Positions 1-64,000 of a DNA stretch of 64,000 nucleotides are shown here, one piece after another. Under the pieces are notes generated by a model. That model made no database searches. It was given only the letters and a program-made list of their open reading frames with translations, and was not told where the DNA came from. The position numbers were made by a program, and so were the translations under genes. Every line of letters starts with the position of its first letter. Positions within the stretch are counted from its first letter, which is position 1. This DNA comes from Halobacteriales archaeon YIM A00010 (GTDB lineage: Archaea > Halobacteriota > Halobacteria > Halobacteriales > Haloarculaceae), in assembly GCA_025041175.1 (NCBI GenBank), contig JAKCFJ010000001.1:1612001-1676000 (forward strand). The letters run 5' to 3'.

Positions 1-225
1 GAGGTTCCGGCCCGTGGTGAGGAACGTGTGAACGAGCGTGTGCTGGTCGGAGATGACCTTGACGAACCACCGATCGTTCACGGCGCACGGAACCGATAAC
101 CAGTTGTCGGCTTCCAGAAATTCGACGCGGAGAACCTCCTCATCGTACCGGTGGGCGACCTCCAGCATTACACCTTCCAGTCGATCCCACTCGATCGATC
201 CCCTGATGAGCCGACGAACCACCAT
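1..225 (-). CDS. Conserved haloarchaeal protein, N-terminal fragment cut by window edge
   Basis: An open frame runs from an ATG at 225 to the left edge without a stop (75 codons visible). It reads as a normal acidic haloarchaeal protein: an N-terminal RRLIRGSIEWDRLEGV stretch, then VLRVEFLEADNWLSVP and a WFVKVIS segment. I have the impression of a conserved haloarchaeal family with this EADNWLS motif but cannot name it or assign a function. The ATG at 225 is the first in frame; a second methionine lies 20 codons in. Codon use matches the neighbours. The rest of the gene is outside the window, so length, membrane segments and active sites cannot be judged. Confidence 0.7.
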   Translation of the reverse strand, partial: MVVRRLIRGSIEWDRLEGVMLEVAHRYDEEVLRVEFLEADNWLSVPCAVNDRWFVKVISDQHTLVHTFLTTGRNL

Positions 226-284
226 TCATCCGAACGATCGCGGCCGGGCCGTATGAGTGTTGCCGATTATCGGTTATCTGTCAT

Positions 285-545
285 TTCTTCGCATCGAAGG
301 CGCGAGCGCCTTTCGTGATGACGAGAGTGCAAAGCTCTCTCGAACCACTACGAGGTGCACGCCGACTACAACGCGGTCGCCGGATGGCATCCGGCGGGCA
401 ACCCGAAATCCTCGATTTCTGGTGACGGCGAAGAACATCGCGGTAAAGTACGCAAAGAATCTCCACCGGTTGCACACGTCCTCCGGTGGAGGGGTGCTCA
501 AAAATCGAAGATTTTTGGCATACCACTGAGCTTCGCTCAGTGAGC
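285..545. repeat. Intergenic array of perfect short hairpins
   Basis: No credible gene lies between 226 and 804. The spacer contains successive palindromes unrelated in sequence: 378-396 (8-bp stem, loop GGC), 405-419 (6 bp, loop CTC), 461-491 (9 bp, 13-base loop), 499-517 (8 bp, loop GAA) and 524-542 (8 bp, loop TTC). An imperfect one lies near 296-315. Open frames here on both strands are by-products of the palindromes. Function unknown. Confidence 0.75.
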
Positions 546-640
546 ACACCCGTAGACGTGCCCTTAAACAGCGGGTTGCTGACTATCGAAGGGCCAGCCG
601 ACGTTTCGGTTGGGTAAGAAGGTACGAGACCACGCTGAAA

Positions 641-720
641 GCCCCTTCACCAGAACCCACGGTTCTGGTTAGCAGCCAGACTGCGTCTGGCGACCCCCTC
701 ACCGACCGAGGCCGAAGGCC
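641..720. repeat. Double-hairpin element, copy 1
   Basis: Hairpin 649-669 (9-bp stem, loop CAC) and hairpin 675-691 (7-bp stem, loop TGC) are joined by a TAGCA linker. The 18 bases TTCTGGTTAGCAGCCAGA recur exactly at the second copy (20272-20321), while the outer stem arms differ yet still pair. A weak GGCC-GAA-GGCC palindrome follows at 710-720. Confidence 0.7.
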
Positions 721-775
721 AAAGGAGTAGGGAGGGGTTGTTTACCTGCATCACTCACGCAAAGATTGCCGTGGT

Positions 776-782
776 TTTTATA
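776..782 (+). promoter_or_regulatory. TATA box for acyl-CoA dehydrogenase
   Basis: TTTTATA lies 23-29 bases before the ATG at 805, the spacing expected for a leaderless haloarchaeal transcript. It supports the start at 805 over an in-frame ATG at 766. Confidence 0.65.
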
Positions 783-804
783 CACACCATCACTCAGGGA
801 CGGT

Positions 805-1947
805 ATGGAGTTCGATCTGCCCGCCGAGCATCGGATGATCCGCGAGACAGTTCGGGAGTTCTGCGACGAAGAGATCGCCCCCATTGCCCAGGAGATCGAG
901 GAAGAACACCGGTATCCCTCGGAGATCTTCGACGCGCTGGCGGAGTTGGACATGATGGGCGTCCCGATCGAGGAAGCGCACGGCGGTCTCGGTGGTGATC
1001 AGCTCATGTACGCGCTCGTCACCGAAGAGCTCGGCCGCGTCTCGGGTTCGGTGGGGCTGTCGTACGCCGCTCACGTCAGCCTCGCCTCGAAACCGATCGA
1101 GCTGTTCGGTACCCCCGAACAGAAAGAACGCTGGCTCCGCCCGCTCGCGGAAGGGGAGTACATCGGGTCGTGGGCGCTGACCGAACCCGGTAGCGGTAGC
1201 GACGCGAGCGATATGGAGACGGTCGCGGAAAAGGACGGCGAGGAGTACGTACTCAACGGCACGAAACAGTTCATCACGAACGCCAGCGAGGCCGGTTCCG
1301 TCCTCGTCAAGGCCGTCACCGATCCCGGCGCGGGGTACGACGGCATCTCCACGTTCATCGTGGATCCTCAGGCGGACGACGGCTTCGAGGTGACCACCCT
1401 CTGGGACAAGATGGGACTCAACGCCTCTCCGACCTGTGAGATCTCGTTCACGGACTGTCGGATTCCGGCCGATCGGCTGCTCGGAGCAGAAGGGGAGGGG
1501 TGGGAGCAGACCAAAAAGACCCTCGACGGCGGTCGCATCTCGATCGCGGCGCTCTCGACGGGTCTCGCACAGGGCGCGTTCGAGGCCGCCCACGAGTACG
1601 CGACCGAACGCGAGCAGTTCGGATCGTCGATCTCGAAGTTCGATGCCGTCCGAGACATGATCGTCGGGATGGATCGGAAGATCGAGCGCTCGCGCCTGTT
1701 GACCCACAAGGCCGCAACGATGTACGACGACGGTGAGGACGTGACACGGCTCTCCTCGCTCGCAAAGCTCGATGCAAGCGAAACCAGCCGGGAAGTCGCA
1801 GAAGACGCCGTGCAGGTGCTCGGTGGGTACGGCTACACGACTGACTTCGCCCCACAACGGTTCTATCGGGACGCGAAGCTCATGGAGATCGGCGAAGGGA
1901 CGAGCGAGATCCAGCGGCTGGTGCTCGGCCGCGAACTCGGGCTATGA
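805..1947 (+). CDS. Acyl-CoA dehydrogenase
   Basis: Predicted FAD flavoprotein that oxidises acyl-CoA to trans-2-enoyl-CoA and passes electrons to electron-transfer flavoprotein. The 380 residues match the usual family length. Signatures in order are the N-terminal helical domain, the FAD/substrate segment WALTEPGSGSDASD, the EQFGSSISKFDAV segment, and the C-terminal YRDAKLMEIGEGTSEIQ, in which Glu364 sits at the catalytic-base position of short- and medium-chain enzymes. The start at 805 is chosen because the family begins near MEFDLPAEH and a TATA box sits at 776-782; an ATG at 766 would precede the TATA box. It stands alone; the likely electron acceptors EtfA/EtfB are encoded at 57898-60419. 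Chain-length preference cannot be read from sequence. Confidence 0.93.
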   Translation: MEFDLPAEHRMIRETVREFCDEEIAPIAQEIEEEHRYPSEIFDALAELDMMGVPIEEAHGGLGGDQLMYALVTEELGRVSGSVGLSYAAHVSLASKPIELFGTPEQKERWLRPLAEGEYIGSWALTEPGSGSDASDMETVAEKDGEEYVLNGTKQFITNASEAGSVLVKAVTDPGAGYDGISTFIVDPQADDGFEVTTLWDKMGLNASPTCEISFTDCRIPADRLLGAEGEGWEQTKKTLDGGRISIAALSTGLAQGAFEAAHEYATEREQFGSSISKFDAVRDMIVGMDRKIERSRLLTHKAATMYDDGEDVTRLSSLAKLDASETSREVAEDAVQVLGGYGYTTDFAPQRFYRDAKLMEIGEGTSEIQRLVLGRELGL

Positions 1948-2007
1948 ATCGCTGGGGCGTGTTCGAACCCGACGCCAGCGACAACGACGGTGCGTGACAC
2001 TAATCGA

Positions 2008-2262
2008 TTAGTAGTTAGTAAGGAATTGCCTCTCCGATGAGAGGAGTCGGTCGAGCACCGTCCAGACGGCGAGCGCGGTGATGAAGCCACCCAAACTGTA
2101 CACCGTGGACAGCCCTGCGCGCTCGAAGAGATACACCGGTAGCGCCCCGACGACCACTGTCACGAGAGCACCGGCGTGGTACTGCTGGAGCGGTTCGGTC
2201 TGGCCGAGCCTCCGACTGATAGCAGTGATCACCGCCCAGGCGATGCCGACGAACGCGGGCAA
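2008..2262 (-). CDS. Small hypothetical membrane protein
   Basis: An 84-residue protein with about three hydrophobic segments: an N-terminal FVGIAWAVITAI, a central GALVTVVVGALPVYLF, and GGFITALAVWTVL before a charged tail. It is convergent with the acyl-CoA dehydrogenase and lies downstream of the LeuA/CimA gene on the same strand, 132 bases away, so it may be a separate unit. I do not recognise a named family. Membrane-protein composition and coding-like third-position bias support it being real, but no motif suggests a function. Confidence 0.6.
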   Translation of the reverse strand: MPAFVGIAWAVITAISRRLGQTEPLQQYHAGALVTVVVGALPVYLFERAGLSTVYSLGGFITALAVWTVLDRLLSSERQFLTNY

Positions 2263-2394
2263 CGGAGGGCTAGAAAGAGCCGGGACGACAATGTATCACG
2301 TACGATTACTTTCGTGAAAATAATTACGACAGATCGACAGACACCTCCTCGCCAACCAATCACCACGCGACGAACACAGGGGAACGTCCCCTGC

Positions 2395-3924
2395 TCAGTC
2401 GTCTGCGATCGGCGTCGTGAGGGTGGTCGAAAGCAGTCGATCGAACGCGTCGACCATCGCAACGACGCTAGCGCGGGTGATGTCGGCGTCACTGGCCGTG
2501 ACGGTCACCGATCGGTCGTTGCGCGAGACCTCGACCTCGACAGTGACGAGCGCGTCGGTTCCGCCGGTGATGGCGTCGACGTGGTAGGATTCGAGCGTCG
2601 CGTCGATGGCGAGCGCTTCTCGCACTGCGCTCACAGCCGCATCGACGGGACCGCTGCCGACGCCGCTTGCGACGCGTTCCTCCCCGTCGACAGCCAGCCG
2701 AGCGCTGGCGGTCGGGGTCGCGCCGCCGCTGGTCGTGGTGAGATCAAGCAACTCGACGCGCCGGTCGCGGTCACGGCCCTGAACCTCTTCGGCGATGGTG
2801 AGCAGATCCGCGTCGGTAACCCGCTTGCCCCGGTCGCCGATCGCTTTCACCCGTTCGACGATTGCGTTCAGTTCCTCGTCGGACACGTCGATGCTGTGCT
2901 CTTCGAGCGCAGCGCGCACGCCCGCGCGTCCGGCGTGTTTGCCGAGGACGAGCCGCCGCTCGCGCCCCACCAACTCAGGTGGGTACGGCTCGTACATCCC
3001 CTCGTCTTTGAGGGTGCCATCGGTGTGGATGCCCGACTCGTGGGTGAAAGCGTTCTCGCCGACCACGGCTTTGTTCGGCGCGAGCGGAACGTCCGTCGAT
3101 CCCGCGACTGTCTGCGCGAGATCGTACAACGCAGCCGTGTCGACCGTCTCGACGTCGTAGCCGTGTTCGAGCGCGATGGCGACCTCTTCCAACGCGACGT
3201 TGCCAGCACGCTCGCCGATCCCATTGACGGTGGCGTGGACGAGATCGGCACCGGCGGCGACGCTCACCAGCGCGTTCGTCACCGCCAACCCGAGATCGTC
3301 GTGGGTGTGGGTGCTCGTCGGACCGAGCGCCGAGAGCCGGGAGACGATATCGAGCGTTCGGTCGGGCGTCGCGTGGCCGACCGTGTCACAGTAACAGACG
3401 CGGTCGGCCCCGGCTTCGAACGCGCGTTCCATCAGCCGTTCGAGAAAGTCCGGATCCGCCCGCGAACCGTCTTCCCCGAGCACCTCGATCCAGAGCCCGT
3501 GGTCGGTCGCGTACTCGGTGAGTTCGACCGTCGTTTCGATCACCGACTCGCGGGTCGTCTCGACTTTCTGCTCGACGTGGCGGTCGCTCGCCGGGACGAC
3601 GAGATTGACGCCGTCGACCCCACAGTCGAGCGCAAGATCGATGTCACGCTGGACGCCACGGGCGAAGCTCGTCACCGTCGCGTCGAGCGCGAGATCGGTC
3701 ACACGATCGATGGTTTCGCGCTCGCCCGCACCGGTGCAAGCGCTCCCGGTCTCGATGACGCTCACTCCCGCATCGTCGAGTTTCCGCGCGATATCCGCCT
3801 TTTCGGTCGGTGTGAGCGACACGCCCGGAGCTTGCTCACCATCGCGCAGCGTCGTATCTAGAAACTGTACCTCAGAGTCTGAGAGAGGGGTTGTTTCGGG
3901 GTGCCCCCCGAATAAATCGGTCAC
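2395..3924 (-). CDS. LeuA/CimA family: 2-isopropylmalate or citramalate synthase
   Basis: Condenses acetyl-CoA with a 2-oxoacid: 2-oxoisovalerate for leucine, or pyruvate for the citramalate route to isoleucine. The 509 residues carry a TIM-barrel with TTLRDGEQ at residues 24-31, the metal-binding HTHDD segment near 208-212, NGIGERAGN, and the ESGIHTDG linker motif. A C-terminal regulatory (LeuA dimer-type) domain covers roughly the last 130 residues, so feedback control by an end product is likely. The start is GTG at 3924, 37-42 bases inside a TATA box at 3961-3966. No other leucine or isoleucine genes lie nearby. Haloarchaea have two such paralogues and sequence inspection cannot tell which substrate this one uses. 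Confidence 0.88.
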   Translation of the reverse strand: MTDLFGGHPETTPLSDSEVQFLDTTLRDGEQAPGVSLTPTEKADIARKLDDAGVSVIETGSACTGAGERETIDRVTDLALDATVTSFARGVQRDIDLALDCGVDGVNLVVPASDRHVEQKVETTRESVIETTVELTEYATDHGLWIEVLGEDGSRADPDFLERLMERAFEAGADRVCYCDTVGHATPDRTLDIVSRLSALGPTSTHTHDDLGLAVTNALVSVAAGADLVHATVNGIGERAGNVALEEVAIALEHGYDVETVDTAALYDLAQTVAGSTDVPLAPNKAVVGENAFTHESGIHTDGTLKDEGMYEPYPPELVGRERRLVLGKHAGRAGVRAALEEHSIDVSDEELNAIVERVKAIGDRGKRVTDADLLTIAEEVQGRDRDRRVELLDLTTTSGGATPTASARLAVDGEERVASGVGSGPVDAAVSAVREALAIDATLESYHVDAITGGTDALVTVEVEVSRNDRSVTVTASDADITRASVVAMVDAFDRLLSTTLTTPIADD

Positions 3925-3960
3925 TGGTCATGATAGCCATCTATGTCTGCGACGGGAAGG

Positions 3961-3966
3961 TATATA
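3961..3966 (-). promoter_or_regulatory. TATA box for the LeuA/CimA gene
   Basis: CTATATACC on the minus strand is centred near 3963, predicting a transcript start near 3936 and a leader of about 10 bases to the GTG at 3924. Confidence 0.55.
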
Positions 3967-3994
3967 GTTCGGAGGAGTCCGACAGATATTGCAC

Positions 3995-4170
3995 ACCCAC
4001 CTTTTTTGCGTTCGGGTGAGCAAAGCTCACCGCTCACGCAAAAAACGTGGGCGAAAAAAAGCCGCTCGCTTCGCTCGCGGTGGGTGTACTCACGTACCGC
4101 ACCGCCACTGCACAGCTACCGCACCGCCACCGTTCCGCCACCGCTACCGCTTGCGGGGAGTGTGCTCGTG
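3995..4170 (+). repeat. Dispersed intergenic repeat, copy 1
   Basis: Begins CACCCACCTTTTTTGCG, contains a perfect 7-bp hairpin (4015-4031, loop AAA), a second A-rich stretch at 4040-4060, then GCCGCTCGCTTCGCTCGCGG, GTGGGTGTACTC and a run of CCGC/ACCGCC units. The same order recurs at 23859-24005, and inverted at 25078-25313 and (in part) 8794-8998. It fills the spacer between the DUF192 stop and the LeuA/CimA promoter. No gene seen. Confidence 0.75.
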
Positions 4171-4215
4171 CCGACCGTGCCGCCGCTCGGGCTGGGTGTC
4201 GTTGTGCTCGTCCGC

Positions 4216-4584
4216 TCACTTTGGGGTTCGCATCTCGATCTGGTCGCCAGCGTCGACGGAACTGCCGTTCCCATCTCCTCTGAGCGTTCCTGCGGGGAAT
4301 TCGAGCACCGTGTCGGCGATCGCCGTGGCGCGCCCGACGAACGGCCGGAGCGTGCTCGTTTTCTCGACGATCCCACCACGGACCCAACAAACGTCGAGCG
4401 ACACGAAGACGAAGGGCATCCGAACAGTGCGGGACCGTTGTTCGTCGAACCGGAACGCAATCGCGGACTCCACCGGTATCGAACGCCACCCCATCACCGA
4501 CGTATCCTGTCCGAGGATGGAATTCGGATCGCTACGCTGGACGTCGGTTGCGAGCACCCGACCCGACTCGTGGACGATTCGCAT
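4216..4584 (-). CDS. DUF192 family protein
   Basis: A 122-residue protein matching DUF192: GLM-like GWRSIPVESAIAFRF segment, RMPFVFVSLDVCWV (the conserved MxFVxxxLDVVW block) and DTVLEFPAGT near the C-terminus. The biochemical role of the family is unknown; bacterial members are often exported, but no signal peptide is seen here. The ATG at 4584 begins right where the family starts; longer open frame upstream is antisense to the HNH-like gene and is not used. It is divergent from that gene across about 90 bases. The dispersed repeat copy 1 begins 46 bases past its stop. Confidence 0.82.
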   Translation of the reverse strand: MRIVHESGRVLATDVQRSDPNSILGQDTSVMGWRSIPVESAIAFRFDEQRSRTVRMPFVFVSLDVCWVRGGIVEKTSTLRPFVGRATAIADTVLEFPAGTLRGDGNGSSVDAGDQIEMRTPK

Positions 4585-4671
4585 GGGATCTTCTCGACGG
4601 GGAGCATGATAGTTGTTCGGTGCTGACTGAGCCGGCGAACCATTCACCTTCGTGTGCGCCCATCTTCCGGT

Positions 4672-5202
4672 ATGGAAACAACACCGTCTGGCACCGCCGT
4701 CGGTGTCGACGACCCCTACGAGCACGTCGAACAGTGTGATCACCTCACCGACGACGGCCGGTGTCGCTTTGCGGTCGAACACTGGGATCGTGACCCCGCG
4801 TTCGCACGCGAGCGCGAGACCGATGCGTTGCGGTGCCCCGTTGGAACCGACGAATGGGATTGGTGTGATTGCCCCCACTTTCGCGCGCGTAATGCCAGCC
4901 GGGCATGTGTCCGGTGCGGTCTCGAATCGGTTCGACTGGCCCACTCCGAGGAACGCCCACTGCTCGAAACACACCACCTCTCATATCGTGAATCACAGAC
5001 GGACACACAGAAGTCGACCGCCACTCACGAGATCACCGTTACCCTCTGTCGGTGGTGTCACGCCCGCGTTCACGACTCGTGGGCGCGCATCGACGACGAT
5101 GTCTCACCCACCGAAGACGCGATTGCGGCCCGCCAAGCCCGCCGTACACGCGAACAGGCGGAGTTCGAATTTCGATCGGCAGCACAGCGCCGACAGGAGT
5201 GA
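4672..5202 (+). CDS. HNH endonuclease-like zinc protein
   Basis: A 176-residue protein with several CxxC-type pairs. The C-terminal half has CVRCG, then ETHHLSYRE, then TLCRWCHARVHDSW, which is the layout of an HNH (beta-beta-alpha metal) nuclease: zinc cysteines, the HH pair, and the final histidines. The N-terminal half carries further cysteines (CDHLTDDGRC, CDCPHF) and is probably a second metal-binding module. An in-frame GTG at 4654 would add six residues; ATG 4672 is preferred. The last 30 residues are a charged helix. Target and role are unknown; genomic HNH proteins of this type in haloarchaea are common and need not belong to mobile DNA. Confidence 0.75.
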   Translation: METTPSGTAVGVDDPYEHVEQCDHLTDDGRCRFAVEHWDRDPAFARERETDALRCPVGTDEWDWCDCPHFRARNASRACVRCGLESVRLAHSEERPLLETHHLSYRESQTDTQKSTATHEITVTLCRWCHARVHDSWARIDDDVSPTEDAIAARQARRTREQAEFEFRSAAQRRQE

Positions 5203-5232
5203 ACAATGCGCTAAGCATCACGTTTCAGGGAG

Positions 5233-5238
5233 TATATA
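5233..5238 (+). promoter_or_regulatory. TATA box for guaA subunit A
   Basis: TATATA lies 25-30 bases before ATG 5263, the leaderless arrangement. Confidence 0.7.
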
Positions 5239-5262
5239 CGCGTCGGTGATCTATCGAGTCTA

Positions 5263-5811
5263 ATGGTTCGTATCGACGTGGTCGACAACCACGGGCAGTT
5301 CACCCACCTGGAGCACCGTGCGCTCCGCGATATTGGCGTGGACACCACTCTTCTCGATAACACGGTCCCGCCGGAAGAGATCGATGCTGACGGACTCGTG
5401 CTTTCGGGCGGGCCTGACATGGACGACACCGGGAACTGTGCGGAGTATTTCGATCTCGACGTTCCGGTGCTCGGGATCTGCCTCGGAATGCAGGTGATGG
5501 CCGAGTCGCTCGGTGGACAGGTCGGTACGGGCGAGTACGGCGGTTACGCGGACGTTACTGTCGAGGTCGTGGACGGCGACGATCCGATTCTCGGGTCGCT
5601 CGCGCCCGAGACCAGGGTGTGGGCCAGCCACGCCGACGAAGTAACCGAGCTGCCGCCCGGATTCTCGCTCGCCGGACGGAGCGACGTGTGCGCCATCGAG
5701 GCGATGAGCGACCGCGCACGCGATCTGTACGGCGTGCAGTGGCACCCGGAGGTCGCACACACCGAAGCAGGAACCGAACTGTTCGAGAACTTCCGGCACC
5801 GTTGTGAGTAG
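5263..5811 (+). CDS. guaAA: GMP synthase glutamine amidotransferase subunit A
   Basis: Class I glutaminase that supplies ammonia to the separate ATP-pyrophosphatase subunit, converting XMP to GMP. The 182 residues contain the nucleophile elbow GICLGMQ (Cys73), the SGGP oxyanion segment at 48-51, and WHPEV giving His161 and Glu163, so the triad is complete. Archaea split GMP synthase into two proteins, and this is the small one; the synthetase subunit is not in this window. ATG 5263 sits 25 bases after a TATA box. The DUF2070 gene follows 15 bases after the stop and is probably co-transcribed. Confidence 0.93.
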   Translation: MVRIDVVDNHGQFTHLEHRALRDIGVDTTLLDNTVPPEEIDADGLVLSGGPDMDDTGNCAEYFDLDVPVLGICLGMQVMAESLGGQVGTGEYGGYADVTVEVVDGDDPILGSLAPETRVWASHADEVTELPPGFSLAGRSDVCAIEAMSDRARDLYGVQWHPEVAHTEAGTELFENFRHRCE

Positions 5812-5826
5812 CTCCAGGCCCCGTGT

Positions 5827-7752
5827 ATGACGAGAACGCAGGGTGATCTCGCCGGTCTTTCGCGGTTCATCTTCCGTGCTCCGAGCTGGTACGCAAGCGT
5901 TGCGTTCTCGCTGCTGCTCGCCGCACTCATGGGAATCGCGGCGTTCGACACGCAGTACCTCCTCGGTGACGCGTGGCAAGGGATCTTCTTCGTGGGGGTG
6001 CCGACCGTGCTTGCGAGCGCCCTCACTCCTTACGTGGACCAGCGCGTCGGCGGACAGCTCACTCCCAACCGCGCGTCGCTGCTCGCGCTGTTTTGCGAAC
6101 TCGTTGTGGTCGTCATTCTGACAGCGGCGGGCGCGCTTTCGGTGCTCACACCGCTCGATCAACGATTCGTTTTCGACACGCTCATCGCTCTGCTCGCGAG
6201 CGTGTTTGCGATCCGGCTGCTCGTCGTGATGGCGATCTCCCGCAAATCACTGCTCATCGCCTCCATCCCGGCGAGCATCCAGACCGCCGCGGCCGGTGTG
6301 TTGCTGTTCGTTTACAGCGGGACACTCACGTATCTCGAGATCGGTGGGCCGATCACCCGATCGTTTCTTGCCCGATCGAACCACGCTCCCGAGGGAATTT
6401 CCGAGCTCGTTCCGCAGGATTTCCTCTTGCTTGGGGGGGTCTGTGTGGTGTACGCCGTCGCAGTGTGGCTGTTCCTCGTCGTGATCGATCGTCCGTGGCA
6501 AAACAGCCTGGGCGTGAGCGTCCTCGATTTCATTCGGGGGTTCGTCGGCCACATCGCTGAAGGGACCCGTGAACTGGAAGATTTCTTCGAACAGTTGGGT
6601 GAGGAGGCCATCGTCCCGGTCACGGTCCTTTCGTTCCGTCGGTCGGGCGACCACACCGAAAAGGCCCGCTTCGTCCTGCCGATGATCCACCCCGGACCGA
6701 TGGGAGAGATCGGCGGCGGAAACCTCCCCGAACGCGTCGCCCAGAGCACGGACGGGCTCGGATTTCCGCCACACGCGACCGCCGGTCACGACTTCAATCT
6801 CGTCACCGAACGGGAGGTCGACACCGTCATCGACGCCGCAAACCGCGCATACGAGTCGATCGAGTACGACGCTACGGCGTCCTCGAGCGTGCAGACGACG
6901 GAAGGAGAGCTGTCGATCATCGGACAGTCGTTCGGTGGGGGAGCGTTGCTCGTCGGGAGCTACTCGCCGGCGTTCGCGGACGACGTTGCGTACGCGGTCG
7001 GTCTGTCCGCGGCTGCACGCGCCCAACGAGACGGTCTCGACTCGATCATGCTCGTCGACGCACACAACTGCAACAACGGGCTGTCCGGTCCCGACCTCGG
7101 CCACGTCACACCGGGCAGCCGCCGATCGCTTTCGATGATCGAGGCGGCGAACACGGCCGGTGAGGAGCTTGCGTCCGCAACGCGGGATCCGCTCCGGCTC
7201 GGGGTCGCGTGGGATCGCACCGAGTGGCAACTACAGCACGGTATCGGACCGTTGGGGGTTCGGGTCGCTGTCGTCGAAACCGATGGACAGCGAACCGCAT
7301 ACGTCCTCGTCGACGGCAACAACATGGTCCCCGGTCTCCGGGATCGCATCGTCGAGACGATCACGACACACCCACAGCGCGTCACGTTCGCCGCCGACGG
7401 CCGGGGGAAGGGCGAGACCACGCTCGACGCGTCGATCGATGCGGCCGAAGTGATGACCACCGACACACACGTCGTTAACACCGTCGAAGCCACAAATCAG
7501 ATCGGCTCGGCGATCTCACACGACGCGCTCGTCGATCTCATTGTCCGGCTCACCGAGGCGGCCGTCGACGATCTCGAACCCGTCGAGGCCGGGATGAACA
7601 CTGAGCACGCGACGGTTACCGTGTTCGGCAACGACCGCACCGAAACCCTCGCCAGCCACGCCAACGCCATGACATCCATGGGCAGTGCGCTCGCTGGCAC
7701 GTTCATCCTCGCTGTGATCGCGGTGAGCGTGCTGATCTTCTTCTTCGCGTGA
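5827..7752 (+). CDS. DUF2070 family membrane protein
   Basis: A 641-residue protein. The first roughly 220 residues hold about seven membrane segments, a long soluble domain follows (about residues 240-610), and one membrane helix ends the protein (LAGTFILAVIAVSVLIFFF). The soluble part has conserved-looking blocks HPGPMGEIGGGNLP and VDAHNCN, with histidines and aspartates spaced as if to bind metal; this fits the archaeal DUF2070 family, whose function is unknown. It starts 15 bases after guaA subunit A with no separate TATA box, so it is likely in the same transcript. The HPGP and DAHNC motifs suggest a hydrolase-like active site, which is inference. Confidence 0.85.
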   Translation: MTRTQGDLAGLSRFIFRAPSWYASVAFSLLLAALMGIAAFDTQYLLGDAWQGIFFVGVPTVLASALTPYVDQRVGGQLTPNRASLLALFCELVVVVILTAAGALSVLTPLDQRFVFDTLIALLASVFAIRLLVVMAISRKSLLIASIPASIQTAAAGVLLFVYSGTLTYLEIGGPITRSFLARSNHAPEGISELVPQDFLLLGGVCVVYAVAVWLFLVVIDRPWQNSLGVSVLDFIRGFVGHIAEGTRELEDFFEQLGEEAIVPVTVLSFRRSGDHTEKARFVLPMIHPGPMGEIGGGNLPERVAQSTDGLGFPPHATAGHDFNLVTEREVDTVIDAANRAYESIEYDATASSSVQTTEGELSIIGQSFGGGALLVGSYSPAFADDVAYAVGLSAAARAQRDGLDSIMLVDAHNCNNGLSGPDLGHVTPGSRRSLSMIEAANTAGEELASATRDPLRLGVAWDRTEWQLQHGIGPLGVRVAVVETDGQRTAYVLVDGNNMVPGLRDRIVETITTHPQRVTFAADGRGKGETTLDASIDAAEVMTTDTHVVNTVEATNQIGSAISHDALVDLIVRLTEAAVDDLEPVEAGMNTEHATVTVFGNDRTETLASHANAMTSMGSALAGTFILAVIAVSVLIFFFA

Positions 7753-7810
7753 GCCGGGCGGCTGCCCGCTTTGGACACTGTAGGTGGAGTGAGCGACAAA
7801 ACGGGACGGA

Positions 7811-8056
7811 TCACCCTTCGGCTGCGAACAGCTCGTCGACAGCGTCTTGGGCGGCGGCTGCGGCGTCGTCGATGACCCGTTCCGGATCTGCGTCGTGGTC
7901 GTCAGGGGGGTTCAGGTAGATATCAACGTCGAGGATCCCGTCGTCGAACGAGACGGTCACGTCGACGTCTTTGACTCTCGACTGCTTGTACCGCGAGTAG
8001 ATCACACCCTCTGCTGCGTCGGCAGCCGTCTGCACCACCTCCGTGTCTGTGGGCAT
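7811..8056 (-). CDS. DUF3194 family protein
   Basis: An 81-residue acidic protein of the archaeal DUF3194 family, which is typically encoded directly after prefoldin beta. It has an N-terminal helix (VVQTAADAAEGVIYSRYKQS), two beta strands (VDVTVSFDDGILDVDIYL) and a C-terminal alanine-rich helix. Its start lies 9 bases after the pfdB stop, so it is the last gene of the eL43-rpoP-pcc1-pfdB operon and convergent with the DUF2070 gene. Function unknown; the conserved position suggests a link to protein folding or translation. Confidence 0.82.
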   Translation of the reverse strand: MPTDTEVVQTAADAAEGVIYSRYKQSRVKDVDVTVSFDDGILDVDIYLNPPDDHDADPERVIDDAAAAAQDAVDELFAAEG

Positions 8057-8065
8057 ACGAGGCGA

Positions 8066-8476
8066 TTAATCGCCGCCTGGACCGCCCATTCCGGGACCGC
8101 CGGGACCTTGGGGACCCTGGGGTCCACCGCCCGCGCCGCTCAGCAACTGCTGCAGCTCCTGTTGTAGCTCTTCGAACTTCTCCTCGACACGACTTTCCTG
8201 CTTGTCGAGCGTCTCGACACGGACCTCGAGGCTGTCTTTTTTGTCTTCTAGCTCCGTTGCGGCCTCGTCGTACTCCGTTTCGACGAGCAGCTCACCGACC
8301 TCCTGATACATGCCGGTGTCCTCGTCGATCTCTTCGAGCTGTTCGAGCGCCGTCTCCGTCTCGTTCAGCGTGGTTTCTGCCTGCTGTTTCTGGACGGCGA
8401 CCTGCTGGGCCGTCTCCTGCAGATCCTGTAGCTCCTCTATCTTCTCCTCTGCTTCTGGTGGAAGGTTTCCCTGCAT
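8066..8476 (-). CDS. pfdB: Prefoldin subunit beta
   Basis: Beta subunit of the archaeal prefoldin hexamer, a chaperone that hands unfolded proteins to the thermosome. The 136 residues form two long coiled-coil helices joined by the short beta-hairpin region [10 protein letters not shown], the expected jellyfish-arm topology. The C-terminus ends in a Gly/Pro-rich tail ([20 protein letters not shown]) common in haloarchaeal copies. ATG 8476 gives the family start [12 protein letters not shown]; nine codons of open frame upstream are ignored. It lies 58 bases after pcc1 and 9 bases before DUF3194 in one operon. Confidence 0.93.
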
Positions 8477-8534
8477 GCTTACCTTGTCAGCCCCGCAACG
8501 CAAAAAGGCACGTGTTCTGTTTCGTTGGGTCGGA

Positions 8535-8786
8535 TCAGCGCTCTGAACACCGCTCGGCCACGTCGATGAGCGTACACCACGTGTTCAATCCGGCCCGAAG
8601 GGCGACGAGATCGTCGGCCTCGATGCACAGCTCGACGGTGGCGTCGTCCCGGCCGATCCTCGTCTGGCTCCGGTCGCCGTCGATTTCCCCGATCTCCTGG
8701 CGGACGCTTTGCTCGATGAGCGACGCCCGCTCCGCGTCGGTGTACTCGAACTCGATCTGGACGGTCGATGACAACGCGTGTGACAT
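8535..8786 (-). CDS. pcc1: KEOPS complex subunit Pcc1
   Basis: Small dimerising subunit of KEOPS, which makes the t6A37 modification on ANN-reading tRNAs with Kae1, Bud32 and Cgi121. The 83 residues show the family pattern: beta strand [10 protein letters not shown], a helix with [18 protein letters not shown], strand [29 protein letters not shown] and a C-terminal helix. It sits between rpoP and pfdB, the usual haloarchaeal arrangement, but here the gap to rpoP is 214 bases and filled with hairpins, so expression may be uncoupled from the upstream ribosomal gene. Confidence 0.88.
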
Positions 8787-8793
8787 GGTTTAC

Positions 8794-8998
8794 GCGAGTG
8801 GTGGCGGTGCGGTAGCGGAGGCGGAGCAGTCGCGGTACGTGACCCCACCCGCCGCGAACGAAGTCGTTCGAAACGGCTTCGCCGTTTCGTCATTGAGCGG
8901 AGGGAACCTCCGCGAGGTCCGCAAGAGCAACGCTCTTGCAAGATGCCAAAAGACGCGGAGCGTCTTTTGTAGCACACCCGAGTGGAAAGAAGGTGGGT
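8794..8998 (-). repeat. Dispersed intergenic repeat, copy 2, with hairpin array inside an operon
   Basis: Shares ends with the repeats at 3995, 23859 and 25078 in inverted orientation: GGCGGTGCGGTAGCGGAGG at the left and an A-rich AAGGTGGGTGA at the right. The middle holds five consecutive palindromes: 8855-8870 (6 bp), 8870-8888 (8 bp, loop TTC), 8897-8913 (7 bp, loop GAA), 8921-8939 (8 bp, loop AAC) and 8947-8969 (10 bp, loop GGA). It separates rpoP from pcc1. Confidence 0.8.
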
Positions 8999-9000
8999 GA

Positions 9001-9135
9001 CTACTCGACGCTGATCGCTTTCACGTCACGGCTGCGTTCTTTGAGGAGCACGCGGTGACCACAGTACGGACAGCGAACGCCGCCGTACTCGTCGAGTTCG
9101 ACGTCTCGTTTACACCGAGAACACTTGTAGCTCAT
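9001..9135 (-). CDS. rpoP: DNA-directed RNA polymerase subunit P
   Basis: A 44-residue zinc-ribbon subunit of archaeal RNA polymerase (homologue of eukaryotic Rpb12). Two CxxC pairs are present, [10 protein letters not shown] near the start and [10 protein letters not shown] in the middle, followed by the basic segment VLLKERSR, exactly the family layout and length. It starts 30 bases after the eL43 stop, in the same operon. Its stop at 9001-9003 abuts the hairpin array that precedes pcc1. Confidence 0.95.
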
Positions 9136-9165
9136 ATTCAGATCCAGTACGTAGCGACGTATATG

Positions 9166-9432
9166 CTATTCGTCGTCCTCCGACAGCGCGGCGCGGATCG
9201 ACCGCTGGACGGTCTTCCCGCCGGGCGTTTCGGGGCGGTACGCCCCACCAGCGAACTTCTCGCCGGTCTCCTCGTTCACCCAGATGCCGGTTCCGACGCG
9301 GGTGACTGAGTCGCCGTCGACGGTCGCGTGTTCCATTTCCGCTTCGATCTCGTTGACGCGACGACGGGCAACGCGCCCGTAGCGCGCGCCGAATCGGCCT
9401 GCGCTCCCGATTTGTCCCTGTTGTTCGGCCAT
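9166..9432 (-). CDS. rpl37ae: 50S ribosomal protein eL43 (L37Ae), cysteine-free zinc-ribbon form
   Basis: An 88-residue ribosomal protein of the large subunit. The N-terminal [21 protein letters not shown] and C-terminal [19 protein letters not shown] are typical. In most archaeal homologues the middle is a zinc ribbon with two CxxC pairs; here the corresponding stretch reads [30 protein letters not shown] and has no cysteine at all, so it cannot bind zinc that way. The start at 9432 lies 22-30 bases after a TATA box (9454-9462), giving a leaderless first gene of the operon eL43-rpoP-pcc1-pfdB-DUF3194. I believe cysteine-free forms exist in other haloarchaea, but could not check. Confidence 0.92.
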
Positions 9433-9453
9433 ACCGCGTGTAGTCCGATCGTG

Positions 9454-9462
9454 GGTATAAAT
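9454..9462 (-). promoter_or_regulatory. TATA box for the eL43-rpoP operon
   Basis: ATTTATACC on the minus strand, 22-30 bases before the ATG at 9432. Confidence 0.7.
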
Positions 9463-9553
9463 CCGTTGAGTTCGGGTCGTTTCCGGTGAGCCGGAAACAC
9501 CCGCATGTAGCTCGAACAATCGAGCACGTTCTCGGTGGCCAACCACTCGGTGC

Positions 9554-9922
9554 TCATTCACTGGTCCCTACTCCGCTGAACACTTCCCATAACGTTTCAC
9601 TCACGGCCAGTTCGGACAGCTCTGCGTCTACATCGATTGCGTCCGAATCCGGTGTCTGTCCCTGTTTTCGGAGCACAATCAAGTGATGCAGATACGAGAG
9701 ACGCAGGAGCCAGATAGCTCCAGGCACGACGTGGTGTTTCTCGGCTCGTTCCTCCTCGATGAGAACGTCTCGAATGCGCTTTGTGAACGGGATGTCGACG
9801 AGCCGATCCCCGTGGATGTGACCGATCTCCCGTCCGTCGAGGGTGAATTCGTTTCCGCCACGGTCGTGCGGCTCGATTTCGATGCCGGACCAATCACTGA
9901 CCGTAGATTCGATCGTGTTCAT
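9554..9922 (-). CDS. DUF5519 (luciferase-like domain) family protein
   Basis: A 122-residue protein with the haloarchaeal pattern [38 protein letters not shown] and [10 protein letters not shown] that I associate with the DUF5519 'luciferase domain' family; the label does not imply light emission and the function is unknown. ATG 9922 is chosen because the conserved part begins soon after it; open frame extends 37 codons further upstream without family-like sequence. It is divergent from the HTH regulator at 10110, with a palindrome at 10061-10074 between them, so the two may be co-regulated. The C-terminal 30 residues are less typical. Confidence 0.65.
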
Positions 9923-10060
9923 GCGAGTGTCTCCGTCGTACTGACTGTCGATGGAATGCACTGTTTTGTCCCTTCGAGCATCCGTTCGTGGAGGTTGCCA
10001 CCGCTGTGCTTTGCTCGCACCATAAATGAACAAAGGTGCTCTTCGACTGTGGCGCTTCGT

Positions 10061-10074
10061 GTGAATATGTTCAC
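10061..10074. promoter_or_regulatory. Palindrome between divergent genes, possible operator
   Basis: GTGAA-TATG-TTCAC is a perfect 5-bp inverted repeat 36-49 bases before the HTH gene start at 10110 and in the spacer shared with the DUF5519 gene. It could be a regulator site; no experimental support. Confidence 0.4.
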
Positions 10075-10109
10075 GACCATGTTAACTGCTCAGAGAAAAA
10101 ATAGGACGT

Positions 10110-10763
10110 ATGCCGAGAGTACGGATGAAGGTCAAGCTCCCCCACGATTCGTTGGTGGCGTTTTCGCTTGATCATCCCGACGATGCGTTTCGGATGCTCA
10201 GCACCCACCGCACGACAGCAGGTCTCCGGGTGGTTATCGACGCGGAAACGTCGGATTCGAAGGCTCTCATCCAGGTACTCGATGACGCACCGGAGGTACA
10301 CTCCTATGAGGTGTTGAGCACTGATCACCAGGGGGTGTTGCTTCAGGTCGAGACCGAAGAACACACACCGCGTATTGCGGCGCGTACCGCGGGGATGTTG
10401 CCGCAGTACCCCATGATTCTGCGCAACGGATGGCAAACCATCGAAACGATCACGTCGTGGGAACGACTGTCCCAGCTCAGGACGGAGTTCGAGCAGGCTG
10501 ATGTCTCCTTCGAGATCCTCTCGATCACCCAGTCCATAGAGATGGCAGATCTATTGACGGATCGTCAGTGGGAGGTCGTCATTGAAGCCATCACGCGTGG
10601 CTACTACGATAACCCGAGGGGCTGCTCACTCACTGAGCTGGCTGATGCGCTGGACGTCAACCCCTCTGCGGTGAGTGGCGTGGTTCATCGTGCTGAAGAG
10701 CAGATCATCAAAGCGTTCGTCACCGAAGCAAAACAGATCAACGATCTTGACGCCCTCGACTGA
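10110..10763 (+). CDS. Bat-type helix-turn-helix transcriptional regulator (HTH_10)
   Basis: A 217-residue regulator. The C-terminal part, about residues 147-205, is the HTH_10 domain of bacterio-opsin activator-like proteins: LTDRQWEVVIEAITRGYYDNPRGCSL, TELADALDVNPSAVSGVVHRAEEQII. The N-terminal 145 residues match the sensor-like domain usually found before HTH_10 in haloarchaea, with no PAS or GAF signature that I can see. Ligand and targets are unknown. The palindrome at 10061-10074 upstream may be its own operator. It is convergent with the DUF2103 gene. Confidence 0.85.
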   Translation: MPRVRMKVKLPHDSLVAFSLDHPDDAFRMLSTHRTTAGLRVVIDAETSDSKALIQVLDDAPEVHSYEVLSTDHQGVLLQVETEEHTPRIAARTAGMLPQYPMILRNGWQTIETITSWERLSQLRTEFEQADVSFEILSITQSIEMADLLTDRQWEVVIEAITRGYYDNPRGCSLTELADALDVNPSAVSGVVHRAEEQIIKAFVTEAKQINDLDALD

Positions 10764-10814
10764 CCCGACCGATAGGCCGTCTGGCTTTCTATGCTTTGAT
10801 GCGCACCCCGACGT

Positions 10815-11534
10815 TCACTCCTGGAGCGCCGCCTCTTGGAGGGCTTCGTTCAGATCCTCGCGCACCCGTTCGCCGGTGTCGCGGTCGTAGGCGGTCGTGA
10901 CGATCCGGTTTTCCTGCACACTCGACCCGTCCCGAACGAGCAGCCGGACGTTGCCGTTGTCGTCGGCGCGCGTCGCTTTCGCGCGCACCCCCGACTGCGA
11001 ACTGCCGCCGCTCGCGTCGATCGGGCCGGGGACAATCTTTTTCACGTGTGGGTGCTCGGCGATCGTCTCGACGGTTTCCCGCCCGGATCGCCCGCCGATG
11101 AGCGTCGTGTGCGATCCCCCGAGCTTCTCCGAAAGGGATGCGGTGACCACGTCGAGCGCCGGCTTCCCGCGGTGTTCGATGACCGATTCGACGGCATCCT
11201 CGCCCCGAATCCGGTACAGTGGGTAGTGGAGCTGGGTTCTGACAGCGGTCAACACCGACCGATCGCCCGTCGCGTACACCTCCTCGGGCCGCTTTCGGCG
11301 CACGTCGTCTGCGATCAGCCCGGCGAAGTTCCGAAGCTCGACCGGCTCGTTCTCGCCCGTCTCCGGCGTGGTCGTGATCTCACGAGCAGCGACAACGTCC
11401 TCGTCCGACAGCGCCGTCACGCGAGCGCGGTCCCGACCGAGTTCCAGCACGACGGTGTCGGCGTTCGGCGAGCGACACACCAAACAGTAATCGCCCGGCC
11501 GTTCGAGCGGCGACCCACACTGCCGACACACCAT
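10815..11534 (-). CDS. DUF2103 family metal-binding protein
   Basis: A 239-residue protein. The N-terminus has a zinc ribbon (CRQCGSPLERPGDYCLVC: two CxxC pairs), the centre resembles DUF2103 with SHTTLIGGRSGRETVETIAEHPHVKKIVPGPI, and the C-terminus has RADDNGNVRLLVRDGSSVQENRIVTTA. The family is a predicted archaeal metal-binding protein with no known reaction. ATG 11534 puts the zinc ribbon at the very start; 19 codons of open frame upstream are not used. The gene lies upstream of nothing obvious on its strand except tRNA-Pro, 88 bases before its start. Confidence 0.82.
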   Translation of the reverse strand: MVCRQCGSPLERPGDYCLVCRSPNADTVVLELGRDRARVTALSDEDVVAAREITTTPETGENEPVELRNFAGLIADDVRRKRPEEVYATGDRSVLTAVRTQLHYPLYRIRGEDAVESVIEHRGKPALDVVTASLSEKLGGSHTTLIGGRSGRETVETIAEHPHVKKIVPGPIDASGGSSQSGVRAKATRADDNGNVRLLVRDGSSVQENRIVTTAYDRDTGERVREDLNEALQEAALQE

Positions 11535-11622
11535 ACGAATCCTACCCCTGTCCGACGGATAAGCGGGGTGATTCACCGACGCGGACACCACCCACTGCGC
11601 AACTGTGATCCGAAGAACGGTA

Positions 11623-11695
11623 TGGGGCTGCTCGGATTTGAACCGAGGTCAACGGCACCCAAGGCCGCAAGTATACCAGGCTAACCCACAGCCCC
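11623..11695 (-). tRNA. tRNA-Pro (anticodon UGG)
   Basis: The minus strand reads as a 73-base cloverleaf. Acceptor arms GGGGCTG and CAGCCCC pair over 7 bp with discriminator A. The anticodon arm GCGGC-CTTGGGT-GCCGT gives anticodon TGG. The T arm is CTCGG-TTCAAAT-CCGAG. No intron and no encoded CCA. Confidence 0.95.
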
Positions 11696-11783
11696 GTGAT
11701 AGTTTTTCGAGTACCAACGACGTAACCGTTTCGCTTTCGGACGGCAGACGTGGACACGAAGAGTGTATGAGACAGGATCTGCT

Positions 11784-12182
11784 TCAGTGACCGTCGACGA
11801 GGGCGGCGTGGATGTGGGGTTTCCGGATCCGGATGCCCCGCACCGTGTATTTCTCGTACTGTTCGACGGCGCTGTGAAGATACGCCTCTGGTGGATCGTA
11901 CAGTTCCGCGAGATCACGGCCCTCGTGTTCGATTTCGGCGTTGAACGATTCGATTTTCTCACCGTCGGCGTCGAACATCTCTTCGCGGACGCACCCATCG
12001 GGGGTTTGACGGTATTGGAGCCACGCCCCGCCTTCAAAAAACATCCGTGCCGTGGTCGACCCATCCGTCGTTGTGATCGAGGTTCCGACAATGGCTGGTG
12101 GGCGTTCGATCTCCTCGGGTGGGTGGTAAGGAGCTGATCGGTGTGTATGCTGTACCCACGCGTCGGTTGATTTTATACTCAT
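11784..12182 (-). CDS. Hypothetical haloarchaeal protein
   Basis: A 132-residue acidic protein that I do not recognise. It has an alternating strand-like pattern in the middle (GTSITTTDGSTTARMFFEGGAW, then LQYRQTPDGCVREEMFDADG), a helix around residues 95-115 and a histidine-rich end (RKPHIHAALVDGH). No membrane segment or signal peptide. The start at 12182 is uncertain: GTATAAAAT at 12167-12175 lies inside the reading frame and would, if a real TATA box, imply a transcript beginning past this ATG, yet no good downstream start exists before residue 47. It is divergent from the TRAM gene. Confidence 0.6.
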   Translation of the reverse strand: MSIKSTDAWVQHTHRSAPYHPPEEIERPPAIVGTSITTTDGSTTARMFFEGGAWLQYRQTPDGCVREEMFDADGEKIESFNAEIEHEGRDLAELYDPPEAYLHSAVEQYEKYTVRGIRIRKPHIHAALVDGH

Positions 12183-12253
12183 ATGTTGTCAGGTAGGTAA
12201 AACGGTGAATTCGTCCTCGAAGGGCTTTAGACGCCGGCCGCGTTGGTACTTGT

Positions 12254-12694
12254 ATGTCGGATTGTCCACTCGCGGACGAGTGCCCCCACTACACGGAGCG
12301 GATTGAGGGCATGGGGTGCCAACACTACAGCGAGCGCGGGGGGGCGGAGTGGTGTACCCACTACGAACAGCCCATCCGTGAACTCAAATCCCAGCCAGTC
12401 AAACCCGGCGAGGAGATCGTCGTCGAGGTGACGGACATTCACGAGAGCGGAGCGGGTGTGGGTCGGACCGACGACGGGTTCATCGTTCTCGTCGACGGCG
12501 TGTTGCCCGACGCACGGGCACGGGTGCGCATCACCACTGTCAGATCGAACCACGCACAAGCAGAAGAACTCGAACGGCTTTCGATGCCCGATGAGGAGCC
12601 GACGGAGACCGACGACGAGCCGACGAAGACCGAGGAGGAGCGGCCACTCGGCCGCCAACGGCTCGGAAGCCGGGACAACTTCTGGGGATCGTAG
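12254..12694 (+). CDS. TRAM domain protein with N-terminal cysteine motif
   Basis: A 146-residue protein. Residues 1-40 contain four cysteines and several histidines (CPLADECPHY, GCQHY, WCTHY), a probable metal-binding module. Residues 52-95 form a TRAM beta-barrel (GEEIVVEVTDIHESGAGVGRTDDGFIVLVDGVLPDARARVRI), a fold that binds RNA. The tail is acidic and disordered. Haloarchaea have many short TRAM proteins, thought to act as RNA chaperones or regulators; this longer version adds the cysteine part. It stands alone between divergent and convergent neighbours. Confidence 0.85.
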   Translation: MSDCPLADECPHYTERIEGMGCQHYSERGGAEWCTHYEQPIRELKSQPVKPGEEIVVEVTDIHESGAGVGRTDDGFIVLVDGVLPDARARVRITTVRSNHAQAEELERLSMPDEEPTETDDEPTKTEEERPLGRQRLGSRDNFWGS

Positions 12695-12750
12695 CCCCGA
12701 CGCCGCGCGACCGTCCGGCTCGGGATCACAGTGGACACTCCGCACTCCGT

Positions 12751-13743
12751 TCACCGTTCGTTTCGTTTTTCGACGACCTCCCGAACGCGTTGTGTTTCGC
12801 TGGTTGGGACGACCAGCACGCGCCCGTCGTAGGCCGCGATGGCGAGGTTCGAGACGCCGACGGCACTGATCTGACTCCGTTCGTCCGTGGCGATGACGCA
12901 GTCTTCGGCGTCGATCGCGAGCACGTCACCCAATGCGACGGTCCCATTCTCGTCCGTGTCTAACACCCGCTTGAGGGCGTCCCACGAGCCGAGATCGTCC
13001 CACGTCACGTCGGCGGGCACCATCCTGAGACCATCGGTGTTCTCCAACACCGCGTGGTCGATGCTCACCGGATCGACCGCGTCGAATCCTGATCGTCCAG
13101 TTCCGGTCTCGAGCGCCTCGACGAGCGGGGAAAGTTCGGTGTCACGGGCAGCGCTGAGCAGCGCCTCGGGCGTCCACGAGAACACGCCCGCGTTCCAGTA
13201 GAAGTCGTTGTAGATGTACCGGGCAGCGGCCCCCGGATCGGGCTTCTCGTAAAACCCCGCCACGGTGTAGTGGTCGCCGTGGTCCTCGCCGGGTTTGATG
13301 TAGCCGTACTCCGTGGCCGCACGCGTCGGTTCGATGCCCAGCGTCACCAACTGTTCTGTCTCACGGGCGACGCCCATCGCGCGCTGTGCGACCGGCGCGA
13401 ACGAGCTGCCGACGTAGTGGTCGCTCGGCACGCACAACAACACCGGATCGCTCGCCACACCGCGCAGGCGGTGGGCGGCGTAGACGAGCGCCGGACCGGT
13501 GTCTTTGCCCTCGGGTTCGGTCAACACTGTCGCGTCGGGAGCGTGCTCGGGGATCTGATCGGCGTACTCCGGGCGGGTGAGAACGTACACCGCGTCGACG
13601 ATTCCCTCGACGCGTTCGACCGTTCGGGACAGCAACGATCGGCCCTCGTCGTCGAACGAAAGGAACTGCTTCGGACGATCGTCCGAACTCGCGGGGTATA
13701 ACCGGGTGCCGACCCCCCCGGCCAGAACGACTGCGATCTGCAT
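12751..13743 (-). CDS. Mannose-1-phosphate guanylyltransferase
   Basis: Makes GDP-mannose from mannose 1-phosphate and GTP, for glycan and compatible-solute synthesis. The 330 residues begin MQIAVVLAGGVGTRLYPASS, the nucleotidyltransferase signature, with DRPKQFLSF just after (the Lys that contacts phosphate). Further matches are PSDHYVG, GIEPTRAATEYGYI, FYEKPD and the FYWNAGVFSW motif. There is no C-terminal isomerase domain, so it is the single-function type. ATG 13743 is the family start. Convergent with the TRAM gene; no glycosyltransferases nearby. Confidence 0.88.
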   Translation of the reverse strand: MQIAVVLAGGVGTRLYPASSDDRPKQFLSFDDEGRSLLSRTVERVEGIVDAVYVLTRPEYADQIPEHAPDATVLTEPEGKDTGPALVYAAHRLRGVASDPVLLCVPSDHYVGSSFAPVAQRAMGVARETEQLVTLGIEPTRAATEYGYIKPGEDHGDHYTVAGFYEKPDPGAAARYIYNDFYWNAGVFSWTPEALLSAARDTELSPLVEALETGTGRSGFDAVDPVSIDHAVLENTDGLRMVPADVTWDDLGSWDALKRVLDTDENGTVALGDVLAIDAEDCVIATDERSQISAVGVSNLAIAAYDGRVLVVPTSETQRVREVVEKRNER

Positions 13744-13813
13744 GTCCGGCGGTTTTGGCGGAACACACAAATCACCTCCGTCCCGGTCGACGGCCCGCCG
13801 CGCGCCCTGGCGT

Positions 13814-14098
13814 TCACCACGTCTCGATCAGTCCGTCGTGGATGTCCTCGACGCAGCCCCGACAGTCCTGGTGGTCGGGATCGAAGCAGGGTGGATAGCC
13901 GTTTTCGTCCACGGGGACCGAACGCCGCTCCGCGTGTCGACGGCAGACGATGCGTGTGTTGCCCGCCTCGTCCGTCGGGAGATCCAACGACGACGCGTTT
14001 TTCGAGTCGTTGTACGCTTGCCTCGCTTTCGCCCACTGGCAGCCAGCCGACCGAAACTTCGAGCGCAACAACAGTTCGAGCCGCCGACGAGAGGACAT
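13814..14098 (-). CDS. Conserved haloarchaeal zinc-binding-type protein
   Basis: A 94-residue protein with an N-terminal basic helix (RRRLELLLRSKFRSAGCQWAKARQAY) and a C-terminal half that looks metal-binding: RIVCRRHAERRSVP then CFDPDHQDCRGCVEDIHDG, with four cysteines and four histidines. It resembles haloarchaeal proteins of unknown function; I cannot give a family number with confidence. It ends 70 bases before the guanylyltransferase start on the same strand, so it may be in one transcript with it. Confidence 0.68.
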   Translation of the reverse strand: MSSRRRLELLLRSKFRSAGCQWAKARQAYNDSKNASSLDLPTDEAGNTRIVCRRHAERRSVPVDENGYPPCFDPDHQDCRGCVEDIHDGLIETW

Positions 14099-14281
14099 AC
14101 GGGGACGTTGGTCGGGAACTCATAAAAACGTGAGCGAAACGCTACGCTCGCGGGGAGTGGACGCAGCCACGTTCTTCCGCTCGAGTGACTCTGCACTGCT
14201 GTTTCCTGGATCAGGCCGAGTGCCACAGCTTCCAAAGCGCGCTCGATGCGCCGATTTTCACTTTCACTCCGCTTACGACAG

Positions 14282-14288
14282 TTTTTAT
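14282..14288 (+). promoter_or_regulatory. TATA box for rpa
   Basis: TTTTTAT predicts a transcript start near 14311. A GGAG Shine-Dalgarno-like site at 14337-14340 precedes ATG 14347. An in-frame ATG at 14311 would allow a leaderless longer form. The spacer 14099-14281 holds an imperfect GAGCG/CGCTC hairpin near 14131 and nothing else I can identify. Confidence 0.5.
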
Positions 14289-14346
14289 GCCATCGAGAAC
14301 CAACCACCATATGTCTCCCACTGAAAATACGCGGAGACGGAGCACA

Positions 14347-15273
14347 ATGACGGAGTTACGCCAGCTAGCGGAATCGGTACACGAGCAGTTTTCCGACCAC
14401 CTCGACGTGGACGTCGACGAGATCGAACAGCGCCTCGAGACACTCGTCTCGGAGTACAAGGTACCACCGGAGGAAGCCCGCCGGAGCCTCGTGAGCAGCT
14501 ACCTCTCGGAAACGGAGGTGGACCGGGAACAGTTATCCGACGGTTCCACCGAACTGACGCCGTTGTCGGAGATCGACACCGACGAGGAGTGGATCGACGT
14601 TCGAGCGAAGGTAGTCGACCTCTGGGAGCCTCGCAGCGACGCGATCGCCCAAGTTGGGCTACTGGGCGATGAATCCGGACAGATCAAGTTCGTTTCCTTT
14701 TCGACGAGCGATCTCCCGTTGCTCGACGAAGGGGCGGTCTACCAGCTCGGCAACGTCGTCACCGACGAGTACGACGGCCGGTTTTCGGTGAAGCTCAACC
14801 GGACGACGAACATCGAGCAGCTCGATGCGGAGATCGAGGTCGGCGACAACACGACCGAAATCGAGGGCGCGCTGGTGGACATCCAGCGCGGAAGCGGTCT
14901 CATCAAACGATGTCCACAGGAAGACTGCACCCGTGTGTTGCAGAACGGTCGCTGTTCGGAGCACGGTGAGATGGACGGCGAGTTCGATCTGCGCATCAAG
15001 GGCGTCCTCGACGACGGCTCGACGATTCAGGAACTCGTGTTCGACCGAGAGGCGACCGAGGAGCTGACCGACATCAGCCTCGAACGGGCCAAGGAGATGG
15101 CAATGGACGCCCTCGATACGAGCGTCGTGACCGACGAGATGAAAGCCACGACGCTGGGTCGGTACTACCGCGTTCGCGGCCCGATGCTCGGTCGGTACCT
15201 GCTCGTCGACGAGTTCGAACGGCTCGGAGCGGCGGATACGAACGAAGCCCTCACCAAAGCGAGGTCGATCTGA
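14347..15273 (+). CDS. Replication factor A (single-stranded DNA-binding protein), Rpa3-like
   Basis: Single-stranded DNA-binding protein for replication and repair. The 308 residues begin with the helical region MTELRQLAESVHEQFSDHL, continue with an OB fold (about residues 75-165, WIDVRAKVVDLWEPRSDAIAQVGLLGDESGQIKFVSF) and a zinc-finger OB fold with CPQEDCTRVLQNGRCSEH. The length and the single partner gene behind it fit the haloarchaeal Rpa3/Rpap3 pair better than the three-gene rpa1 operon. The stop is one base before the start of the partner gene. ATG 14347 is preferred on family grounds; 14311 is possible. Confidence 0.88.
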   Translation: MTELRQLAESVHEQFSDHLDVDVDEIEQRLETLVSEYKVPPEEARRSLVSSYLSETEVDREQLSDGSTELTPLSEIDTDEEWIDVRAKVVDLWEPRSDAIAQVGLLGDESGQIKFVSFSTSDLPLLDEGAVYQLGNVVTDEYDGRFSVKLNRTTNIEQLDAEIEVGDNTTEIEGALVDIQRGSGLIKRCPQEDCTRVLQNGRCSEHGEMDGEFDLRIKGVLDDGSTIQELVFDREATEELTDISLERAKEMAMDALDTSVVTDEMKATTLGRYYRVRGPMLGRYLLVDEFERLGAADTNEALTKARSI

Positions 15274-15274
15274 G

Positions 15275-16039
15275 ATGTCTGATGAACAACCCGACGCGGA
15301 TGAATCGAAGGCCCAAACGGATGAACAGATCGACTATCCGGAGGGGGATGCCGACGCCGACAGCGGGAGCGATGGTGACGATTCCGAGCACCAACAGAGT
15401 AGTCCAGATACGACGGGGAACGACAGGAGCAACGACGCCGGCGGTGGGCAACGACGGCAGATTGCCCGCCGCGTGTTCGCCCGCGAGTTCAACGACGCAA
15501 CGTACACGTTCAAAGAGTCCAACGAGGAACGCGCGCCCGTGTACGCGCTTCTCCCCTCCGGAGAGCGCGCAAACCGGGTGTTCGTCGCTGGAACGCTCAC
15601 TGAAACCCAGGACGTCGGCTCGGACAGCGAATACTGGCAGGGACGGGTCGTCGACCCGTCGGGCACCTTTTTCGTGTACGCCGGCCAGTACCAACCCGAG
15701 GCCGCCAACGTGTTGCGGGAGGCCGAACCGCCGGTGTACGTCTCGATCGTCGGCAAGCCTCGGACGTACGAAACCGACGACGGTGACGTGAACGTCTCCC
15801 TCCGACCCGAATCGATCTCGATCGTCGACGACGGAACGCGCGATCGCTGGGTCGTCGAGACCGCGCTCCGAACCGTCGAGCGCGCGGCCGACCCCGAAAC
15901 CGATCCCACCGAGTACGATCGGATGGCTACCGAACAGTACGAACGGTCCCCCGAACAGTACAAACAGGACGCGATCGGCGTGCTCGAAGAGATCGACGCC
16001 GATAGAAACCCACAACAGGAACCGGATCCGACGCCGTAA
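15275..16039 (+). CDS. RPA-associated protein (Rpap, COG3390)
   Basis: Partner of the upstream RPA; in haloarchaea the two are encoded together and form a complex on single-stranded DNA. The 254 residues start with a 60-residue acidic, disordered N-terminus, then an OB-like domain: QIARRVFAREFNDATYTFKE, VYALLPSGERANRVFVAGTLTE, YWQGRVVDPSGTFFVYAGQYQPEA. The C-terminal helix ends with a Gln/Asp-rich tail. It begins one base after the rpa stop, showing translational coupling. Confidence 0.88.
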   Translation: MSDEQPDADESKAQTDEQIDYPEGDADADSGSDGDDSEHQQSSPDTTGNDRSNDAGGGQRRQIARRVFAREFNDATYTFKESNEERAPVYALLPSGERANRVFVAGTLTETQDVGSDSEYWQGRVVDPSGTFFVYAGQYQPEAANVLREAEPPVYVSIVGKPRTYETDDGDVNVSLRPESISIVDDGTRDRWVVETALRTVERAADPETDPTEYDRMATEQYERSPEQYKQDAIGVLEEIDADRNPQQEPDPTP

Positions 16040-16100
16040 CGACCTTCGAACTCATTTTCTGCCATTTATTTGTTATTTTGTTGGAGTGTCTGACGAACGG

Positions 16101-16106
16101 TTAAGT
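16101..16106 (+). promoter_or_regulatory. TATA-like box for the ribbon-helix-helix gene
   Basis: TTAAGT lies 26-31 bases before ATG 16132, the same core used at 57394 and 62615 in this window. Confidence 0.5.
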
Positions 16107-16131
16107 GGATGGAAATAGTATATGGGCGACG

Positions 16132-16539
16132 ATGGGCAACAAAAACAAGACGATCTCGTTCCGTGTCAACGAAGACGTGTTTGAGGTGTTACGGGACATC
16201 GCTGAGGAACGAGACATTTCGCTATCGGCTGTGTTCCGCGATTACGTGGACCAGCTCGTTGCCCACGATGGACAGGTTCGGATCGTCCCCGAACACGAGA
16301 TCAACGACAGTACGACCGACCAAGAGACCTTCCCTCCGAAGGTCGAGGTCCCGAAAAGCTTCGTCCGAGAGCACGAACGGCTCGAACTCGAAGCCGACCA
16401 CCTCCGCGAGCAGCTCGATGAGTACAAACGGTACGTGACCGAACTCACCCAACAGCTCGACGAGTACAACGACGACGACATCATCGTTCTCGACGATCTC
16501 GACGACTCCGAAAGCGACGACACATACCGGCTCGGATAA
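16132..16539 (+). CDS. Ribbon-helix-helix (CopG-like) DNA-binding protein
   Basis: A 135-residue protein. Residues 1-45 fit a ribbon-helix-helix fold: the strand KTISFRVNEDVFEVL, helix DIAEERD, turn ISLSA and helix VFRDYVDQLVAH. Residues 80-115 form a coiled coil (REHERLELEADHLREQLDEYKRYVTELTQQLDEYN), probably for dimerisation, and the tail is acidic. ATG 16132 is chosen by the TTAAGT box and because the conserved MGNKNKTISFRVNED start is typical of haloarchaeal members. The target is unknown; autoregulation is common in this fold. Confidence 0.78.
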   Translation: MGNKNKTISFRVNEDVFEVLRDIAEERDISLSAVFRDYVDQLVAHDGQVRIVPEHEINDSTTDQETFPPKVEVPKSFVREHERLELEADHLREQLDEYKRYVTELTQQLDEYNDDDIIVLDDLDDSESDDTYRLG

Positions 16540-16656
16540 CGACGAGTAACGTCCATTGTGTGTCTCGTTCCGTTTCCACATTTCATCCGCCCTACCCCTG
16601 GTTAGAATCGAACCGGAGTGTAGGTCACGCGAACCGGGGATTGGTTCGGAGCACGT

Positions 16657-17109
16657 TCACGTGAGTTCGTCGATCCGGTTCCCGGTGTGGTTCGCGTAGG
16701 CGTTGTTTCCCTCGACGTACGCGAGATCCTCGACCGCTTCGAGGGTTCGCACGGAGTCGTCGAGAAACGAGAGCACGTCACCGGGGTAGGCGTACACCAT
16801 GTAGTCGTCGCCCATCACGTCGACGATTGCATCGGGACCGAGACCTTGCTCGCGGAGCGAGAGGAGATACCGGACGAACTGCCGTTCGGGGTAGCCGGTG
16901 TACAGTTCGGCTTCGGTTTCACAGTCGAGGAAATCGCCGGCGAAATCGAGCAGTCGATCGCGGGTCGCCTCGTCGAGGTTCGACAGCCCCTCCCCGGAGT
17001 AAAGCACATCCATCGTTGCGCCCGCGAACGCGCTCTTCGGGATGGAGGTGTCGAGTTGGGAGACGATCTGGCGGTGGTTTTTCAGATAGATCTTGTCCGT
17101 GATGGCCAC
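16657..17109 (-). CDS. Conserved haloarchaeal protein (DUF5814-like)
   Basis: A 150-residue protein that begins MAITDKIYLKNHRQIVSQLD and contains DEATRDRLLDFAGDFLDCETE and DAIVDVMGDDYMVYAYPGDVLSFLDDSVRTLE. The pattern matches from memory a conserved haloarchaeal family I believe is called DUF5814; this was not verified. It is all-helical, has one cysteine and no membrane segment. Function unknown. The XPB gene begins 212 bases away on the other strand, so the two are divergent, and a shared role in DNA repair is possible but only a guess. Confidence 0.72.
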   Translation of the reverse strand: MAITDKIYLKNHRQIVSQLDTSIPKSAFAGATMDVLYSGEGLSNLDEATRDRLLDFAGDFLDCETEAELYTGYPERQFVRYLLSLREQGLGPDAIVDVMGDDYMVYAYPGDVLSFLDDSVRTLEAVEDLAYVEGNNAYANHTGNRIDELT

Positions 17110-17321
17110 GCGTGTACCGAGGCATCCAGGGGAGAAAAGTCGATTGCCTCGGCGTGCTCACGGTGGTGATCAGATACGGATGAAGGATGAGGCTATTCAT
17201 TTCTAACCGGGACCTCTCAGAAAACCACCGTCTCAGCGGATGTTCGCATGGAATCAACTAATCTGAACACGACCGTGCTCACGACCGACGCCCTTTAGCC
17301 AGCGGGAACCGACAGACGGCT

Positions 17322-18650
17322 GTGGCGGTGCTTTCGTTCGAGGACGGAACGATCCGGATCGAGGGGTTGCGGTCGGATCTCCCGGGCGTCGAGTACGATC
17401 CCCGTTCCCAGACCCACCGGACGCCGGCATACCGGTACAGCGCGCTCTGTGAGACGCTCACCGAGCGCGCCATTGAGTACGAGGACCGGGTGCTCGGATT
17501 TGGGACGCTGGAACTCGACTCGGGGTATAAACTGCGGCCGTACCAACAGGAGGCGCTCGATGCGTGGCGGGACAACGACGCGTGGGGCGTGATCGAACTG
17601 CCGACGGGAAGCGGCAAGACGGTCATCGGGATCACAGCGATCGAGGCGCGTTCGTCTCCGGCGCTGATCGTCGTGCCCACGATCGATCTCCTCGACCAGT
17701 GGCATCAGGAGCTACGGACGGAGTTTTCGGTACCGGTGGGGCGGCTCGGTGGTGGAACGCAGGAGGTCGAACGAATCACCGTTTCGACGTACGATTCGGC
17801 GTATCTGCGGGCCGACGAACTCGGCGACCGGTTCGGGCTGGTGGTGTTCGACGAGGTCCACCACCTCGGTGGCGAGGGATACCGGGACATCGCCCGGTTG
17901 CTGGCCGCGCCGGCACGGCTCGGTCTCACAGCCACGTTCGAGCGCCCCGACAGCGCACACGAGACGATCGCGGAGCTGATCGGCGGACTCGTCTACCGGC
18001 TCGCTGTGGACGATCTCGCGGGCGAGCACCTCGCTTCGTACGACATCAAGCGCGTAGGCGTCTCGCTAACGCCCGACGAACGCGAGCGGTACGCGGATGC
18101 ACAGGGGACGTTCACCGACTACCTGGAGCGCTCGAACCTCACGCTCCGTGATGGCAGCGACTACCAGAAGCTGGTGCTGCGTTCGGGCACCGATCCGCAG
18201 GCGCGGGAGGCGTTGCTGGCCAAACAGCACGCGCGGGACATCATGCTGCACGCCGAGGAAAAAGTCGACGCGCTCGAACGGATCCTCGATCGACACCGCG
18301 AGAATCGCGTCATCGTGTTCGCTGTTGCCACCGAATTCGTCTACCGGCTTTCGGAGCGGTTTCTCATCCCGGCGATCACCCACCATACCGCAGCCAGCGA
18401 GCGCCGCGAGATCTTAGACCGGTTCCGGACAGGACAGTACTCGCGGGTCGTCACCGCGAACGTGCTCGATGAGGGCGTCGACGTTCCCGACGCGAACGTC
18501 GGCGTCGTGCTCGCCGGGAGCGGGAGCGAACGGGAGTTCACACAGCGGCTCGGTCGGCTTCTCCGGCCGGGCGAGAGCGAGCGAGCGCTGTTGTACGAGG
18601 TCGTGACCGAGGACACGACAGAAACGAACATCGCACGCCGGCGCCGATAG
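17322..18650 (+). CDS. XPB (Rad25) superfamily 2 DNA helicase
   Basis: 3'-5' DNA helicase of the XPB family, acting in repair with the Bax1 nuclease. The 442 residues include the N-terminal damage-recognition-like domain, motif Q LRPYQQEALDAWR, Walker A LPTGSGKTVI (near 93-102), motif II VVFDEVHHL (DEVH box), motif III GLTATFER, and motif VI QRLGRLLRPG. The start is GTG 17322 (a second in-frame GTG lies at 17328). The Bax1 gene follows after 3 bases, the conserved archaeal pairing. Confidence 0.92.
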   Translation: MAVLSFEDGTIRIEGLRSDLPGVEYDPRSQTHRTPAYRYSALCETLTERAIEYEDRVLGFGTLELDSGYKLRPYQQEALDAWRDNDAWGVIELPTGSGKTVIGITAIEARSSPALIVVPTIDLLDQWHQELRTEFSVPVGRLGGGTQEVERITVSTYDSAYLRADELGDRFGLVVFDEVHHLGGEGYRDIARLLAAPARLGLTATFERPDSAHETIAELIGGLVYRLAVDDLAGEHLASYDIKRVGVSLTPDERERYADAQGTFTDYLERSNLTLRDGSDYQKLVLRSGTDPQAREALLAKQHARDIMLHAEEKVDALERILDRHRENRVIVFAVATEFVYRLSERFLIPAITHHTAASERREILDRFRTGQYSRVVTANVLDEGVDVPDANVGVVLAGSGSEREFTQRLGRLLRPGESERALLYEVVTEDTTETNIARRRR

Positions 18651-18653
18651 ATC

Positions 18654-20174
18654 ATGCTCACGAAAGACCTGCTCCGCGTGTCGCGTGCCGGTGGGGGGTA
18701 TCGTCCGCGGTTCGTGGGAAGCGACGACTCGAGCGATCACCGCAGGCTCGCGGCCCGCGTCATCGGCACCTACCAGGGCCACGTCGACGAACCCCGCGAA
18801 CGGCTCACGGAGGCGTTGACCACCATCGAACGCGACTCGGCGTTCGATTTCAAGCTGATTCGGGGGCTGGCGAAGCTGCTCGAACGGGAGGCGACGTTCG
18901 AGACCCGAGCACCGATCGATCCCGAGCGCGCCCGTCGGGTGGCGTTCGACGCGGCCGAATCGATCGGCGTCGTCACCGAAGCGGAACGCACCAAAGCGCT
19001 CGAACGGGCCGCAGACCACCTTTCGGTCCCGCCCGAACGGCTCGATGCCACCCTGTATAACGATCTCGAATCACGACAGATCATGTCCGGGTTCGATCCC
19101 CGGTGGTCGCCCGAGGAGCTGCTCGCGCAGTACGACCTGTCGCTCGCCCAAACGGCGTTGTTCGACGCCACTGCTATCCGCGTTCGCAGCTCGGAGCCCA
19201 AAGCCCTGGTGTCGGCGGTCAAACGCCTGGGGTTGCTGTACGAGATCCGGACGTCGCCCGAGGGGCGAACGGTCCATGTCACCGGACCCGACGCGCTGTT
19301 TCGACGCTCGCGCCGGTACGGAACGCGCTTTGCGCGCCTCCTCCGAACGGTAGCGGGGGCGTCGGAGTGGCACCTCGAGGCGACGATCGACGACGACGGC
19401 ACCGAGCGTGCCCTCGAACTTACCCACGAGGAGGTCTCCGTCCCTCGGACCGATCCCGTTACCGAGATGACGTTCGACAGCGGCGTCGAGGCCGATTTCG
19501 CGGCCCGGTTTACGGGGCTGGATCTGGACTGGACGCTCGTTCGGGAACCGGAACCGCTGGCGGCGGGCGAACACGTCGTGATTCCTGATTTCGCGTTCGA
19601 TTGGCAGCCCGGTAGCGTCGAGTACCGGGTGTTTTTCGAAATCATGGGCTTTTGGACGCCCGAGTACGTCGAGAAAAAACTCTCCCGACTCGCCGATCTC
19701 GAAGCTGTCGAGTTGCTGGTCGCTGTGGACGAATCCCTCGGCGTCGGCGAGCAACTCGAGGCGCTCGATCACCGTGTGGTTCCCTACGCCGGCTCCGTCC
19801 GCGTGAAAGACGTACGAGACGCGCTCAGACGCTACGAAGCCGACCTCGTGGAACGGAGCGCGGCCGATCTCCCCGAACAGATCGCGCCACAGACCGACGT
19901 GGCGACGATCTCCGAACTCGCTGCCCACCACGGTGTCAGCGAAGCGGCGATCGAGAACAAACCGTTTCCCGACCACGCGCGCGTCGGTCGAACGCTGGTC
20001 CGTCCCGCCGTCCTCGAACGGATCGACGAACGGATCGAACCGGGACAGTCGCTCACGAACGCCGAGTCCGTGCTCGAGGAAAACGGGATCGACGACGCTA
20101 GCGCCGTCCTGTCCGAGCTCGGCTACCGGGTGGCGTGGGACGGATTGAGCGGCGGAACGATCCGACGGAAGTGA
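18654..20174 (+). CDS. Bax1-type nuclease (DUF790), XPB partner
   Basis: Bax1 binds XPB and cuts single-stranded DNA at bubble junctions. The 506 residues begin MLTKDLLRVSRAGGGYRPRF and include the long helical middle region and a PD-(D/E)xK nuclease core: VVIPDFAFDWQ with FFEIMGFWTPEYVEKKL, giving the catalytic Asp, Glu and Lys. The C-terminal 100 residues add an HTH-like region (ISELAAHHGVSEAAIENKPFPDH). The start lies 3 bases after the helicase stop, so both are made from one transcript. Confidence 0.9.
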   Translation: MLTKDLLRVSRAGGGYRPRFVGSDDSSDHRRLAARVIGTYQGHVDEPRERLTEALTTIERDSAFDFKLIRGLAKLLEREATFETRAPIDPERARRVAFDAAESIGVVTEAERTKALERAADHLSVPPERLDATLYNDLESRQIMSGFDPRWSPEELLAQYDLSLAQTALFDATAIRVRSSEPKALVSAVKRLGLLYEIRTSPEGRTVHVTGPDALFRRSRRYGTRFARLLRTVAGASEWHLEATIDDDGTERALELTHEEVSVPRTDPVTEMTFDSGVEADFAARFTGLDLDWTLVREPEPLAAGEHVVIPDFAFDWQPGSVEYRVFFEIMGFWTPEYVEKKLSRLADLEAVELLVAVDESLGVGEQLEALDHRVVPYAGSVRVKDVRDALRRYEADLVERSAADLPEQIAPQTDVATISELAAHHGVSEAAIENKPFPDHARVGRTLVRPAVLERIDERIEPGQSLTNAESVLEENGIDDASAVLSELGYRVAWDGLSGGTIRRK

Positions 20175-20226
20175 CACCGGACGACGCGCCGTTCCGAAGG
20201 ATGACCGCGTATCGACCGGCGACAGA

Positions 20227-20321
20227 GAGGCACTCCGTGCCTCAGGAAACCGGACGTAGTCTGGCGACATTACCAGAAGCCGAGGCTTCTGGTTAGCAGC
20301 CAGAAATCGAAGATTTCTGGC
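20227..20321. repeat. Hairpin array with double-hairpin element, copy 2
   Basis: Hairpins: 20227-20243 (7 bp, loop TCC), 20272-20293 (9 bp, loop CGAG) and 20299-20321 (10 bp, loop GAA). The last two are joined as in the element at 649-691 and share with it the 18 bases TTCTGGTTAGCAGCCAGA, while outer stem arms differ but still pair. The spacer 20175-20518 contains no other gene; AT-rich promoter sequence follows. Confidence 0.75.
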
Positions 20322-20448
20322 GACAATCCCGGTGCACGAAACCAATCGGGCGGTGTCTCGGCGGTTCGTCGAGCCTGTTCGAACGAAAATAGTAGTGTTT
20401 TGGTGTTGAATGGAATATAAATACACCTATTAGTAATCATACGCGGAA

Positions 20449-20454
20449 TTTTTA
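20449..20454 (+). promoter_or_regulatory. TATA box for UspA gene
   Basis: TTTTTAT in an AT-rich stretch predicts a transcript start near 20480, about 40 bases before the GTG at 20519. A second TATA-like GAATATAAATA lies at 20413-20423. Confidence 0.45.
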
Positions 20455-20518
20455 TCCCGTCTAGGGGCGGATTATGAGGTGAGACTGTGTTGCTCGTCCG
20501 GATGTCGACCGGCAGCTG

Positions 20519-21061
20519 GTGACAGAACGTTCCACGATCAAGGACATCCAGCAACCATCCCTGTTCCGGTTCCGGATGTCGATCGAGGATCCCACGGGAT
20601 CAATGATGATCGGTACACACGAACCAACCACGGGGCTATCGCTTGATACGATCGTTCTCCCGCTCGCCGGTGTGTCTGACGCCGACGCGACGTGTCAGGC
20701 GGTCCGTCCGTATCTATCGACGACGGCGGAGGTCATCGTCGTTCACGTTATCGAGAAAACGGAGGGAGGGATCGATTCCGCATCGATCGAACAGCGAAAA
20801 CTGCGCGCCGATCGGATTTTCGACCGGTGCAGAACGCTAGCGCCGTCGGTCGGCCGGATAACGAACACGCTCACGTACCACACCGACGTGGTAGGGAGCA
20901 TTCTCGACACCGCAGAGAACCGTAACGCCGATGCAGTCGTGTTCACCCCTCGTGATGCTCATCGGTTTGTAAAGCTCGTTTCAGGTGATATCGCATTCGA
21001 CCTGATCCATCGAGCAGCGTGTCCCGTCCTCATCGTTCCGTCTTCCGGCTCGAACGCATGA
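20519..21061 (+). CDS. Universal stress protein (UspA) family
   Basis: The Usp domain covers about residues 40-178: strand LDTIVLPLAG, VIVVHVIEKTE, a helix, then ADAVVFTPRDA and a C-terminal PVLIVP strand. The usual ATP-binding G-2x-G-9x-G-S/T is degenerate here (TPRDAHRFVKLVSGDIAF), so nucleotide binding is doubtful. The start is uncertain: GTG 20519, ATG 20576 and ATG 20603 are all in frame and the domain would be intact in each. The antiporter gene begins 93 bases downstream on the same strand; pairing of Usp with transporters is common in haloarchaea. Confidence 0.75.
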   Translation: MTERSTIKDIQQPSLFRFRMSIEDPTGSMMIGTHEPTTGLSLDTIVLPLAGVSDADATCQAVRPYLSTTAEVIVVHVIEKTEGGIDSASIEQRKLRADRIFDRCRTLAPSVGRITNTLTYHTDVVGSILDTAENRNADAVVFTPRDAHRFVKLVSGDIAFDLIHRAACPVLIVPSSGSNA

Positions 21062-21154
21062 CACCAATCCCGACCACGATCGTGATCGCTGTGGTAGCGA
21101 CGCGGGCAGTCTGCGCTACGGACCGTGGTCCCACCCAACGTGAGGTGCAATAGG

Positions 21155-22393
21155 ATGGTAGCGACCGTGGAGTTCGACATCCTGAACCTGTTGCTCATCC
21201 TCACGGTGGCGTGGCTGTTCGGCAACGCCGCCGAGAACGTTGGATACCCCGCGTTAATGGGTGAGATCCTGGCGGGAATCGTGTTCGGGCCGGCGGTGCT
21301 GGGGATACTTCACCCATCGGATGCCCTCGATATCTTCGCCGAGCTGGGCGTGTTCCTGTTGATGTTGTACGTCGGAATGGAGGTCGATCCCCACGAGCTG
21401 TTCGAACTCGGTCCGCAAGCGTTGATGGTCGCGTTCGGCGGGTTCATCCTCCCATTCGGGCTGGGATATCTGATCGGGGAACTGATCGGTGTCACGATCG
21501 AAGGGGCCTTGTTCATCGGTATTGCCATGGCCGCAACGTCGCTTGCGACGAAATCGCGGATCCTCGTCGACCTCGATCTCCTCGAAACGCGCATCGCCGG
21601 CGTGCTCCTCGGTGGTGCCCTGCTTTCGGACGTGGGCGTGATGGTCGTGTTCGCTGGGATCACCGGATTCCTCGAAACCGGTCAGGTCACGCTCTTGGGA
21701 CTGAGCGCCGTCATGTTGAAGGCGATCGCGTTCTTCGCGGCTGCGCTGGTGATCGGCGATCGGGCGCTCCCGTTGGTCTGGGCGCAGCTCGAGGGGCTGA
21801 TGGAAGCCCACGGCTTCGTGGATAAGACCTCGGCCTTTACTGTCGCGCTCGTCGTGGCGTTCCTGTTCGCGTTTCTGGCGGCGTTGGTCGATCTCCACAT
21901 GATCATCGGCGGCTTCGTGGCTGGGCTGTTCCTCCGACAGGCCAAGATCGACGAGGAGATTTACGAGCACATGGACACCGTCATCTACGATCTCGCAATG
22001 GGATTTTTTGCCCCGATCTTCTTCGTTGCGGTCGGTTTCGATCTCACGCTGGACGTTTTCACACAGGATCTCGGTCTCCTCCTTACGATCCTCGCTATCG
22101 CGTTCGTGGGCAAGATCGTGGGTAGCTGGGTGTTCGCCTTCCCGACGAAACTGACGAACAAAGAAGGTCTCGTGATCGGATTCGGAATGAACGGGCGCGG
22201 AACGGTCGAGATCATCATCGTTTCGGTCGGGCTTTCCGCCGGCATCATCTCACAAGAACTCTTCTCGATCCTCGTGTTCATGGCGATCTTCACCACTGCG
22301 CTCGTCCCCGCAACGATGAAGATCGGCATCGACTGGATCGAGAACGCCGACGAACTCGTGTACATGCTCGACGAACAGGAACCATCTGATTGA
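21155..22393 (+). CDS. Cation:proton antiporter, CPA2 (KefB/NapA-like) family
   Basis: A 412-residue membrane protein with about 12 hydrophobic segments and no cytoplasmic TrkA domain. Family marks are GYPALMGEILAGIVFGPAVLG in the first helices, ATSLATKSRIL, and a NMRGR-like GMNGRGTVEIII motif typical of this group. It is predicted to exchange sodium or potassium for protons. ATG 21155 is preceded by a GAGGTG Shine-Dalgarno-like site at 21142-21147, 7 bases before the ATG; ten codons of open frame upstream are not used. Confidence 0.88.
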   Translation: MVATVEFDILNLLLILTVAWLFGNAAENVGYPALMGEILAGIVFGPAVLGILHPSDALDIFAELGVFLLMLYVGMEVDPHELFELGPQALMVAFGGFILPFGLGYLIGELIGVTIEGALFIGIAMAATSLATKSRILVDLDLLETRIAGVLLGGALLSDVGVMVVFAGITGFLETGQVTLLGLSAVMLKAIAFFAAALVIGDRALPLVWAQLEGLMEAHGFVDKTSAFTVALVVAFLFAFLAALVDLHMIIGGFVAGLFLRQAKIDEEIYEHMDTVIYDLAMGFFAPIFFVAVGFDLTLDVFTQDLGLLLTILAIAFVGKIVGSWVFAFPTKLTNKEGLVIGFGMNGRGTVEIIIVSVGLSAGIISQELFSILVFMAIFTTALVPATMKIGIDWIENADELVYMLDEQEPSD

Positions 22394-22427
22394 AGCTGAT
22401 CGTGAAGGGCGGAGACGAACCGATCCG

Positions 22428-22940
22428 CTACTCGATCTCGCGGCGGCGGCCTTTGGGGATCTGTGACCGGAGTTTCCCGTGTAGGTACAGCCCCACCCCG
22501 AGCGGTTCGGTCTCACCGGCAGTGGAGTGGGTGACGATCAGATAGCCCCAGTCGCCGTCCCACGCGAGCTGTTGGTCGTCCCCAGCGATGAAAGTGCGGG
22601 CTGCCGGATCGTCGAGTTCGACGACGTTTTTGCTCGCGTGGTGGCCAAAGCGCTGGACGGCGTCCGTCGTGGGCTTCCAGTGTTCCTGGCGAACGCGGAG
22701 GGCGGTGAGACCCAGCGCCTCGACCCCGATCGGATCGGGAGCGTCGCCGGCGAACACCCAGAGCTTGCCCGCGCCTTTCTCCCAGAAGCTGTAGCCGTCG
22801 AACACGCTCGGTGGGATTCCAAACCGCTCGTCCCACCATTCGAGCACTTGCTGGCGGCTCGGTCGCCCGGACACGACGCGATCCTCGGGGGTTGCAGGCA
22901 GGCGGTCGAACCGCTGACCGACGTTTTCGTTTTCCGCCAT
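22428..22940 (-). CDS. Conserved haloarchaeal partner of the m5C methyltransferase, possibly PUA-like
   Basis: A 170-residue protein whose ATG overlaps the stop of the upstream NOL1/NOP2/Sun methyltransferase by one base (TGATG). The C-terminal part, WDGDWGYLIVTHSTAGETEPLGVGLYLHGKLRSQIPKGRRR, resembles the end of a PUA-like RNA-binding domain, which in many methyltransferases is fused to the catalytic part. I infer that it helps the methyltransferase bind RNA. No catalytic motif is visible. The longer open frame reaching 23264 is antisense-like noise across the methyltransferase. Confidence 0.75.
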   Translation of the reverse strand: MAENENVGQRFDRLPATPEDRVVSGRPSRQQVLEWWDERFGIPPSVFDGYSFWEKGAGKLWVFAGDAPDPIGVEALGLTALRVRQEHWKPTTDAVQRFGHHASKNVVELDDPAARTFIAGDDQQLAWDGDWGYLIVTHSTAGETEPLGVGLYLHGKLRSQIPKGRRREIE

Positions 22941-23845
22941 CAGCTTTTCACCTCCAGCTTCGCACAGAAAAAGCCCCCCGTGTCGTTGAGGTGGGGGTAG
23001 ATCCGCTTGGCGCGCTCGACGCTCGGATCGAACTGTTCGTCGTTCCACTCGGTGATCCCAGGACGCGTTTCGAGTGGCGCGTCGAATTCGAGTAGACGGC
23101 AGTCCTCCGTGTCGAGCACGTGATCGAGCACCGCCTCGTTCTCCTCGGGGGCGAACGTGCACGTGGAGTAGACGACCGTTCCGCCGGGGCGGGTCGCCTG
23201 GACGGCCCGCTCTACGATCCCGCGCTGGACGCCGGCGGTCCCCTTGACGCGGTCGAGGCTCCACTCATCGAGCGCCGTGGGGTTTTTCCGAACGGTTCCT
23301 TCACACGAACAGGGCACATCGACGAGGACGCGGTCGAACTGCGCGCCGTCGAAGGGCGCGAGCGAGAACGACCGGGCGTCTTTCGAGGTGACGATGCAGT
23401 TCGTCACGCCACAGCGCTCTGCGTTCGACCGCAGCGCCGACAACCGTCCGAGATTGACATCGTTCGCCACGAGCGTCCCCGCGTCGTCCATTAGCGCGGC
23501 CAGCTGCGTGGTTTTGCTGCCGGGTGCGGCACACGCGTCCAGCACTCGCTCGCCCGGCTGTGGATCGAGCACGAGCGCGGGCAGCGCCGACACCTCTTCC
23601 TGTCCGTAGATCCAGCCGTGAACGTACGGCCACGAGTTGCCGGGACGGCGCGATTCAAGGCGGAGAAGCTCGGGATGCCACTCACAGGGTTCGTGTGCGT
23701 ACCCACCGGCGTCGAGCGCCCGGCGGCTCCGATCGACGCTCGCTTTCAGGGTGTTCACCCGAACCACCGACGGCAGCGGCCGCTCACACGCCGCGCGGAA
23801 CGCGTCGTACTCCTCGATGAGCGGCCGGTAGCGCTCGAGAACCAT
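22940..23845 (-). CDS. NOL1/NOP2/Sun family RNA (cytosine-5) methyltransferase
   Basis: SAM-dependent m5C methyltransferase acting on rRNA or tRNA. The 301 residues contain the family pair of cysteines, VDVPCSCEGTVRKNP (motif IV with the releasing Cys) and VVYSTCTFAPEENE (motif VI with the catalytic Cys), SAM-binding VLDACAAPGSKTTQLA, and RVNTLK near the N-terminus. No N-terminal RNA-binding domain, consistent with a separate partner being encoded by the overlapping downstream gene. The start at 23845 lies next to dispersed repeat copy 3. Confidence 0.92.
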   Translation of the reverse strand: MVLERYRPLIEEYDAFRAACERPLPSVVRVNTLKASVDRSRRALDAGGYAHEPCEWHPELLRLESRRPGNSWPYVHGWIYGQEEVSALPALVLDPQPGERVLDACAAPGSKTTQLAALMDDAGTLVANDVNLGRLSALRSNAERCGVTNCIVTSKDARSFSLAPFDGAQFDRVLVDVPCSCEGTVRKNPTALDEWSLDRVKGTAGVQRGIVERAVQATRPGGTVVYSTCTFAPEENEAVLDHVLDTEDCRLLEFDAPLETRPGITEWNDEQFDPSVERAKRIYPHLNDTGGFFCAKLEVKS

Positions 23846-23858
23846 ACGCCGACGTTAT

Positions 23859-24005
23859 CACCCCCACCTTTTTTACGTTCGGATGGCCTTCGGCCACCCT
23901 CACGCAAAAAATCTGGACCAAAAAAAGCCGCTCGCTCCGCTCGCGGTGGGTGTACTCCCCGCTACCGCGACCGCCACCGCTCCGCAACCGCACCGCCTCC
24001 GCACT
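23859..24005 (+). repeat. Dispersed intergenic repeat, copy 3
   Basis: Reads CACCTTTTTTACG, a short TGGCC-TTC-GGCCA hairpin, an A-rich block at 23906-23926, then GCCGCTCGCTCCGCTCGCGG, GTGGGTGTACTC and CCGC/ACCGCC-type units, parallel to copy 1 at 3995-4170. From here to 24276 no gene is seen; 24120-24240 is AT-richer with a TATA-like CCTTTATG at 24244-24251. Confidence 0.75.
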
Positions 24006-24276
24006 GCATAGCTTCGACGACTGACCGCCGTTGTTCCACTCGGAAACGTGTTCACGGCGTGTCACTGGGGTGCAAAACCATGTGGATCACTTCGAACACC
24101 GAAAACGGAGACATGACCATCTGACAGAAATTCACTGGCACCAATCTATCTCAGTCAGTAGTAATGCCTGATACCGGTGTTTCGTTGCCACTCTCCGAGA
24201 AACAAGTTGTTAGTATGATATAACATTTCCCGTTCCATCAGTACCTTTATGTGTGATGGGGCAGCCAACGATAGAT

Positions 24277-24356
24277 GAGAACGCTAGTGGCGCGGAGGCG
24301 CGTGCGCGTTCGTATTGAACGCGCCGGGTGAGGAAGCACCCGACGCTGGGGTTCTC
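24277..24356 (+). ncRNA. Candidate cloverleaf RNA or structured leader, unknown function
   Basis: The 80 bases can fold into a four-way junction. Closing stem: 24277-24282 with 24351-24356, and after a G/G mismatch 24284-24289 with 24344-24349. Three hairpins fill it: 24290-24301 (GCGC stem, GGAG loop), 24304-24324 (8-bp stem GCGCGTTC, 5-base loop) and 24325-24342 (6-bp stem CGGGTG, 6-base loop), with almost no unpaired junction bases. It has no T-arm consensus or plausible anticodon, so it is not an ordinary tRNA. A TATA-like box at 24244-24251 predicts a transcript start near 24272. The next start codon is 18 bases past the fold, so it may be a cis-acting leader. Confidence 0.5.
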
Positions 24357-24373
24357 AAGCGGAAAGAACACCC

Positions 24374-24520
24374 ATGACAGGGAACGCATCAGAGGCATGT
24401 AACGGTGTCGCATTGTATCAGAAAAACAAACAGCGCACGCGCTGCCCCGTGTGCGGTCGGCCGGTTCGCACGCGGCTCGACCATCGTATGGGGTGTCCGT
24501 TGGGGCGGTGGTGGCGATGA
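24374..24520 (+). CDS. 48-residue zinc-finger microprotein
   Basis: Small frame from ATG 24374 with CPVCG at residues 24-28 followed by a basic stretch and HRMGCP, giving a possible C-x2-C...H-x3-C zinc site. Haloarchaea encode many such small CPxCG proteins. Its stop overlaps the ATG of the next gene (ATGA at 24517-24520), which strongly suggests both are translated from one mRNA. It lies directly downstream of the cloverleaf RNA. Function unknown; regulation of translation or a metal-related role are possible. Confidence 0.6.
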   Translation: MTGNASEACNGVALYQKNKQRTRCPVCGRPVRTRLDHRMGCPLGRWWR

Positions 24521-25074
24521 CGTTGCCGCTGTTCCAGTTCCGTGATCGGACGGGTGAAGTGCTCAATCTCTCGGCCGTCGAGGATCGGGACGTGGTGTCG
24601 AAGGCAGAGCTGTACCACAGCATCGACGTGGGTGAGGGGCTCTGGTGTCGGCCCTGCCAGTCGACGGGCTGTGCGCACGCCACCCAGATCGAACAGATAC
24701 TGGCGACCGCCGGGCTTGGCAGGCCCCGAACGGACGGCTACGACGAACTGCCCGGCATTGCGCGGTTCACGCGCTACTGCGCTACCGGCGAGACGATCAT
24801 CGAATGCTGGTTCGATAACGGCGCGTGCATCCGCTTTCACGAACAGCGCGATGGCGACGTGATCCAGTCCGTGTTCACGCCCGACGACTCGCGCGAACCG
24901 GCCGAGATCACGGACAAACCGGATGCGGAGAGTGCCCCGGCCTGTCTGGTCGACACGTTGGTGACCTACTGCCAGTATCGACAGCGCGGCGATCTCGCTG
25001 GCTTGCGCCAGCGCCACCCCGAGCTGGCGCGCGTCGTCGGTGTGGCCGCCGCTGAACCCACCACCGACGACTGA
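24517..25074 (+). CDS. Hypothetical haloarchaeal protein
   Basis: A 185-residue protein that I do not recognise. It has a cysteine-containing segment GLWCRPCQSTGCAHATQIEQIL near residue 45 and another cluster CATGETIIECWFDNGACIRF near 85. The end is helical (LVTYCQYRQRGDLAGLRQRHPELARVV). ATG 24517 is chosen because it overlaps the stop of the zinc-finger microprotein; an earlier ATG at 24451 would lie inside that gene in another frame. No membrane segment. Confidence 0.65.
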   Translation: MTLPLFQFRDRTGEVLNLSAVEDRDVVSKAELYHSIDVGEGLWCRPCQSTGCAHATQIEQILATAGLGRPRTDGYDELPGIARFTRYCATGETIIECWFDNGACIRFHEQRDGDVIQSVFTPDDSREPAEITDKPDAESAPACLVDTLVTYCQYRQRGDLAGLRQRHPELARVVGVAAAEPTTDD

Positions 25075-25077
25075 CAG

Positions 25078-25313
25078 ACAACCGTAGCGAGCGGCGCGGA
25101 GGCGGAGCGGTGCAGTACGGTCGCGGTGCGGTCGCGGGGCGGTGAGTACACCCACCGCGAGCGCAGCTCCCGCGAGCATAGCGAGGCGCTACGCGCCTCG
25201 GGTAACCGGCCGTAGGCCGGTGACAGCGAGCGGGAGCAAGCGAGCGGCTTTTTTTCGCCCACGTTTTTTGCGCGAGGGTGGCCTTCGGCCACCCGAGCGG
25301 AAAAAAGGTGGGA
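25078..25313 (-). repeat. Dispersed intergenic repeat, copy 4 (inverted), with hairpins
   Basis: Reverse orientation of copies 1 and 3: GC-rich CGGTGCGGTCGCGG units, GAGTACACCCACCGCGAGC, an A/T tract (GGCTTTTTTTCGCCCACG) and a final AAAAAAGGTGGG. Extra palindromes are inserted: 25182-25200 (8 bp, loop TAC), 25205-25221 (7 bp, loop GTA) and 25276-25294 (8 bp, loop TTC). It occupies the whole spacer before GTP cyclohydrolase III. Confidence 0.8.
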
Positions 25314-25341
25314 TCGAAGCACGAATATTCGCCGGTCGCCA

Positions 25342-26112
25342 ATGTCGGCTGTGACGAACACGCAGGTCACCCTCATCCAGATCGACAACTACGGGCCGTG
25401 GACCGTCACGCCCGAACCGCGCCGTGAGGTCGACCTCCAGACGCTCCAATCACGGCTGTACGCCGATCTCTCCCAGTTGTTTGGCAACCGGGACGGCTAC
25501 GTCTTTTTCTCACGGTTCGACAACATGATCGCCGTGACGAACGGGCTGTCGACCGACGCGCACGCGCTCATCCAGGAATCGGTCGGCAACCGGTATCCGG
25601 TGACGATCAGCCTCGGCGTCGCCGTCGATTCCGCCCCAATCGACGCGCTCGGGCGGGCGACGAGCCGGCTCCAAGCGGCCGGGAGCGCACAGGACCGAAC
25701 CCGTCGTGAGATCCTTGATGGAGAAATCCTCGAGGACGCCCAGCGAACCCACGAGGATGTCCAGATCGCCCACTTCGACGTGAACAACGCGACCGACGAG
25801 TACACCGACCGGCTGAACGAGTTCGACACGTTCATTCAAATCGAACAGGGCTACGCCGAGTTGATGCGGTACATGCGAATGGCCCACGACTCGCTGTCGT
25901 TTTTCGTCGGCGGCGACAACGTCATAGCGGTCTGCTCGGCCATCGATCGACCGGCCTACGAGGACGCGATCGATCACGTCCGATCGACGGTCGGCGTCGA
26001 TCTGAAAGTCGGAGTGGGCCGCGACCGAACCGCACAAGCCGCCGGAATGGCGGCAAAACACGCCCTCGAACGGTGCCGTGAGGATGGGACTGACGTCGAA
26101 CTCGACCTGTGA
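25342..26112 (+). CDS. gch3: GTP cyclohydrolase III
   Basis: Opens GTP to FAPy-GMP (2-amino-5-formylamino-6-ribosylamino-pyrimidinone 5'-phosphate), the archaeal first step to riboflavin and deazaflavins. The 256 residues match the family: TQVTLIQIDNYGPWTVTPEPRRE at the start, LQSRLYADL and FFSRFDNMIAVTNGL, then the second cyclase-like half with SFFVGGDNVIAVCSAI. The two GGDN/FDNM-type strands bind metal and GTP. A weak TATA-like GAATATTCG lies at 25322-25330. It directly follows repeat copy 4. Confidence 0.92.
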   Translation: MSAVTNTQVTLIQIDNYGPWTVTPEPRREVDLQTLQSRLYADLSQLFGNRDGYVFFSRFDNMIAVTNGLSTDAHALIQESVGNRYPVTISLGVAVDSAPIDALGRATSRLQAAGSAQDRTRREILDGEILEDAQRTHEDVQIAHFDVNNATDEYTDRLNEFDTFIQIEQGYAELMRYMRMAHDSLSFFVGGDNVIAVCSAIDRPAYEDAIDHVRSTVGVDLKVGVGRDRTAQAAGMAAKHALERCREDGTDVELDL

Positions 26113-26207
26113 ACCAACCCGAATAGAAGCGTGAACACGGAACTACGCGTGCTTGTTTCATAATATTATCGGACCACATTTTACTTGCTCTGCCGACTAC
26201 TATCGGT

Positions 26208-26735
26208 ATGGTCTCTCACGACACGGTCCGAGATGTGCTCGTGCCCGAGTTCGTCGGAGCGAGCGAGAGCGATCCCGTCCCAGCGAGCGCCAGACTGTTA
26301 CTCGAAGAAGGAACCGACCACCTCGTGGTGTTGCGGGGAACCGACCCGGTCGGCGTGGTGAGCACCCGCGATCTGCTCGGGCGGTTCCTCACCGGCGACG
26401 CCACAGAAACGACGCTCGGGGACGTCATGACCACCGACTACGAAACCATTTCCTCCGACGTATCCGTGGACGCGGCCGCCGATCGGTTCGTCGGCTCCTC
26501 TCAGCCGCTGCTCGTCGTCGATAACGACGAACCCATTGGGATTCTGACTGAACGGGATCTCCTGACTGCGCCACACGGCGATCCCTACGAGGAAGCGCTG
26601 CCAGTCGATGAAACCTCGGACAACACCGAGAACGACACCGCGAGCCAGGGGATCTGTGAGGCGTGTGGTGCGTTCACCCGGTCGCTCGCCGTCACCGACG
26701 GGCGATCGTTGTGCGCCGACTGTCTGGACGTGTGA
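26208..26735 (+). CDS. CBS-domain pair protein with C-terminal zinc ribbon
   Basis: A 175-residue protein with two CBS domains (about residues 5-62 and 68-122; motifs LVVLRGTDPVGVVSTRDLL and LVVDNDEPIGILTERDLL), which bind adenine nucleotides in tandem. After an acidic linker the C-terminus has CEACGAFTRSL...CADCL, a zinc ribbon. This combination is common in haloarchaea and suggests a nucleotide-responsive regulator. ATG 26208 follows a TATA-like CATTTTACT at 26177-26185, compatible with a leaderless mRNA. Confidence 0.85.
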   Translation: MVSHDTVRDVLVPEFVGASESDPVPASARLLLEEGTDHLVVLRGTDPVGVVSTRDLLGRFLTGDATETTLGDVMTTDYETISSDVSVDAAADRFVGSSQPLLVVDNDEPIGILTERDLLTAPHGDPYEEALPVDETSDNTENDTASQGICEACGAFTRSLAVTDGRSLCADCLDV

Positions 26736-26871
26736 CGCCGCCAGCGTACATGTGTCGTGGGGCACGGCGAACGCCATCTGTGTCTGTGTCCTGCTATTGA
26801 CCCGGTTGTGCTCCGTGTTCACGTCTGTCACTGTCCAATAGTGTTCAGAATATGGATCAGTAGTGATTACA

Positions 26872-26878
26872 TTTATAT
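26872..26878 (+). promoter_or_regulatory. TATA box for the swapped-domain binding protein
   Basis: TTTATAT 26-32 bases before ATG 26904. It fixes the start and shows the gene keeps a normal promoter. Confidence 0.7.
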
Positions 26879-26903
26879 CTACCCGCACATATTGGTAGGT
26901 GCC

Positions 26904-28244
26904 ATGGTACGTGATATCATGAATCGTAACAGACAGAGACGATCCGTCTACCGCCGCGACGTGTTGCGGGGAATCGGCGCGGTGAGTGTGGGTGGCATGT
27001 TGGGGATTGCGGGGTGTACGACGGAGCAAGACGATGGTGGCGGTGACAACGGCGGTGACACCGATCAGCCCGATACGCTCATTATCATCGGCTATCCGGA
27101 AAGCGGCGTCCAGTTGTTCAAAGATTACTACAGCGACTACGGGACGGACACGCCGATTTTAGTCACCGACGGACTGAACGACGAGGCCCTTCCCGATAAC
27201 GTGGGCCAACAACTCGAGAACGTTCGCGGGACGGCTCCGGCGGCTGCGGGACCGGGAAACGACTTTTTCACCACGCGGTTCAACGAGGAGTACGGTGGCG
27301 ATCCGGGGGTGTTCACGGCACACGCCTACGACGCCACGGCGGTGCTCCTGTTGGCAAGCCTCGCTGCCGGTGCGGACGACGGGCCGGCCATCCGAGACGC
27401 CCTCCGGTCGGTCGCCAACCCCGACGGTCCGGAGTTGGGTCCACAGGATCTTGGGGAAGCGGTCGAGACCGCTGCTACCGGACAGCAGCTCAACTACACG
27501 GGCGCGTCGAGCAGCGTCAACTTCGACGAGAACGGTGATATGGGGGCGGTCTCATACGACATCTTCTCGTACGGGAGTGACGGTATCACGGTCGACGACA
27601 CCGTCCCGTTCGAGGAGGAAAATGTCGAATCGGGGGGTGAACCCCCTGGAGAGGGGAGTGATTCGGGACGGACGGTCAGACTCGGCGCACTCATGGCGCT
27701 CACCGGTGATCTCGCCAGCGTCGGACAGCCCATCCGTGATGGGGCAGTGCTTCCACAGGCCCAACTCCAAGGCAACGTCGATTACACCATCGACATCAAC
27801 GTCGCTGATTCACAGACCGATCCACAGGCCGGGATCAGCGCGGCTAACACGCTCATCAACGGAGGATACCCCGCGATCGTTGGCCCGCTCTCCTCCGGTG
27901 TTAATATGAACGTCAGCCAGCAGTCGTACATTCCCAACGGGATCGTCGGCTGCTCTCCATCCTCGACGTCGCCCGACGTGACTGGATTAGACGACGACGA
28001 TTTCGTCTTTCGAACGGCCCCCAGCGACGTGCTCCAGGGCGAGGTGTTGGCACGGGTCGCAGCCGATGACGTCAGTGCCACTACTGCGGCCACGATGTAC
28101 GTCAACAACGCCTACGGCCAGGCGCTCTCGGACTCGTTCGCAAGTGCGTTCGAAGACGCGGGAGGATCGATGGTCGCTCGAGTGGCGTTCGAAAAAGGAC
28201 AGACCTCCTACTCCTCTAAGCTCCGATCGGCGATGAATCCCTAG
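26904..28244 (+). CDS. Branched-chain amino-acid ABC binding lipoprotein with swapped halves (circular permutation)
   Basis: The 446 residues start with a Tat signal (RRDVLRGIGAVSVGG) and lipobox GIAGC (Cys38). Normal LivJ-type proteins then run from TVRLGALMALTGDL to the C-lobe and end after a strand such as FDENGDMGAVSYDIF. Here the order is reversed. Residues 57-240 are the usual second half (DTLIIIGYPESGVQLFKDYY, AHAYDATAVLLLASL, FDENGDMGAVSYDIF); a Gly/Glu/Ser linker follows at about 241-256; residues 257-446 are the usual first half (TVRLGALMALTGDL, IVGPLSSGVNM, YVNNAYGQALSDSF), ending SSKLRSAMNP at a stop. Both halves are intact, so it may fold as a permuted protein. It is convergent with livHMGF, its presumed transporter. 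Misassembly is the main alternative. Confidence 0.85.
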   Translation: MVRDIMNRNRQRRSVYRRDVLRGIGAVSVGGMLGIAGCTTEQDDGGGDNGGDTDQPDTLIIIGYPESGVQLFKDYYSDYGTDTPILVTDGLNDEALPDNVGQQLENVRGTAPAAAGPGNDFFTTRFNEEYGGDPGVFTAHAYDATAVLLLASLAAGADDGPAIRDALRSVANPDGPELGPQDLGEAVETAATGQQLNYTGASSSVNFDENGDMGAVSYDIFSYGSDGITVDDTVPFEEENVESGGEPPGEGSDSGRTVRLGALMALTGDLASVGQPIRDGAVLPQAQLQGNVDYTIDINVADSQTDPQAGISAANTLINGGYPAIVGPLSSGVNMNVSQQSYIPNGIVGCSPSSTSPDVTGLDDDDFVFRTAPSDVLQGEVLARVAADDVSATTAATMYVNNAYGQALSDSFASAFEDAGGSMVARVAFEKGQTSYSSKLRSAMNP

Positions 28245-28295
28245 AGACCGGCGCGCTGTCTCCGAGGAGTGGTCTCTGCGCGCTACTCGTCCATC

Positions 28296-28405
28296 ATAGG
28301 GACTGTTGTGAGTAGTTTCGGCACGATCGGTGACTGCCGAGTGCTCTGGGGTGTCACGAACCGTTCTGTGTCGCCACAGCGGGACGGAACCACAACAGTC
28401 CCTAT
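28296..28405. repeat. 110-bp unit bounded by perfect 15-bp inverted repeats
   Basis: ATAGGGACTGTTGTG at 28296-28310 is repeated inverted at 28391-28405. The right arm ends on the first base of the livF stop codon triplet (28405-28407). A 6-bp stem TCGGCA/TGCCGA lies inside. No target-site duplication is obvious. It could be a miniature element remnant or a bidirectional terminator between the convergent genes. Confidence 0.6.
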
Positions 28406-29154
28406 CAGCCACCGAGGAACTGTTGTCTGACGGTCTCGTCCTCGAGCAGCGTTTCTCCCGTGTCCATGTATCTGTTTTCGCCCTGGACGAGCACGTATCC
28501 CCGGTCACACCGGCTGAGTGCCTCTTTGGCGTTCTGTTCGACCAGCAACACGGCGGTGCCGGCGTCGTTGATCGCCCCGATGCGATCGAACATCTCGGCG
28601 ACCAGATCGGGTGCAAGCCCCGCCGATGGCTCGTCGAGCAACAGCAGCTGTGGATCGAGCATCAGCGCCCGCCCCATTGCGAGCATCTGCCGTTGGCCAC
28701 CCGAGAGCGTGCCCGCCTTCTGTGATTGGCGCTCGGCAAGGATTGGAAATCGGTCGAACACGATCTCCATGCGGTCTTCCGGCACCGAATCGAGGATGTA
28801 CGCTCCCATTTCGAGGTTTTCACGCGTCGTCAGTGTCGGAAAGATATTCCCGTTCTGTGGCACGTAGCTGATTCCGTGATGGATGATCGTTTCCGGGTCC
28901 TGCCCGGCGATCTCCGCCCCATCGAACCGGATCGTTCCCCCCATGTGTGTGGTCAGCCCGAACACCGACTTCATCACGGTGGATTTTCCGGCCCCGTTCG
29001 GCCCGACGATCGCGACGTACGCCCCGGCTCCCACGTCGAGATCCACGCCGTTCAGAACTTGTAGCTCGCCGTATCCCGAATCGAGATCCCTGATCGAAAG
29101 CAGTCCCGGCTCGTCGGTTCGCGTCGCGTCGCTGGTTGTCGTTTGTGTGCTCAT
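28405..29154 (-). CDS. livF: Branched-chain amino-acid ABC transporter ATP-binding protein LivF
   Basis: A 249-residue ATPase. Walker A GPNGAGKST, signature LSGGQRQM, Walker B LLLLDEPSAGLAP, and the family-specific GISYVPQ stretch mark LivF. It energises uptake of branched-chain amino acids with LivG, M and H. ATG 29154 overlaps the livG stop (ATGA), so it is last in the livHMGF operon. Open frame upstream of this ATG is inside livG and unused. The stop abuts the 15-bp inverted repeat. Confidence 0.93.
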   Translation of the reverse strand: MSTQTTTSDATRTDEPGLLSIRDLDSGYGELQVLNGVDLDVGAGAYVAIVGPNGAGKSTVMKSVFGLTTHMGGTIRFDGAEIAGQDPETIIHHGISYVPQNGNIFPTLTTRENLEMGAYILDSVPEDRMEIVFDRFPILAERQSQKAGTLSGGQRQMLAMGRALMLDPQLLLLDEPSAGLAPDLVAEMFDRIGAINDAGTAVLLVEQNAKEALSRCDRGYVLVQGENRYMDTGETLLEDETVRQQFLGG

Positions 29155-30056
29155 ATATCCGCCCCGAGATACGCTTCGATGACCTGTTCGTCCACTCGGA
29201 TCTCTTCGGAGGAGCCAACCGTGAGTATCGATCCTTGATGCATGACGATGATCGGGTCGCAGTGGTTCATGATAACGTCCATGTCGTGTTCGACCAGCAG
29301 GAACGTGTAGCCCGAGGCACACAGCTCGTGGAGTCGTTCGAGGAGCTTCGTTTCGAGCGTCGGATTCACACCGGCGAGCGGTTCGTCGAGCAGGATCATC
29401 TCCGGATCAGCCATGAGCGCACGGGCCAGTTCCAGCAGCTTCCGTTGCCCGCCCGAGAGCGACCCGGCGTACTCCCCGGCGAGGTGATCCAGCTCGAAGC
29501 GTTCGAGCAGCTCCCACGCTCGGTCCCTGATCGCTCGTTCCTGCCGGACGACGTCCGCCCGTAGCCCCGGCGTCACCGCGCGAATGAGCGACTCTCCGGA
29601 CTGTCCGCCTGGTGCGAGCATCATGTTTTCGAGCACGGTCATTTCCTCGAGCTCGCGGGCGATCTGAAACGTGCGAATCAACCCCCTGTTTGCGATCTCG
29701 TGTGGGCTCTGTCCCGTGACTTCCTCGCCGTTGAAGTAGACGATGCCGTTCGTGGGGGTGAGTGCACCAGTGATACAGTTAAACGTCGTCGATTTCCCGG
29801 CCCCGTTCGGTCCGATGAGTCCTGTCAGCGTTCCTTCCTCGACAGCGAACGAGACCCCATCCACCGCCCTAATCCCACCGAACGTCTTCTGTAGATCCTG
29901 AACCCGGAGCACAAGCCCGCGTGGCGTTCGCTTTGCGTTCCGTTCGACCGCCGACTCCGCGCGTTCTCCCACATCGATCTCTGAGGCATCGATGTCGGCC
30001 GGGAATCCGTTGCCAGGGACCGACTCCGCATCGGTGTTCGTGTTCGTATCACTCAT
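29151..30056 (-). CDS. livG: Branched-chain amino-acid ABC transporter ATP-binding protein LivG
   Basis: A 301-residue ATPase. A disordered acidic N-terminus of about 50 residues precedes Walker A GPNGAGKSTTFN, TFQIARELEEMTVLENMM (Q-loop region), signature LSGGQRKLLELARAL, Walker B ILLDEPLAGVNP and the H-loop VEHDMD. The LivG-specific C-terminal extension is present. ATG 30056 overlaps the last codons of livM by 8 bases; the 3' end overlaps livF by 4. Confidence 0.93.
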   Translation of the reverse strand: MSDTNTNTDAESVPGNGFPADIDASEIDVGERAESAVERNAKRTPRGLVLRVQDLQKTFGGIRAVDGVSFAVEEGTLTGLIGPNGAGKSTTFNCITGALTPTNGIVYFNGEEVTGQSPHEIANRGLIRTFQIARELEEMTVLENMMLAPGGQSGESLIRAVTPGLRADVVRQERAIRDRAWELLERFELDHLAGEYAGSLSGGQRKLLELARALMADPEMILLDEPLAGVNPTLETKLLERLHELCASGYTFLLVEHDMDVIMNHCDPIIVMHQGSILTVGSSEEIRVDEQVIEAYLGADI

Positions 30057-31359
30057 CGTCCTCACCCCCCGCTGGTTTCGAGAGCGGAACGCTCGATGCG
30101 GTCTCGATGCGGTGACCGAACAGCCCGTCCGGACGGTGTTGCATCAGATACACGAGGAGCACGCCGACCGCGATGAACCGAAGCGATCCGATGTTGGCGA
30201 AACAGTAGGAGAGAAACGCCGTGACATCGAGCTGACCGAGCGCATCGACCGCAGCGACAAACGTGTTCGGGGTCGCCGTCGACCCCCCAATGATGGCCTG
30301 GATTCGATCGAGGGCAGCAGCGCTGTTCTGTTCGAAAAACTGGGGCAGATAGTACAGCAGCCCGGCGAAGATCGCCCCCCCGACGACGCTCCCAGTGTTC
30401 GATCCCGAACCACCGATGATGAGCGCGATGAAAATGTAGAACGTGACGATCGGTCGGAACGAAAGCGGGCTGGCATAGCCGTCGCTCCCGAACCAGAGGA
30501 TACCGCCAAGCCCCATCATCCCACACCCCACGGCGAACACTTTGATCTTGAACCGGCGGGTGTTCTTTCCGAGCGAGTCGGCGACGAGTTCGTCCTCACG
30601 GATTGCCTTCAACACCCGGCCAAAGGGCGATTTCCCGATTCGCTGGACGAACACGTAGCAGGCGGCGACGACGACGACGAGTATGAGTGTGTACGCGACG
30701 TTTCGCACCACGATCGGTCGTGTGACCCCGACCGCAGCGGCAGCGTCGAGCGCCGCGCGGCCCATCTGGCCCTCGAAAAACGCGTTGATCGGCGTCTGTG
30801 GATTGGTCGGGATGTTGATCCCGCTCGCGCCGCCGGTCCCCACTGGGGTGCCGAAAAGCGAGAACTCCTGAAAGACCGTGGAGTTGTACGTGAGACGGAT
30901 GATTTCCGACAGCGCAAGCGTCACGATCGCAAGATAGTCAGCCTCCAGCCGAAGCGCTGGGAGCGCAGCAACGACGCCGACGAGCGCGGCAGCGGCCGTT
31001 CCGGCGACGATCCCGACCCACAACGGCAGCCCCAGACCCGGAACGGTGCCCGCTCCTGGCGAGGTCGGCCCGGTGACGATCGCCATCGTGTACACACCGA
31101 CCGCCATAAACCCGGCGACGCCGATGTTGAACAGTCCCGTGTACCCCCAGTGGAGGTTCAACGCGAGCACCAACAACGCGTAGACAGCGGTGAAGTAGGT
31201 GACTGTCCGGAGCGTGTCGACGATCCCAGACACACCGAACCCCAGAGACACTGTTAGGACGGTGAAGATGCTGTACAGCCCGAGCATCACGCCGAAAATG
31301 ATCAATCCGTCTGGAAGCGTTTTGACCCGCGTTTGGAAGCGTTCTCTCGCGGTGCTCAT
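30049..31359 (-). CDS. livM: Branched-chain amino-acid ABC transporter permease LivM
   Basis: A 436-residue permease with about ten membrane helices. Family features are LNLHWGYTGLFNIGVAGFMAVGVYT, ALPALRLEADYLAIVTLALSEIIRLT and the EAA-like loop LKAIREDELVADSLGKNTRRFKIKVFAVG. The start ATG 31359 overlaps the livH stop; the track of open frame before it lies within livH in another frame. An unusual insertion of about 80 residues between LIIGGSGSNTGSV and the last helices (residues about 340-400) is longer than in bacterial LivM. Confidence 0.9.
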   Translation of the reverse strand: MSTARERFQTRVKTLPDGLIIFGVMLGLYSIFTVLTVSLGFGVSGIVDTLRTVTYFTAVYALLVLALNLHWGYTGLFNIGVAGFMAVGVYTMAIVTGPTSPGAGTVPGLGLPLWVGIVAGTAAAALVGVVAALPALRLEADYLAIVTLALSEIIRLTYNSTVFQEFSLFGTPVGTGGASGINIPTNPQTPINAFFEGQMGRAALDAAAAVGVTRPIVVRNVAYTLILVVVVAACYVFVQRIGKSPFGRVLKAIREDELVADSLGKNTRRFKIKVFAVGCGMMGLGGILWFGSDGYASPLSFRPIVTFYIFIALIIGGSGSNTGSVVGGAIFAGLLYYLPQFFEQNSAAALDRIQAIIGGSTATPNTFVAAVDALGQLDVTAFLSYCFANIGSLRFIAVGVLLVYLMQHRPDGLFGHRIETASSVPLSKPAGGEDDE

Positions 31360-32465
31360 GCCGTTTTCACCCCTCCGAACAGTCCTTCCGGCCGAACGAG
31401 CAAGACGACGATCAACACCGCGAACACGGCAGCGCGGGTGAGATCGGAGGGGAGCCAAATCAGCGCGAGCTTGTCGACGATCCCGATACACAGCCCGCCG
31501 GCCATGGCACCGTAGATCGAACCAATGCCACCGAGAATCACCGCCGAGAAGATCAACAGCAGGAGCGTCCATCCGAAGTTGAAGACGATCGTTCCTCCTT
31601 CGAGCACCAACAGGTAGCCGGCGACACCGGTGAGTCCGCCGCCCACGATCCACGTCATTCGGGTTACACGCTCGACCGGAATCCCGCTCACGCGCGCGAG
31701 ATCCTTGTTGTCGGCCATCGCCCGCATCGCGGTTCCGAGCTTCGTGAACTGCAAGAGCACGTGGACGCCGACCATCAACACTCCGCCCACGACGAGCAGC
31801 GTCCACTCGTGGCTCGTGCGGGTGATGATTCCGAGCGCCGTGATCTTGGTTGGACCCGCGGTGACGCCGTGTTTACCCGTCTGCCAGACGAACGCGATGA
31901 GATACCGGAGCACGAGCGCCACGCCAATGCTGGCGATGAGCAACGAAATTCCGTCCGCATCGCGCATCGGACGGTAGACGAGCCGGTCGAGCACCAACGT
32001 CAGCACGATCGTCCCAGCCGCCGCAGCGATCAACCCCACGACGGTCGCGATCGGCGTTCCGAGCACGGTGAGACCGAGATTGCTGCTGAGAAGAAACCGC
32101 GTCGTGAGATCGGCCCCGCCACTCACGACCAGGTACGCTGCCGTCCACCCGACGAACGCGCCGCCGGTGATGTAATCTCCGTGGGCGAAATTGGCGAAGT
32201 TCAGAATGCTGTAGGTCATCGACAGCCCGACTGCCGCGAGTCCGACCGCCATCCCCACGATCACCCCATCGAGAACGAACGCCGTCAGCGCTGCTGGTGC
32301 GAGTGATCCTCCCAACGCCTTCGTTCCGAACACGAACAGTTCCGTTCCGAGAAGCTTCAGTACGAGATCGACAACCAAAAGCACACAAAACGCCACAACG
32401 AGCGTCAACCACGGGCGTTGACGCCCGAACCCGAGCATTCGCGTGTGTGTAATACGCATACCCAT
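31356..32465 (-). CDS. livH: Branched-chain amino-acid ABC transporter permease LivH
   Basis: A 369-residue permease with about nine membrane helices. Family signatures are GLSMTYSILNFANFAHGDYITGGAFVGW, LVYRPMRDADGISLLIASIGVALVLRY, MRAMADNKDLARVSGIPVERV (cytoplasmic loop contacting the ATPase) and AVILGGIGSIYGAMAGGL. First gene of livHMGF. The start is ATG 32465, or ATG 32459 two codons later; a TATA box at 32501-32509 predicts a 10-15-base leader. The usual binding-protein gene is not upstream; the only candidate is the permuted one converging from 26904. Confidence 0.92.
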   Translation of the reverse strand: MGMRITHTRMLGFGRQRPWLTLVVAFCVLLVVDLVLKLLGTELFVFGTKALGGSLAPAALTAFVLDGVIVGMAVGLAAVGLSMTYSILNFANFAHGDYITGGAFVGWTAAYLVVSGGADLTTRFLLSSNLGLTVLGTPIATVVGLIAAAAGTIVLTLVLDRLVYRPMRDADGISLLIASIGVALVLRYLIAFVWQTGKHGVTAGPTKITALGIITRTSHEWTLLVVGGVLMVGVHVLLQFTKLGTAMRAMADNKDLARVSGIPVERVTRMTWIVGGGLTGVAGYLLVLEGGTIVFNFGWTLLLLIFSAVILGGIGSIYGAMAGGLCIGIVDKLALIWLPSDLTRAAVFAVLIVVLLVRPEGLFGGVKTA

Positions 32466-32500
32466 GTGTCTGTGTCACTGACTCACTTTCAGCGCCCTAG

Positions 32501-32509
32501 TTATAAATA
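32501..32509 (-). promoter_or_regulatory. TATA box for livHMGF
   Basis: TTATTTATAAC on the minus strand, 36-44 bases before the livH ATG, predicting a short leader. The spacer 32466-32659 is shared with the divergent pgk gene. Confidence 0.6.
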
Positions 32510-32659
32510 ATCCGTGTCCCGAGTTTGTCGTTCACGAATACCATCTTTTCTGTGGTTGGATTCGAATACCACGGTCGACGGCGTTTGACAGCGTGTGTTT
32601 CATCACCCCGTCGGGCGGCAAACACAACATCTTTCGTAGACCGCACAGGATGCACGATC

Positions 32660-33859
32660 ATGATACGGACGCTCGATGATCTCGACGCGGTGGGGACAGC
32701 GGTCGGGGTGCGCGTCGACATCAACAGCCCGCTTTCCGATGACGGGGAGTTGGCCGACGACGCCCGACTACGGGCGCACGTCGGCACGCTTTCGGAACTC
32801 ACAGATCGGGACGCGCGCGTTGCCGTGCTCGCTCACCAGGGCCGGCCCGCAGGCGATGAATTCACGCCGCTTTCAGCCCACGCCCGTCGGCTCGACGAGC
32901 TACTCGATGCGCCCGTGGAGTACGTTGACGCCACGTTCTGCGGGGCGGCTCGGGATCGGATCGAGGCGCTCGAGAACGGATCGGTGCTCGTGCTCGAAAA
33001 CACGCGGTTCTACAGCGAGGAGAACATGTCGTTCGACCCGGCTGGCGCGGCCGAGACCCACCTCGTCGAGCGTCTGTCAGCAGTGCTCGACGCGTTCGTG
33101 AACGACGCGTTCGCCGCTGCTCACCGCTCCCAGCCGTCGATCGTGGGTTTCACCGAGCGGCTTCCCAGCTTCGGGGGGCGCGTGATGGAGCGCGAACTCG
33201 ATGCACTGGGCGAGATCGGTGAGCGTCCGTCCCCTCGCGTGTACGTCCTCGGCGGGGCGAAGGTCGACGACTCGATCGAGATCGCCGAGACCGTCCTCCA
33301 GTCGGGAATCGCCGATGCGGTCCTCACGACGGGCGTGGTCGGGAACGCCTTCCTCCACGCTGCCGGGGTTTCACTCGGGGAGGAAACGGAGTCGATCATC
33401 ACTTCACGCGCGCGTGATCGGCTCGATCTCGCCGAGGAACTGCTCGATCGGTACCCCGACCGTCTCCACGCCCCGTCCGACATCGCCATCGAACGCGACG
33501 GCGAGCGCGTCGAGCGTCAGGTCGATTCGCTTCCGGTCGATGAGCCGGCGCTGGATGTCGGGCAGGAAACGATCGATCGGTACGCCGAGGTGTTCGAAAC
33601 CGCCGGCACGGTGGTTCTCAACGGACCGGCCGGGGTGTTCGAGAACGACCGGTTCGCCGTCGGGACCGAGAAGCTGTACACCGCCGCGACTGACGCCGGG
33701 TTTTCGATCGTCGGTGGTGGGGATACGGCTGCTGCCATGCGTCGGCTCGAGCTGTCCGGATTCGACCACGTCAGCACCGGCGGCGGTGCGGCGCTCGCGC
33801 TGCTGACCGGCGAGCGGCTCCCGGCGGTCGCGGCGCTCGAATCCGGGGCCGAGGACTGA
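32660..33859 (+). CDS. pgk: Phosphoglycerate kinase
   Basis: Transfers phosphate between 1,3-bisphosphoglycerate and ADP in glycolysis and gluconeogenesis. The 399 residues contain the N-lobe substrate site VRVDINSPLSDDG and LAHQGRP, the hinge VNDAFAAAHRSQPS, the nucleotide lobe YVLGGAKVDDS, and the C-lobe IVGGGDTAAAMRR with STGGGAALALLTG. The N-terminus MIRTLDDLD at 32660 is chosen on family length; 45 codons of open frame precede it in the promoter region. Its stop overlaps the start of the downstream GNAT gene (TGATG). Confidence 0.94.
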   Translation: MIRTLDDLDAVGTAVGVRVDINSPLSDDGELADDARLRAHVGTLSELTDRDARVAVLAHQGRPAGDEFTPLSAHARRLDELLDAPVEYVDATFCGAARDRIEALENGSVLVLENTRFYSEENMSFDPAGAAETHLVERLSAVLDAFVNDAFAAAHRSQPSIVGFTERLPSFGGRVMERELDALGEIGERPSPRVYVLGGAKVDDSIEIAETVLQSGIADAVLTTGVVGNAFLHAAGVSLGEETESIITSRARDRLDLAEELLDRYPDRLHAPSDIAIERDGERVERQVDSLPVDEPALDVGQETIDRYAEVFETAGTVVLNGPAGVFENDRFAVGTEKLYTAATDAGFSIVGGGDTAAAMRRLELSGFDHVSTGGGAALALLTGERLPAVAALESGAED

Positions 33860-34368
33860 TGAAGATCGACACTCCCGATCGGAGTGAAGCGGACGTGCTC
33901 GCGGATCTCTGGGTGGGGCTCGCCCGTGGACAACAAGAGCACGGCTCACATCTCGCCGCAGAACCCAACCGCACACAGATCCGGGAGTCAATCTGTCAAC
34001 ACATAGTCACCAGCGGGATTCTCGTTGCCCGCGCTAGTGTTCCCACCCGTCGAACCGACAGCGATCTGTACACCGATATCGTCGGCTTCGTGATGTTCAG
34101 TTCCCACTCCGGCCGGTACGAGGAGACGGCCCCTGCTGGACTGATCGAAAACCTCTTTGTGGTCCCCGAACGCCGCGACGACGGAATCGGGTCGTCGCTG
34201 CTCGTGGCGGCCGAGGAATCGCTGCGCGAACAGGAGATCGAGATCATCACGCTCGATGTGATGGCAAACAACACGGATGCACAGCGGTTTTACGAACGCC
34301 ACGGCTACACCCCACACCGGGTCACGATGGCGAAACACGAAACCGATACGCACTCAAAGGACGGGTGA
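33859..34368 (+). CDS. GNAT family N-acetyltransferase
   Basis: A 169-residue acetyltransferase. The acetyl-CoA site is LIENLFVVPERRDDGIGSSLLVAAEESLREQ (motif A with the R-x2-x-G-x-G/S pattern), and the C-terminal NNTDAQRFYERHGY is motif B. Substrate unknown. Its ATG shares a base with the pgk stop codon, so it is translationally coupled to pgk. It ends 20 bases before tRNA-Thr. Confidence 0.88.
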   Translation: MKIDTPDRSEADVLADLWVGLARGQQEHGSHLAAEPNRTQIRESICQHIVTSGILVARASVPTRRTDSDLYTDIVGFVMFSSHSGRYEETAPAGLIENLFVVPERRDDGIGSSLLVAAEESLREQEIEIITLDVMANNTDAQRFYERHGYTPHRVTMAKHETDTHSKDG

Positions 34369-34388
34369 CCAATACGCAGATACACACT

Positions 34389-34464
34389 GCCAAGGGAGCT
34401 TGGGTCCGGTCCAAGCACTCGATTTGTAATCGAGAATTCATGGGTTCAAATCCCATCCTTGGCT
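34389..34464 (+). tRNA. tRNA-Thr (anticodon UGU)
   Basis: A 76-base cloverleaf. Acceptor GCCAAGG/CCTTGGC with discriminator T; D arm GCTT...AAGC; anticodon arm CTCGA-TTTGTAA-TCGAG giving TGT; T arm ATGGG-TTCAAAT-CCCAT. No intron. It marks the left edge of the accessory region; a duplicated 3' end that would show an integrated element was looked for downstream and not found. Confidence 0.96.
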
Positions 34465-34527
34465 GTTAACTTTTTGCTCAAAGCCACCAGTAAGTAGTGA
34501 GTTTCCTGCTTTTCTGGTTAGTTGGAA

Positions 34528-34944
34528 ATGGTGGTGGTCGTCGTGACGGTCGGATGCGACGATATCACGGCTCGTATCCGTCGATACGTCGAGCACAACC
34601 CCGATGCTGGCGTGATGGACGTCCTCGGCGCACTCACTCTGTCGCCCGAACACCGGAGGCTGGTCGAGAGTGTGCTCGGGCAGGACCGACAGGATCCAGG
34701 GCAACAAACGTCCGTTACCGATGGTGAGCGGGATCCCTCTCTGGTTGAGAGCTCCGAGAGAAGCCACCTCGGCAACGAGTGTCCAGCGTGTGGGACGCTG
34801 AAAACCACCGAAAACAAAGCCGTGAGCAGTTGCGTCGGGGAAGACGAACAACAGCACTTCGCTCACTCAACTGAAACAGCATACCCGGAGCTGTTCGATG
34901 ACCGCGAGTATTACGTCCCAACAGCGCTCGGTAGCTCATATTGA
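34528..34944 (+). CDS. Hypothetical orphan protein after tRNA-Thr
   Basis: A 138-residue acidic frame from ATG 34528 (a TTG two codons earlier is possible). The N-terminal part, DDITARIRRYVEHNPDAGVMDVLGALTLSPEHRRLVESVLG, is helical; a single CPACG knuckle follows in the middle; the end is disordered. I do not recognise a family. It stands alone between tRNA-Thr and the STAND-like gene. A frame on the opposite strand over the same bases looks less protein-like. It may be a young or decaying gene. Confidence 0.42.
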   Translation: MVVVVVTVGCDDITARIRRYVEHNPDAGVMDVLGALTLSPEHRRLVESVLGQDRQDPGQQTSVTDGERDPSLVESSERSHLGNECPACGTLKTTENKAVSSCVGEDEQQHFAHSTETAYPELFDDREYYVPTALGSSY

Positions 34945-35125
34945 TCGTTCGTTAGCTCTCTTCAGCCCGGTCAACGGCGTCCAGAATGCTCTCAGCGTAA
35001 AACCCCATTGTATTCGAACCGTTCGTTCATTGCGATCAAGCCTGGAGATAGACGAGATAACGATTGGATCATACTAACACATATTCAATTATAAGTTTCT
35101 GTGTATAATTAGTCTGTATCAGTAA

Positions 35126-37939
35126 ATGGATCCGATAACAACCGGTCTCTTCACGAATCTACTCGCAGCAGGGCTGTTGAACAGGATTAATAATAGCCCT
35201 CAAAAGTTGCAAGCGGTGTTCCAGAAGGCCGAGTTCTACGCGGAGATTGATGCGATCGAAACTGAATTTCACCGTACCCTTCGAGATGCTATTGCAGAGC
35301 GTAGTGCAGCGCGGGAGACGGATGAGTTGCGGGAGATCGTAGACCACTGGGATGCGGTCGTAGAGCGACTTGAAGCCTCTTCTAATGATAGCGAGGGAGA
35401 CACAGACCGACTCATCTTTCGGAGCGAAACAGATGCTATCGATCAACTTTCGCGCGAGATTGTCGCTGTACACGGGTACGATCTCGATACAACGCCCAAA
35501 CTGCAACAGGACCTCAAACGCGCTGTCGCAGAGGCCTACAGGGTGGCAGTTGCCTCATTCGGTGAGAGACTCGTTGACGCCGAGTTGGATGAGCAGTTTG
35601 TAACCGAAGCCGCTATCGAAGAGCTTGCAGCGTTGGATCGTTTGCAAGACCGCTTAGCGGAGTTAGAAGAACGGCTTACTCACCCTCGATTTTATGAGCT
35701 GTATAGGGGAGATGCCGACGGCCGCCGGCGGGCGAGTCAGATGGTCGATCCCCAAGCGCTCGAATTCGTCTCGCGCCCCGAACTGGACGAGAAGCGTACG
35801 TCACAGCGGCTGTTGGTGCTTGGTCCTGATGGGTCGGGCAAGTCACGGGCGCTTGCCGAACTCGTGGCCACTGCGGATCCGGAAATCGAGCATATTATCC
35901 GCCCAAAAGCTGCCCTGCAAACTCCTCAGGATCTCAAGCCCCTTCGGAGTGAATCGTTTCACGGTGATGTGCTGCTCGTCTGGGACGATATCCATGCGAT
36001 CAGCCCTGAGACGGGTAATACGGTCTTCCGAAAGGCGATTACTGAACTGAAGGAGCTTCTCGAACCAGAGCATGAGTTGCACGTACTCGCTGCTGCGAGG
36101 TCCAATCGTGTGGCGTCGCTGCCAGGTGAGATACAGAGCACAGACTCACAGCTATGGTCTGCGTTCGAGACAGTTGAGTTGGGAGGGTTAGATGAAGAGG
36201 AGATCGAAACGTTGTTTGATCGAGTGTTAGCGAAAGAAGGCGTTGTGGCAGGCGAAGACGTTCGATCAGCGTTTGTTGAAAAAGCGAAGGCCACCGATCC
36301 CTCACCGCTGTACGTGATGTCCGTTGTGGAGACTGTCGATGGAGTACAGTTAACAAGAGACGATATTGAGGTGTTATCGGAGGATACGCTTACCGTCTGG
36401 CAAGAACAGTACGCGACTATCAAATCCGCAAACGACAATCGGCGGTTCGTCCTTTGGGCTGTGAAACTCCTCTCTGAATTCAGTTATTCGGCTCACTATC
36501 ACTCACTCCTCAAAGGCGTCTACGTACACGTCTTGGGACAGGATGAGCTGACGTTTAAACCACCTGTCGAGCAGCTATGTGAACACCAGTGGTTGGTTCC
36601 TCAAGTCGATGAACAGGATGAGAAAGGGTACGTGGTTCATGACGCGAAAGCCAAAGCAATCGACGAGTCTATAGACGGTCGACTCAGTGCGTACTCTACA
36701 TTTCTCTTTGAGGAGATCGATGAGTATCTACCAGCCACGGAGAAAGTTGAGCATCAATTACACGAAAACTATGCAGCGTTCCTTCAAAACAAATCGTTGG
36801 TATGGGACGCTCGATCAGTCGAAAAGCATTGTAAGCGGGCACTGACCCTTGATTCTGAGTGTGTCTCAGCCCACACGACATATGCGAACCTGCTGTATTA
36901 TGAGTTAGACGAACCGGATACGGCCAAAGAACAGTATGAGCAGGCGATCGCAATTGATCCCGAGGATGCAGCAGCTCACCATAACTACGCGAACCTCCTA
37001 TATTCTGAGTTAGACGAACTGGAGACTGCTAAAGAACATTACGAACAGGCACTATCCGGCAGTTATAGGACTTTCCTAACTCACTACAACTACGCAAACC
37101 TCTTGTATTATGAGTTAGACGAACCGGAGACTGCTAAAGAACATTATGAGCAAGCGCTCGCAATCGACTCCGAAGAGACTGAAATTCACTACAATTACGC
37201 AAACCTCATGAAAAGTGATTTTGACAAACCAGAGACAGCCAAAGAACATTACGAGCGTGCGATCGCAATCGACTCCGAGCACGCTGAAGCCCACACCAAC
37301 TATGCGATCCTTTTACATTCTGAATTCGATCAGATAGAGACAGCCAAAGAACATTACGAACAGGCACTGGCGATCGATTCCGATGTTGGTCCAGCGCACA
37401 ACAATTATGCGGTCCTTCTCGCTAATGAGTTAGACACACCGAAAAAAGCTCAGCACCATTTCGATCGTGGGATTACAATCAGGCCTGATGACATCCGGGC
37501 ACGTTGCTACTATGGCTCTCTTCTGTTCGAAGATCTCGATTCTCCAGAGGTGGCGAAACACCACCTCGAAACAGCACTTCGATTAGTTCAAGACACTGAT
37601 GATACCGAGACAGAATTGTTTGCACTTAGTCAATTGGTGCGGGTCTCTCATGCACTGGATGAGGAGACTACTGCCCTTTCGTACTGTGAGCGCGGATTGG
37701 ATCTCCCAACTAGCAACCCCGCCGCTACCCGCTGGTTCGAGGGTGCTTACGCACTCTTGACAGAAGCGGATTGCCGAACCCCATATACACACGGTCTTCG
37801 CTTTATCCTTGACGAGGAAGAGGAATTCGCAAGTGAACTGTTCGAGCTTGTGTGGATGGGTCGAGACGATCACGCTCCAGATTCCGATACGCACGACGTA
37901 GTACAAGCCGCTGGCGTCACACTCGCTGCACTTGGATGA
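35126..37939 (+). CDS. STAND-like NTPase with C-terminal TPR repeats, candidate immune sensor
   Basis: A 937-residue protein. Residues 1-190 are an all-helical N-terminal domain of unknown type. About residues 195-520 form a P-loop NTPase: LLVLGPDGSGKSRALAELV (Walker A near 229-240), DVLLVWDDIH (Walker B near 282-290), HVLAAARSNR (sensor arginine region) and a winged-helix-like stretch FVLWAVKLLSEFSYSAHYHSLL. From about 575 to 830 there are seven TPR units of about 35 residues (YANLLYYELDEPETAKEHYEQAL and variants), then an alpha-helical end. This NTPase-plus-repeat layout is that of STAND proteins, which sense a ligand through the repeats and oligomerise. Lower G+C than its surroundings suggests transfer. 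Promoter: AATTATAAG near 35087-35095. A defence role is inference. Confidence 0.78.
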   Translation: MDPITTGLFTNLLAAGLLNRINNSPQKLQAVFQKAEFYAEIDAIETEFHRTLRDAIAERSAARETDELREIVDHWDAVVERLEASSNDSEGDTDRLIFRSETDAIDQLSREIVAVHGYDLDTTPKLQQDLKRAVAEAYRVAVASFGERLVDAELDEQFVTEAAIEELAALDRLQDRLAELEERLTHPRFYELYRGDADGRRRASQMVDPQALEFVSRPELDEKRTSQRLLVLGPDGSGKSRALAELVATADPEIEHIIRPKAALQTPQDLKPLRSESFHGDVLLVWDDIHAISPETGNTVFRKAITELKELLEPEHELHVLAAARSNRVASLPGEIQSTDSQLWSAFETVELGGLDEEEIETLFDRVLAKEGVVAGEDVRSAFVEKAKATDPSPLYVMSVVETVDGVQLTRDDIEVLSEDTLTVWQEQYATIKSANDNRRFVLWAVKLLSEFSYSAHYHSLLKGVYVHVLGQDELTFKPPVEQLCEHQWLVPQVDEQDEKGYVVHDAKAKAIDESIDGRLSAYSTFLFEEIDEYLPATEKVEHQLHENYAAFLQNKSLVWDARSVEKHCKRALTLDSECVSAHTTYANLLYYELDEPDTAKEQYEQAIAIDPEDAAAHHNYANLLYSELDELETAKEHYEQALSGSYRTFLTHYNYANLLYYELDEPETAKEHYEQALAIDSEETEIHYNYANLMKSDFDKPETAKEHYERAIAIDSEHAEAHTNYAILLHSEFDQIETAKEHYEQALAIDSDVGPAHNNYAVLLANELDTPKKAQHHFDRGITIRPDDIRARCYYGSLLFEDLDSPEVAKHHLETALRLVQDTDDTETELFALSQLVRVSHALDEETTALSYCERGLDLPTSNPAATRWFEGAYALLTEADCRTPYTHGLRFILDEEEEFASELFELVWMGRDDHAPDSDTHDVVQAAGVTLAALG

Positions 37940-37980
37940 TTACGGATACTTGATCGATCTGCCGACCTCCACTGCAATGG

Positions 37981-38514
37981 CTACTCCGTTCGGAGTTCCT
38001 CGATAGCGTCCTGGATGTGGTCCTCATCGTGTTCGGGGCGAAGTTGCTCCGCTGAGTCCCGAAGTTCATCGAGCGACCAGAACCGGGCAGCACTCGCATC
38101 GCCGCCTGCGGCTGGCTCGCCGTCCACCGAATCGAACTGGACGGCATAGGTGTAGCCACTGTTGTACCAGCCTTGTGGCGCAGCAGCCGTGTAACCGGCG
38201 ATGAGCGTGAGATCGACAGGAGTGACATGAACGCCTGCCTCTTCGTGCAGTTCCCGAGCGGCAGCCTCTGCCGGTGGTTCCCCGGCTTCGATTACGCCGC
38301 CCGGAAGCGCCCATGTCCCCACATGTGGCGGGTTAGTCCGTTTGATGAGAAGCACCTCTGTTCCATCCAACACCGCAACATCAGCACACGGAATTGGGCG
38401 CTGGAAAATGATCCGATCACACTCCTCACAGTATGGGCGGTCCTTGCCTTCGAACCACTGACTCACGAGTTTAGTCCCACAGTCCGGGCAGTACGTCGCC
38501 CTGAACATCGTCAT
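37981..38514 (-). CDS. Nudix hydrolase with N-terminal zinc ribbon
   Basis: A 177-residue protein. The N-terminus is a zinc ribbon (YCPDCGTKL and YCEECDRI), followed by the Nudix fold whose box is GGVIEAGEPPAEAAARELHEEAGV (residues 72-95) matching G-x5-E-x7-REUxEExGU. This zinc-ribbon Nudix layout resembles NADH pyrophosphatase-type or nucleotide-cleaning enzymes; the substrate cannot be told. ATG 38514 follows the remains of the 5'-nucleotidase gene by 23 bases, suggesting both were in one transcript. Confidence 0.9.
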   Translation of the reverse strand: MTMFRATYCPDCGTKLVSQWFEGKDRPYCEECDRIIFQRPIPCADVAVLDGTEVLLIKRTNPPHVGTWALPGGVIEAGEPPAEAAARELHEEAGVHVTPVDLTLIAGYTAAAPQGWYNSGYTYAVQFDSVDGEPAAGGDASAARFWSLDELRDSAEQLRPEHDEDHIQDAIEELRTE

Positions 38515-38536
38515 GGTAACAGCTCTACAGGGATGG

Positions 38537-39810
38537 TCATGAACGTGCCTCTTCAACCCCGTGGCGTGTGATGCGCCCCTCAAGTTGTGGATCAATGCCC
38601 TGTTCCTGGGCGTAGTCAACGAGAATCTCATACTGGCGACCGTAGGCCTACGAAGAGGAGTCCGACAGATCGAGTGAGCGAACGAGGTTTTCTGGAGCCA
38701 CAACGCTGTAGGTGGCAACTGGATCGATCGGCTCACCGCCGACAGTCACAGTTGTCAGTTCTCGCTCGCTGTAATCAAACGTCACGGCAGCACCGCTCAG
38801 ATGCAGGTGCCAGAATTCCGGGTACGACGGATACACTCGATCACCACCAGCAGCGAGAATATCCCGGAGCGTTGCCCCCGAAACCTCTGACCGAACAACG
38901 TCTTTTTCGAAGGGAACGAGGCGCATGAGATCACCGACCGTCACCGCCTCCTCCAGGGTTGTGCCCCGAATGCCGGCGCTGTGTTGAAGCGCCACCGTCG
39001 CGTCGCTCACCCACCAGTAGGCGTCGGTGATGAAATTCCCGAGCCGTGATTCGCCCTGGAACAGCGTCTCGACGGCATGAATCACCGGCGTCTCGACAGT
39101 CGTGACAACACGATCCAACCCTTCGTTCTCGATCCGGTCGCGGTAGCGCCGTTGCATGGACTGATCGATCGGTACAGCAGCGACCGAATGGAGCGTCGCA
39201 GTCCACGATCCATCGTAGATCACGTCGATATCGATGGCCCGAGCGAGATCGATCTCGTCGTTGTGCCCCTCCCGTTCTCCAAGGTGAGACACACAGAGAA
39301 CGTGATCGACGTCCTGTGCTGTGAGTGTCTCGACAGCCTCGGTGGCTGCTGGGATCGGGTCCGTGAATGATACCGATCGAGCGCCAGGCGACCGAGCATC
39401 GGTCTGGGGATTGGCCAGTCCGAACAGCCCGATCCGATGATCGCCTCGTTCGAGGATTTCCACGGAACGACGCCGGCGTCGCCACCGAACAGAGCATCAC
39501 CATCGTAGGCGTTCACACAGAGCCACGTCTGGGGTGAAGCGCGGATCACCGACAGAAGCGTCTCCGTCCCGTAGTCGAAGTCGTGGTTACCCAGCGTCTC
39601 AACGTCGGCGTCGATCGCCTCGAAGAATGGGAGCGTGTGCTGGCAGTTCGTCGCTAAACCGAGACTCCCCGGCGCGATGTTGTCGCCCGCTCCGATGACT
39701 ACTGTCTGCTCGTCGCTGAGCTGGTCGACTAATCCAGCGACCCGTCCAATGTGTGCGGGATCGTCGTATGTGTCCTCTAGATCCGCGTAGTGAAGCAAAC
39801 GAAGCACCAT
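38537..39810 (-). pseudogene. Decayed 5'-nucleotidase / metallophosphoesterase
   Basis: The N-terminal half from ATG 39810 reads LLHYADLEDTYDDP, VVIGAGDN and ETLGNHDFDYG, the metal ligands of a UshA-type enzyme, to VVPWK. Near 39463 the frame must shift: the continuation VEILERGDHRIGLFGLANPQ is in another frame. The continuation reaches a TAG at 38648-38650, after which the same frame still encodes a plausible end, AYGRQYEILVDYAQEQGIDP, stopping at 38537-38539. In addition the region after AIDIDVIYDG lacks the GGHxH motif and the following block that the family needs. So there are at least three lesions: frameshift, nonsense codon and internal deletion. Function lost; it may have degraded nucleotides. 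Confidence 0.82.
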
Positions 39811-39936
39811 CTTATCTGTGTGAATTCGGAAGCTCCGCTTTAGTGTACCGCTCTCTCATCGTGGCTACACCAATCAATTGAGTGGTGTGTCTTCCGAATG
39901 ACGATCTATTAGGAACGGGGACGTATAGCATCTGGT

Positions 39937-40779
39937 ATGAACGAGTACACGCTCGTCGGACAGACAGCCATCGTGACAGGCGCGTCGCGGGGGATTGGAA
40001 AAGTGATCGCCCAGCAGTTCGCCGCGGAAGGGGCCGCGACAGTGATCTGCTCGCGGTCGACTGATCGGATCGAGACCGCCGCCGAGGAGATTGAGCAAAC
40101 GCTCGATGGCGGCCCTGGGGAACTCCATCCGGTCGAGTGCGACGTAACGAACGAGGCAGACGTGCGCGCGTTGGTCGACGCCACGCTCGATGTGTTCAAC
40201 GGCGTGGACATCCTCATCAACAACGCCGGCGGGTCGGTTGGGGAGGACGGGAAGGTGCATACGGTGGATACGGAGACGTGAAATGAGAGCCTCGGCGTGA
40301 ATCTCACCGGCCCGTATCTCTGCTCGCACGAAGTGATCCCGGCGATGGCAGAGGGGGGTGGTGGCTCGATCGTCCACGTGAGCACTGCCAACGCGCTCAC
40401 TGGTATCGGCGCGAGCGCCTACTCAGCCGCGAAAGCGGGGCTGTACGCGCTTTCTCGGACGATTGCCGTCCACTACGGCACACACGACATCCGATCGAAC
40501 GTCATCTCGCTCGGGACGATCATGACCGAACAGCGCCAACAGCGCATGGACAATCCACCCACGGAGACACACCAGGAGATACTTGATGAGTATCCGCTCG
40601 GTCGGTTTGGCTGGCCCGACGAGATCGCGGATACCGCTCTGTTTCTGGCCTCACAACGCAGCTCGTTCATCACGGGCGTGGACATCCCCGTCGATGGCGG
40701 ACTCACGGCTGGGTTGAGTCAGCAGTTCCACCGACCAGTCTCGAACGTCGACGAGCTGCCACAGCGGCGCTCTCTGTAG
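39937..40779 (+). pseudogene. Short-chain dehydrogenase broken by one nonsense codon
   Basis: A 280-codon SDR. The N-terminus has VGQTAIVTGASRGIGKVIAQQFA (TGxxxGIG NAD(P) motif) and ILINNAGG; after codon 114 (GDTET-like VDTET) a TGA replaces what is normally TGG (Trp) at 40279-40281. In the same frame the protein continues NESLGVNLTGPYLCSHEVIP, ASAYSAAKAGLYAL (catalytic Tyr and Lys), IRSNVISLGTI and GVDIPVDGG to a stop at 40779. All other motifs are intact, so the mutation looks recent. A start near 40297 would lack the cofactor site. Confidence 0.85.
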
Positions 40780-41140
40780 AAACGTTCTCGGCGCGTAGAG
40801 GACGGGCACAACGGTGAGAAACAAGGCGGGTCTGTGCACAACAGACCTCCTCAACTCGGTTGTACGTCGACTTACTTCCCTTGCTGGCTCGGACCGTATT
40901 CGAGTATTCGTCGCTACTACTGATAGAACAGATGGCGAACTATATCTAGAATACCCATCAATAACGTCTGATTTTCCACAAACGGCTGACTGCCGTCACT
41001 CAAGCAACCACAGAAGCTTAGTTAACGACCGATGATACAGTCGGTGAATTCCACTACATACTGACCTGATCTAACACCTTCCGATACCCACCCTGGTAGA
41101 TCAGTAGGTACATAATAGGTAGTAGTATTATAAAAAGTTT
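40780..41140. other. AT-rich spacer with no recognised gene
   Basis: From the SDR stop to the next gene the sequence becomes AT-rich, ending in ATAAAAAGTTTTTATATATAAATAA near 41130-41153. Short open frames (for example 40814-41035) lack protein-like composition. No tRNA, repeat or transposase remnant was identified. Confidence 0.5.
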
Positions 41141-41479
41141 TTATATATAAATAACTGAAATATACACAAACCATGGAACTAATAAAAATCCTGCCGTAAA
41201 GACGATGAAGCTTGTATGCGCCCACATAGCGAGAAACCGGTCATACTTCGTCGGTGGCTCTGATCGACACCCCATGCCTGCTCGTCGATATCGTTTGTAA
41301 AGGTAGTAAAGGGGAGCATATGGGAATAGGAGCACCGAGAGAACCGCCAACTGGAATGGCTGATTGTTCCTGCGTGCGCGAGCATCTCGAAACACCCACA
41401 GCCCGACCGAGAGCGGTATCGACAAACCAAGTCCTGCATATGAGGCGAGTAACGCGGTTTCAAGAATGTCAGACACCAT
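41141..41479 (-). CDS. Hypothetical membrane protein
   Basis: A 112-residue protein with three hydrophobic helices: ETALLASYAGLGLSIPLSVGLWVF, FQLAVLSVLLFPYAPLYYLY and AHTSFIVFTAGFLLVPWFVYI. Between the first two is the FRDARARRNNQP loop common to small haloarchaeal membrane proteins; the end of the second helix carries a basic KRYRRAG. Start at 41479 or the ATG one codon earlier at 41482. No known function. It lies in the AT-rich accessory stretch, convergent with nothing nearby. Confidence 0.6.
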   Translation of the reverse strand: MVSDILETALLASYAGLGLSIPLSVGLWVFRDARARRNNQPFQLAVLSVLLFPYAPLYYLYKRYRRAGMGCRSEPPTKYDRFLAMWAHTSFIVFTAGFLLVPWFVYISVIYI

Positions 41480-41788
41480 CAATTATACTGTCTATACAAT
41501 GGTATACATGCCTTCTGAAATACAATATCCGCCCCGTGAACTATTTTTGAGTGGCGTGCCTTCCAGCGGAGATAGCGACGATCTACCGGTATCGGTAGGG
41601 CGAGTTATTGTTTCGAGAACTGAAGAAGCCGAACATCTCGATACCGTCACTTAATTCACACAGAGGCTTAGCAGACCAATGAGATCACCGCATACGATCC
41701 GTGGTCTCGTACCAATCGGTGTGTTCGTGATCCCCGGCTCTCGTTGAGGACACCGGGCACTGGAATCGAGTGCTGAGCGGGCAGCGAC

Positions 41789-42070
41789 TCATTGTGTGGG
41801 CGGGTCGGCAGCCAATCCATCGGATGGCCCGACTGGGCGAGAACCGTTTTCAGTAACGGACTCCATGAATGATGCCGCCACACGCAGGGCGGCGGAGGCT
41901 AACTCTTTGCGGTCGGTGTGTCTCGTCTCCGCATCGATAACCGCAATGACGATGACGTCGAGCCAATCGTCTCCACGACGGATGCAAAGGTCCACCCCGT
42001 CGTGGCGGTACTGGGCGTAGATTTCGGGCGGGGTTGGCTCGATTCACTCCCATTCGTCTACATCGTTCAT
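41789..42070 (-). pseudogene. Possible broken small haloarchaeal gene
   Basis: The frame from ATG 42070 reads MNDVDEWE, meets TGA at 42044-42046, and continues in the same frame with IEPTPPEIYAQYRHDGVDLCIRRGDDWLDVIVIAVIDAETRH, plausible as one protein. If the TGA arose from TGG, the intact sequence would be EWEWIEPTPPE. Alternatively a GTG at 41995 starts a shorter 68-residue protein. The family is not recognised. Confidence is low. Confidence 0.35.
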
Positions 42071-42247
42071 GCTCCCTCGAGATGAGCGGTCGGTAATAAG
42101 TCTTCTTGCCAGGAGAAATGTACCGCCAACGAAGCATCTCGAAATCAGATCCAACGACTCACGACGCATCCCGTTAAAAACAACCGGAGCACACGTCGCG
42201 CGATACCGGTCCCCTGGGAACACACCCCGACAATCGAAGCGATCTCG

Positions 42248-42523
42248 CTACTCGTTCGACTCACCGGCCATGGGTTTCGATCCGCGTCGGTATTCAGTCA
42301 GACGCGGCCAGCACTCCCGGTAGCCCAGAAGATACAGTCCGACGATCAGTGCTATGGCTCCCATGTACATCTCCCACAGACCAACCGTCGATTGGCCCGC
42401 CACGACGCTTTGGACGCTGCTGTGTTCGATCAGCACACCGCCAACGGTGAACACCGCAGAGCCGATCGCAGAACCGACGAGAGCCAATATTTCGGCGACG
42501 GATTCGGAAACGAACTCGACCAT
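42248..42523 (-). CDS. Small haloarchaeal membrane protein
   Basis: A 91-residue protein with two or three helices: ESVAEILALVGSAIGSAVFTVGGVLIEHSSVQ and GLWEMYMGAIALIVGLYLLGYRECWPRLTEY. The motif GGVLIEHSSVQ and the end GYRECWPRL are, as far as I recall, conserved among haloarchaeal proteins of unknown function. The start is uncertain: ATG 42523 gives the conserved part, while open frame reaches 42610. It is divergent from the gene at 42613. Confidence 0.6.
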   Translation of the reverse strand: MVEFVSESVAEILALVGSAIGSAVFTVGGVLIEHSSVQSVVAGQSTVGLWEMYMGAIALIVGLYLLGYRECWPRLTEYRRGSKPMAGESNE

Positions 42524-42583
42524 CACATCACGGTTTGCAATCGAAACGAAAATCCGTTTCGGATCGACCACGGCTCGAAACCG

Positions 42584-42589
42584 TTTATT
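42584..42589 (+). promoter_or_regulatory. TATA box for the 75-residue membrane protein
   Basis: TTTATT 24-29 bases before ATG 42613, leaderless spacing. Confidence 0.55.
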
Positions 42590-42612
42590 CCTCCAGTCCT
42601 GTACGTTCACGC

Positions 42613-42840
42613 ATGGGACGATACGGCGATCTCGATTACGGATTGTTGACCAAAACGGGCTTTTTCCTCGGTGTCGGCCTGTTCGTACTGGGGGCGGGCG
42701 GCGGCGTACTCGGTCACGCCGTCTACGGAACGCTCCCAGGATGGGAACAGACGCTGTTCACCTACTCGGAGGTAATCGGCATCCTTCTCGGGCTATTTGC
42801 CCCGTTTCTGTTCGGAATCTTCCTCCCACTCACGGAGTAG
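42613..42840 (+). CDS. Small membrane protein with two helices
   Basis: A 75-residue protein starting MGRYGDLDYGLLTKTG, with helices FFLGVGLFVLGAGGGVLGHAVYG and EVIGILLGLFAPFLFGIFLPL. Haloarchaea have similar short membrane proteins of unknown function (the MGRYGDLDY start recurs in my memory of them). A TATA-like TTTATT sits 24-29 bases upstream, so the start is well supported. Convergent with the GntP gene 136 bases further on. Confidence 0.65.
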   Translation: MGRYGDLDYGLLTKTGFFLGVGLFVLGAGGGVLGHAVYGTLPGWEQTLFTYSEVIGILLGLFAPFLFGIFLPLTE

Positions 42841-42975
42841 TCGTCGGCCGATACTGTCGGTCATATTTATGAGAATCGGCGTGACGTTCTCGGGAGCATG
42901 GAACAATCACCCGACTGAACAGACCATCGAGTGGCCAACGATCCATGACCGACAGTCTGAGCGATCGAAACGGAC

Positions 42976-44370
42976 TCAGGCCAACGGAAGGATCGTCGAG
43001 AAGACAACGGCGGAGACGAGGCCAGTTACCGAGATGATGGTCGTCAGCACCGTCCACGTTTTCAGGGTCTCTGCCTGCGTGAGGCCGCCAATCTCCTTGA
43101 CCAGCCAGAATCCCGAATCGTTGTACCACGAGCAGATGTTCCCCCCGGCACCGATGGCCATCACGAGATACGCCGGGTGAACGCTGAGCTGACCGGCCAT
43201 TGGGGCCATGATCCCTGCGGCCGTGAGCATCGCCGCCGTCGCAGATCCCTGTGCGATGCGGACGATCGCGGCGATGAGCCACGCCGTCACCAGCAGGCCG
43301 ATACCGATCCCTTCGAGACCGTTTGCGATGTAGGATCCGATGCCGGAAACGGCGAGCATTCCACCAAACGCCCCGCCCATCGCGGTGATCGCAGCGATAT
43401 TCCCGCCGCTTTTCAGCGCCTCGGTGAGTTCGTCCTCCCAGAGCGACCGGGAGAGATTGCTCCACCGGAGGTAGGTCAGCGCCGCGGCGATCGCCGCGAT
43501 CGTCAGCGCGACGTTCTTATCCCCGATGAACGCGACGACCGGCGTGATGGTCGAAAGCACCGGATACCACTCCCCGATGCCATCGACGATCGTGAAGGAG
43601 GCGACCAGCACGACCGCGAGAACGATCGGGAGCGCCGACTCGAAAATCCCCGGAAGCGTATCCGTATCCCGCTTGGCCCGTTCTTTGAGTTCCTCGGTGG
43701 TCGTTCCCATCGTGTCCCGAAGCGGGATATCCAGCCGGCCGTTGATCCACCGGCCGTAGACGAGCCCGCTCGTGACGGCCGAGGGAATGGCGACCGCAAC
43801 GCCGATCAGCATCGTTAATCCGAGTGACGCACCGATCTGGTCGGCGACGGCCAGCGGCCCGGGGGTCGGCGGAACGAACACGTGGGCCGTCGCGCCACCG
43901 GCTCCGACAGCCACGATGTACAGCGTGTAATTTTTTCCTACACGGGCGCGCATCGAGCGCGCAAGCGGTGCCAGCAGGTAGAACACGCTGTCGAAAAACA
44001 CCGGAATTGCGAGCACAGCACTACTCCCCCACAGCGCAAAGTCGGAGTTGTCCTCGCCGACCACCGACTGGAACCCCCGAACGATGCGCTGGGCAGCCCC
44101 GCTTTCGAGCATCGATTTGCCGATGATGGCCGCCATCAGGATCGGTATCCCGATCCCCGCCATGTTGTCTCCGAACGCCGACGCCGTTCTCGTCGCCGCA
44201 TCACCGAGCGTGAAGTCCCCCACGAACACCGCGTTGATGAGACCGACCGAGAACGCGGCGATCGCTAACCCCACGAACGCCGGAAGATCCCAGATAGCCA
44301 ATAGGAGTACGACCAAAACAAGCCCAGCGACAAACGTGATGAGTGGACTGTGTGCGAACTCAATTGCCAT
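42976..44370 (-). CDS. GntP family gluconate/organic acid permease
   Basis: A 464-residue membrane protein with about 12-14 helices. Features of GntP are FGDNMAGIGIPILMAAIIGKSMLESGAAQRI near residue 66, VFFDSVFYLLAPLAR, GGATAHVFVPPTPGPLAVAD and RIAQGSATAAMLTAAG. It is predicted to bring in gluconate or a related hydroxyacid with protons. Start at 44370 fits the family. It stands next to a UspA gene in divergent orientation, a common arrangement. Confidence 0.88.
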   Translation of the reverse strand: MAIEFAHSPLITFVAGLVLVVLLLAIWDLPAFVGLAIAAFSVGLINAVFVGDFTLGDAATRTASAFGDNMAGIGIPILMAAIIGKSMLESGAAQRIVRGFQSVVGEDNSDFALWGSSAVLAIPVFFDSVFYLLAPLARSMRARVGKNYTLYIVAVGAGGATAHVFVPPTPGPLAVADQIGASLGLTMLIGVAVAIPSAVTSGLVYGRWINGRLDIPLRDTMGTTTEELKERAKRDTDTLPGIFESALPIVLAVVLVASFTIVDGIGEWYPVLSTITPVVAFIGDKNVALTIAAIAAALTYLRWSNLSRSLWEDELTEALKSGGNIAAITAMGGAFGGMLAVSGIGSYIANGLEGIGIGLLVTAWLIAAIVRIAQGSATAAMLTAAGIMAPMAGQLSVHPAYLVMAIGAGGNICSWYNDSGFWLVKEIGGLTQAETLKTWTVLTTIISVTGLVSAVVFSTILPLA

Positions 44371-44529
44371 GTGTCACAAAGTGGCATCCAAGTTGTTCAT
44401 TGAAAATGCTTTCTATTATGATCTATCCCCAATGATTATTCAGAATAATTCGGAATATTATGTATGTGTGGGCGAATATACAATATTCGTACAATAATTC
44501 GTCAGATAATCGGAGGGTTGATCGTTGTG

Positions 44530-44534
44530 TTTAT
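44530..44534 (+). promoter_or_regulatory. TATA box for the second UspA gene
   Basis: GTTTATC, 27-31 bases before ATG 44561. The spacer 44371-44560 between gntP and this gene is AT-rich and holds no gene. Confidence 0.55.
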
Positions 44535-44560
44535 CACCAGTGATCCAATCAGTTCGTAGT

Positions 44561-45007
44561 ATGGAGCGGGCACTCGCAGTCGTCGAACCGACGGACGCGG
44601 CAACGGAGCTCGTACGCCAGGCGGGTGAGCTTGCCGTAGGCGTGGACGCCGATCTGGTTCTGATTCACGTCACGACCGAGCAAGCGTACAGCGCTCGTCG
44701 GGAGGCGATGGGATCCATCGGAAGCGGGGCGGAGAATTACACGATCAGCAAAGCCGAGGAAGGGGCGACACAGTTCGCCCACGACATCGGACAGGAGGTG
44801 CTCTCGGAGTTCGATGTCGAGTACGAGGTGGCTGGTCTCCTCGGTGAGAAGGCCGAGCAGATTCTCGATGCCGCCCAGAAGCACGACTGCGATCACATTT
44901 TTCTTGCGGGCCGCCAGCGCTCACCGGCCGGGAAAGCCCTGTTTGGCGATGCGACCCAGCGTGTGATTCTCGACTTCGACGGTCCGGTCACCGTCGCTAC
45001 GGGATGA
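44561..45007 (+). CDS. Universal stress protein (UspA) family
   Basis: A 148-residue single Usp domain: MERALAVVEPTDAATELVRQAGELA, VDADLVLIHVTTE, a helix and the nucleotide loop LAGRQRSPAGKALFGDATQRVI, which fits the G-2x-G-9x-G pattern loosely, then the strand GPVTVAT. ATG 44561 follows a TATA-like box; 12 codons of open frame upstream are not used. Divergent from gntP. Confidence 0.85.
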   Translation: MERALAVVEPTDAATELVRQAGELAVGVDADLVLIHVTTEQAYSARREAMGSIGSGAENYTISKAEEGATQFAHDIGQEVLSEFDVEYEVAGLLGEKAEQILDAAQKHDCDHIFLAGRQRSPAGKALFGDATQRVILDFDGPVTVATG

Positions 45008-45084
45008 GTTGTGTCTCGCGTCGATAAAACGGAACGCCATCACACAGCCATCGGAATCGATCCGTACCGGACTGTCGGTGTGCG

Positions 45085-45951
45085 TTAGTAGAACTCCCGA
45101 ACGAGATCCATCGCGTCCTCGGGTGCACCGTCAGGGATATCTGCCATGTTCTCGGTCAGGCCGTGCGCTTCGTTGTAGGAAGCGCTTTCCTCGTCCTGGT
45201 AGATGACGCCCTGGTACTCGGCGTCGCTGTCGAGGATGGCCTCGGTGGCTTGGTCGTAATCCGTCGGATCGTGATCCTCGTCCTCACCGAGATCGACCAG
45301 CGAGTCCCGGAAGTAGTCGTACGTGTCCACGTCGTTAAACGTCACACAGGGGCTGTACACGTTGACGAAGCCAAAGCCGTCGTGTTCGACGGCTCGTTTG
45401 ACGATCTCGGCGTGGCGCTGGGCGTCGGACGAGAACGACTGGGCGATGAACGTTCCACCGGCCGCAAGCGCGAGCGCGAGCGGGTTGACCGGTGCCTGTT
45501 TCGGTCCTTCGGGGGAGGTGGAGGTCTCGAAGTCCTCCCGGCTCGTCGGGGAGAACTGCCCTTTCGTCAGGCCGTAGATCCGGTTGTCCATCACGACGTA
45601 CGTTATGTCCATGTTCCGGCGCACCGCGTGAATGAAGTGGCCGACACCGATGGAGTAGCCGTCGCCGTCGCCGCCGGCGACCATCACTTCCAGCTCGGGG
45701 TTTGCGGCTTTCACGCCGATCCCCACCGGGAGCGCGCGCCCGTGAACGCCGTGGAGCGCGTAGGAGTGCATGTACGTCCCGATCTTCCCCGAGCAGCCGA
45801 TCCCGGCGACGATGAACGTGTTGTCGGGATCGTTGCCCGTCTCCGCGAGCGCTTTCATCATGCCGTTCATCGTCCCGAAGTCGCCACAGCCGGGACACCA
45901 CGTCGGTTGCTTGTCGGATTTGAAATCAGTGAATCGAACGTCTGAACTCAT
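45085..45951 (-). CDS. korB: 2-oxoacid:ferredoxin oxidoreductase beta subunit (KorB-like)
   Basis: Converts a 2-oxoacid (2-oxoglutarate is likely in haloarchaea) plus CoA to acyl-CoA and CO2, reducing ferredoxin. The 288 residues hold the cysteines QPTWCPGCGDFG (19, 22) and GIGCSGKIG (53), and the thiamine-diphosphate site GGDGDGYSIGVGHF with YVVMDNRIYGLTKGQ. It overlaps the alpha gene by 4 bases. Sequence resembles the KorB of other haloarchaea more than PorB, but the substrate cannot be proven here. Confidence 0.87.
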   Translation of the reverse strand: MSSDVRFTDFKSDKQPTWCPGCGDFGTMNGMMKALAETGNDPDNTFIVAGIGCSGKIGTYMHSYALHGVHGRALPVGIGVKAANPELEVMVAGGDGDGYSIGVGHFIHAVRRNMDITYVVMDNRIYGLTKGQFSPTSREDFETSTSPEGPKQAPVNPLALALAAGGTFIAQSFSSDAQRHAEIVKRAVEHDGFGFVNVYSPCVTFNDVDTYDYFRDSLVDLGEDEDHDPTDYDQATEAILDSDAEYQGVIYQDEESASYNEAHGLTENMADIPDGAPEDAMDLVREFY

Positions 45952-47711
45952 GCTGTCACCTCCGCGCCCGTTGCGAGCACGTCTTTGATCTCGGACGCGA
46001 GTTCGTCCGCCTTGAATCGGACGCCGTTGTACTTGTTAATCCGGTCGACGCGGGAAAGCGTGTCGTGTTCGAGGAGATCCGCGAACTGTCCGCCCGCGTT
46101 GCACTCGACCACGATCACCTCCTCGGCGCTCTCGATCTCCTCGCTCAGATCCGCGCGGGGGAACATGTACGAACAGGAGAGGAAACGAACGGAGACCCCA
46201 TCGTCGTCGAGGAACTCCATCGCTTCGCGGATCGCGCCCTCGTTGGATCCCCACGAGATGAGGAGCACGTCCGAATCCGCGTCGCCGAACTCCCGGTAGT
46301 CCCACTGTTCGCGCTCGACCGCGGTTTCGACCTTCCGGGAGCGTTTGTCGACCTGGTCGATGCGAACGTCGGTGTCTTCGGTCCGACGCCCGAGTTCGTC
46401 GTGTTCCAGCCCGGTGGTCATGTGCGCGCCGCCTGCCGTGCCCGGCAGCGTGCGGGGGCTGATCCCGTCCTCGGTGGGATAGTGTGGTTGGAACTGCCCC
46501 TGATCGTTCTGCCACGACTCGACATCCCCCGGCTCGACGAGATTCCCGCGCTCGATCTCGACCTCGTCCATGTCGAACTCCTCGGGCGCGAACGTCTGCT
46601 CGGTGACGGCGAGCGAGAGATCGCTCGTAACGTACACCGGCAGCTGGTACTTCTCCGCGAGGTTGAACGCCTCGATGGTCTTGTGGAAACATTCCGCGAC
46701 CGTCGTCGGGGCGACCACAAAGCGCGGCACTTCGCCGTGACCGCCGTACAGCAGCTGGTTGAGATCGCCCTGCTCCTGTTTGGTCGGCATCCCCGTGGAC
46801 GGACCCGAGCGCATCACGTCACAGATGACCAGCGGCGTTTCGGTCGTTGCGACCAGCCCGAACGTCTCGGTCATCAGGTCGATTCCCGGTCCCGACGTTG
46901 CCGTCATCGCGCGCGCTCCCGCCCTGGCCGCACCGAGCGCGAGATTGATCGCCGACAGCTCGTCTTCCGCCTGGATGACCGACCCGCCGTAGCGCTCGAT
47001 CCGGCCGGTGAGATACTCCATCACGTCCGTGGCCGGCGTGATCGGATAGCCCGCGTAGAACCGGCAGCCGGCAGCCAGCGCGCCCATGCCGATCGCCTCG
47101 TCGCCGTTCAACAGCACGTAGTCGTTGTCCGTCGTTTCGAGCTCGTACTCGAACGCGTGGTCGTAGGTCTCTTCGACGTACTCCTGTCCCAGACGGGCGG
47201 CTTCCTTGTTGTTGTCGACGATCGCGGTGCCTTTGTCGCCAAACCGCTTTTCGAGCGACTCGTCCAAATTCTCGATCGGGAACGACGCCACCTCACAGGC
47301 CACCCCGAGCGCGACGACGTTGCGCATGATCGCTCCCCCGGCGTCTTCCGCCAGGCTCTTGAGCGGCACGTCGAGTCCGATCATCCCTTCCGGAATCTCG
47401 AGATCCTGCATCGTCGTGCGCTCGCCGTCGTAGATGATGACGCTCCCCTCGTGCAGTTCGTCGAGGTTCTCATCGACGGTGCGCTGGGTCAGGGCGATCA
47501 GGATGTCGAGCCGGTCGACGACGCTCTCGACCCGATCGACCGAGGTTCGCACCTTGTACGCCGTGTACCCCCCACGGATCCTGGACGCGAAGTCCTTGGA
47601 GGTGAACACGTGCCGACCCGCCCGCGAAAGGGCCTGAGCGAATATTTTGCCCGTTGAATCGATGCCATCCCCAGCCTCGCCGCCGATGGCCCAATTGAGA
47701 TCTTTGTGCAT
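45948..47711 (-). CDS. korA: 2-oxoacid:ferredoxin oxidoreductase alpha subunit (KorA-like)
   Basis: A 587-residue fusion of the gamma and alpha parts. The N-terminal 190 residues are the gamma-like domain (GGEAGDGIDSTGKIFAQALSRAGRHVFTSKDFASRIRGG), followed by the alpha domain with FYAGYPITPATDVMEYL, SAINLALGAARAGARAMTATSGPG and the C-terminal WGSNEGAIREAMEFL. Together with the overlapping beta subunit it makes the haloarchaeal alpha/beta enzyme that feeds electrons to ferredoxin; the ferredoxin at 57427 and flavin reductase at 48147 are possible partners. Promoter: TATTAAG near 47757-47763. Confidence 0.88.
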   Translation of the reverse strand: MHKDLNWAIGGEAGDGIDSTGKIFAQALSRAGRHVFTSKDFASRIRGGYTAYKVRTSVDRVESVVDRLDILIALTQRTVDENLDELHEGSVIIYDGERTTMQDLEIPEGMIGLDVPLKSLAEDAGGAIMRNVVALGVACEVASFPIENLDESLEKRFGDKGTAIVDNNKEAARLGQEYVEETYDHAFEYELETTDNDYVLLNGDEAIGMGALAAGCRFYAGYPITPATDVMEYLTGRIERYGGSVIQAEDELSAINLALGAARAGARAMTATSGPGIDLMTETFGLVATTETPLVICDVMRSGPSTGMPTKQEQGDLNQLLYGGHGEVPRFVVAPTTVAECFHKTIEAFNLAEKYQLPVYVTSDLSLAVTEQTFAPEEFDMDEVEIERGNLVEPGDVESWQNDQGQFQPHYPTEDGISPRTLPGTAGGAHMTTGLEHDELGRRTEDTDVRIDQVDKRSRKVETAVEREQWDYREFGDADSDVLLISWGSNEGAIREAMEFLDDDGVSVRFLSCSYMFPRADLSEEIESAEEVIVVECNAGGQFADLLEHDTLSRVDRINKYNGVRFKADELASEIKDVLATGAEVTA

Positions 47712-47764
47712 ACTGTTTCAAACGTACCTCTCGCCGGTGCAAAAGGCTTCTGAATGCTTAATAT

Positions 47765-48021
47765 CGATTCTACCAAAATTGCAATAATAGTGTCATAAAT
47801 ACGTGACGTCTCAGCAATCGAATTATCACAGTCATACTGCGCTGATATAGCCGAAGAATACATATTTTGAAATTCAGATACTAATTCACTCATCGTACGT
47901 ATCAACATAGTATATTTAGTTATATCAGATTATTATGATGGTTCGGTTGTTGTGTGTGGTGAGGATGTGCCACGGAGATGTGTCGAGGCGAATCGTACTG
48001 GACAGTGAGAAATAAATGGAC
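47765..48021. other. AT-rich spacer upstream of the miniature element
   Basis: AT-rich sequence between the korA promoter and the element at 48022. Short frames here lack protein-like composition. It is probably promoter-free spacer; nothing else is seen. Confidence 0.45.
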
Positions 48022-48120
48022 TATACTGTCGGATCTACGGACGGATCGGGACGGAATCTCCACCTGCTGTCTGTCGGTTCACCAGCAGCCAATATGCAAT
48101 CACCTCTGTCCGACAGTATA
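48022..48120 (-). mobile_element. Miniature inverted-repeat element, copy A
   Basis: Ends TATACTGTCGGA (48022-48033) and TCCGACAGTATA (48109-48120) form a perfect 12-bp inverted repeat. The reverse complement of the 99 bp aligns along its length with 52850-52952: both share GACAGAGGTGATTG, CTGCTGGT...AGACAGCA (an internal hairpin), ATTCCGTC and ATCCGTCCGT. It has no coding capacity. The outermost TA on both sides could be a TA target duplication. The right end supplies a TATA box 26-30 bases before the gene at 48147. Confidence 0.72.
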
Positions 48121-48146
48121 ACGTGTGTGGACGGAGACGAACCGGT

Positions 48147-48800
48147 ATGAACGCCACCCGCGTCCCGGTCGTATCGGTTCGAACCGTTGGGAGCGACGCC
48201 ATTGCGCTCGAACTCCGTTCTCCGGACGGGTTCGACGCCCGACCGGGACAGTTCGTCAAGCTGTCGGCCACGGTCGATGGAGAGGAGGTCTCCCGGTTTT
48301 ACACGGTCTCTTCGTCCCACATCACGGAGACGTTCGAGACGACGCTCACGATCGATCCGACGGGGACGTTCGGTCCGTACCTCTCTTCGCTCGAGGAGGG
48401 CGATACGATCGGCGTTGCCGGGCCGTTCGGTAACGCCTACTACGAGGACGAAGAACAGACGCTCATCGTCGCCGGCGGGCCGGGGGTCGGTCCGGCCGTT
48501 GGGATCGGGGAGCGAACCCTGGCGGACGGGGGTGAAACAGCTGTCGTGTACGTGGACGAGGATCCGATCCACGAGGACCGCCTCAGCGCGCTATCGGAGC
48601 AAGGGGGGACAGTGATCGTCGTGTCCGACGTCGCGGCCCTCCCGGCCGCGATCGAGGAGGCGACGGCCGGCGGAGAGCCACAGTCGTTCGTGTACGGGTT
48701 CGCCGGGTTCCTCGACGCGGCGACCGACGCCCTCGTTGGAGCCGGCGTTGACGCGGAAGCGGCCAAGCTGGAGAACTTCGGTCCCGCTCCCGAGGAGTGA
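48147..48800 (+). CDS. FAD/ferredoxin reductase-type oxidoreductase
   Basis: A 217-residue reductase. The N-terminal half is the FAD-binding beta-barrel: RPGQFVKLSAT and FYTVSSSHI (RxYS/T-like), with TIGVAGPFGNAYY; the C-terminal half is the nucleotide-binding fold with TLIVAGGPGVGPAVGI and FVYGFAGFLDAATDAL. It has no iron-sulphur domain. ATG 48147 lies 26-30 bases after GTATAACG, which is formed by the end of the miniature element (48117-48121); thus the element may provide its promoter. Confidence 0.86.
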   Translation: MNATRVPVVSVRTVGSDAIALELRSPDGFDARPGQFVKLSATVDGEEVSRFYTVSSSHITETFETTLTIDPTGTFGPYLSSLEEGDTIGVAGPFGNAYYEDEEQTLIVAGGPGVGPAVGIGERTLADGGETAVVYVDEDPIHEDRLSALSEQGGTVIVVSDVAALPAAIEEATAGGEPQSFVYGFAGFLDAATDALVGAGVDAEAAKLENFGPAPEE

Positions 48801-48858
48801 GAGGAGATCGGCGTAGCGCAGTCGGTACCGTTTCGGTTGCCGGTCTCATTGTTCGGCC

Positions 48859-49068
48859 ATGCGACGCCAAACGTACGGAACGCTCTCGGTCACCGCGTTC
48901 GCGCTGATCGTCGTGAGCTTCGTGATTCTGGGGTTCTCGCGCATCGTCCTGCCCTACCGGATCGCCCGGTTGCTCGCTGCTCCGACACTGCTGGTCGGCT
49001 TCGCGCTCGTCTGTTATCTGTTCGTTCGAGGACTTCTCTCGTGGGTCGGCGTGCGTCCCATCGAGTAG
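48859..49068 (+). CDS. Small membrane protein
   Basis: A 69-residue protein of two helices: GTLSVTAFALIVVSFVILGF and LAAPTLLVGFALVCYLFVRGLLSW, with an N-terminal MRRQTY and short charged loop. It starts 58 bases after the flavin reductase stop, probably in the same transcript. Haloarchaea contain many small proteins of this kind; function unknown. Confidence 0.62.
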   Translation: MRRQTYGTLSVTAFALIVVSFVILGFSRIVLPYRIARLLAAPTLLVGFALVCYLFVRGLLSWVGVRPIE

Positions 49069-49087
49069 CCCCGAGGAACCGAGGGAA

Positions 49088-50311
49088 CTACGGCGCACCC
49101 GGAGCGCCGTCCCATCGGTTCTCTTGGTGGAGTCCGTAGGTCAACGGTCCCGAGGCCTTGTTCCCCGCGCCGGTATTGACGATGAGTACTTCGTCTTCGG
49201 GATCGAGACCGTCCTCGTCAGCTAATTTCATGGCGCCCGCCATCGCTGCACCTGGCTCCACGCACATTTCGACGCCCGCTTTCCTGGCGCTGGTCACCGC
49301 TCCGTGGAGTGCCTCCGCGTCGCTTACCGCCACGCCGGTTCCGTTCGTCTCGTATACGGCTTCGAGTATCCACGGGGACGCTCCCGGGTCCGGCACTTCG
49401 ATTCCTCGACCGATCGACTCGGGAGACTGCCAGGGCGAGTGTTCGTCTGCCTCGTCTTCGATCGCTTCGACGATCGGTGCACACCCATCGGTTTGGACGG
49501 CGTTCAAACTGGGTGGTTCTTGGGTCTCGAGCCAGCCCAGTTCGTGGAACTCCTGATACGCCTTCCAGATACCGATCAGTCCGACCCCACCACCAGTGGG
49601 ATAGAAGATCTCGTCGGGAGCTTCCCAGTCGAACTGCTCGTATATTTCGAACCCCAACGTCTTCTTTCCCTCGTGTCTGAAGGGCGTTTGGAACGTCGCC
49701 ACGGTGTACCACCCCTCTTCCGCTCGCAGTTCACCGAACCGATCGCCCGCCGCATCGAGTTTTCCCTCAGCGAGGTGGAGTTCCCCACCGTGTGCCCGCA
49801 CGAGGTTTTTCTGGATGTCGTTGGACTGGTAGTTGAGAACGACGTGGCAGTCGATCCCCGCTTGCGCCGCGTAGGCCGCAGCTGCTTGGCCGGCGTTTCC
49901 AGCCGATGGGAGTGCGACTTCCTCGATACCCTGTTCACTCGCTCCGGAAAGCGAGGCGGACGCTCCGCGATCCTTGAACGTGTTCGTCGGGTTCTGTCCC
50001 TCGTCTTTGATCGCCACGCGGGCAACGCCCAGTTCGTCGGCCAAGTCAGGACAGTCGATTATCGGCGTGTTGCCTTCCCCCAGCGACACGATATTGGTCT
50101 CGTCCTGGATAGGGAGGAGTTCCCTGTACTTCCACATCGAACCGCCACGATCTGCCACGTCGGCGCGAGAGACCCCAAGAGCGTCGTAATCGTATTTGGC
50201 GTCCAAGATACCGCCACACTCCCGACAGGGGAACTCCGTGAGATCGAGTCCGTACGTCTGTCCACAGCCGCGACATTCTATGTGGCTGATGGCACTACCT
50301 GTTTGCGACAT
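49088..50311 (-). CDS. thrC: Threonine synthase
   Basis: Converts O-phosphohomoserine to threonine with pyridoxal phosphate. The 407 residues begin with a rubredoxin-like zinc module (Cys13/16 and Cys29/32: IECRGCGQTY, FPCRECGG), then the PLP lysine in NPTNTFKDRGAS (Lys113), SAGNAGQAAAAYAA, the phosphate loop PTGGGVGLIGIW and NTGAGNKASG. The promoter GTTAAAT at 50336-50342 lies 25-31 bases before the start, so the mRNA is leaderless. Single gene; no other threonine genes nearby. Confidence 0.93.
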   Translation of the reverse strand: MSQTGSAISHIECRGCGQTYGLDLTEFPCRECGGILDAKYDYDALGVSRADVADRGGSMWKYRELLPIQDETNIVSLGEGNTPIIDCPDLADELGVARVAIKDEGQNPTNTFKDRGASASLSGASEQGIEEVALPSAGNAGQAAAAYAAQAGIDCHVVLNYQSNDIQKNLVRAHGGELHLAEGKLDAAGDRFGELRAEEGWYTVATFQTPFRHEGKKTLGFEIYEQFDWEAPDEIFYPTGGGVGLIGIWKAYQEFHELGWLETQEPPSLNAVQTDGCAPIVEAIEDEADEHSPWQSPESIGRGIEVPDPGASPWILEAVYETNGTGVAVSDAEALHGAVTSARKAGVEMCVEPGAAMAGAMKLADEDGLDPEDEVLIVNTGAGNKASGPLTYGLHQENRWDGAPGAP

Positions 50312-50335
50312 GGTATCATGTACTGAATTTCGGGT

Positions 50336-50342
50336 GTTAAAT
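50336..50342 (-). promoter_or_regulatory. TATA box for thrC
   Basis: ATTTAAC on the minus strand, 25-31 bases before the start codon at 50311. Confidence 0.6.
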
Positions 50343-50437
50343 CTACCGCGCGTATGTTATCGACGACGGGGATTTTTTCGCCGTTACAAACACCTCGGGC
50401 CGTCAGCAACCGCTCACCAATTGCTGAGCGTATTTTG

Positions 50438-51199
50438 CTATTCGGACAAAAATGCCTCTATGCCGGCGCGCATGAAGCTCAGATCGGCCCCGAGAAGGAA
50501 GAACTGAAAGCCGTGCTTCGATCGCTCGGATTGAATATCCGGTGTTCGACCAGCAATACCCGGATACACACCGTTGTCCTGGGCCGCCCCAAACACTCGC
50601 TGGACAGCCGCCGTCACCTCGGGATGATCCGTCTTTCCTGGATGTCCAACGGCAGCTGAAAGGTCGTTCTCACCAATGAATGCAACGTCAATTCCATCGA
50701 CTGCGAGGATTTCCGCGACAGACTCGACTGCCGACGGTGACTCGATTTGGATGGTGAGGAGTGTTTCATCGTTTGCAGTGGTGACGTACCCTTCGAAATC
50801 CTCCCCGTACGCGTTCGCCCGAGTGGTGCCAGCGACACCGCGCTCACCGACAGGCGGGAAGTAGGTTGCTCGCACGACGTCTCTGGCGTCCTCAGGAGTG
50901 TCGACGCCCGGCACAATAACGCCCTGTGCACCGGAGTCGAGAGCGTGCTTCGCGCCGCCCGAAACGGCCGTTTCGACGGATGGAAGCCGGACGAGTGGTG
51001 TGGTGTGTGGCTCGACTGCCCGGATGAGCGCTTCGACGCGCTCGGGCGAATGCGGAGCGTGTTCAGTATCAATACCGATCCAGTCGACTGCTGTCCGTGA
51101 GAGCACCTCGGCCGCGCGCGTGCTTTGCGAAAGGAGCCACGCACCAACAACGTCGTCGCCACGACCGAGCTTTTGCAGGGTTCGGTTCACGATAGCCAT
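50438..51199 (-). CDS. HpcH/HpaI aldolase family protein
   Basis: A 253-residue class II aldolase-like enzyme. Metal and catalytic residues are in DWIGIDTEHAPHS, LVRLPSV, GVIVPGVDTPEDARDVV, the QIESPSAVESV segment (Glu ligand) and DVAFIGENDLSAAVG. Such enzymes cleave 4-hydroxy-2-oxo acids to pyruvate and an aldehyde. The start ATG 51199 is next to a TATA-like TTTTACTG at 51221-51229. No degradation-pathway neighbours were seen. Confidence 0.87.
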   Translation of the reverse strand: MAIVNRTLQKLGRGDDVVGAWLLSQSTRAAEVLSRTAVDWIGIDTEHAPHSPERVEALIRAVEPHTTPLVRLPSVETAVSGGAKHALDSGAQGVIVPGVDTPEDARDVVRATYFPPVGERGVAGTTRANAYGEDFEGYVTTANDETLLTIQIESPSAVESVAEILAVDGIDVAFIGENDLSAAVGHPGKTDHPEVTAAVQRVFGAAQDNGVYPGIAGRTPDIQSERSKHGFQFFLLGADLSFMRAGIEAFLSE

Positions 51200-51321
51200 A
51201 CGTGTACTCTCGATTGGTACAGTAAAAACAGCGTGTACCGGTGTGATTACTCGATCCGTGACTGGTGACGTTTCCCTGCGATCGATGACTAGTCTTCGAG
51301 CAGTAAAGAAATGAAAACGTC

Positions 51322-52629
51322 TCAGTCGTCCGCAGCGGTCGGCGTCCCGGCAACGTCGCCGGTCCACACCCCATCGGCGAAATCGATCGCGCCGTTCCAC
51401 TTCCCGACGACGGTCGCCACTGCGAGATCGCCAGTGATGTTCGTCATCGTTCGGAGTCGATCGAGAATCGGATCGATGCCGGCGACGAACCCGACCACCT
51501 CGAGGGGAAGCCCCAGCTGGGTCAGCACGAGTGTGAGCATAATCAATCCAGTCCCCGGCACGCCCGCTGCGCCGATGCTCGCAAGCACCGCGATCGCAAC
51601 GACAGTGAGTTGCTCGGCGATGGTCAGCGTTCCGCCGACGAGATTGACGGCGAAGATCGCGGCGACCCCCTGGTACATCGCCGTTCCATCCATATTGATC
51701 GTCGCGCCGAGCGGCAGCGAGAAACTGTAGACGCCCTCCTCGATCCGGAGGTTCTCCTCGGCATCGGTCATCGTAACCGGGAGTGTCCCACTCGATGACC
51801 GGATCGACAGCGCTGTAACCATCGCGTTTCTCGATCCGACGAGAAACGCGATCGGAGACTGGCGGGCGAGCAGTCCGATCATCCCGCCGAGATAGACGAC
51901 GCCGATGTGGATCACGACGGCGATCGCAAGCGCGACGACCAACACCGCAAAGGAGACGAGCGTCTCCGCACCGGTTTGGGCGAGCGTCGCGGCCATGAGC
52001 GCGAACACCCCGATGACACCGTACTCCATCACTCCCCAGACGACTTTGAACATCGCCTCGGCACCGGTCTCCGCCGCACGGAAAATCCCCTCAGCACCCC
52101 GGCGGAGCGACTCGTCCTCGGTGGTGTCCCGAATCAGTACGAGCGCGATACCGGTGACGAGTACGAAGAAGATTATCGGGAGGATGTCGCCTTCTGCCAT
52201 CGCCGTAACCGGATTTTCGGGGACGATTCCGAGGAAGACATCCACCGCGTTCGGCGCCTCTTGGGTTTCGAACTCGGTGTCAGTAAGCGTCAAGCCCGAT
52301 CCGGGATTGATGAGGTTCGCAATAGCGAGACCGATCCCAACGGCGATTGCTGAACTGATCGCATACAGCGCAACGACCTCTCCCCCGATTTTCCCGAGCG
52401 TGGCGGGCGAGAGCTGTCGAACCCCCATGAGCAGTGTTAACACAATAATGGGAACGACGATCATGCTGAGCAGGCGCACGAACAGGTCGCCGAGCGGCTG
52501 GAGCACCGTCGCCGGCTCGCCAACGATCAACCCAACCCCAGAACCGAGTGCGAACGCTGCCCCGATCCGGTAGACGATCGGGATCGACCGGTAACGGCTC
52601 CACGTGTTTCGTATGGCATTAGTTGCCAT
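51322..52629 (-). CDS. Dicarboxylate/amino acid:cation symporter (DAACS)
   Basis: A 435-residue symporter with eight membrane helices and two re-entrant loops. The signatures are IRSSSGTLPVTM (serine-rich motif), LPLGATINMDGTAMYQGVAAIFA (NMDGT sodium site) and GVPGTGLIMLTLVL. It takes up glutamate, aspartate or C4-dicarboxylates with sodium. Start at 52629; a TGTTATTACG at 52648-52657 may be the TATA box. It lies upstream of the aldolase on the same strand with a 122-base gap. Confidence 0.92.
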   Translation of the reverse strand: MATNAIRNTWSRYRSIPIVYRIGAAFALGSGVGLIVGEPATVLQPLGDLFVRLLSMIVVPIIVLTLLMGVRQLSPATLGKIGGEVVALYAISSAIAVGIGLAIANLINPGSGLTLTDTEFETQEAPNAVDVFLGIVPENPVTAMAEGDILPIIFFVLVTGIALVLIRDTTEDESLRRGAEGIFRAAETGAEAMFKVVWGVMEYGVIGVFALMAATLAQTGAETLVSFAVLVVALAIAVVIHIGVVYLGGMIGLLARQSPIAFLVGSRNAMVTALSIRSSSGTLPVTMTDAEENLRIEEGVYSFSLPLGATINMDGTAMYQGVAAIFAVNLVGGTLTIAEQLTVVAIAVLASIGAAGVPGTGLIMLTLVLTQLGLPLEVVGFVAGIDPILDRLRTMTNITGDLAVATVVGKWNGAIDFADGVWTGDVAGTPTAADD

Positions 52630-52849
52630 CGATCATGATCTATTGTCGGAGCGTAATAACATTTCGCCCCTGGTGAATCGTTTGACGGAGTCGGGATAGC
52701 CGCTCGTTCGAGGGAGGTAAAGCGAGAGACTGCGTTAGTCACGTCGAAGGCTCCCTGTTCACGAGGGAAGAGTGGCTAAGACGAAGAAACACGGTTCTCG
52801 CGTTGTGTCTGCGTCTCGTCGTTGTCGTCACACCTTCAAACGAGCTAAC

Positions 52850-52952
52850 TACACTGTCTGACAGAGGTGATTGAATATCGACTGCTGGTTGACCGCTAGA
52901 CAGCAACCGGATATTCCGTCGCAATCCGTCCGTGGCTCTGTCCGACAGTATA
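52850..52952 (+). mobile_element. Miniature inverted-repeat element, copy B
   Basis: About 103 bp bounded by TACACTGTCTGA and TCCGACAGTATA (10 of 12 bases are inverted-complementary). It matches the reverse complement of copy A at 48022-48120 over its whole length, and has the same internal CTGCTGG...AGACAGCA hairpin. No coding capacity. The right end contains GTATAAAGG, a TATA-like site pointing toward RNase J. Confidence 0.7.
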
Positions 52953-52988
52953 AAGGGTTCCCAGACGACCCAAAGTCACGTAGTTTTT

Positions 52989-53117
52989 AACACAGCAGCT
53001 AGTACTGTGTTGTAACCGAGAGCACGGTCGCCCCAGGGTGCGAGCGGGCGACCGGCGAGCGGCAACTGCCGAAAGACACTGTTCTCGCCGGTGGGCTGTA
53101 CGGTCGTATGATACGAC
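52989..53117 (+). promoter_or_regulatory. Structured leader upstream of RNase J
   Basis: Four perfect stems follow one another: 52989-52995/53005-53011 (7 bp), 53026-53033/53046-53053 (8 bp), 53052-53059/53084-53091 (8 bp, mutually exclusive by two bases with the previous one) and 53103-53108/53112-53117 (6 bp). A GGAGGT Shine-Dalgarno-like site follows at 53143-53148, before ATG 53154. TATA-like sites lie at 52949-52955 (in copy B) and around 52982-52990. A frame on the opposite strand (52976-53326) is judged a by-product. Confidence 0.5.
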
Positions 53118-53153
53118 AATCGCGCCCTTGGGCGGCGTACTCGGAGGTCTACA

Positions 53154-54506
53154 ATGGAAATCGAAATCGCAACGATCGGTGGATACGAAGAGGTTGGCCG
53201 GCAGATGACGGCCGTCCGTACCGGAGACGACGTGGTCGTCTTCGATATGGGGTTGAACCTCTCACAGGTACTGATACACGACAACGTCGAGACCGAGCGC
53301 ATGCACAGCCTCGATCTCATCGACATGGGCGCGATCCCGGACGATCGCGTGATGTCCGATCTCGAAGGCGACGTGCAGGCGATCGTTCCGACCCACGGTC
53401 ACTTGGACCACATCGGGGCGATATCGAAGCTCGCACACCGGTACGACGCGCCCGTCGTCGCCACGCCGTTCACGATCGAACTGGTGAAACAACAGATCCA
53501 GTCCGAAGAGAAGTTCGGGGTGAAAAACGATCTGGTGAAGATGAGCGCTGGCGAAACCCGCCAGATCGGTGATTCGGGCAACGTCGAGATGGAGTTCGTC
53601 AACGTCACCCACTCGATCATCGACGCCATCAACCCCGTTATTCACACGCCGGAGGGATCCATCGTGTACGGGTTGGACAAACGCATGGATCACACGCCGG
53701 TCATCGGCGACCCGATCGACATGAAACGGTTCCGCGAGATCGGCCGAGAGGACGAGGGCGTCCTCTGTTACATCGAGGACTGCACCAACGCGGGCCGGAA
53801 GGGCCGCACGCCGAGTGAATCCGTCGCGCGCAACCACCTCAAGGACGTGCTGTACAGCATGGAGGACTACGACGGCGGGATCGTCGCGACGACGTTCTCC
53901 AGTCACATCGCGCGTGTTCGGAGCCTCGTCGAGTTCGCCGCCGACATCGGCCGGCAGCCGGTGTTGCTCGGTCGGTCGATGGAGAAATACTCCGGCACGG
54001 CCGAGCGGCTGGATTTCGTCGATTTCCCGGAAGGGCTGGGAATGTACGGCCACCGGAAGTCGGTTGATCGGACGTTCAAGCGCATCATGAACGAGGGCAA
54101 GGAGAACTTCCTCCCCATCGTCACGGGCCACCAGGGTGAGCCGCGCGCGATGCTCACGCGGATGGGTCGGGGCGAAACGCCCTACGAACTCGAAGACGGG
54201 GACAAGGTGGTGTTCTCGGCCCGGATCATCCCCGAGCCGACAAACGAGGGCCAGCGCTACCAGTCCGAGCGGCTGCTCAAAATGCAGGGAGCGCGCATCT
54301 ACGACGACGTCCACGTGTCGGGCCACCTGCGAGAGGAAGGCCACTACGAGATGTTACAGGCCCTCCAGCCCCAGCACGTCATCCCGGCCCACCAAGAGAT
54401 GGAAGGCTTCGCGCCGTACGCCGACCTCTGTCGGTCCCAGGGCTACAAGCTCGGCCGCGATCTTCACGTGACCAGCAACGGGAACATGATCCAACTCGTG
54501 GAGTAA
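53154..54506 (+). CDS. rnj: Ribonuclease J (beta-CASP metallo-beta-lactamase)
   Basis: 5'-3' exoribonuclease for mRNA decay and rRNA trimming. The 450 residues start [21 protein letters not shown], with the zinc site THGHLDHIG (His81, His83, Asp85, His86), later GDSGN and [29 protein letters not shown] (beta-CASP motif), and CHEST-like [13 protein letters not shown] and [11 protein letters not shown] (motif C). A GGAGGT ribosome site precedes the ATG. It is first in the rnj-prenyl synthase-gltX cluster that is conserved in haloarchaea; the isopentenyl phosphate kinase often found upstream is absent here. Confidence 0.92.
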
Positions 54507-54530
54507 CACCGCCATACCACCATTACAACA

Positions 54531-55565
54531 ATGAGTTCGACAGACCGCGACCGAGTAACCGCGGCCCTCGCCAAGCGTCGTGGTCTCGTGAACGACGCCC
54601 TGACCGAGACGCTTCCGATCGAACACCCCGAACAGCTGTACTCCGCCTCCCGACACCTGCTGGACGCGGGTGGGAAACGGCTCCGACCGACCGTGCTGTT
54701 GCTCACTGCCGAGGCGCTCACCGACACCGAGCCGTTGAGCGACGGGTATCGCGTGTTCGGTCCCCAGGGGATCGACGTCATGAGCGCGGCCGTAAGCGTC
54801 GAGATCATCCAATCGTTCACGCTGATCCACGACGACATCATGGACGACGACGACCTTCGGCGTGGGGTTCCGTCGGTCCACCGCGAGTACGATCTCGACA
54901 CCGCGATCCTCGCCGGGGACACCCTTTACTCGAAGGCGTTCGAGTGTATGCTCGAAACCGGCGCGTCGGCCGACCGGAGCGTCCGTGCGCTCAAAGAGCT
55001 CGCAACGACCTGTACGGAGATCTGTGAGGGACAGGCGCTCGACGTGGCGTTCGAACGGAACGGCAGCGTCACAATCGCCGAGTATCTCGAAATGATCGAG
55101 CTGAAAACCGCCGTGCTGTACGCCGCCTCGGCGAGCATCCCCGCCATTCTCCTCGGGGCCGACGAGGAGACGGTCGAGGCCATGCACCAGTACGGGGTCG
55201 ACGTCGGGATGGCCTTCCAGATCCAGGACGACCTTCTCGATCTCACGGTCCCGAGCGAGAAACTCGGCAAGCAGCGCGGTAGCGACCTCGTCGAGGGGAA
55301 ACGAACGCTCATCAGCCTCCACGCCAGGGAGCAGGGCATCGATGTCGACGGACTCGTCGCCACCGACAGCGTGGATGCGGTCACGGAACGCGACATCGAC
55401 GCGGCCGTCGATACGCTCGAAACCGCTGGGAGCATCGAGTACGCGAGAAACACCGCCCGGGATCTGATTGCGAGCGGAAAGAACCGCCTCGACGTGCTTC
55501 CGGAGTGTGAAGCCCGGTCCGTGCTGTGTGAGATCGCGGATTACCTCATCGAACGGCGGTACTAA
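54531..55565 (+). CDS. idsA: Polyprenyl (geranylgeranyl/farnesyl) diphosphate synthase
   Basis: Chain elongation of isoprenoids, supplying the C20 or C15 units for archaeal lipids. The 344 residues contain the GGKRLRP substrate motif (about 48-54), the first Asp-rich motif HDDIMDDDD (Asp101, Asp102, Asp105) and the second, FQIQDDLLDL (near 230). The bulk of residues before the first motif (QSFTLI) favours a medium-chain product. It starts 24 bases after RNase J and is followed after 48 bases by gltX. Confidence 0.92.
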   Translation: MSSTDRDRVTAALAKRRGLVNDALTETLPIEHPEQLYSASRHLLDAGGKRLRPTVLLLTAEALTDTEPLSDGYRVFGPQGIDVMSAAVSVEIIQSFTLIHDDIMDDDDLRRGVPSVHREYDLDTAILAGDTLYSKAFECMLETGASADRSVRALKELATTCTEICEGQALDVAFERNGSVTIAEYLEMIELKTAVLYAASASIPAILLGADEETVEAMHQYGVDVGMAFQIQDDLLDLTVPSEKLGKQRGSDLVEGKRTLISLHAREQGIDVDGLVATDSVDAVTERDIDAAVDTLETAGSIEYARNTARDLIASGKNRLDVLPECEARSVLCEIADYLIERRY

Positions 55566-55613
55566 CACACACGATCCACGGCGGTTTTGACCCCCCATCG
55601 TTTCTCTACACGC

Positions 55614-57332
55614 ATGGACGACGATCTCAGAGAGCAGATCGAACACGAGGCAGCGGTGAGCGCGCTGTACAACGCGATCAAACACGACAACGAGGCCCAG
55701 GTCGGGGCGATCATGGGACCGCTAATGGGGGAGAATCCGGAGTTTCGGGCGCACGGCGATCGGATCCCGGAGATCATCGCGCCGGTCGTCGAGCGGATCA
55801 ACGCCCTGTCGTCGGCCGAGCGCCGCGAACGGCTCGAGGAGCTCGAACCGGATCGACTCGCCGCGCTCGACGCTGCGGACGAAGCCGACGGGGACGACCA
55901 CCCGCTGGGGGACCTTCCCAACGCCGAGGCGTACGATGAGATCCGGATGCGACTTGCGCCCAACCCCAACGGGCCGTGGCACCTCGGCAACGCCCGGATG
56001 CCCGCGGTCATTGGGACGTACAAGCAGCGCTACGACGGCTGGATGCTGTGCCGGTTCGACGACACGGATCCCGAAACCAAGCGTCCGGATCCCGACGCGT
56101 ACGACGCGATCCTCGACGCCATCGAGTATCTCGGGTTCGAACCGGACGCAGTGATTCGGGCCTCCGACCGGCTCGAAACGTACTACGAGCACGCGAGAGA
56201 GCTGATCGAACTCGGCGGGGCGTACACCTGCTCGTGCCCGGCAGCGGAGTTCTCGGAGCTGAAAAACGCCGGAAAGCCGTGTCCCCACCGCGGGAAGGAC
56301 ATCGAGACCGTCACCGAGGAGTTCGAGGCGATGGTGGCGGGAGAATTCGATCCGGGCGACATCGTGCTCCGGGTTCGGACTGACATCGAGCACAAAAACC
56401 CCGCGCTCCGCGACTGGGCCGCCTTCCGGATGATCGACACACCCCACCCACGCGAGGAAGCGGCCGGCTACCGGTGTTGGCCGATCCTGGATTTCCAGAG
56501 CGGGATCGACGACCACCTCGCGGAGATCACCCACATCATCCGGGGGATCGATCTCCAGGATTCGGCGCGCCGACAGAGGTTTCTGTACGAGTACTTCGGC
56601 TGGGAGTACCCCGAGGTCGTCCACTGGGGCCACGTCCAACTCGACGCCTACGACGTGAAGATGAGCACCTCCACGATCAAAGGACTCATCGAGGAGGGCG
56701 AACTCGACGGGTGGGCCGATCCCCGCGCGCCGACGATCGCCAGCCTCCAAAAGCGGGGGATCCGGGGCGAGGCGATCGTTTCTGCGCTGATCGAACTCGG
56801 AACCTCGACGAGCGACGTGGATCTCGCCATGTCATCGATCTACGCCGCCAACCGCGAGCTGATCGACGACGACACCGACCGCGCGTTTTTCGTGCGTGAC
56901 GGCGTCGAAAAAACAGTGTTAAACGGACCGGACGCCGGGTCACCGCCCGTCCACCCAGACCACGAGGAGCGCGGCACCCGAACGATCCCTGTCGACGGAG
57001 CGGTGCTCGTCGAACCGGCAGACGTGCCCCCCAACGGACAGCGCGTCTGGCTCAAGGGGTACGGCTGTGTCCGTCACACCCGCGACGCGTTCGAATACAC
57101 CGGCGACAGTATCGAGGCGGTCAGGGAGGAGAACGTCCCCGTCGTCCATTGGGTTCCCGCAGACGAGACCGTCCCGCTCACGCTGCGGACGATGGACGGG
57201 CTCGTCACAGGCCACGCAGAACCTGGCCTCCGCGAGTACTCCCCCGACGACGTCGTCCAGTTCGAACGCGTCGGCTTCGCACGGATCGAGGAGCTGAACG
57301 ACCACACCCTCGCGTACTTCGCCCACCCCTGA
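55614..57332 (+). CDS. gltX: Glutamyl-tRNA synthetase
   Basis: The 572 residues form the archaeal non-discriminating type. The N-terminal 105 residues are the GST-like helical extension. The catalytic core starts EIRMRLAPNPNGPWHLGNAR (HIGH motif as HLGN at 123-126), has FDDTDPETKRP, DFQSGIDDHLAEITHIIRG, and KMSKS as VKMSTST near 345. The zinc-like cysteines are in CSCPAAEFSELKNAGKPCPHRG. ATG 55614 is chosen; nine codons of open frame upstream are ignored. Last of the three-gene cluster. Confidence 0.94.
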   Translation: MDDDLREQIEHEAAVSALYNAIKHDNEAQVGAIMGPLMGENPEFRAHGDRIPEIIAPVVERINALSSAERRERLEELEPDRLAALDAADEADGDDHPLGDLPNAEAYDEIRMRLAPNPNGPWHLGNARMPAVIGTYKQRYDGWMLCRFDDTDPETKRPDPDAYDAILDAIEYLGFEPDAVIRASDRLETYYEHARELIELGGAYTCSCPAAEFSELKNAGKPCPHRGKDIETVTEEFEAMVAGEFDPGDIVLRVRTDIEHKNPALRDWAAFRMIDTPHPREEAAGYRCWPILDFQSGIDDHLAEITHIIRGIDLQDSARRQRFLYEYFGWEYPEVVHWGHVQLDAYDVKMSTSTIKGLIEEGELDGWADPRAPTIASLQKRGIRGEAIVSALIELGTSTSDVDLAMSSIYAANRELIDDDTDRAFFVRDGVEKTVLNGPDAGSPPVHPDHEERGTRTIPVDGAVLVEPADVPPNGQRVWLKGYGCVRHTRDAFEYTGDSIEAVREENVPVVHWVPADETVPLTLRTMDGLVTGHAEPGLREYSPDDVVQFERVGFARIEELNDHTLAYFAHP

Positions 57333-57393
57333 TCCGGCGCGCCACACGATAATGGAACGACACGAATCGGGTTGATCACAGGCAGGAACACGC

Positions 57394-57399
57394 TTAAGT
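57394..57399 (+). promoter_or_regulatory. TATA-like box for the ferredoxin gene
   Basis: TTAAGT lies 28-33 bases before ATG 57427. Confidence 0.5.
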
Positions 57400-57426
57400 G
57401 CCTTCCTCCGATCCCTCTAGTTATCG

Positions 57427-57756
57427 ATGCCCATCGACCCACAGTTCGAAGAAAACAGTGAGCACGTCGGGGAAGAGAACGGGGTAGACGTTTGGGGACC
57501 GACCGACCCGCCCGAGGAGCTCGGCATCCACGGCACCCACGTGGCCGTCGACTACGACATCTGCATCGGAGACGGTGCCTGTCTCGAAGACTGTCCGGTG
57601 GACGTTTTCACATGGGTCGACACCCCCGATCATCCCGAAAGCGAGATCAAAGCCGAACCGACACACGAAGCCCAGTGTATCGACTGTATGCTCTGTGTCG
57701 ATGTCTGTCCTGTCGACGCCATCGACGTCGATCCTGGCCGTGCCGGACGAACCTAA
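57427..57756 (+). CDS. Dicluster ferredoxin (4Fe-4S)
   Basis: A 109-residue ferredoxin. Two clusters are bound by CIGDGACLEDCPVDVF and CIDCMLCVDVCPVDAI; the first has the longer spacing of seven-iron/zinc-containing archaeal ferredoxins (C-x5-C-x3-CP). The N-terminal 35 residues are an acidic extension (DPQFEENSEHVG) and strand region common in such proteins. It is probably the electron carrier for the oxidoreductases nearby. It begins the electron-transfer cluster 57427-62482, with the etf genes 142 bases downstream. Confidence 0.93.
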   Translation: MPIDPQFEENSEHVGEENGVDVWGPTDPPEELGIHGTHVAVDYDICIGDGACLEDCPVDVFTWVDTPDHPESEIKAEPTHEAQCIDCMLCVDVCPVDAIDVDPGRAGRT

Positions 57757-57897
57757 CCGACCGAACTGGAAACACTCGTCTTCGAAGGCATCGTCGATCA
57801 GCGACTGCCAGTTCGTTTATGATAATCATATAAAATTTGATTGCTTAGTAAAAAGCTATTAACGTCCCGTGGGAGTCATAGCCAGACAGGGAAACTG

Positions 57898-58758
57898 ATG
57901 TCAATACACTCGATCGTTCTCACGAAAGGGGTACCGGACTTCCGGGAGGGGCAGGTCTCGTTCGACGAGGACGGCCACCTCGAACGGGGGAAGACACCGA
58001 CGGTGATGAACCCGAACGACGAACACGCCCTCCACGCAGCGCTACAAACGAAGGTACGCCACGGGGGGCGGGTGAGCGTGATGAGCATGGGACCGCCGGG
58101 CTACGGCGACGTGTTGAAAGAGGCGATGAAGTCGGTGTACGCCGACGATCTGTACTTGCTGTCGGACCGGGAGCTGGCGGCCTCGGACACGTGGGCCACG
58201 GCGATCACGCTCGCCACTGGGTTGGAGAAGCTCGGGGTTCCGGATCTCGTCTTTGCGGGGTTCAAGACCGCTGACGGCGAGACCGGCCACACTGGTCCAC
58301 AGACCTGTTGGGCGCTCGATCTGCCCATGATCACACACGTTATTTCGCTCGATGTGGACGAGGAGGAGCGAACGGTACGAGCACAGCGGTTGGTAGAAGG
58401 GGACGTCGAGGAGGTCGAGACCGTCGAGACGGAGCTGCCCGCGTTCGTCGTCGCCGATCCGGAGTTCGAGGCGAGCTACCGGACCGCCGGCGAGCAGCTG
58501 GCGCTGAAAGACCTCCACGAGCAGACGACCGAGCGCGCACGCGAGCACGAGCAGCACCTGACGACGTGGGATCACGCCGATCTGAACCTCGATCCGGACT
58601 ACATCGGGTTGGATGGATCGCCGACGATCGTTTCGTCGGTGGATCCGATTCCGAAACCACCCGCCGAGCGCGAGGCGACGATGGTCGACCCGACCGACGA
58701 GCGCGGGATGAGCGAGGTGTTCGAGGAGATGCAGCCGCTGGCTGCCGGGGGTGACTGA
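57898..58758 (+). CDS. etfB: Electron transfer flavoprotein, beta subunit (FixA/EtfB)
   Basis: A 286-residue subunit that accepts electrons from acyl-CoA dehydrogenases. Family features are MSIHSIVLTKGVPDFREG, VMNPNDEHALHAAL, VSVMSMGPPGYGDVLKEAMK and DLVFAGFKTADGETGHTGPQ (AMP site region). ATG 57898 matches the family start; 19 codons of open frame upstream are not used. The alpha subunit starts 2 bases after its stop. Confidence 0.92.
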   Translation: MSIHSIVLTKGVPDFREGQVSFDEDGHLERGKTPTVMNPNDEHALHAALQTKVRHGGRVSVMSMGPPGYGDVLKEAMKSVYADDLYLLSDRELAASDTWATAITLATGLEKLGVPDLVFAGFKTADGETGHTGPQTCWALDLPMITHVISLDVDEEERTVRAQRLVEGDVEEVETVETELPAFVVADPEFEASYRTAGEQLALKDLHEQTTERAREHEQHLTTWDHADLNLDPDYIGLDGSPTIVSSVDPIPKPPAEREATMVDPTDERGMSEVFEEMQPLAAGGD

Positions 58759-58760
58759 TC

Positions 58761-60419
58761 ATGCCAACGATTGACCCAAGCGAGCACACCATCGCGGAAC
58801 TCGGCCCGGAAATACAGGAGATCGAGGATGTCGACGCGCTACAGGAGATCCTCGAGGCCGAACGGGCGGGCAAGGACAGACAAGGGGCGAAAACGCTCAT
58901 CGAAAGCCGGATCGAGAAGTTCAGCGAGGACGACGAGGAAGAACCCACTGCCGAGGAGCTGGATCTCGCGGAGCTGTCGGTCGCGGATCTGGGCAACGCG
59001 CTCCAGGACATCGAGGAGGTCGAGGAGCTGGAATCGCTGCTCGAACGCGAGACTGAGGGCGAGGACCGCGACAGCGCAAAGCGGCTCATCGAAAACCGCA
59101 TCGACTCGGTGGTTGGCAGCGACGAAACGGAGGACGCCGAGCAAACCCAACAGCCACCAGAGGAGAAACACCCCGAACTCGACCACCCGACGGCGGACAA
59201 AGACCACGTCCGGGCGCTCGACGATGGAACGTACCGCGACATGTGGGTGTACTGTGAGACCCAGGCGGGGGAGCTGCTCGACGTTTCGAAAGAGATGCTC
59301 GGCAAAGCCCGCTCGCTGATGGACGAGTACAACGACGACCACGGGACCGACGAGCGCGTGGTCGCGGTGCTGATCGGCGATTCGGTCGCCGATCTCGCGG
59401 AAGATGCCATCGGCTACGGGGCCGACGTCGCCGTTTATTACGATGACGAACGGCTCGAACGGTTTCGGCACACGCCCTACACGGAGATATTCGCCGACAT
59501 GGCCCGCGAAGATGGCGAGTGGCGCGGGTACGACGAGCCGCGCTACACCTTGTTTCCGGCGACGAACAACGGCCGGGATCTTTCGGCGCTGGCACAGGCC
59601 GAACTCGACAGCGGACTCGCCAGCGACTGTTCGGGGCTGTACATCGAAGAAAGCGTCATCAGCAACCCCGTCAAAACTGGCGCTCCGGGCGAGAACAAGA
59701 CGTTCGAGCGCGTCTTACACATGAAGCGACCGGATTTCAGCGGCTTCGAGTACTCGACCATCCTCTGTCTCGACAACCCCACGCGGGAGTTCCATCCCCA
59801 AGGGGCGTCGGTGATTCCGGGGAGTTTCGACGTGCCCGGCTTCGATGCGGACCGCGAGGGCCAGCTCATCGAACACGGGATGGAGCTCGATCCCGATTGG
59901 CTTCGGGTCGAAGTGGTCACCCACGACCGGCTCGACACCGGCGTGGATCTCTCCGAACACGACGTGGTCGTCGCGCTCGGCCGGGGGATTGGCGACGATC
60001 CGACCCGCGGGATGGAACTCGGCGTCGAACTGGCCGACACGTTCGAGGACGCCGGCGTCGGCGTCTCCCGTGGGATCGTAACCGGCTCGTACGATTTCGC
60101 GGGCCACATCGAGGAGTACACCCACGAGGAGCGCCAGATCGGAGAGACCGGCCAGGTCGTCACACCGGAGCTGTACATCGCCGCGGGTATCAGCGGTGCC
60201 GTCCAGCACAAGGTCGGGATGGACGGATCGGAAACGATCGTCGCGGTCAACACGGATCCCGACGCCCGCATCCGCGATTTCAGCAATTACTTCATCGAAG
60301 GCGATCTGTTCGAGGTGCTGCCCCAACTGACGGAAGCGCTGAAAGCCGGGGAGCTGAATCTGAAAGCGGTCGCTGACGGTGGCGTCGGGACGCAAGCAGG
60401 AGGTGATACAGATGACTGA
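58761..60419 (+). CDS. etfA: Electron transfer flavoprotein, alpha subunit (FixB/EtfA) with duplicated N-terminal helical repeat
   Basis: A 552-residue subunit, about 230 longer than usual. The core (from about residue 155) carries the FAD region: VGRG-like ALGRGIG, ELYIAAGISGAVQHKVGM and ETIVAVNTDPDARIRDFSNY. Residues 12-54 and 71-117 are two copies of a helical motif (IQEIEDVDALQEILEAE...GAKTLIESRIEKF and LQDIEEVEELESLLERE...SAKRLIENRIDSV). Its role is unknown; interaction or regulation is a guess. Overlap of 8 bases with the next gene (60412-60419). Confidence 0.93.
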   Translation: MPTIDPSEHTIAELGPEIQEIEDVDALQEILEAERAGKDRQGAKTLIESRIEKFSEDDEEEPTAEELDLAELSVADLGNALQDIEEVEELESLLERETEGEDRDSAKRLIENRIDSVVGSDETEDAEQTQQPPEEKHPELDHPTADKDHVRALDDGTYRDMWVYCETQAGELLDVSKEMLGKARSLMDEYNDDHGTDERVVAVLIGDSVADLAEDAIGYGADVAVYYDDERLERFRHTPYTEIFADMAREDGEWRGYDEPRYTLFPATNNGRDLSALAQAELDSGLASDCSGLYIEESVISNPVKTGAPGENKTFERVLHMKRPDFSGFEYSTILCLDNPTREFHPQGASVIPGSFDVPGFDADREGQLIEHGMELDPDWLRVEVVTHDRLDTGVDLSEHDVVVALGRGIGDDPTRGMELGVELADTFEDAGVGVSRGIVTGSYDFAGHIEEYTHEERQIGETGQVVTPELYIAAGISGAVQHKVGMDGSETIVAVNTDPDARIRDFSNYFIEGDLFEVLPQLTEALKAGELNLKAVADGGVGTQAGGDTDD

Positions 60420-62079
60420 CGAGTACGAACACTACGAGGCCGTCGTCGTCGGGGCAGGTCCCGGTGGCGCGGCCGCAGCAGCGAAGCTAGCAGACGAAGG
60501 GATCGAAACGCTCGTGGTAGAGCGAGGCGTCGACGCGGGCGCAAAGAACGTTTCCGGCGGACTGATCTACGCCGAGGAGTCCGCACCCTACACTATCGAC
60601 GACCTGTTCCCGGGATTCCGGGAGGAGGCAGCCGAACGCCCGATCACGGAGTATTACATCCAGAACATAGCGGGGGAGATGGTCAAGGAGTACGATCTCA
60701 CGTCGCTGCACGAACACGACACGGAGTGGTCGGACGCCGTGCTCAGGCGGCGGATGGATTCGTGGCTCGCCGATCGGGTCCACGAGTGTACCCGCGAGAC
60801 CGGTGGCGGGCTGTTGACCGGCATTCGTGCGAACGGACTCCTGCGAGAGGACGGCGAGATCGTGGGCGTCACCTGCGACGAGATCGATCCCATTCGGGCG
60901 GATCTCATCGTGGCCGCCGACGGGGTGAACAGCGAGCTCGCGCGCGACGCCGGCCTGATGGATTGGGAAGAACCCGAGGAGTGGTTCCAGGGCGTCAAAG
61001 CGACCGTCGACATGCCCGATGTCGACGATCGGTTCGGAATCGGTCCGGAGGAGGGCGTTGCCCATCTGTTCTCCGGGGATCTGTTCGAGGGAGTCCGTGG
61101 TGGGGGCTTTCTGTACACGAACACGGACTCGCTGTCGATCGGCGCGGTGTTCCACCTCGACAGCCTCGTGGAGGAGCAAGCCGAGCCACACGAGCTGCTG
61201 GACGCGTTGCTCACCCACCCACTGCTCGCCCAGTGGCTCGGTGAGGAGTACAACGAGGTCGAGTACTCCGCGAAGCTCGTGCCGGATTCGAAGAAGGTGG
61301 CCCACACGTCGCCCCACGAGGGCCGACTCGTGCTCGTGGGCGATGCGGCCGGGCAGATGCAGGCCCAAGGCCCGATCATCAAGGGGATGAACCACGCGGT
61401 GACCGCCGGCGCGCTGGCCGCGGAGGCGTTCGCAACGGCAAAACGCCGCGACAACCCCGGATCGGCGGGCGAGCGCTACGAACGGAAGCTCAAAGAGAGC
61501 GGAACAATGTCGAAGCTCCGACCGAAGCGCTACGAGCGGATGCGTCCGGTCGGTGAACGGGAGGGGACGACCGACGCGGTCGATCGGCTGCTCGCCTCGC
61601 CCGTCGGTAGGATCGGGATCAAAGCGATGGATACTGTTGGGCTGGTGGAGCGGCTGTACAGCTCGCCGTTCATGTCGATGTCGATTCCGGACACCCAAAC
61701 GCCCTACGTCACGCTTCCGGCGATCATCGCCGAGGAACTCGGCTCGCCCGTCCGTGACCGATCCACGATCGATCCGCCGAGCCTCGAAGAACGGATCGGT
61801 GATCTGACCTACGATACGGACGTTGGCAATCCACACATCCGGCTGCGCGACGACTCGGTGGAAGCGAGCGGGGCGGCCGTCTCCGCGTGCCCTGTCAGCG
61901 CGACGGGCTTCGGCGGCGGCTGTTACCGCGAGGAGACGATCCAGACGAACGGCACCACGAAACAGGTCGTGAGCCTCGACACCCAGCCGTGTGTCGAGTG
62001 TGGCACGTGTGCCGTGGTTGCGGACACCGAGTGGGAACACCCACGCGGCGACAAGGGCGTCGAGTTCAAACAAGGCTAA
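60412..62079 (+). CDS. FixC-FixX fusion: flavoprotein dehydrogenase with C-terminal ferredoxin-like domain
   Basis: A 555-residue protein. The N-terminus is a FixC/EtfQO FAD fold: VVVGAGPGGAAAAAKLADEGI (residues 10-30), RRMDSWLADRV, LVLVGDAAGQMQAQGPIIKGM. The last 75 residues (about 480-555) match FixX, with SACPVSATGFGGGCYRE and PCVECGTCAVVADTEW, cysteines for one 4Fe-4S cluster. It would pass ETF electrons onward to quinone. A strong Shine-Dalgarno site GGAGGTGAT lies at 60400-60408 within the etfA end; the start overlaps etfA by 8 bases. Confidence 0.92.
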   Translation: MTDEYEHYEAVVVGAGPGGAAAAAKLADEGIETLVVERGVDAGAKNVSGGLIYAEESAPYTIDDLFPGFREEAAERPITEYYIQNIAGEMVKEYDLTSLHEHDTEWSDAVLRRRMDSWLADRVHECTRETGGGLLTGIRANGLLREDGEIVGVTCDEIDPIRADLIVAADGVNSELARDAGLMDWEEPEEWFQGVKATVDMPDVDDRFGIGPEEGVAHLFSGDLFEGVRGGGFLYTNTDSLSIGAVFHLDSLVEEQAEPHELLDALLTHPLLAQWLGEEYNEVEYSAKLVPDSKKVAHTSPHEGRLVLVGDAAGQMQAQGPIIKGMNHAVTAGALAAEAFATAKRRDNPGSAGERYERKLKESGTMSKLRPKRYERMRPVGEREGTTDAVDRLLASPVGRIGIKAMDTVGLVERLYSSPFMSMSIPDTQTPYVTLPAIIAEELGSPVRDRSTIDPPSLEERIGDLTYDTDVGNPHIRLRDDSVEASGAAVSACPVSATGFGGGCYREETIQTNGTTKQVVSLDTQPCVECGTCAVVADTEWEHPRGDKGVEFKQG

Positions 62080-62092
62080 CGATTGGCACACG

Positions 62093-62482
62093 ATGGCCAC
62101 AGAACTCCACGAACGGATCGCTACCCTGGCGGACCGGGCACACCGGGACCGCGAAGCGTTCGAACCCCCCACAGAGCCACCCGATGAGGAGCGAGCGGTG
62201 GCGTTTCTACGGGACGGCGCCGGTCCCGCCGTCGGTCTGTACATCGAGGCACACACCGGTGACGAACCGGCCAGGCTCTCACCCACCGAGTTGTCGCTGC
62301 TCGAACGGGCGATGAACGACTGGCTCACGCTGTACGCCCGGTGCTACGGCGCGTCGATTGACGCCGATTTCACCGTCCGCGAAGCCGCTGAGCTGCTGCT
62401 CGACACACACGACATCACGGATACTGCACAGTTGTTGACCCGGACGCCGCCGCGTGCCACCGACCACACCGGCACAAGGTGA
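62093..62482 (+). CDS. Hypothetical protein of the ETF operon
   Basis: A 129-residue acidic protein starting 13 bases after the fixC-fixX stop: MATELHERIATLADRAHRDREAF, with a helical middle (TELSLLERAMNDWLTLYARCYG) and TVREAAELLLDTHDITDTAQLL. No known motif; I do not recognise the family. Its position suggests a supporting role in electron transfer. The first ATG in frame at 61991 lies inside the upstream gene and is ignored. Confidence 0.68.
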   Translation: MATELHERIATLADRAHRDREAFEPPTEPPDEERAVAFLRDGAGPAVGLYIEAHTGDEPARLSPTELSLLERAMNDWLTLYARCYGASIDADFTVREAAELLLDTHDITDTAQLLTRTPPRATDHTGTR

Positions 62483-62614
62483 CAGTCCCTGCTCACCGCC
62501 TGTGGCACTCGGTGTCCGCCGTCGAACCGCAGTATCCTATGCTCCGCTCAGTCACGGGAATATTTGAGTCCCGAACAACGCCTGGAGGAAGGGAAATCAA
62601 CGCCTACAATAAGG

Positions 62615-62641
62615 TTAAGTAGGGTGGTGTGATATTATCAC
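62615..62641 (+). promoter_or_regulatory. TATA box and palindromic operator for the wHTH-GNAT gene
   Basis: TTAAGT at 62615-62620 lies 24-29 bases before ATG 62644. GTGATA-T-TATCAC at 62629-62641 is a perfect 6-bp inverted repeat covering the expected transcript start. It is a good place for an autoregulator to block transcription. Confidence 0.5.
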
Positions 62642-62643
62642 CC

Positions 62644-63375
62644 ATGCAGTTCTCGGACGAGCTCGAGTTTACCCACCGTGACCGGAAGGACGTGTACGAA
62701 TACGTCGAGCGATACGGGACTGTCGAGTACGAAACAGCGCGGACGGCGCTGAACATGGAGCCGACGGCGTTCGGTCACCACGTGGCGATCCTAAAGCGCG
62801 ACGGAATCATCGACCAGACCGACGAACAGCTCTCCGTGGCGTTCGAGAGCGGGACCGAAGAGCGGTTTTCCGAAGACGACATCGAGGTCGTGATCCGCCA
62901 GGCCCGCGAGAGCGATCTCACCGGACTCGTCGGGGCCATCCGGAAGGCCATCGACAACAAGACGTACATCGTCGCCGAAAACATCGCGGACATCGTGGAT
63001 CACGAGGACGTTTTGCTCCGGCACAACGATCTCGAATCCCGCGTGTTCTTCGTTGCGACGGTCAACGACGACGTGGTCGGGTGGGTGCATCTCAACGCGC
63101 CCGAAATCGCAAAGCTGGGCCACACCGCCGAACTCACCGTCGGCGTCCTCGAAGCCTACCGCGGCTACGGCATCGGGAGCCGGCTGCTCGAACGCGGACT
63201 GGAGTGGGCCACTGAACACGACTACGAGAAGGTGTACAACAGCGTTCCCTCCACGAACGAGGGAGCCATCGTGTTCCTCGAAAACCACGGCTGGGAAACC
63301 GAGGCGGTCCGCGAAGACCACTACCTGATCGACGGCGAGTACATCGACGAGGTGATGCTGGCCGTCTCCCTCTAA
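62644..63375 (+). CDS. Winged-helix regulator fused to GNAT acetyltransferase
   Basis: A 243-residue fusion. Residues 1-70 are an archaeal winged-helix domain (HRDRKDVYEYVERYGTVEYETARTAL, HHVAILKRDGII) and residues 85-243 a GNAT fold with ELTVGVLEAYRGYGIGSRLLERGLEWA (acetyl-CoA loop) and VYNSVPSTNEGAIVFLENHGW. This fusion is known in haloarchaea, where the acetyltransferase may modify the regulator or another protein. ATG 62644 fits the TTAAGT box; five codons of open frame upstream are ignored. The last codons overlap the opposite-strand zinc protein at 63372. Confidence 0.87.
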   Translation: MQFSDELEFTHRDRKDVYEYVERYGTVEYETARTALNMEPTAFGHHVAILKRDGIIDQTDEQLSVAFESGTEERFSEDDIEVVIRQARESDLTGLVGAIRKAIDNKTYIVAENIADIVDHEDVLLRHNDLESRVFFVATVNDDVVGWVHLNAPEIAKLGHTAELTVGVLEAYRGYGIGSRLLERGLEWATEHDYEKVYNSVPSTNEGAIVFLENHGWETEAVREDHYLIDGEYIDEVMLAVSL

Positions 63376-63533
63376 GGCCAGTGCTCTCCTGCCCCCTCGA
63401 GCGGCTCGGCCACGACGCCGTCCTGTTGGGCCAACACCCGCGCGTGTGCCGGACAGACAGACCTGGACTCTGCCCACGGCACGTGAAGCCGAACCCCAGC
63501 ACCGTTCTCACACTCCGCCACGTCACACTGCAT
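63372..63533 (-). CDS. 53-residue zinc-binding microprotein
   Basis: Frame from ATG 63533: MQCDVAECENGAGVRLHVPWAESRSVCPAHARVLAQQDGVV. Cysteines at 3, 8 and 27 with His30 make a possible zinc site (C-x4-C...C-x2-H). The pattern is, to my memory, a conserved haloarchaeal small protein. The stop overlaps the end of the wHTH-GNAT gene by 3 bases, so the two are convergent. Function unknown. Confidence 0.6.
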   Translation of the reverse strand: MQCDVAECENGAGVRLHVPWAESRSVCPAHARVLAQQDGVVAEPLEGAGEHWP

Positions 63534-63620
63534 ACCTGCCGTACCTTCCCCTCCCTAACAGGCGTTTGGGATGGCTAGATCACCGTGTAAACGTGTGAAC
63601 CGACCAACGAATTATTAATA

Positions 63621-63636
63621 TTACCTAATTAGTTAA
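63621..63636. promoter_or_regulatory. Near-palindrome upstream of the metallothionein-like gene
   Basis: TTACCTAATTAGTTAA equals its reverse complement at 14 of 16 bases. It lies in an AT-rich stretch about 20 bases before a TATA-like GTATTTATC (63659-63667). The form resembles sites of DtxR/MntR-type metal repressors, but the assignment is inference. Confidence 0.4.
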
Positions 63637-63708
63637 ATTTTTAATCTATGAATTTGTGTATTTATCTGTGTCATCCCGGAACGCTCTGGGAGAGACACGG
63701 ACGCAACC

Positions 63709-63822
63709 ATGCAAACGAAACGTTCGATCGAGAGCGAGCGGTACGAGCGCCGGTGTGGCGAGTGCACCTGTGGACCGGACTGTGAGTGTGGCGGGGACTG
63801 TGGCGGCAACTGCACGTGTTGA
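63709..63822 (+). CDS. Metallothionein-like cysteine-rich microprotein
   Basis: A 37-residue frame beginning with a basic helix (MQTKRSIESERYERR) and continuing with eight cysteines in 22 residues: CGECTC, CECGGDC and CTC, i.e. C16, C19, C21, C25, C27, C31, C35, C37. CxC and CxxC spacings are those of metallothioneins, which bind zinc, copper or cadmium through cysteines. The AT-rich promoter has a TATA-like box and a near-palindrome that could answer to metals. Real in-frame ATG and stop; small size keeps confidence moderate. Confidence 0.6.
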   Translation: MQTKRSIESERYERRCGECTCGPDCECGGDCGGNCTC

Positions 63823-63867
63823 GCTGACGTGTCGGTAGCGCATCAGAGACACAAATTTTTATCGATC

Positions 63868-64000
63868 CTACAAGAACACGGCGAGCACGAAGAGCAGGAA
63901 CATGCTGGCGGTGAGCAGCAGCTGCATGGCGGCCGAGCCGACGACGCCGGCCGTTGCGAACAGCGCGGTTTTCGCGCCGGCCCTAGCGTCTCGGTGGCGG
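63868..64000 (-). CDS. Membrane protein, C-terminal fragment cut by window edge
   Basis: A frame continues off the right edge and ends at a TAG at 63868. The 43 visible residues have two helical stretches: AKTALFATAGVVGSAAMQLLLTA and SMFLLFVLAVFL to the end. The start is outside the window. Family not recognisable from this much. Convergent with the metallothionein-like gene. Confidence 0.5.
   Translation of the reverse strand, partial: RHRDARAGAKTALFATAGVVGSAAMQLLLTASMFLLFVLAVFL

Follow-up and report, generated by a model that had tools for sequence, protein, structure and literature searches.

The window, a stretch of 64,000 nucleotides from Halobacteriales archaeon YIM A00010, contains a gene for a LivJ-type substrate-binding lipoprotein that reads as one unbroken frame of 446 amino acids (26904-28241; stop TAG, 28242-28244) and that converges with genes for two ATPases and two permeases (Table 1). 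The TATA-like box in front of it, TTTATATC, is one that we take to be the promoter of a leaderless haloarchaeal transcript. In NCBIfam the four neighbours match LivF, LivG, LivM and LivH or their urea-importer equivalents, all under the curated cut-offs, and for this reason the candidate ligands span three classes (branched-chain amino acid, amide or urea). Two other genes lie close by: a CBS-domain gene with a C-terminal zinc-ribbon-like motif (window 26208-26735), which relatives often keep directly upstream of the binding-protein gene, and beyond livH a phosphoglycerate kinase (PGK) gene (window 32525-33859), kept there in many relatives.

Table 1 Features of the binding-protein locus, in window coordinates.
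Feature	Position	Strand	Basis
Predicted TATA-like box TTTATATC, ~25-32 nt 5' of ATG	26872..26879	+	Sequence reading
Type-A circular permutant of a LivJ-type substrate-binding lipoprotein: signal, C-half, linker, N-half	26904..28244	+	Sequence reading, Pfam, alignments
Signal sequence: twin arginine RRDVLRG and lipobox GIAGC, Cys38 at 27015-27017	26904..27017	+	Sequence reading
Spacer rich in Gly and Asp, from the lipid anchor to the folded domain	27018..27065	+	Sequence reading; matching spacers in relatives
C-terminal half of binding protein, residues 55-236, now in front	27066..27611	+	Pfam, relatives, 3td9 alignment
New linker EEENVESGGEPPGEGSDS, residues 237-254 (18 residues), old C-terminus to old N-terminus	27612..27665	+	Relatives
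N-terminal half of binding protein, residues 255-446, now at back	27666..28241	+	Pfam, relatives, 3td9 alignment
LivF-type ATPase, convergent with binding-protein gene	28408..29202	-	LivF/UrtE best NCBIfam matches, under curated cut-offs; synteny
LivG-type ATPase	29154..30065	-	Synteny and NCBIfam
LivM-type permease	30052..31500	-	Synteny and NCBIfam
LivH-type permease	31359..32465	-	Synteny and NCBIfam

An earlier, sequence-only reading of this gene had described a signal peptide with a lipobox, then the two halves of a LivJ protein in reverse order with a linker between them, and all of these parts were recovered here, with no break of the reading frame between the halves. The Pfam family Peripla_BP_6 matched the window protein with 119 bits (cut-off 31.7) in two separate stretches that cover both halves. 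When the trimmed window protein (window 27057-28241) was aligned to the solved Thermotoga binding protein 3td9, chain residues 15-201 were matched by query residues 205-393 and chain residues 204-352 by query residues 4-173; thus, the start of the window protein is the point at which its own C-terminus would normally continue. The NCBIfam model for LivJ/LivK (PRK15404) matched one half only, with 66 bits, and did not reach its curated cut-off of 477.

The residues that we take, from LIVBP numbering, to be equivalent to the LivJ pocket positions S77, T101, Y150 and D226 are invariant or nearly so in normal-order proteins and in both permuted forms described below (types A and B), and the presumed equivalent of Y201 is kept in 79-100% of each. 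Among Haloarcula permutants dN/dS is ~0.04-0.08, a sign of purifying selection. Since pocket-motif residues and purifying selection are both kept, the window permutant very probably serves the neighbouring LivHMGF importer as its working binding protein, and the earlier suggestion of a functional circular permutant accords with the intact frame and with the close relatives described next. Alignment to solved relatives, together with the known fold of such proteins, suggests that the lipid anchor enters at the second lobe in the permutant. AlphaFold models from alignments of 7 and 5 sequences were of low confidence, with a pLDDT of 37.5 for the permutant and of 47.7 for a control in the normal order.

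Swapped and normal orders at one haloarchaeal locus

Same-genus genomes carry the swapped order of the window gene over its full length at 66-67% identity, and co-linear homologues in a single open frame occur in many genomes at 47-67% identity; among those with the swapped order are the genomes of Halobacteriales archaeon YIM A00013 and of five Haloarcula species. Across 392 sampled genomes of the order, the best scores were of two kinds: one match over the full length, as for the swapped order, or two half-matches, as for the normal order. A doubled-circle query, in which the circular sequence is held twice so that the start of a match tells the orders apart, was then applied to seven haloarchaeal families. 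By hand count of the resulting tables, no fewer than 208 of the 522 genomes have the window gene's order, called type A, in which the C-half comes first: 47/146 in the window gene's own family, at least 109/170 in family f4, 24/125 in f7, 15/28 in f17, 7/18 in f5, 5/9 in f6 and 1/26 in f12. Type-A breakpoints cluster, all opening within a few residues of one junction, and the linker is typically 12-20 amino acids long in all permutants of the spacing survey. Because the same swap is kept in hundreds of genomes, the window gene is confirmed as a real swapped-order gene, far beyond what chance would give. Outside the haloarchaea, both in other members of the phylum and in Chloroflexota relatives, each half gave its own separate match, as expected of the normal order, and every non-haloarchaeal relative that was read had that order.

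Normal, type-A and type-B genes stand at the same place in most loci read, convergent with livF-livG-livM-livH. Within genus g43 one genome (G721) has type A and three (G720, G722 and G377) have the normal order; genus g9 has normal-order genes, type-A genes of two kinds and type-B genes, and so all three orders at one locus. The sequence-only reading had held that normal order in relatives would speak for an assembly error; some relatives do have it at the same locus, but because the order has truly changed and not because the assembly of the window is at fault. That reading had missed how widespread the order is, its several phylogenetic origins at one junction and the presence of a second opening. 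Some genomes hold both orders, and a search of the window genome found no close normal-order paralogue, its other matches having 21-32% identity.

Two tandem type-A genes stand beside livF at L074, L075 and L076 (genus g46) and also at L218 and L219; in L074-L076 one gene of each pair is without the lipobox cysteine, and its product may be secreted and not lipid-anchored. At L110 (G187:C2:2081231-2083867) a type-A gene is broken within its N-half, with ~1.4 kb between the parts, probably through insertion of a mobile element. In the window genome itself, contig C4 (812,767 bases) carries equal-score matches at 10908-11447 and 806328-806867 (L005 and L004), near its opposite ends, which suggests either a duplicated stretch or the unmerged ends of a circular replicon.

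The second opening, type B, was found by the same query and hand count in 7 of the 522 genomes (G017, G755, G754, G750, G324, G836 and G837). Its order is signal, N2, C-half, linker, N1; within the N-half, the first helix (AAELPA) lies on one side of the opening and the second strand on the other. Type-B proteins share their linker with the main type-A clade, and all seven proteins have regained the two-residue spacing between N- and C-halves that is seen in normal-order proteins. In two of the three type-B groups a few residues seem to occur at both tail and head (in G837, a tail NGEI and a head SEIG), the kind of leftover expected from trimming a duplicated gene, though this is no more than a hint.

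Number of origins and competing explanations

In trees built after every sequence had been restored to normal order, permutants did not form one clade: they fell at first into four type-A clades among normal-order orthologues, and denser sampling gave five, with type B at three places within the main type-A clade. Orders were still interleaved in trees from either half alone, which need 3-4 changes. AU tests, whose groupings were chosen after the trees had been seen, a choice that weakens their p-values, rejected a single clade of all permutants (p 0.00026 and 0.00034), of the VGVD clade with the main clade (p 0.00056), with the Haloarcula clade (p 0.00021) or with the window clade (p 0.0002), and of all permutants minus VGVD (p 0.022). 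The main clade is weakly set apart from the window, Haloarcula and g43 clades (p 0.02-0.05), its union with Haloarcula or with the window clade being borderline (p 0.053 and 0.047, respectively), and a shared origin of the window permutants with those of Haloarcula or g43 was not rejected, leaving these three clades statistically inseparable. For type B, a single clade was rejected (p 0.0057), as was the grouping of f7 type B with either kind of f1 type B (p 0.0095 and 0.002); the two f1 kinds were not separable from each other (0.34). Two origins of type A and two of type B are a firm minimum, and three to five origins of type A are likely. We therefore lean, with moderate confidence, towards the view that haloarchaea have permuted an orthologous binding-protein gene at one fixed locus several times over, always at a single junction, and that permuted genes were re-permuted at a second site.

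Alternatively, a single ancient permutation could have made the type-A frame, gene transfer could have spread it, and gene conversion from normal-order paralogues could have overwritten the cores of some permuted genes, whose independent origin would then be an appearance only. In favour of this, both orders occur together in some genomes, and since gene and species groupings disagree, gene transfer does occur. Breakpoint, linker length and short C-terminal tail are alike across clades, and the similar linker lengths and the one residue, often Gln, before the stop in several separate type-A clades could hint at shared descent. We consider this unlikely, however, because the VGVD N-half (starting SFxAxVGVLMPE and ending SQWSxVLN) matches the normal-order gene at L032 right up to the breakpoint, where conversion into a permuted gene would find no homologous flank, a pattern that favours separate events over conversion. 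The VGVD sequences also stand apart from other permutants in both half-trees, and thus two precise conversions per lineage would be required.

Permuted forms are present in most well-sampled haloarchaeal families, as they would be after a single deep haloarchaeal permutation with the normal-order haloarchaeal genes as reversals. This is still harder to uphold and we regard it as highly improbable: all non-haloarchaeal relatives read have the normal order, gains cost fewer changes under an outgroup root, and the N-C junction is exactly two residues in 52 of 53 normal-order haloarchaeal proteins, so that every reversal would need to have restored it precisely. An assembly error, a local rearrangement in one strain or a decaying pseudogene, for which the unusual order itself is the sole support, is ruled out for practical purposes by the same order in the same-genus genomes and in hundreds of other independent ones with intact frames, and by a dN/dS well below 1.

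Route of permutation and relation to known proteins

We consider it probable, from the combined comparisons, that the window gene encodes a functional circularly permuted LivJ-type lipoprotein for LivHMGF whose order has arisen more than once in haloarchaea. As a type I (LivJ/HAAT-like) lipoprotein, it would bring ligand to the importer encoded convergently beside it; the linker would join the old N- and C-termini, and the new termini would lie in the second lobe, in the loop before the strand xPDxLxVIGYP, as judged by alignment to solved relatives. Recurrent permutation at the orthologous locus would, with normal order presumably ancestral, have opened the same type-A junction in at least two and probably three to five haloarchaeal lineages, and at least two lineages inside the main type-A group would then have re-opened the chain in a first-lobe loop to give type B.

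The most likely route is that the mature domain was duplicated in tandem and in frame and that both ends were then trimmed. Permutation by duplication, in which the redundant ends of an in-frame tandem duplicate are lost, is the standard model (PMC3320104), and it fits the permutants in that their linkers look like a C-terminal tail fused to a lipoprotein spacer. The loci read contained no double-length duplication intermediates and, apart from tandem gene copies, no significant second-copy remnants 3' of the stop, and so the duplication step is one that we infer. Long read-through matches also came up in the genome searches; closer inspection showed them to be spurious. The sequence-only reading had proposed a microhomology join from a CCC before both the junction and the stop, which we abandon. 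Normal-order relatives have two residues between the helix end (ALx) and Pro-Asp in 52 of 53 cases, and the final Pro of SAMNP before the stop is therefore not the Pro of QPDTL; close relatives have Q or P as the final residue at this position. A permutation common to relatives at ~67% identity is, in addition, too old for marks of a join to persist in the DNA.

Natural permutation of a binding protein is already known from TpMglB-2 (Tp0684) of Treponema, which with its relatives has been proposed as type Ic or cluster Bc; its crystal structure is bilobed and biophysical data show glucose binding (PMC4990184). TpMglB-2 and, by sequence, the window protein are alike in being lipid-anchored, permuted type I (cluster B) proteins with a new connection from old C- to old N-terminus. 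They differ in family and host, TpMglB-2 belonging to the sugar-binding MglB family of spirochaetes and Gram-positive bacteria and the window protein being LivJ-like and haloarchaeal, and also in the opening, which lies after the third N-lobe strand (~residue 65 of EcMglB) in TpMglB-2 but at the junction of N- and C-halves in the window protein. Haloarchaeal openings, in the second lobe (type A) or before the second N-lobe strand (type B), have several origins at one locus, and both haloarchaeal halves align at ~50-60% identity, whereas the permuted segment of TpMglB-2 has 13% (PMC4990184).

Compared with LivJ, the Leu- and Leu/Ile/Val-binding proteins and other HAAT importer proteins (PF13458; 1usg, 2liv, 3td9 and 4n0q), the permutant has homologous halves and shares the pocket motifs and the LivHMGF neighbourhood, but has the opposite order of halves, a new linker and new termini. 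DNA methyltransferases and swaposins are other natural permutations for which duplication followed by trimming is the usual model, with intermediates documented for the methyltransferases (PMC3320104); unlike these, the permuted haloarchaeal genes stay orthologues at one conserved locus, and recurrent order changes can thus be traced among close species. In the open-access literature searched, we came across no account of a LivJ-type permutant from haloarchaea, and within that scope the family concerned (LivJ), the places of opening and the repeated origins appear to be new.

Linear profile searches catch half of each such protein, and permuted binding proteins are therefore probably under-annotated. 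As a rule, a natural circular permutation is ancient, happened once and comes into view only after its family has diverged. With normal, type-A and type-B orthologues at one locus, the route of permutation, the recurrence of its junction and its effects on folding, anchoring and transport become testable in close relatives, and the finding is relevant to the idea, put forward for TpMglB-2, that membrane tethering favours permuted binding proteins. If true, recurrent permutation and re-permutation would make this haloarchaeal locus a natural, ongoing experiment in chain topology.
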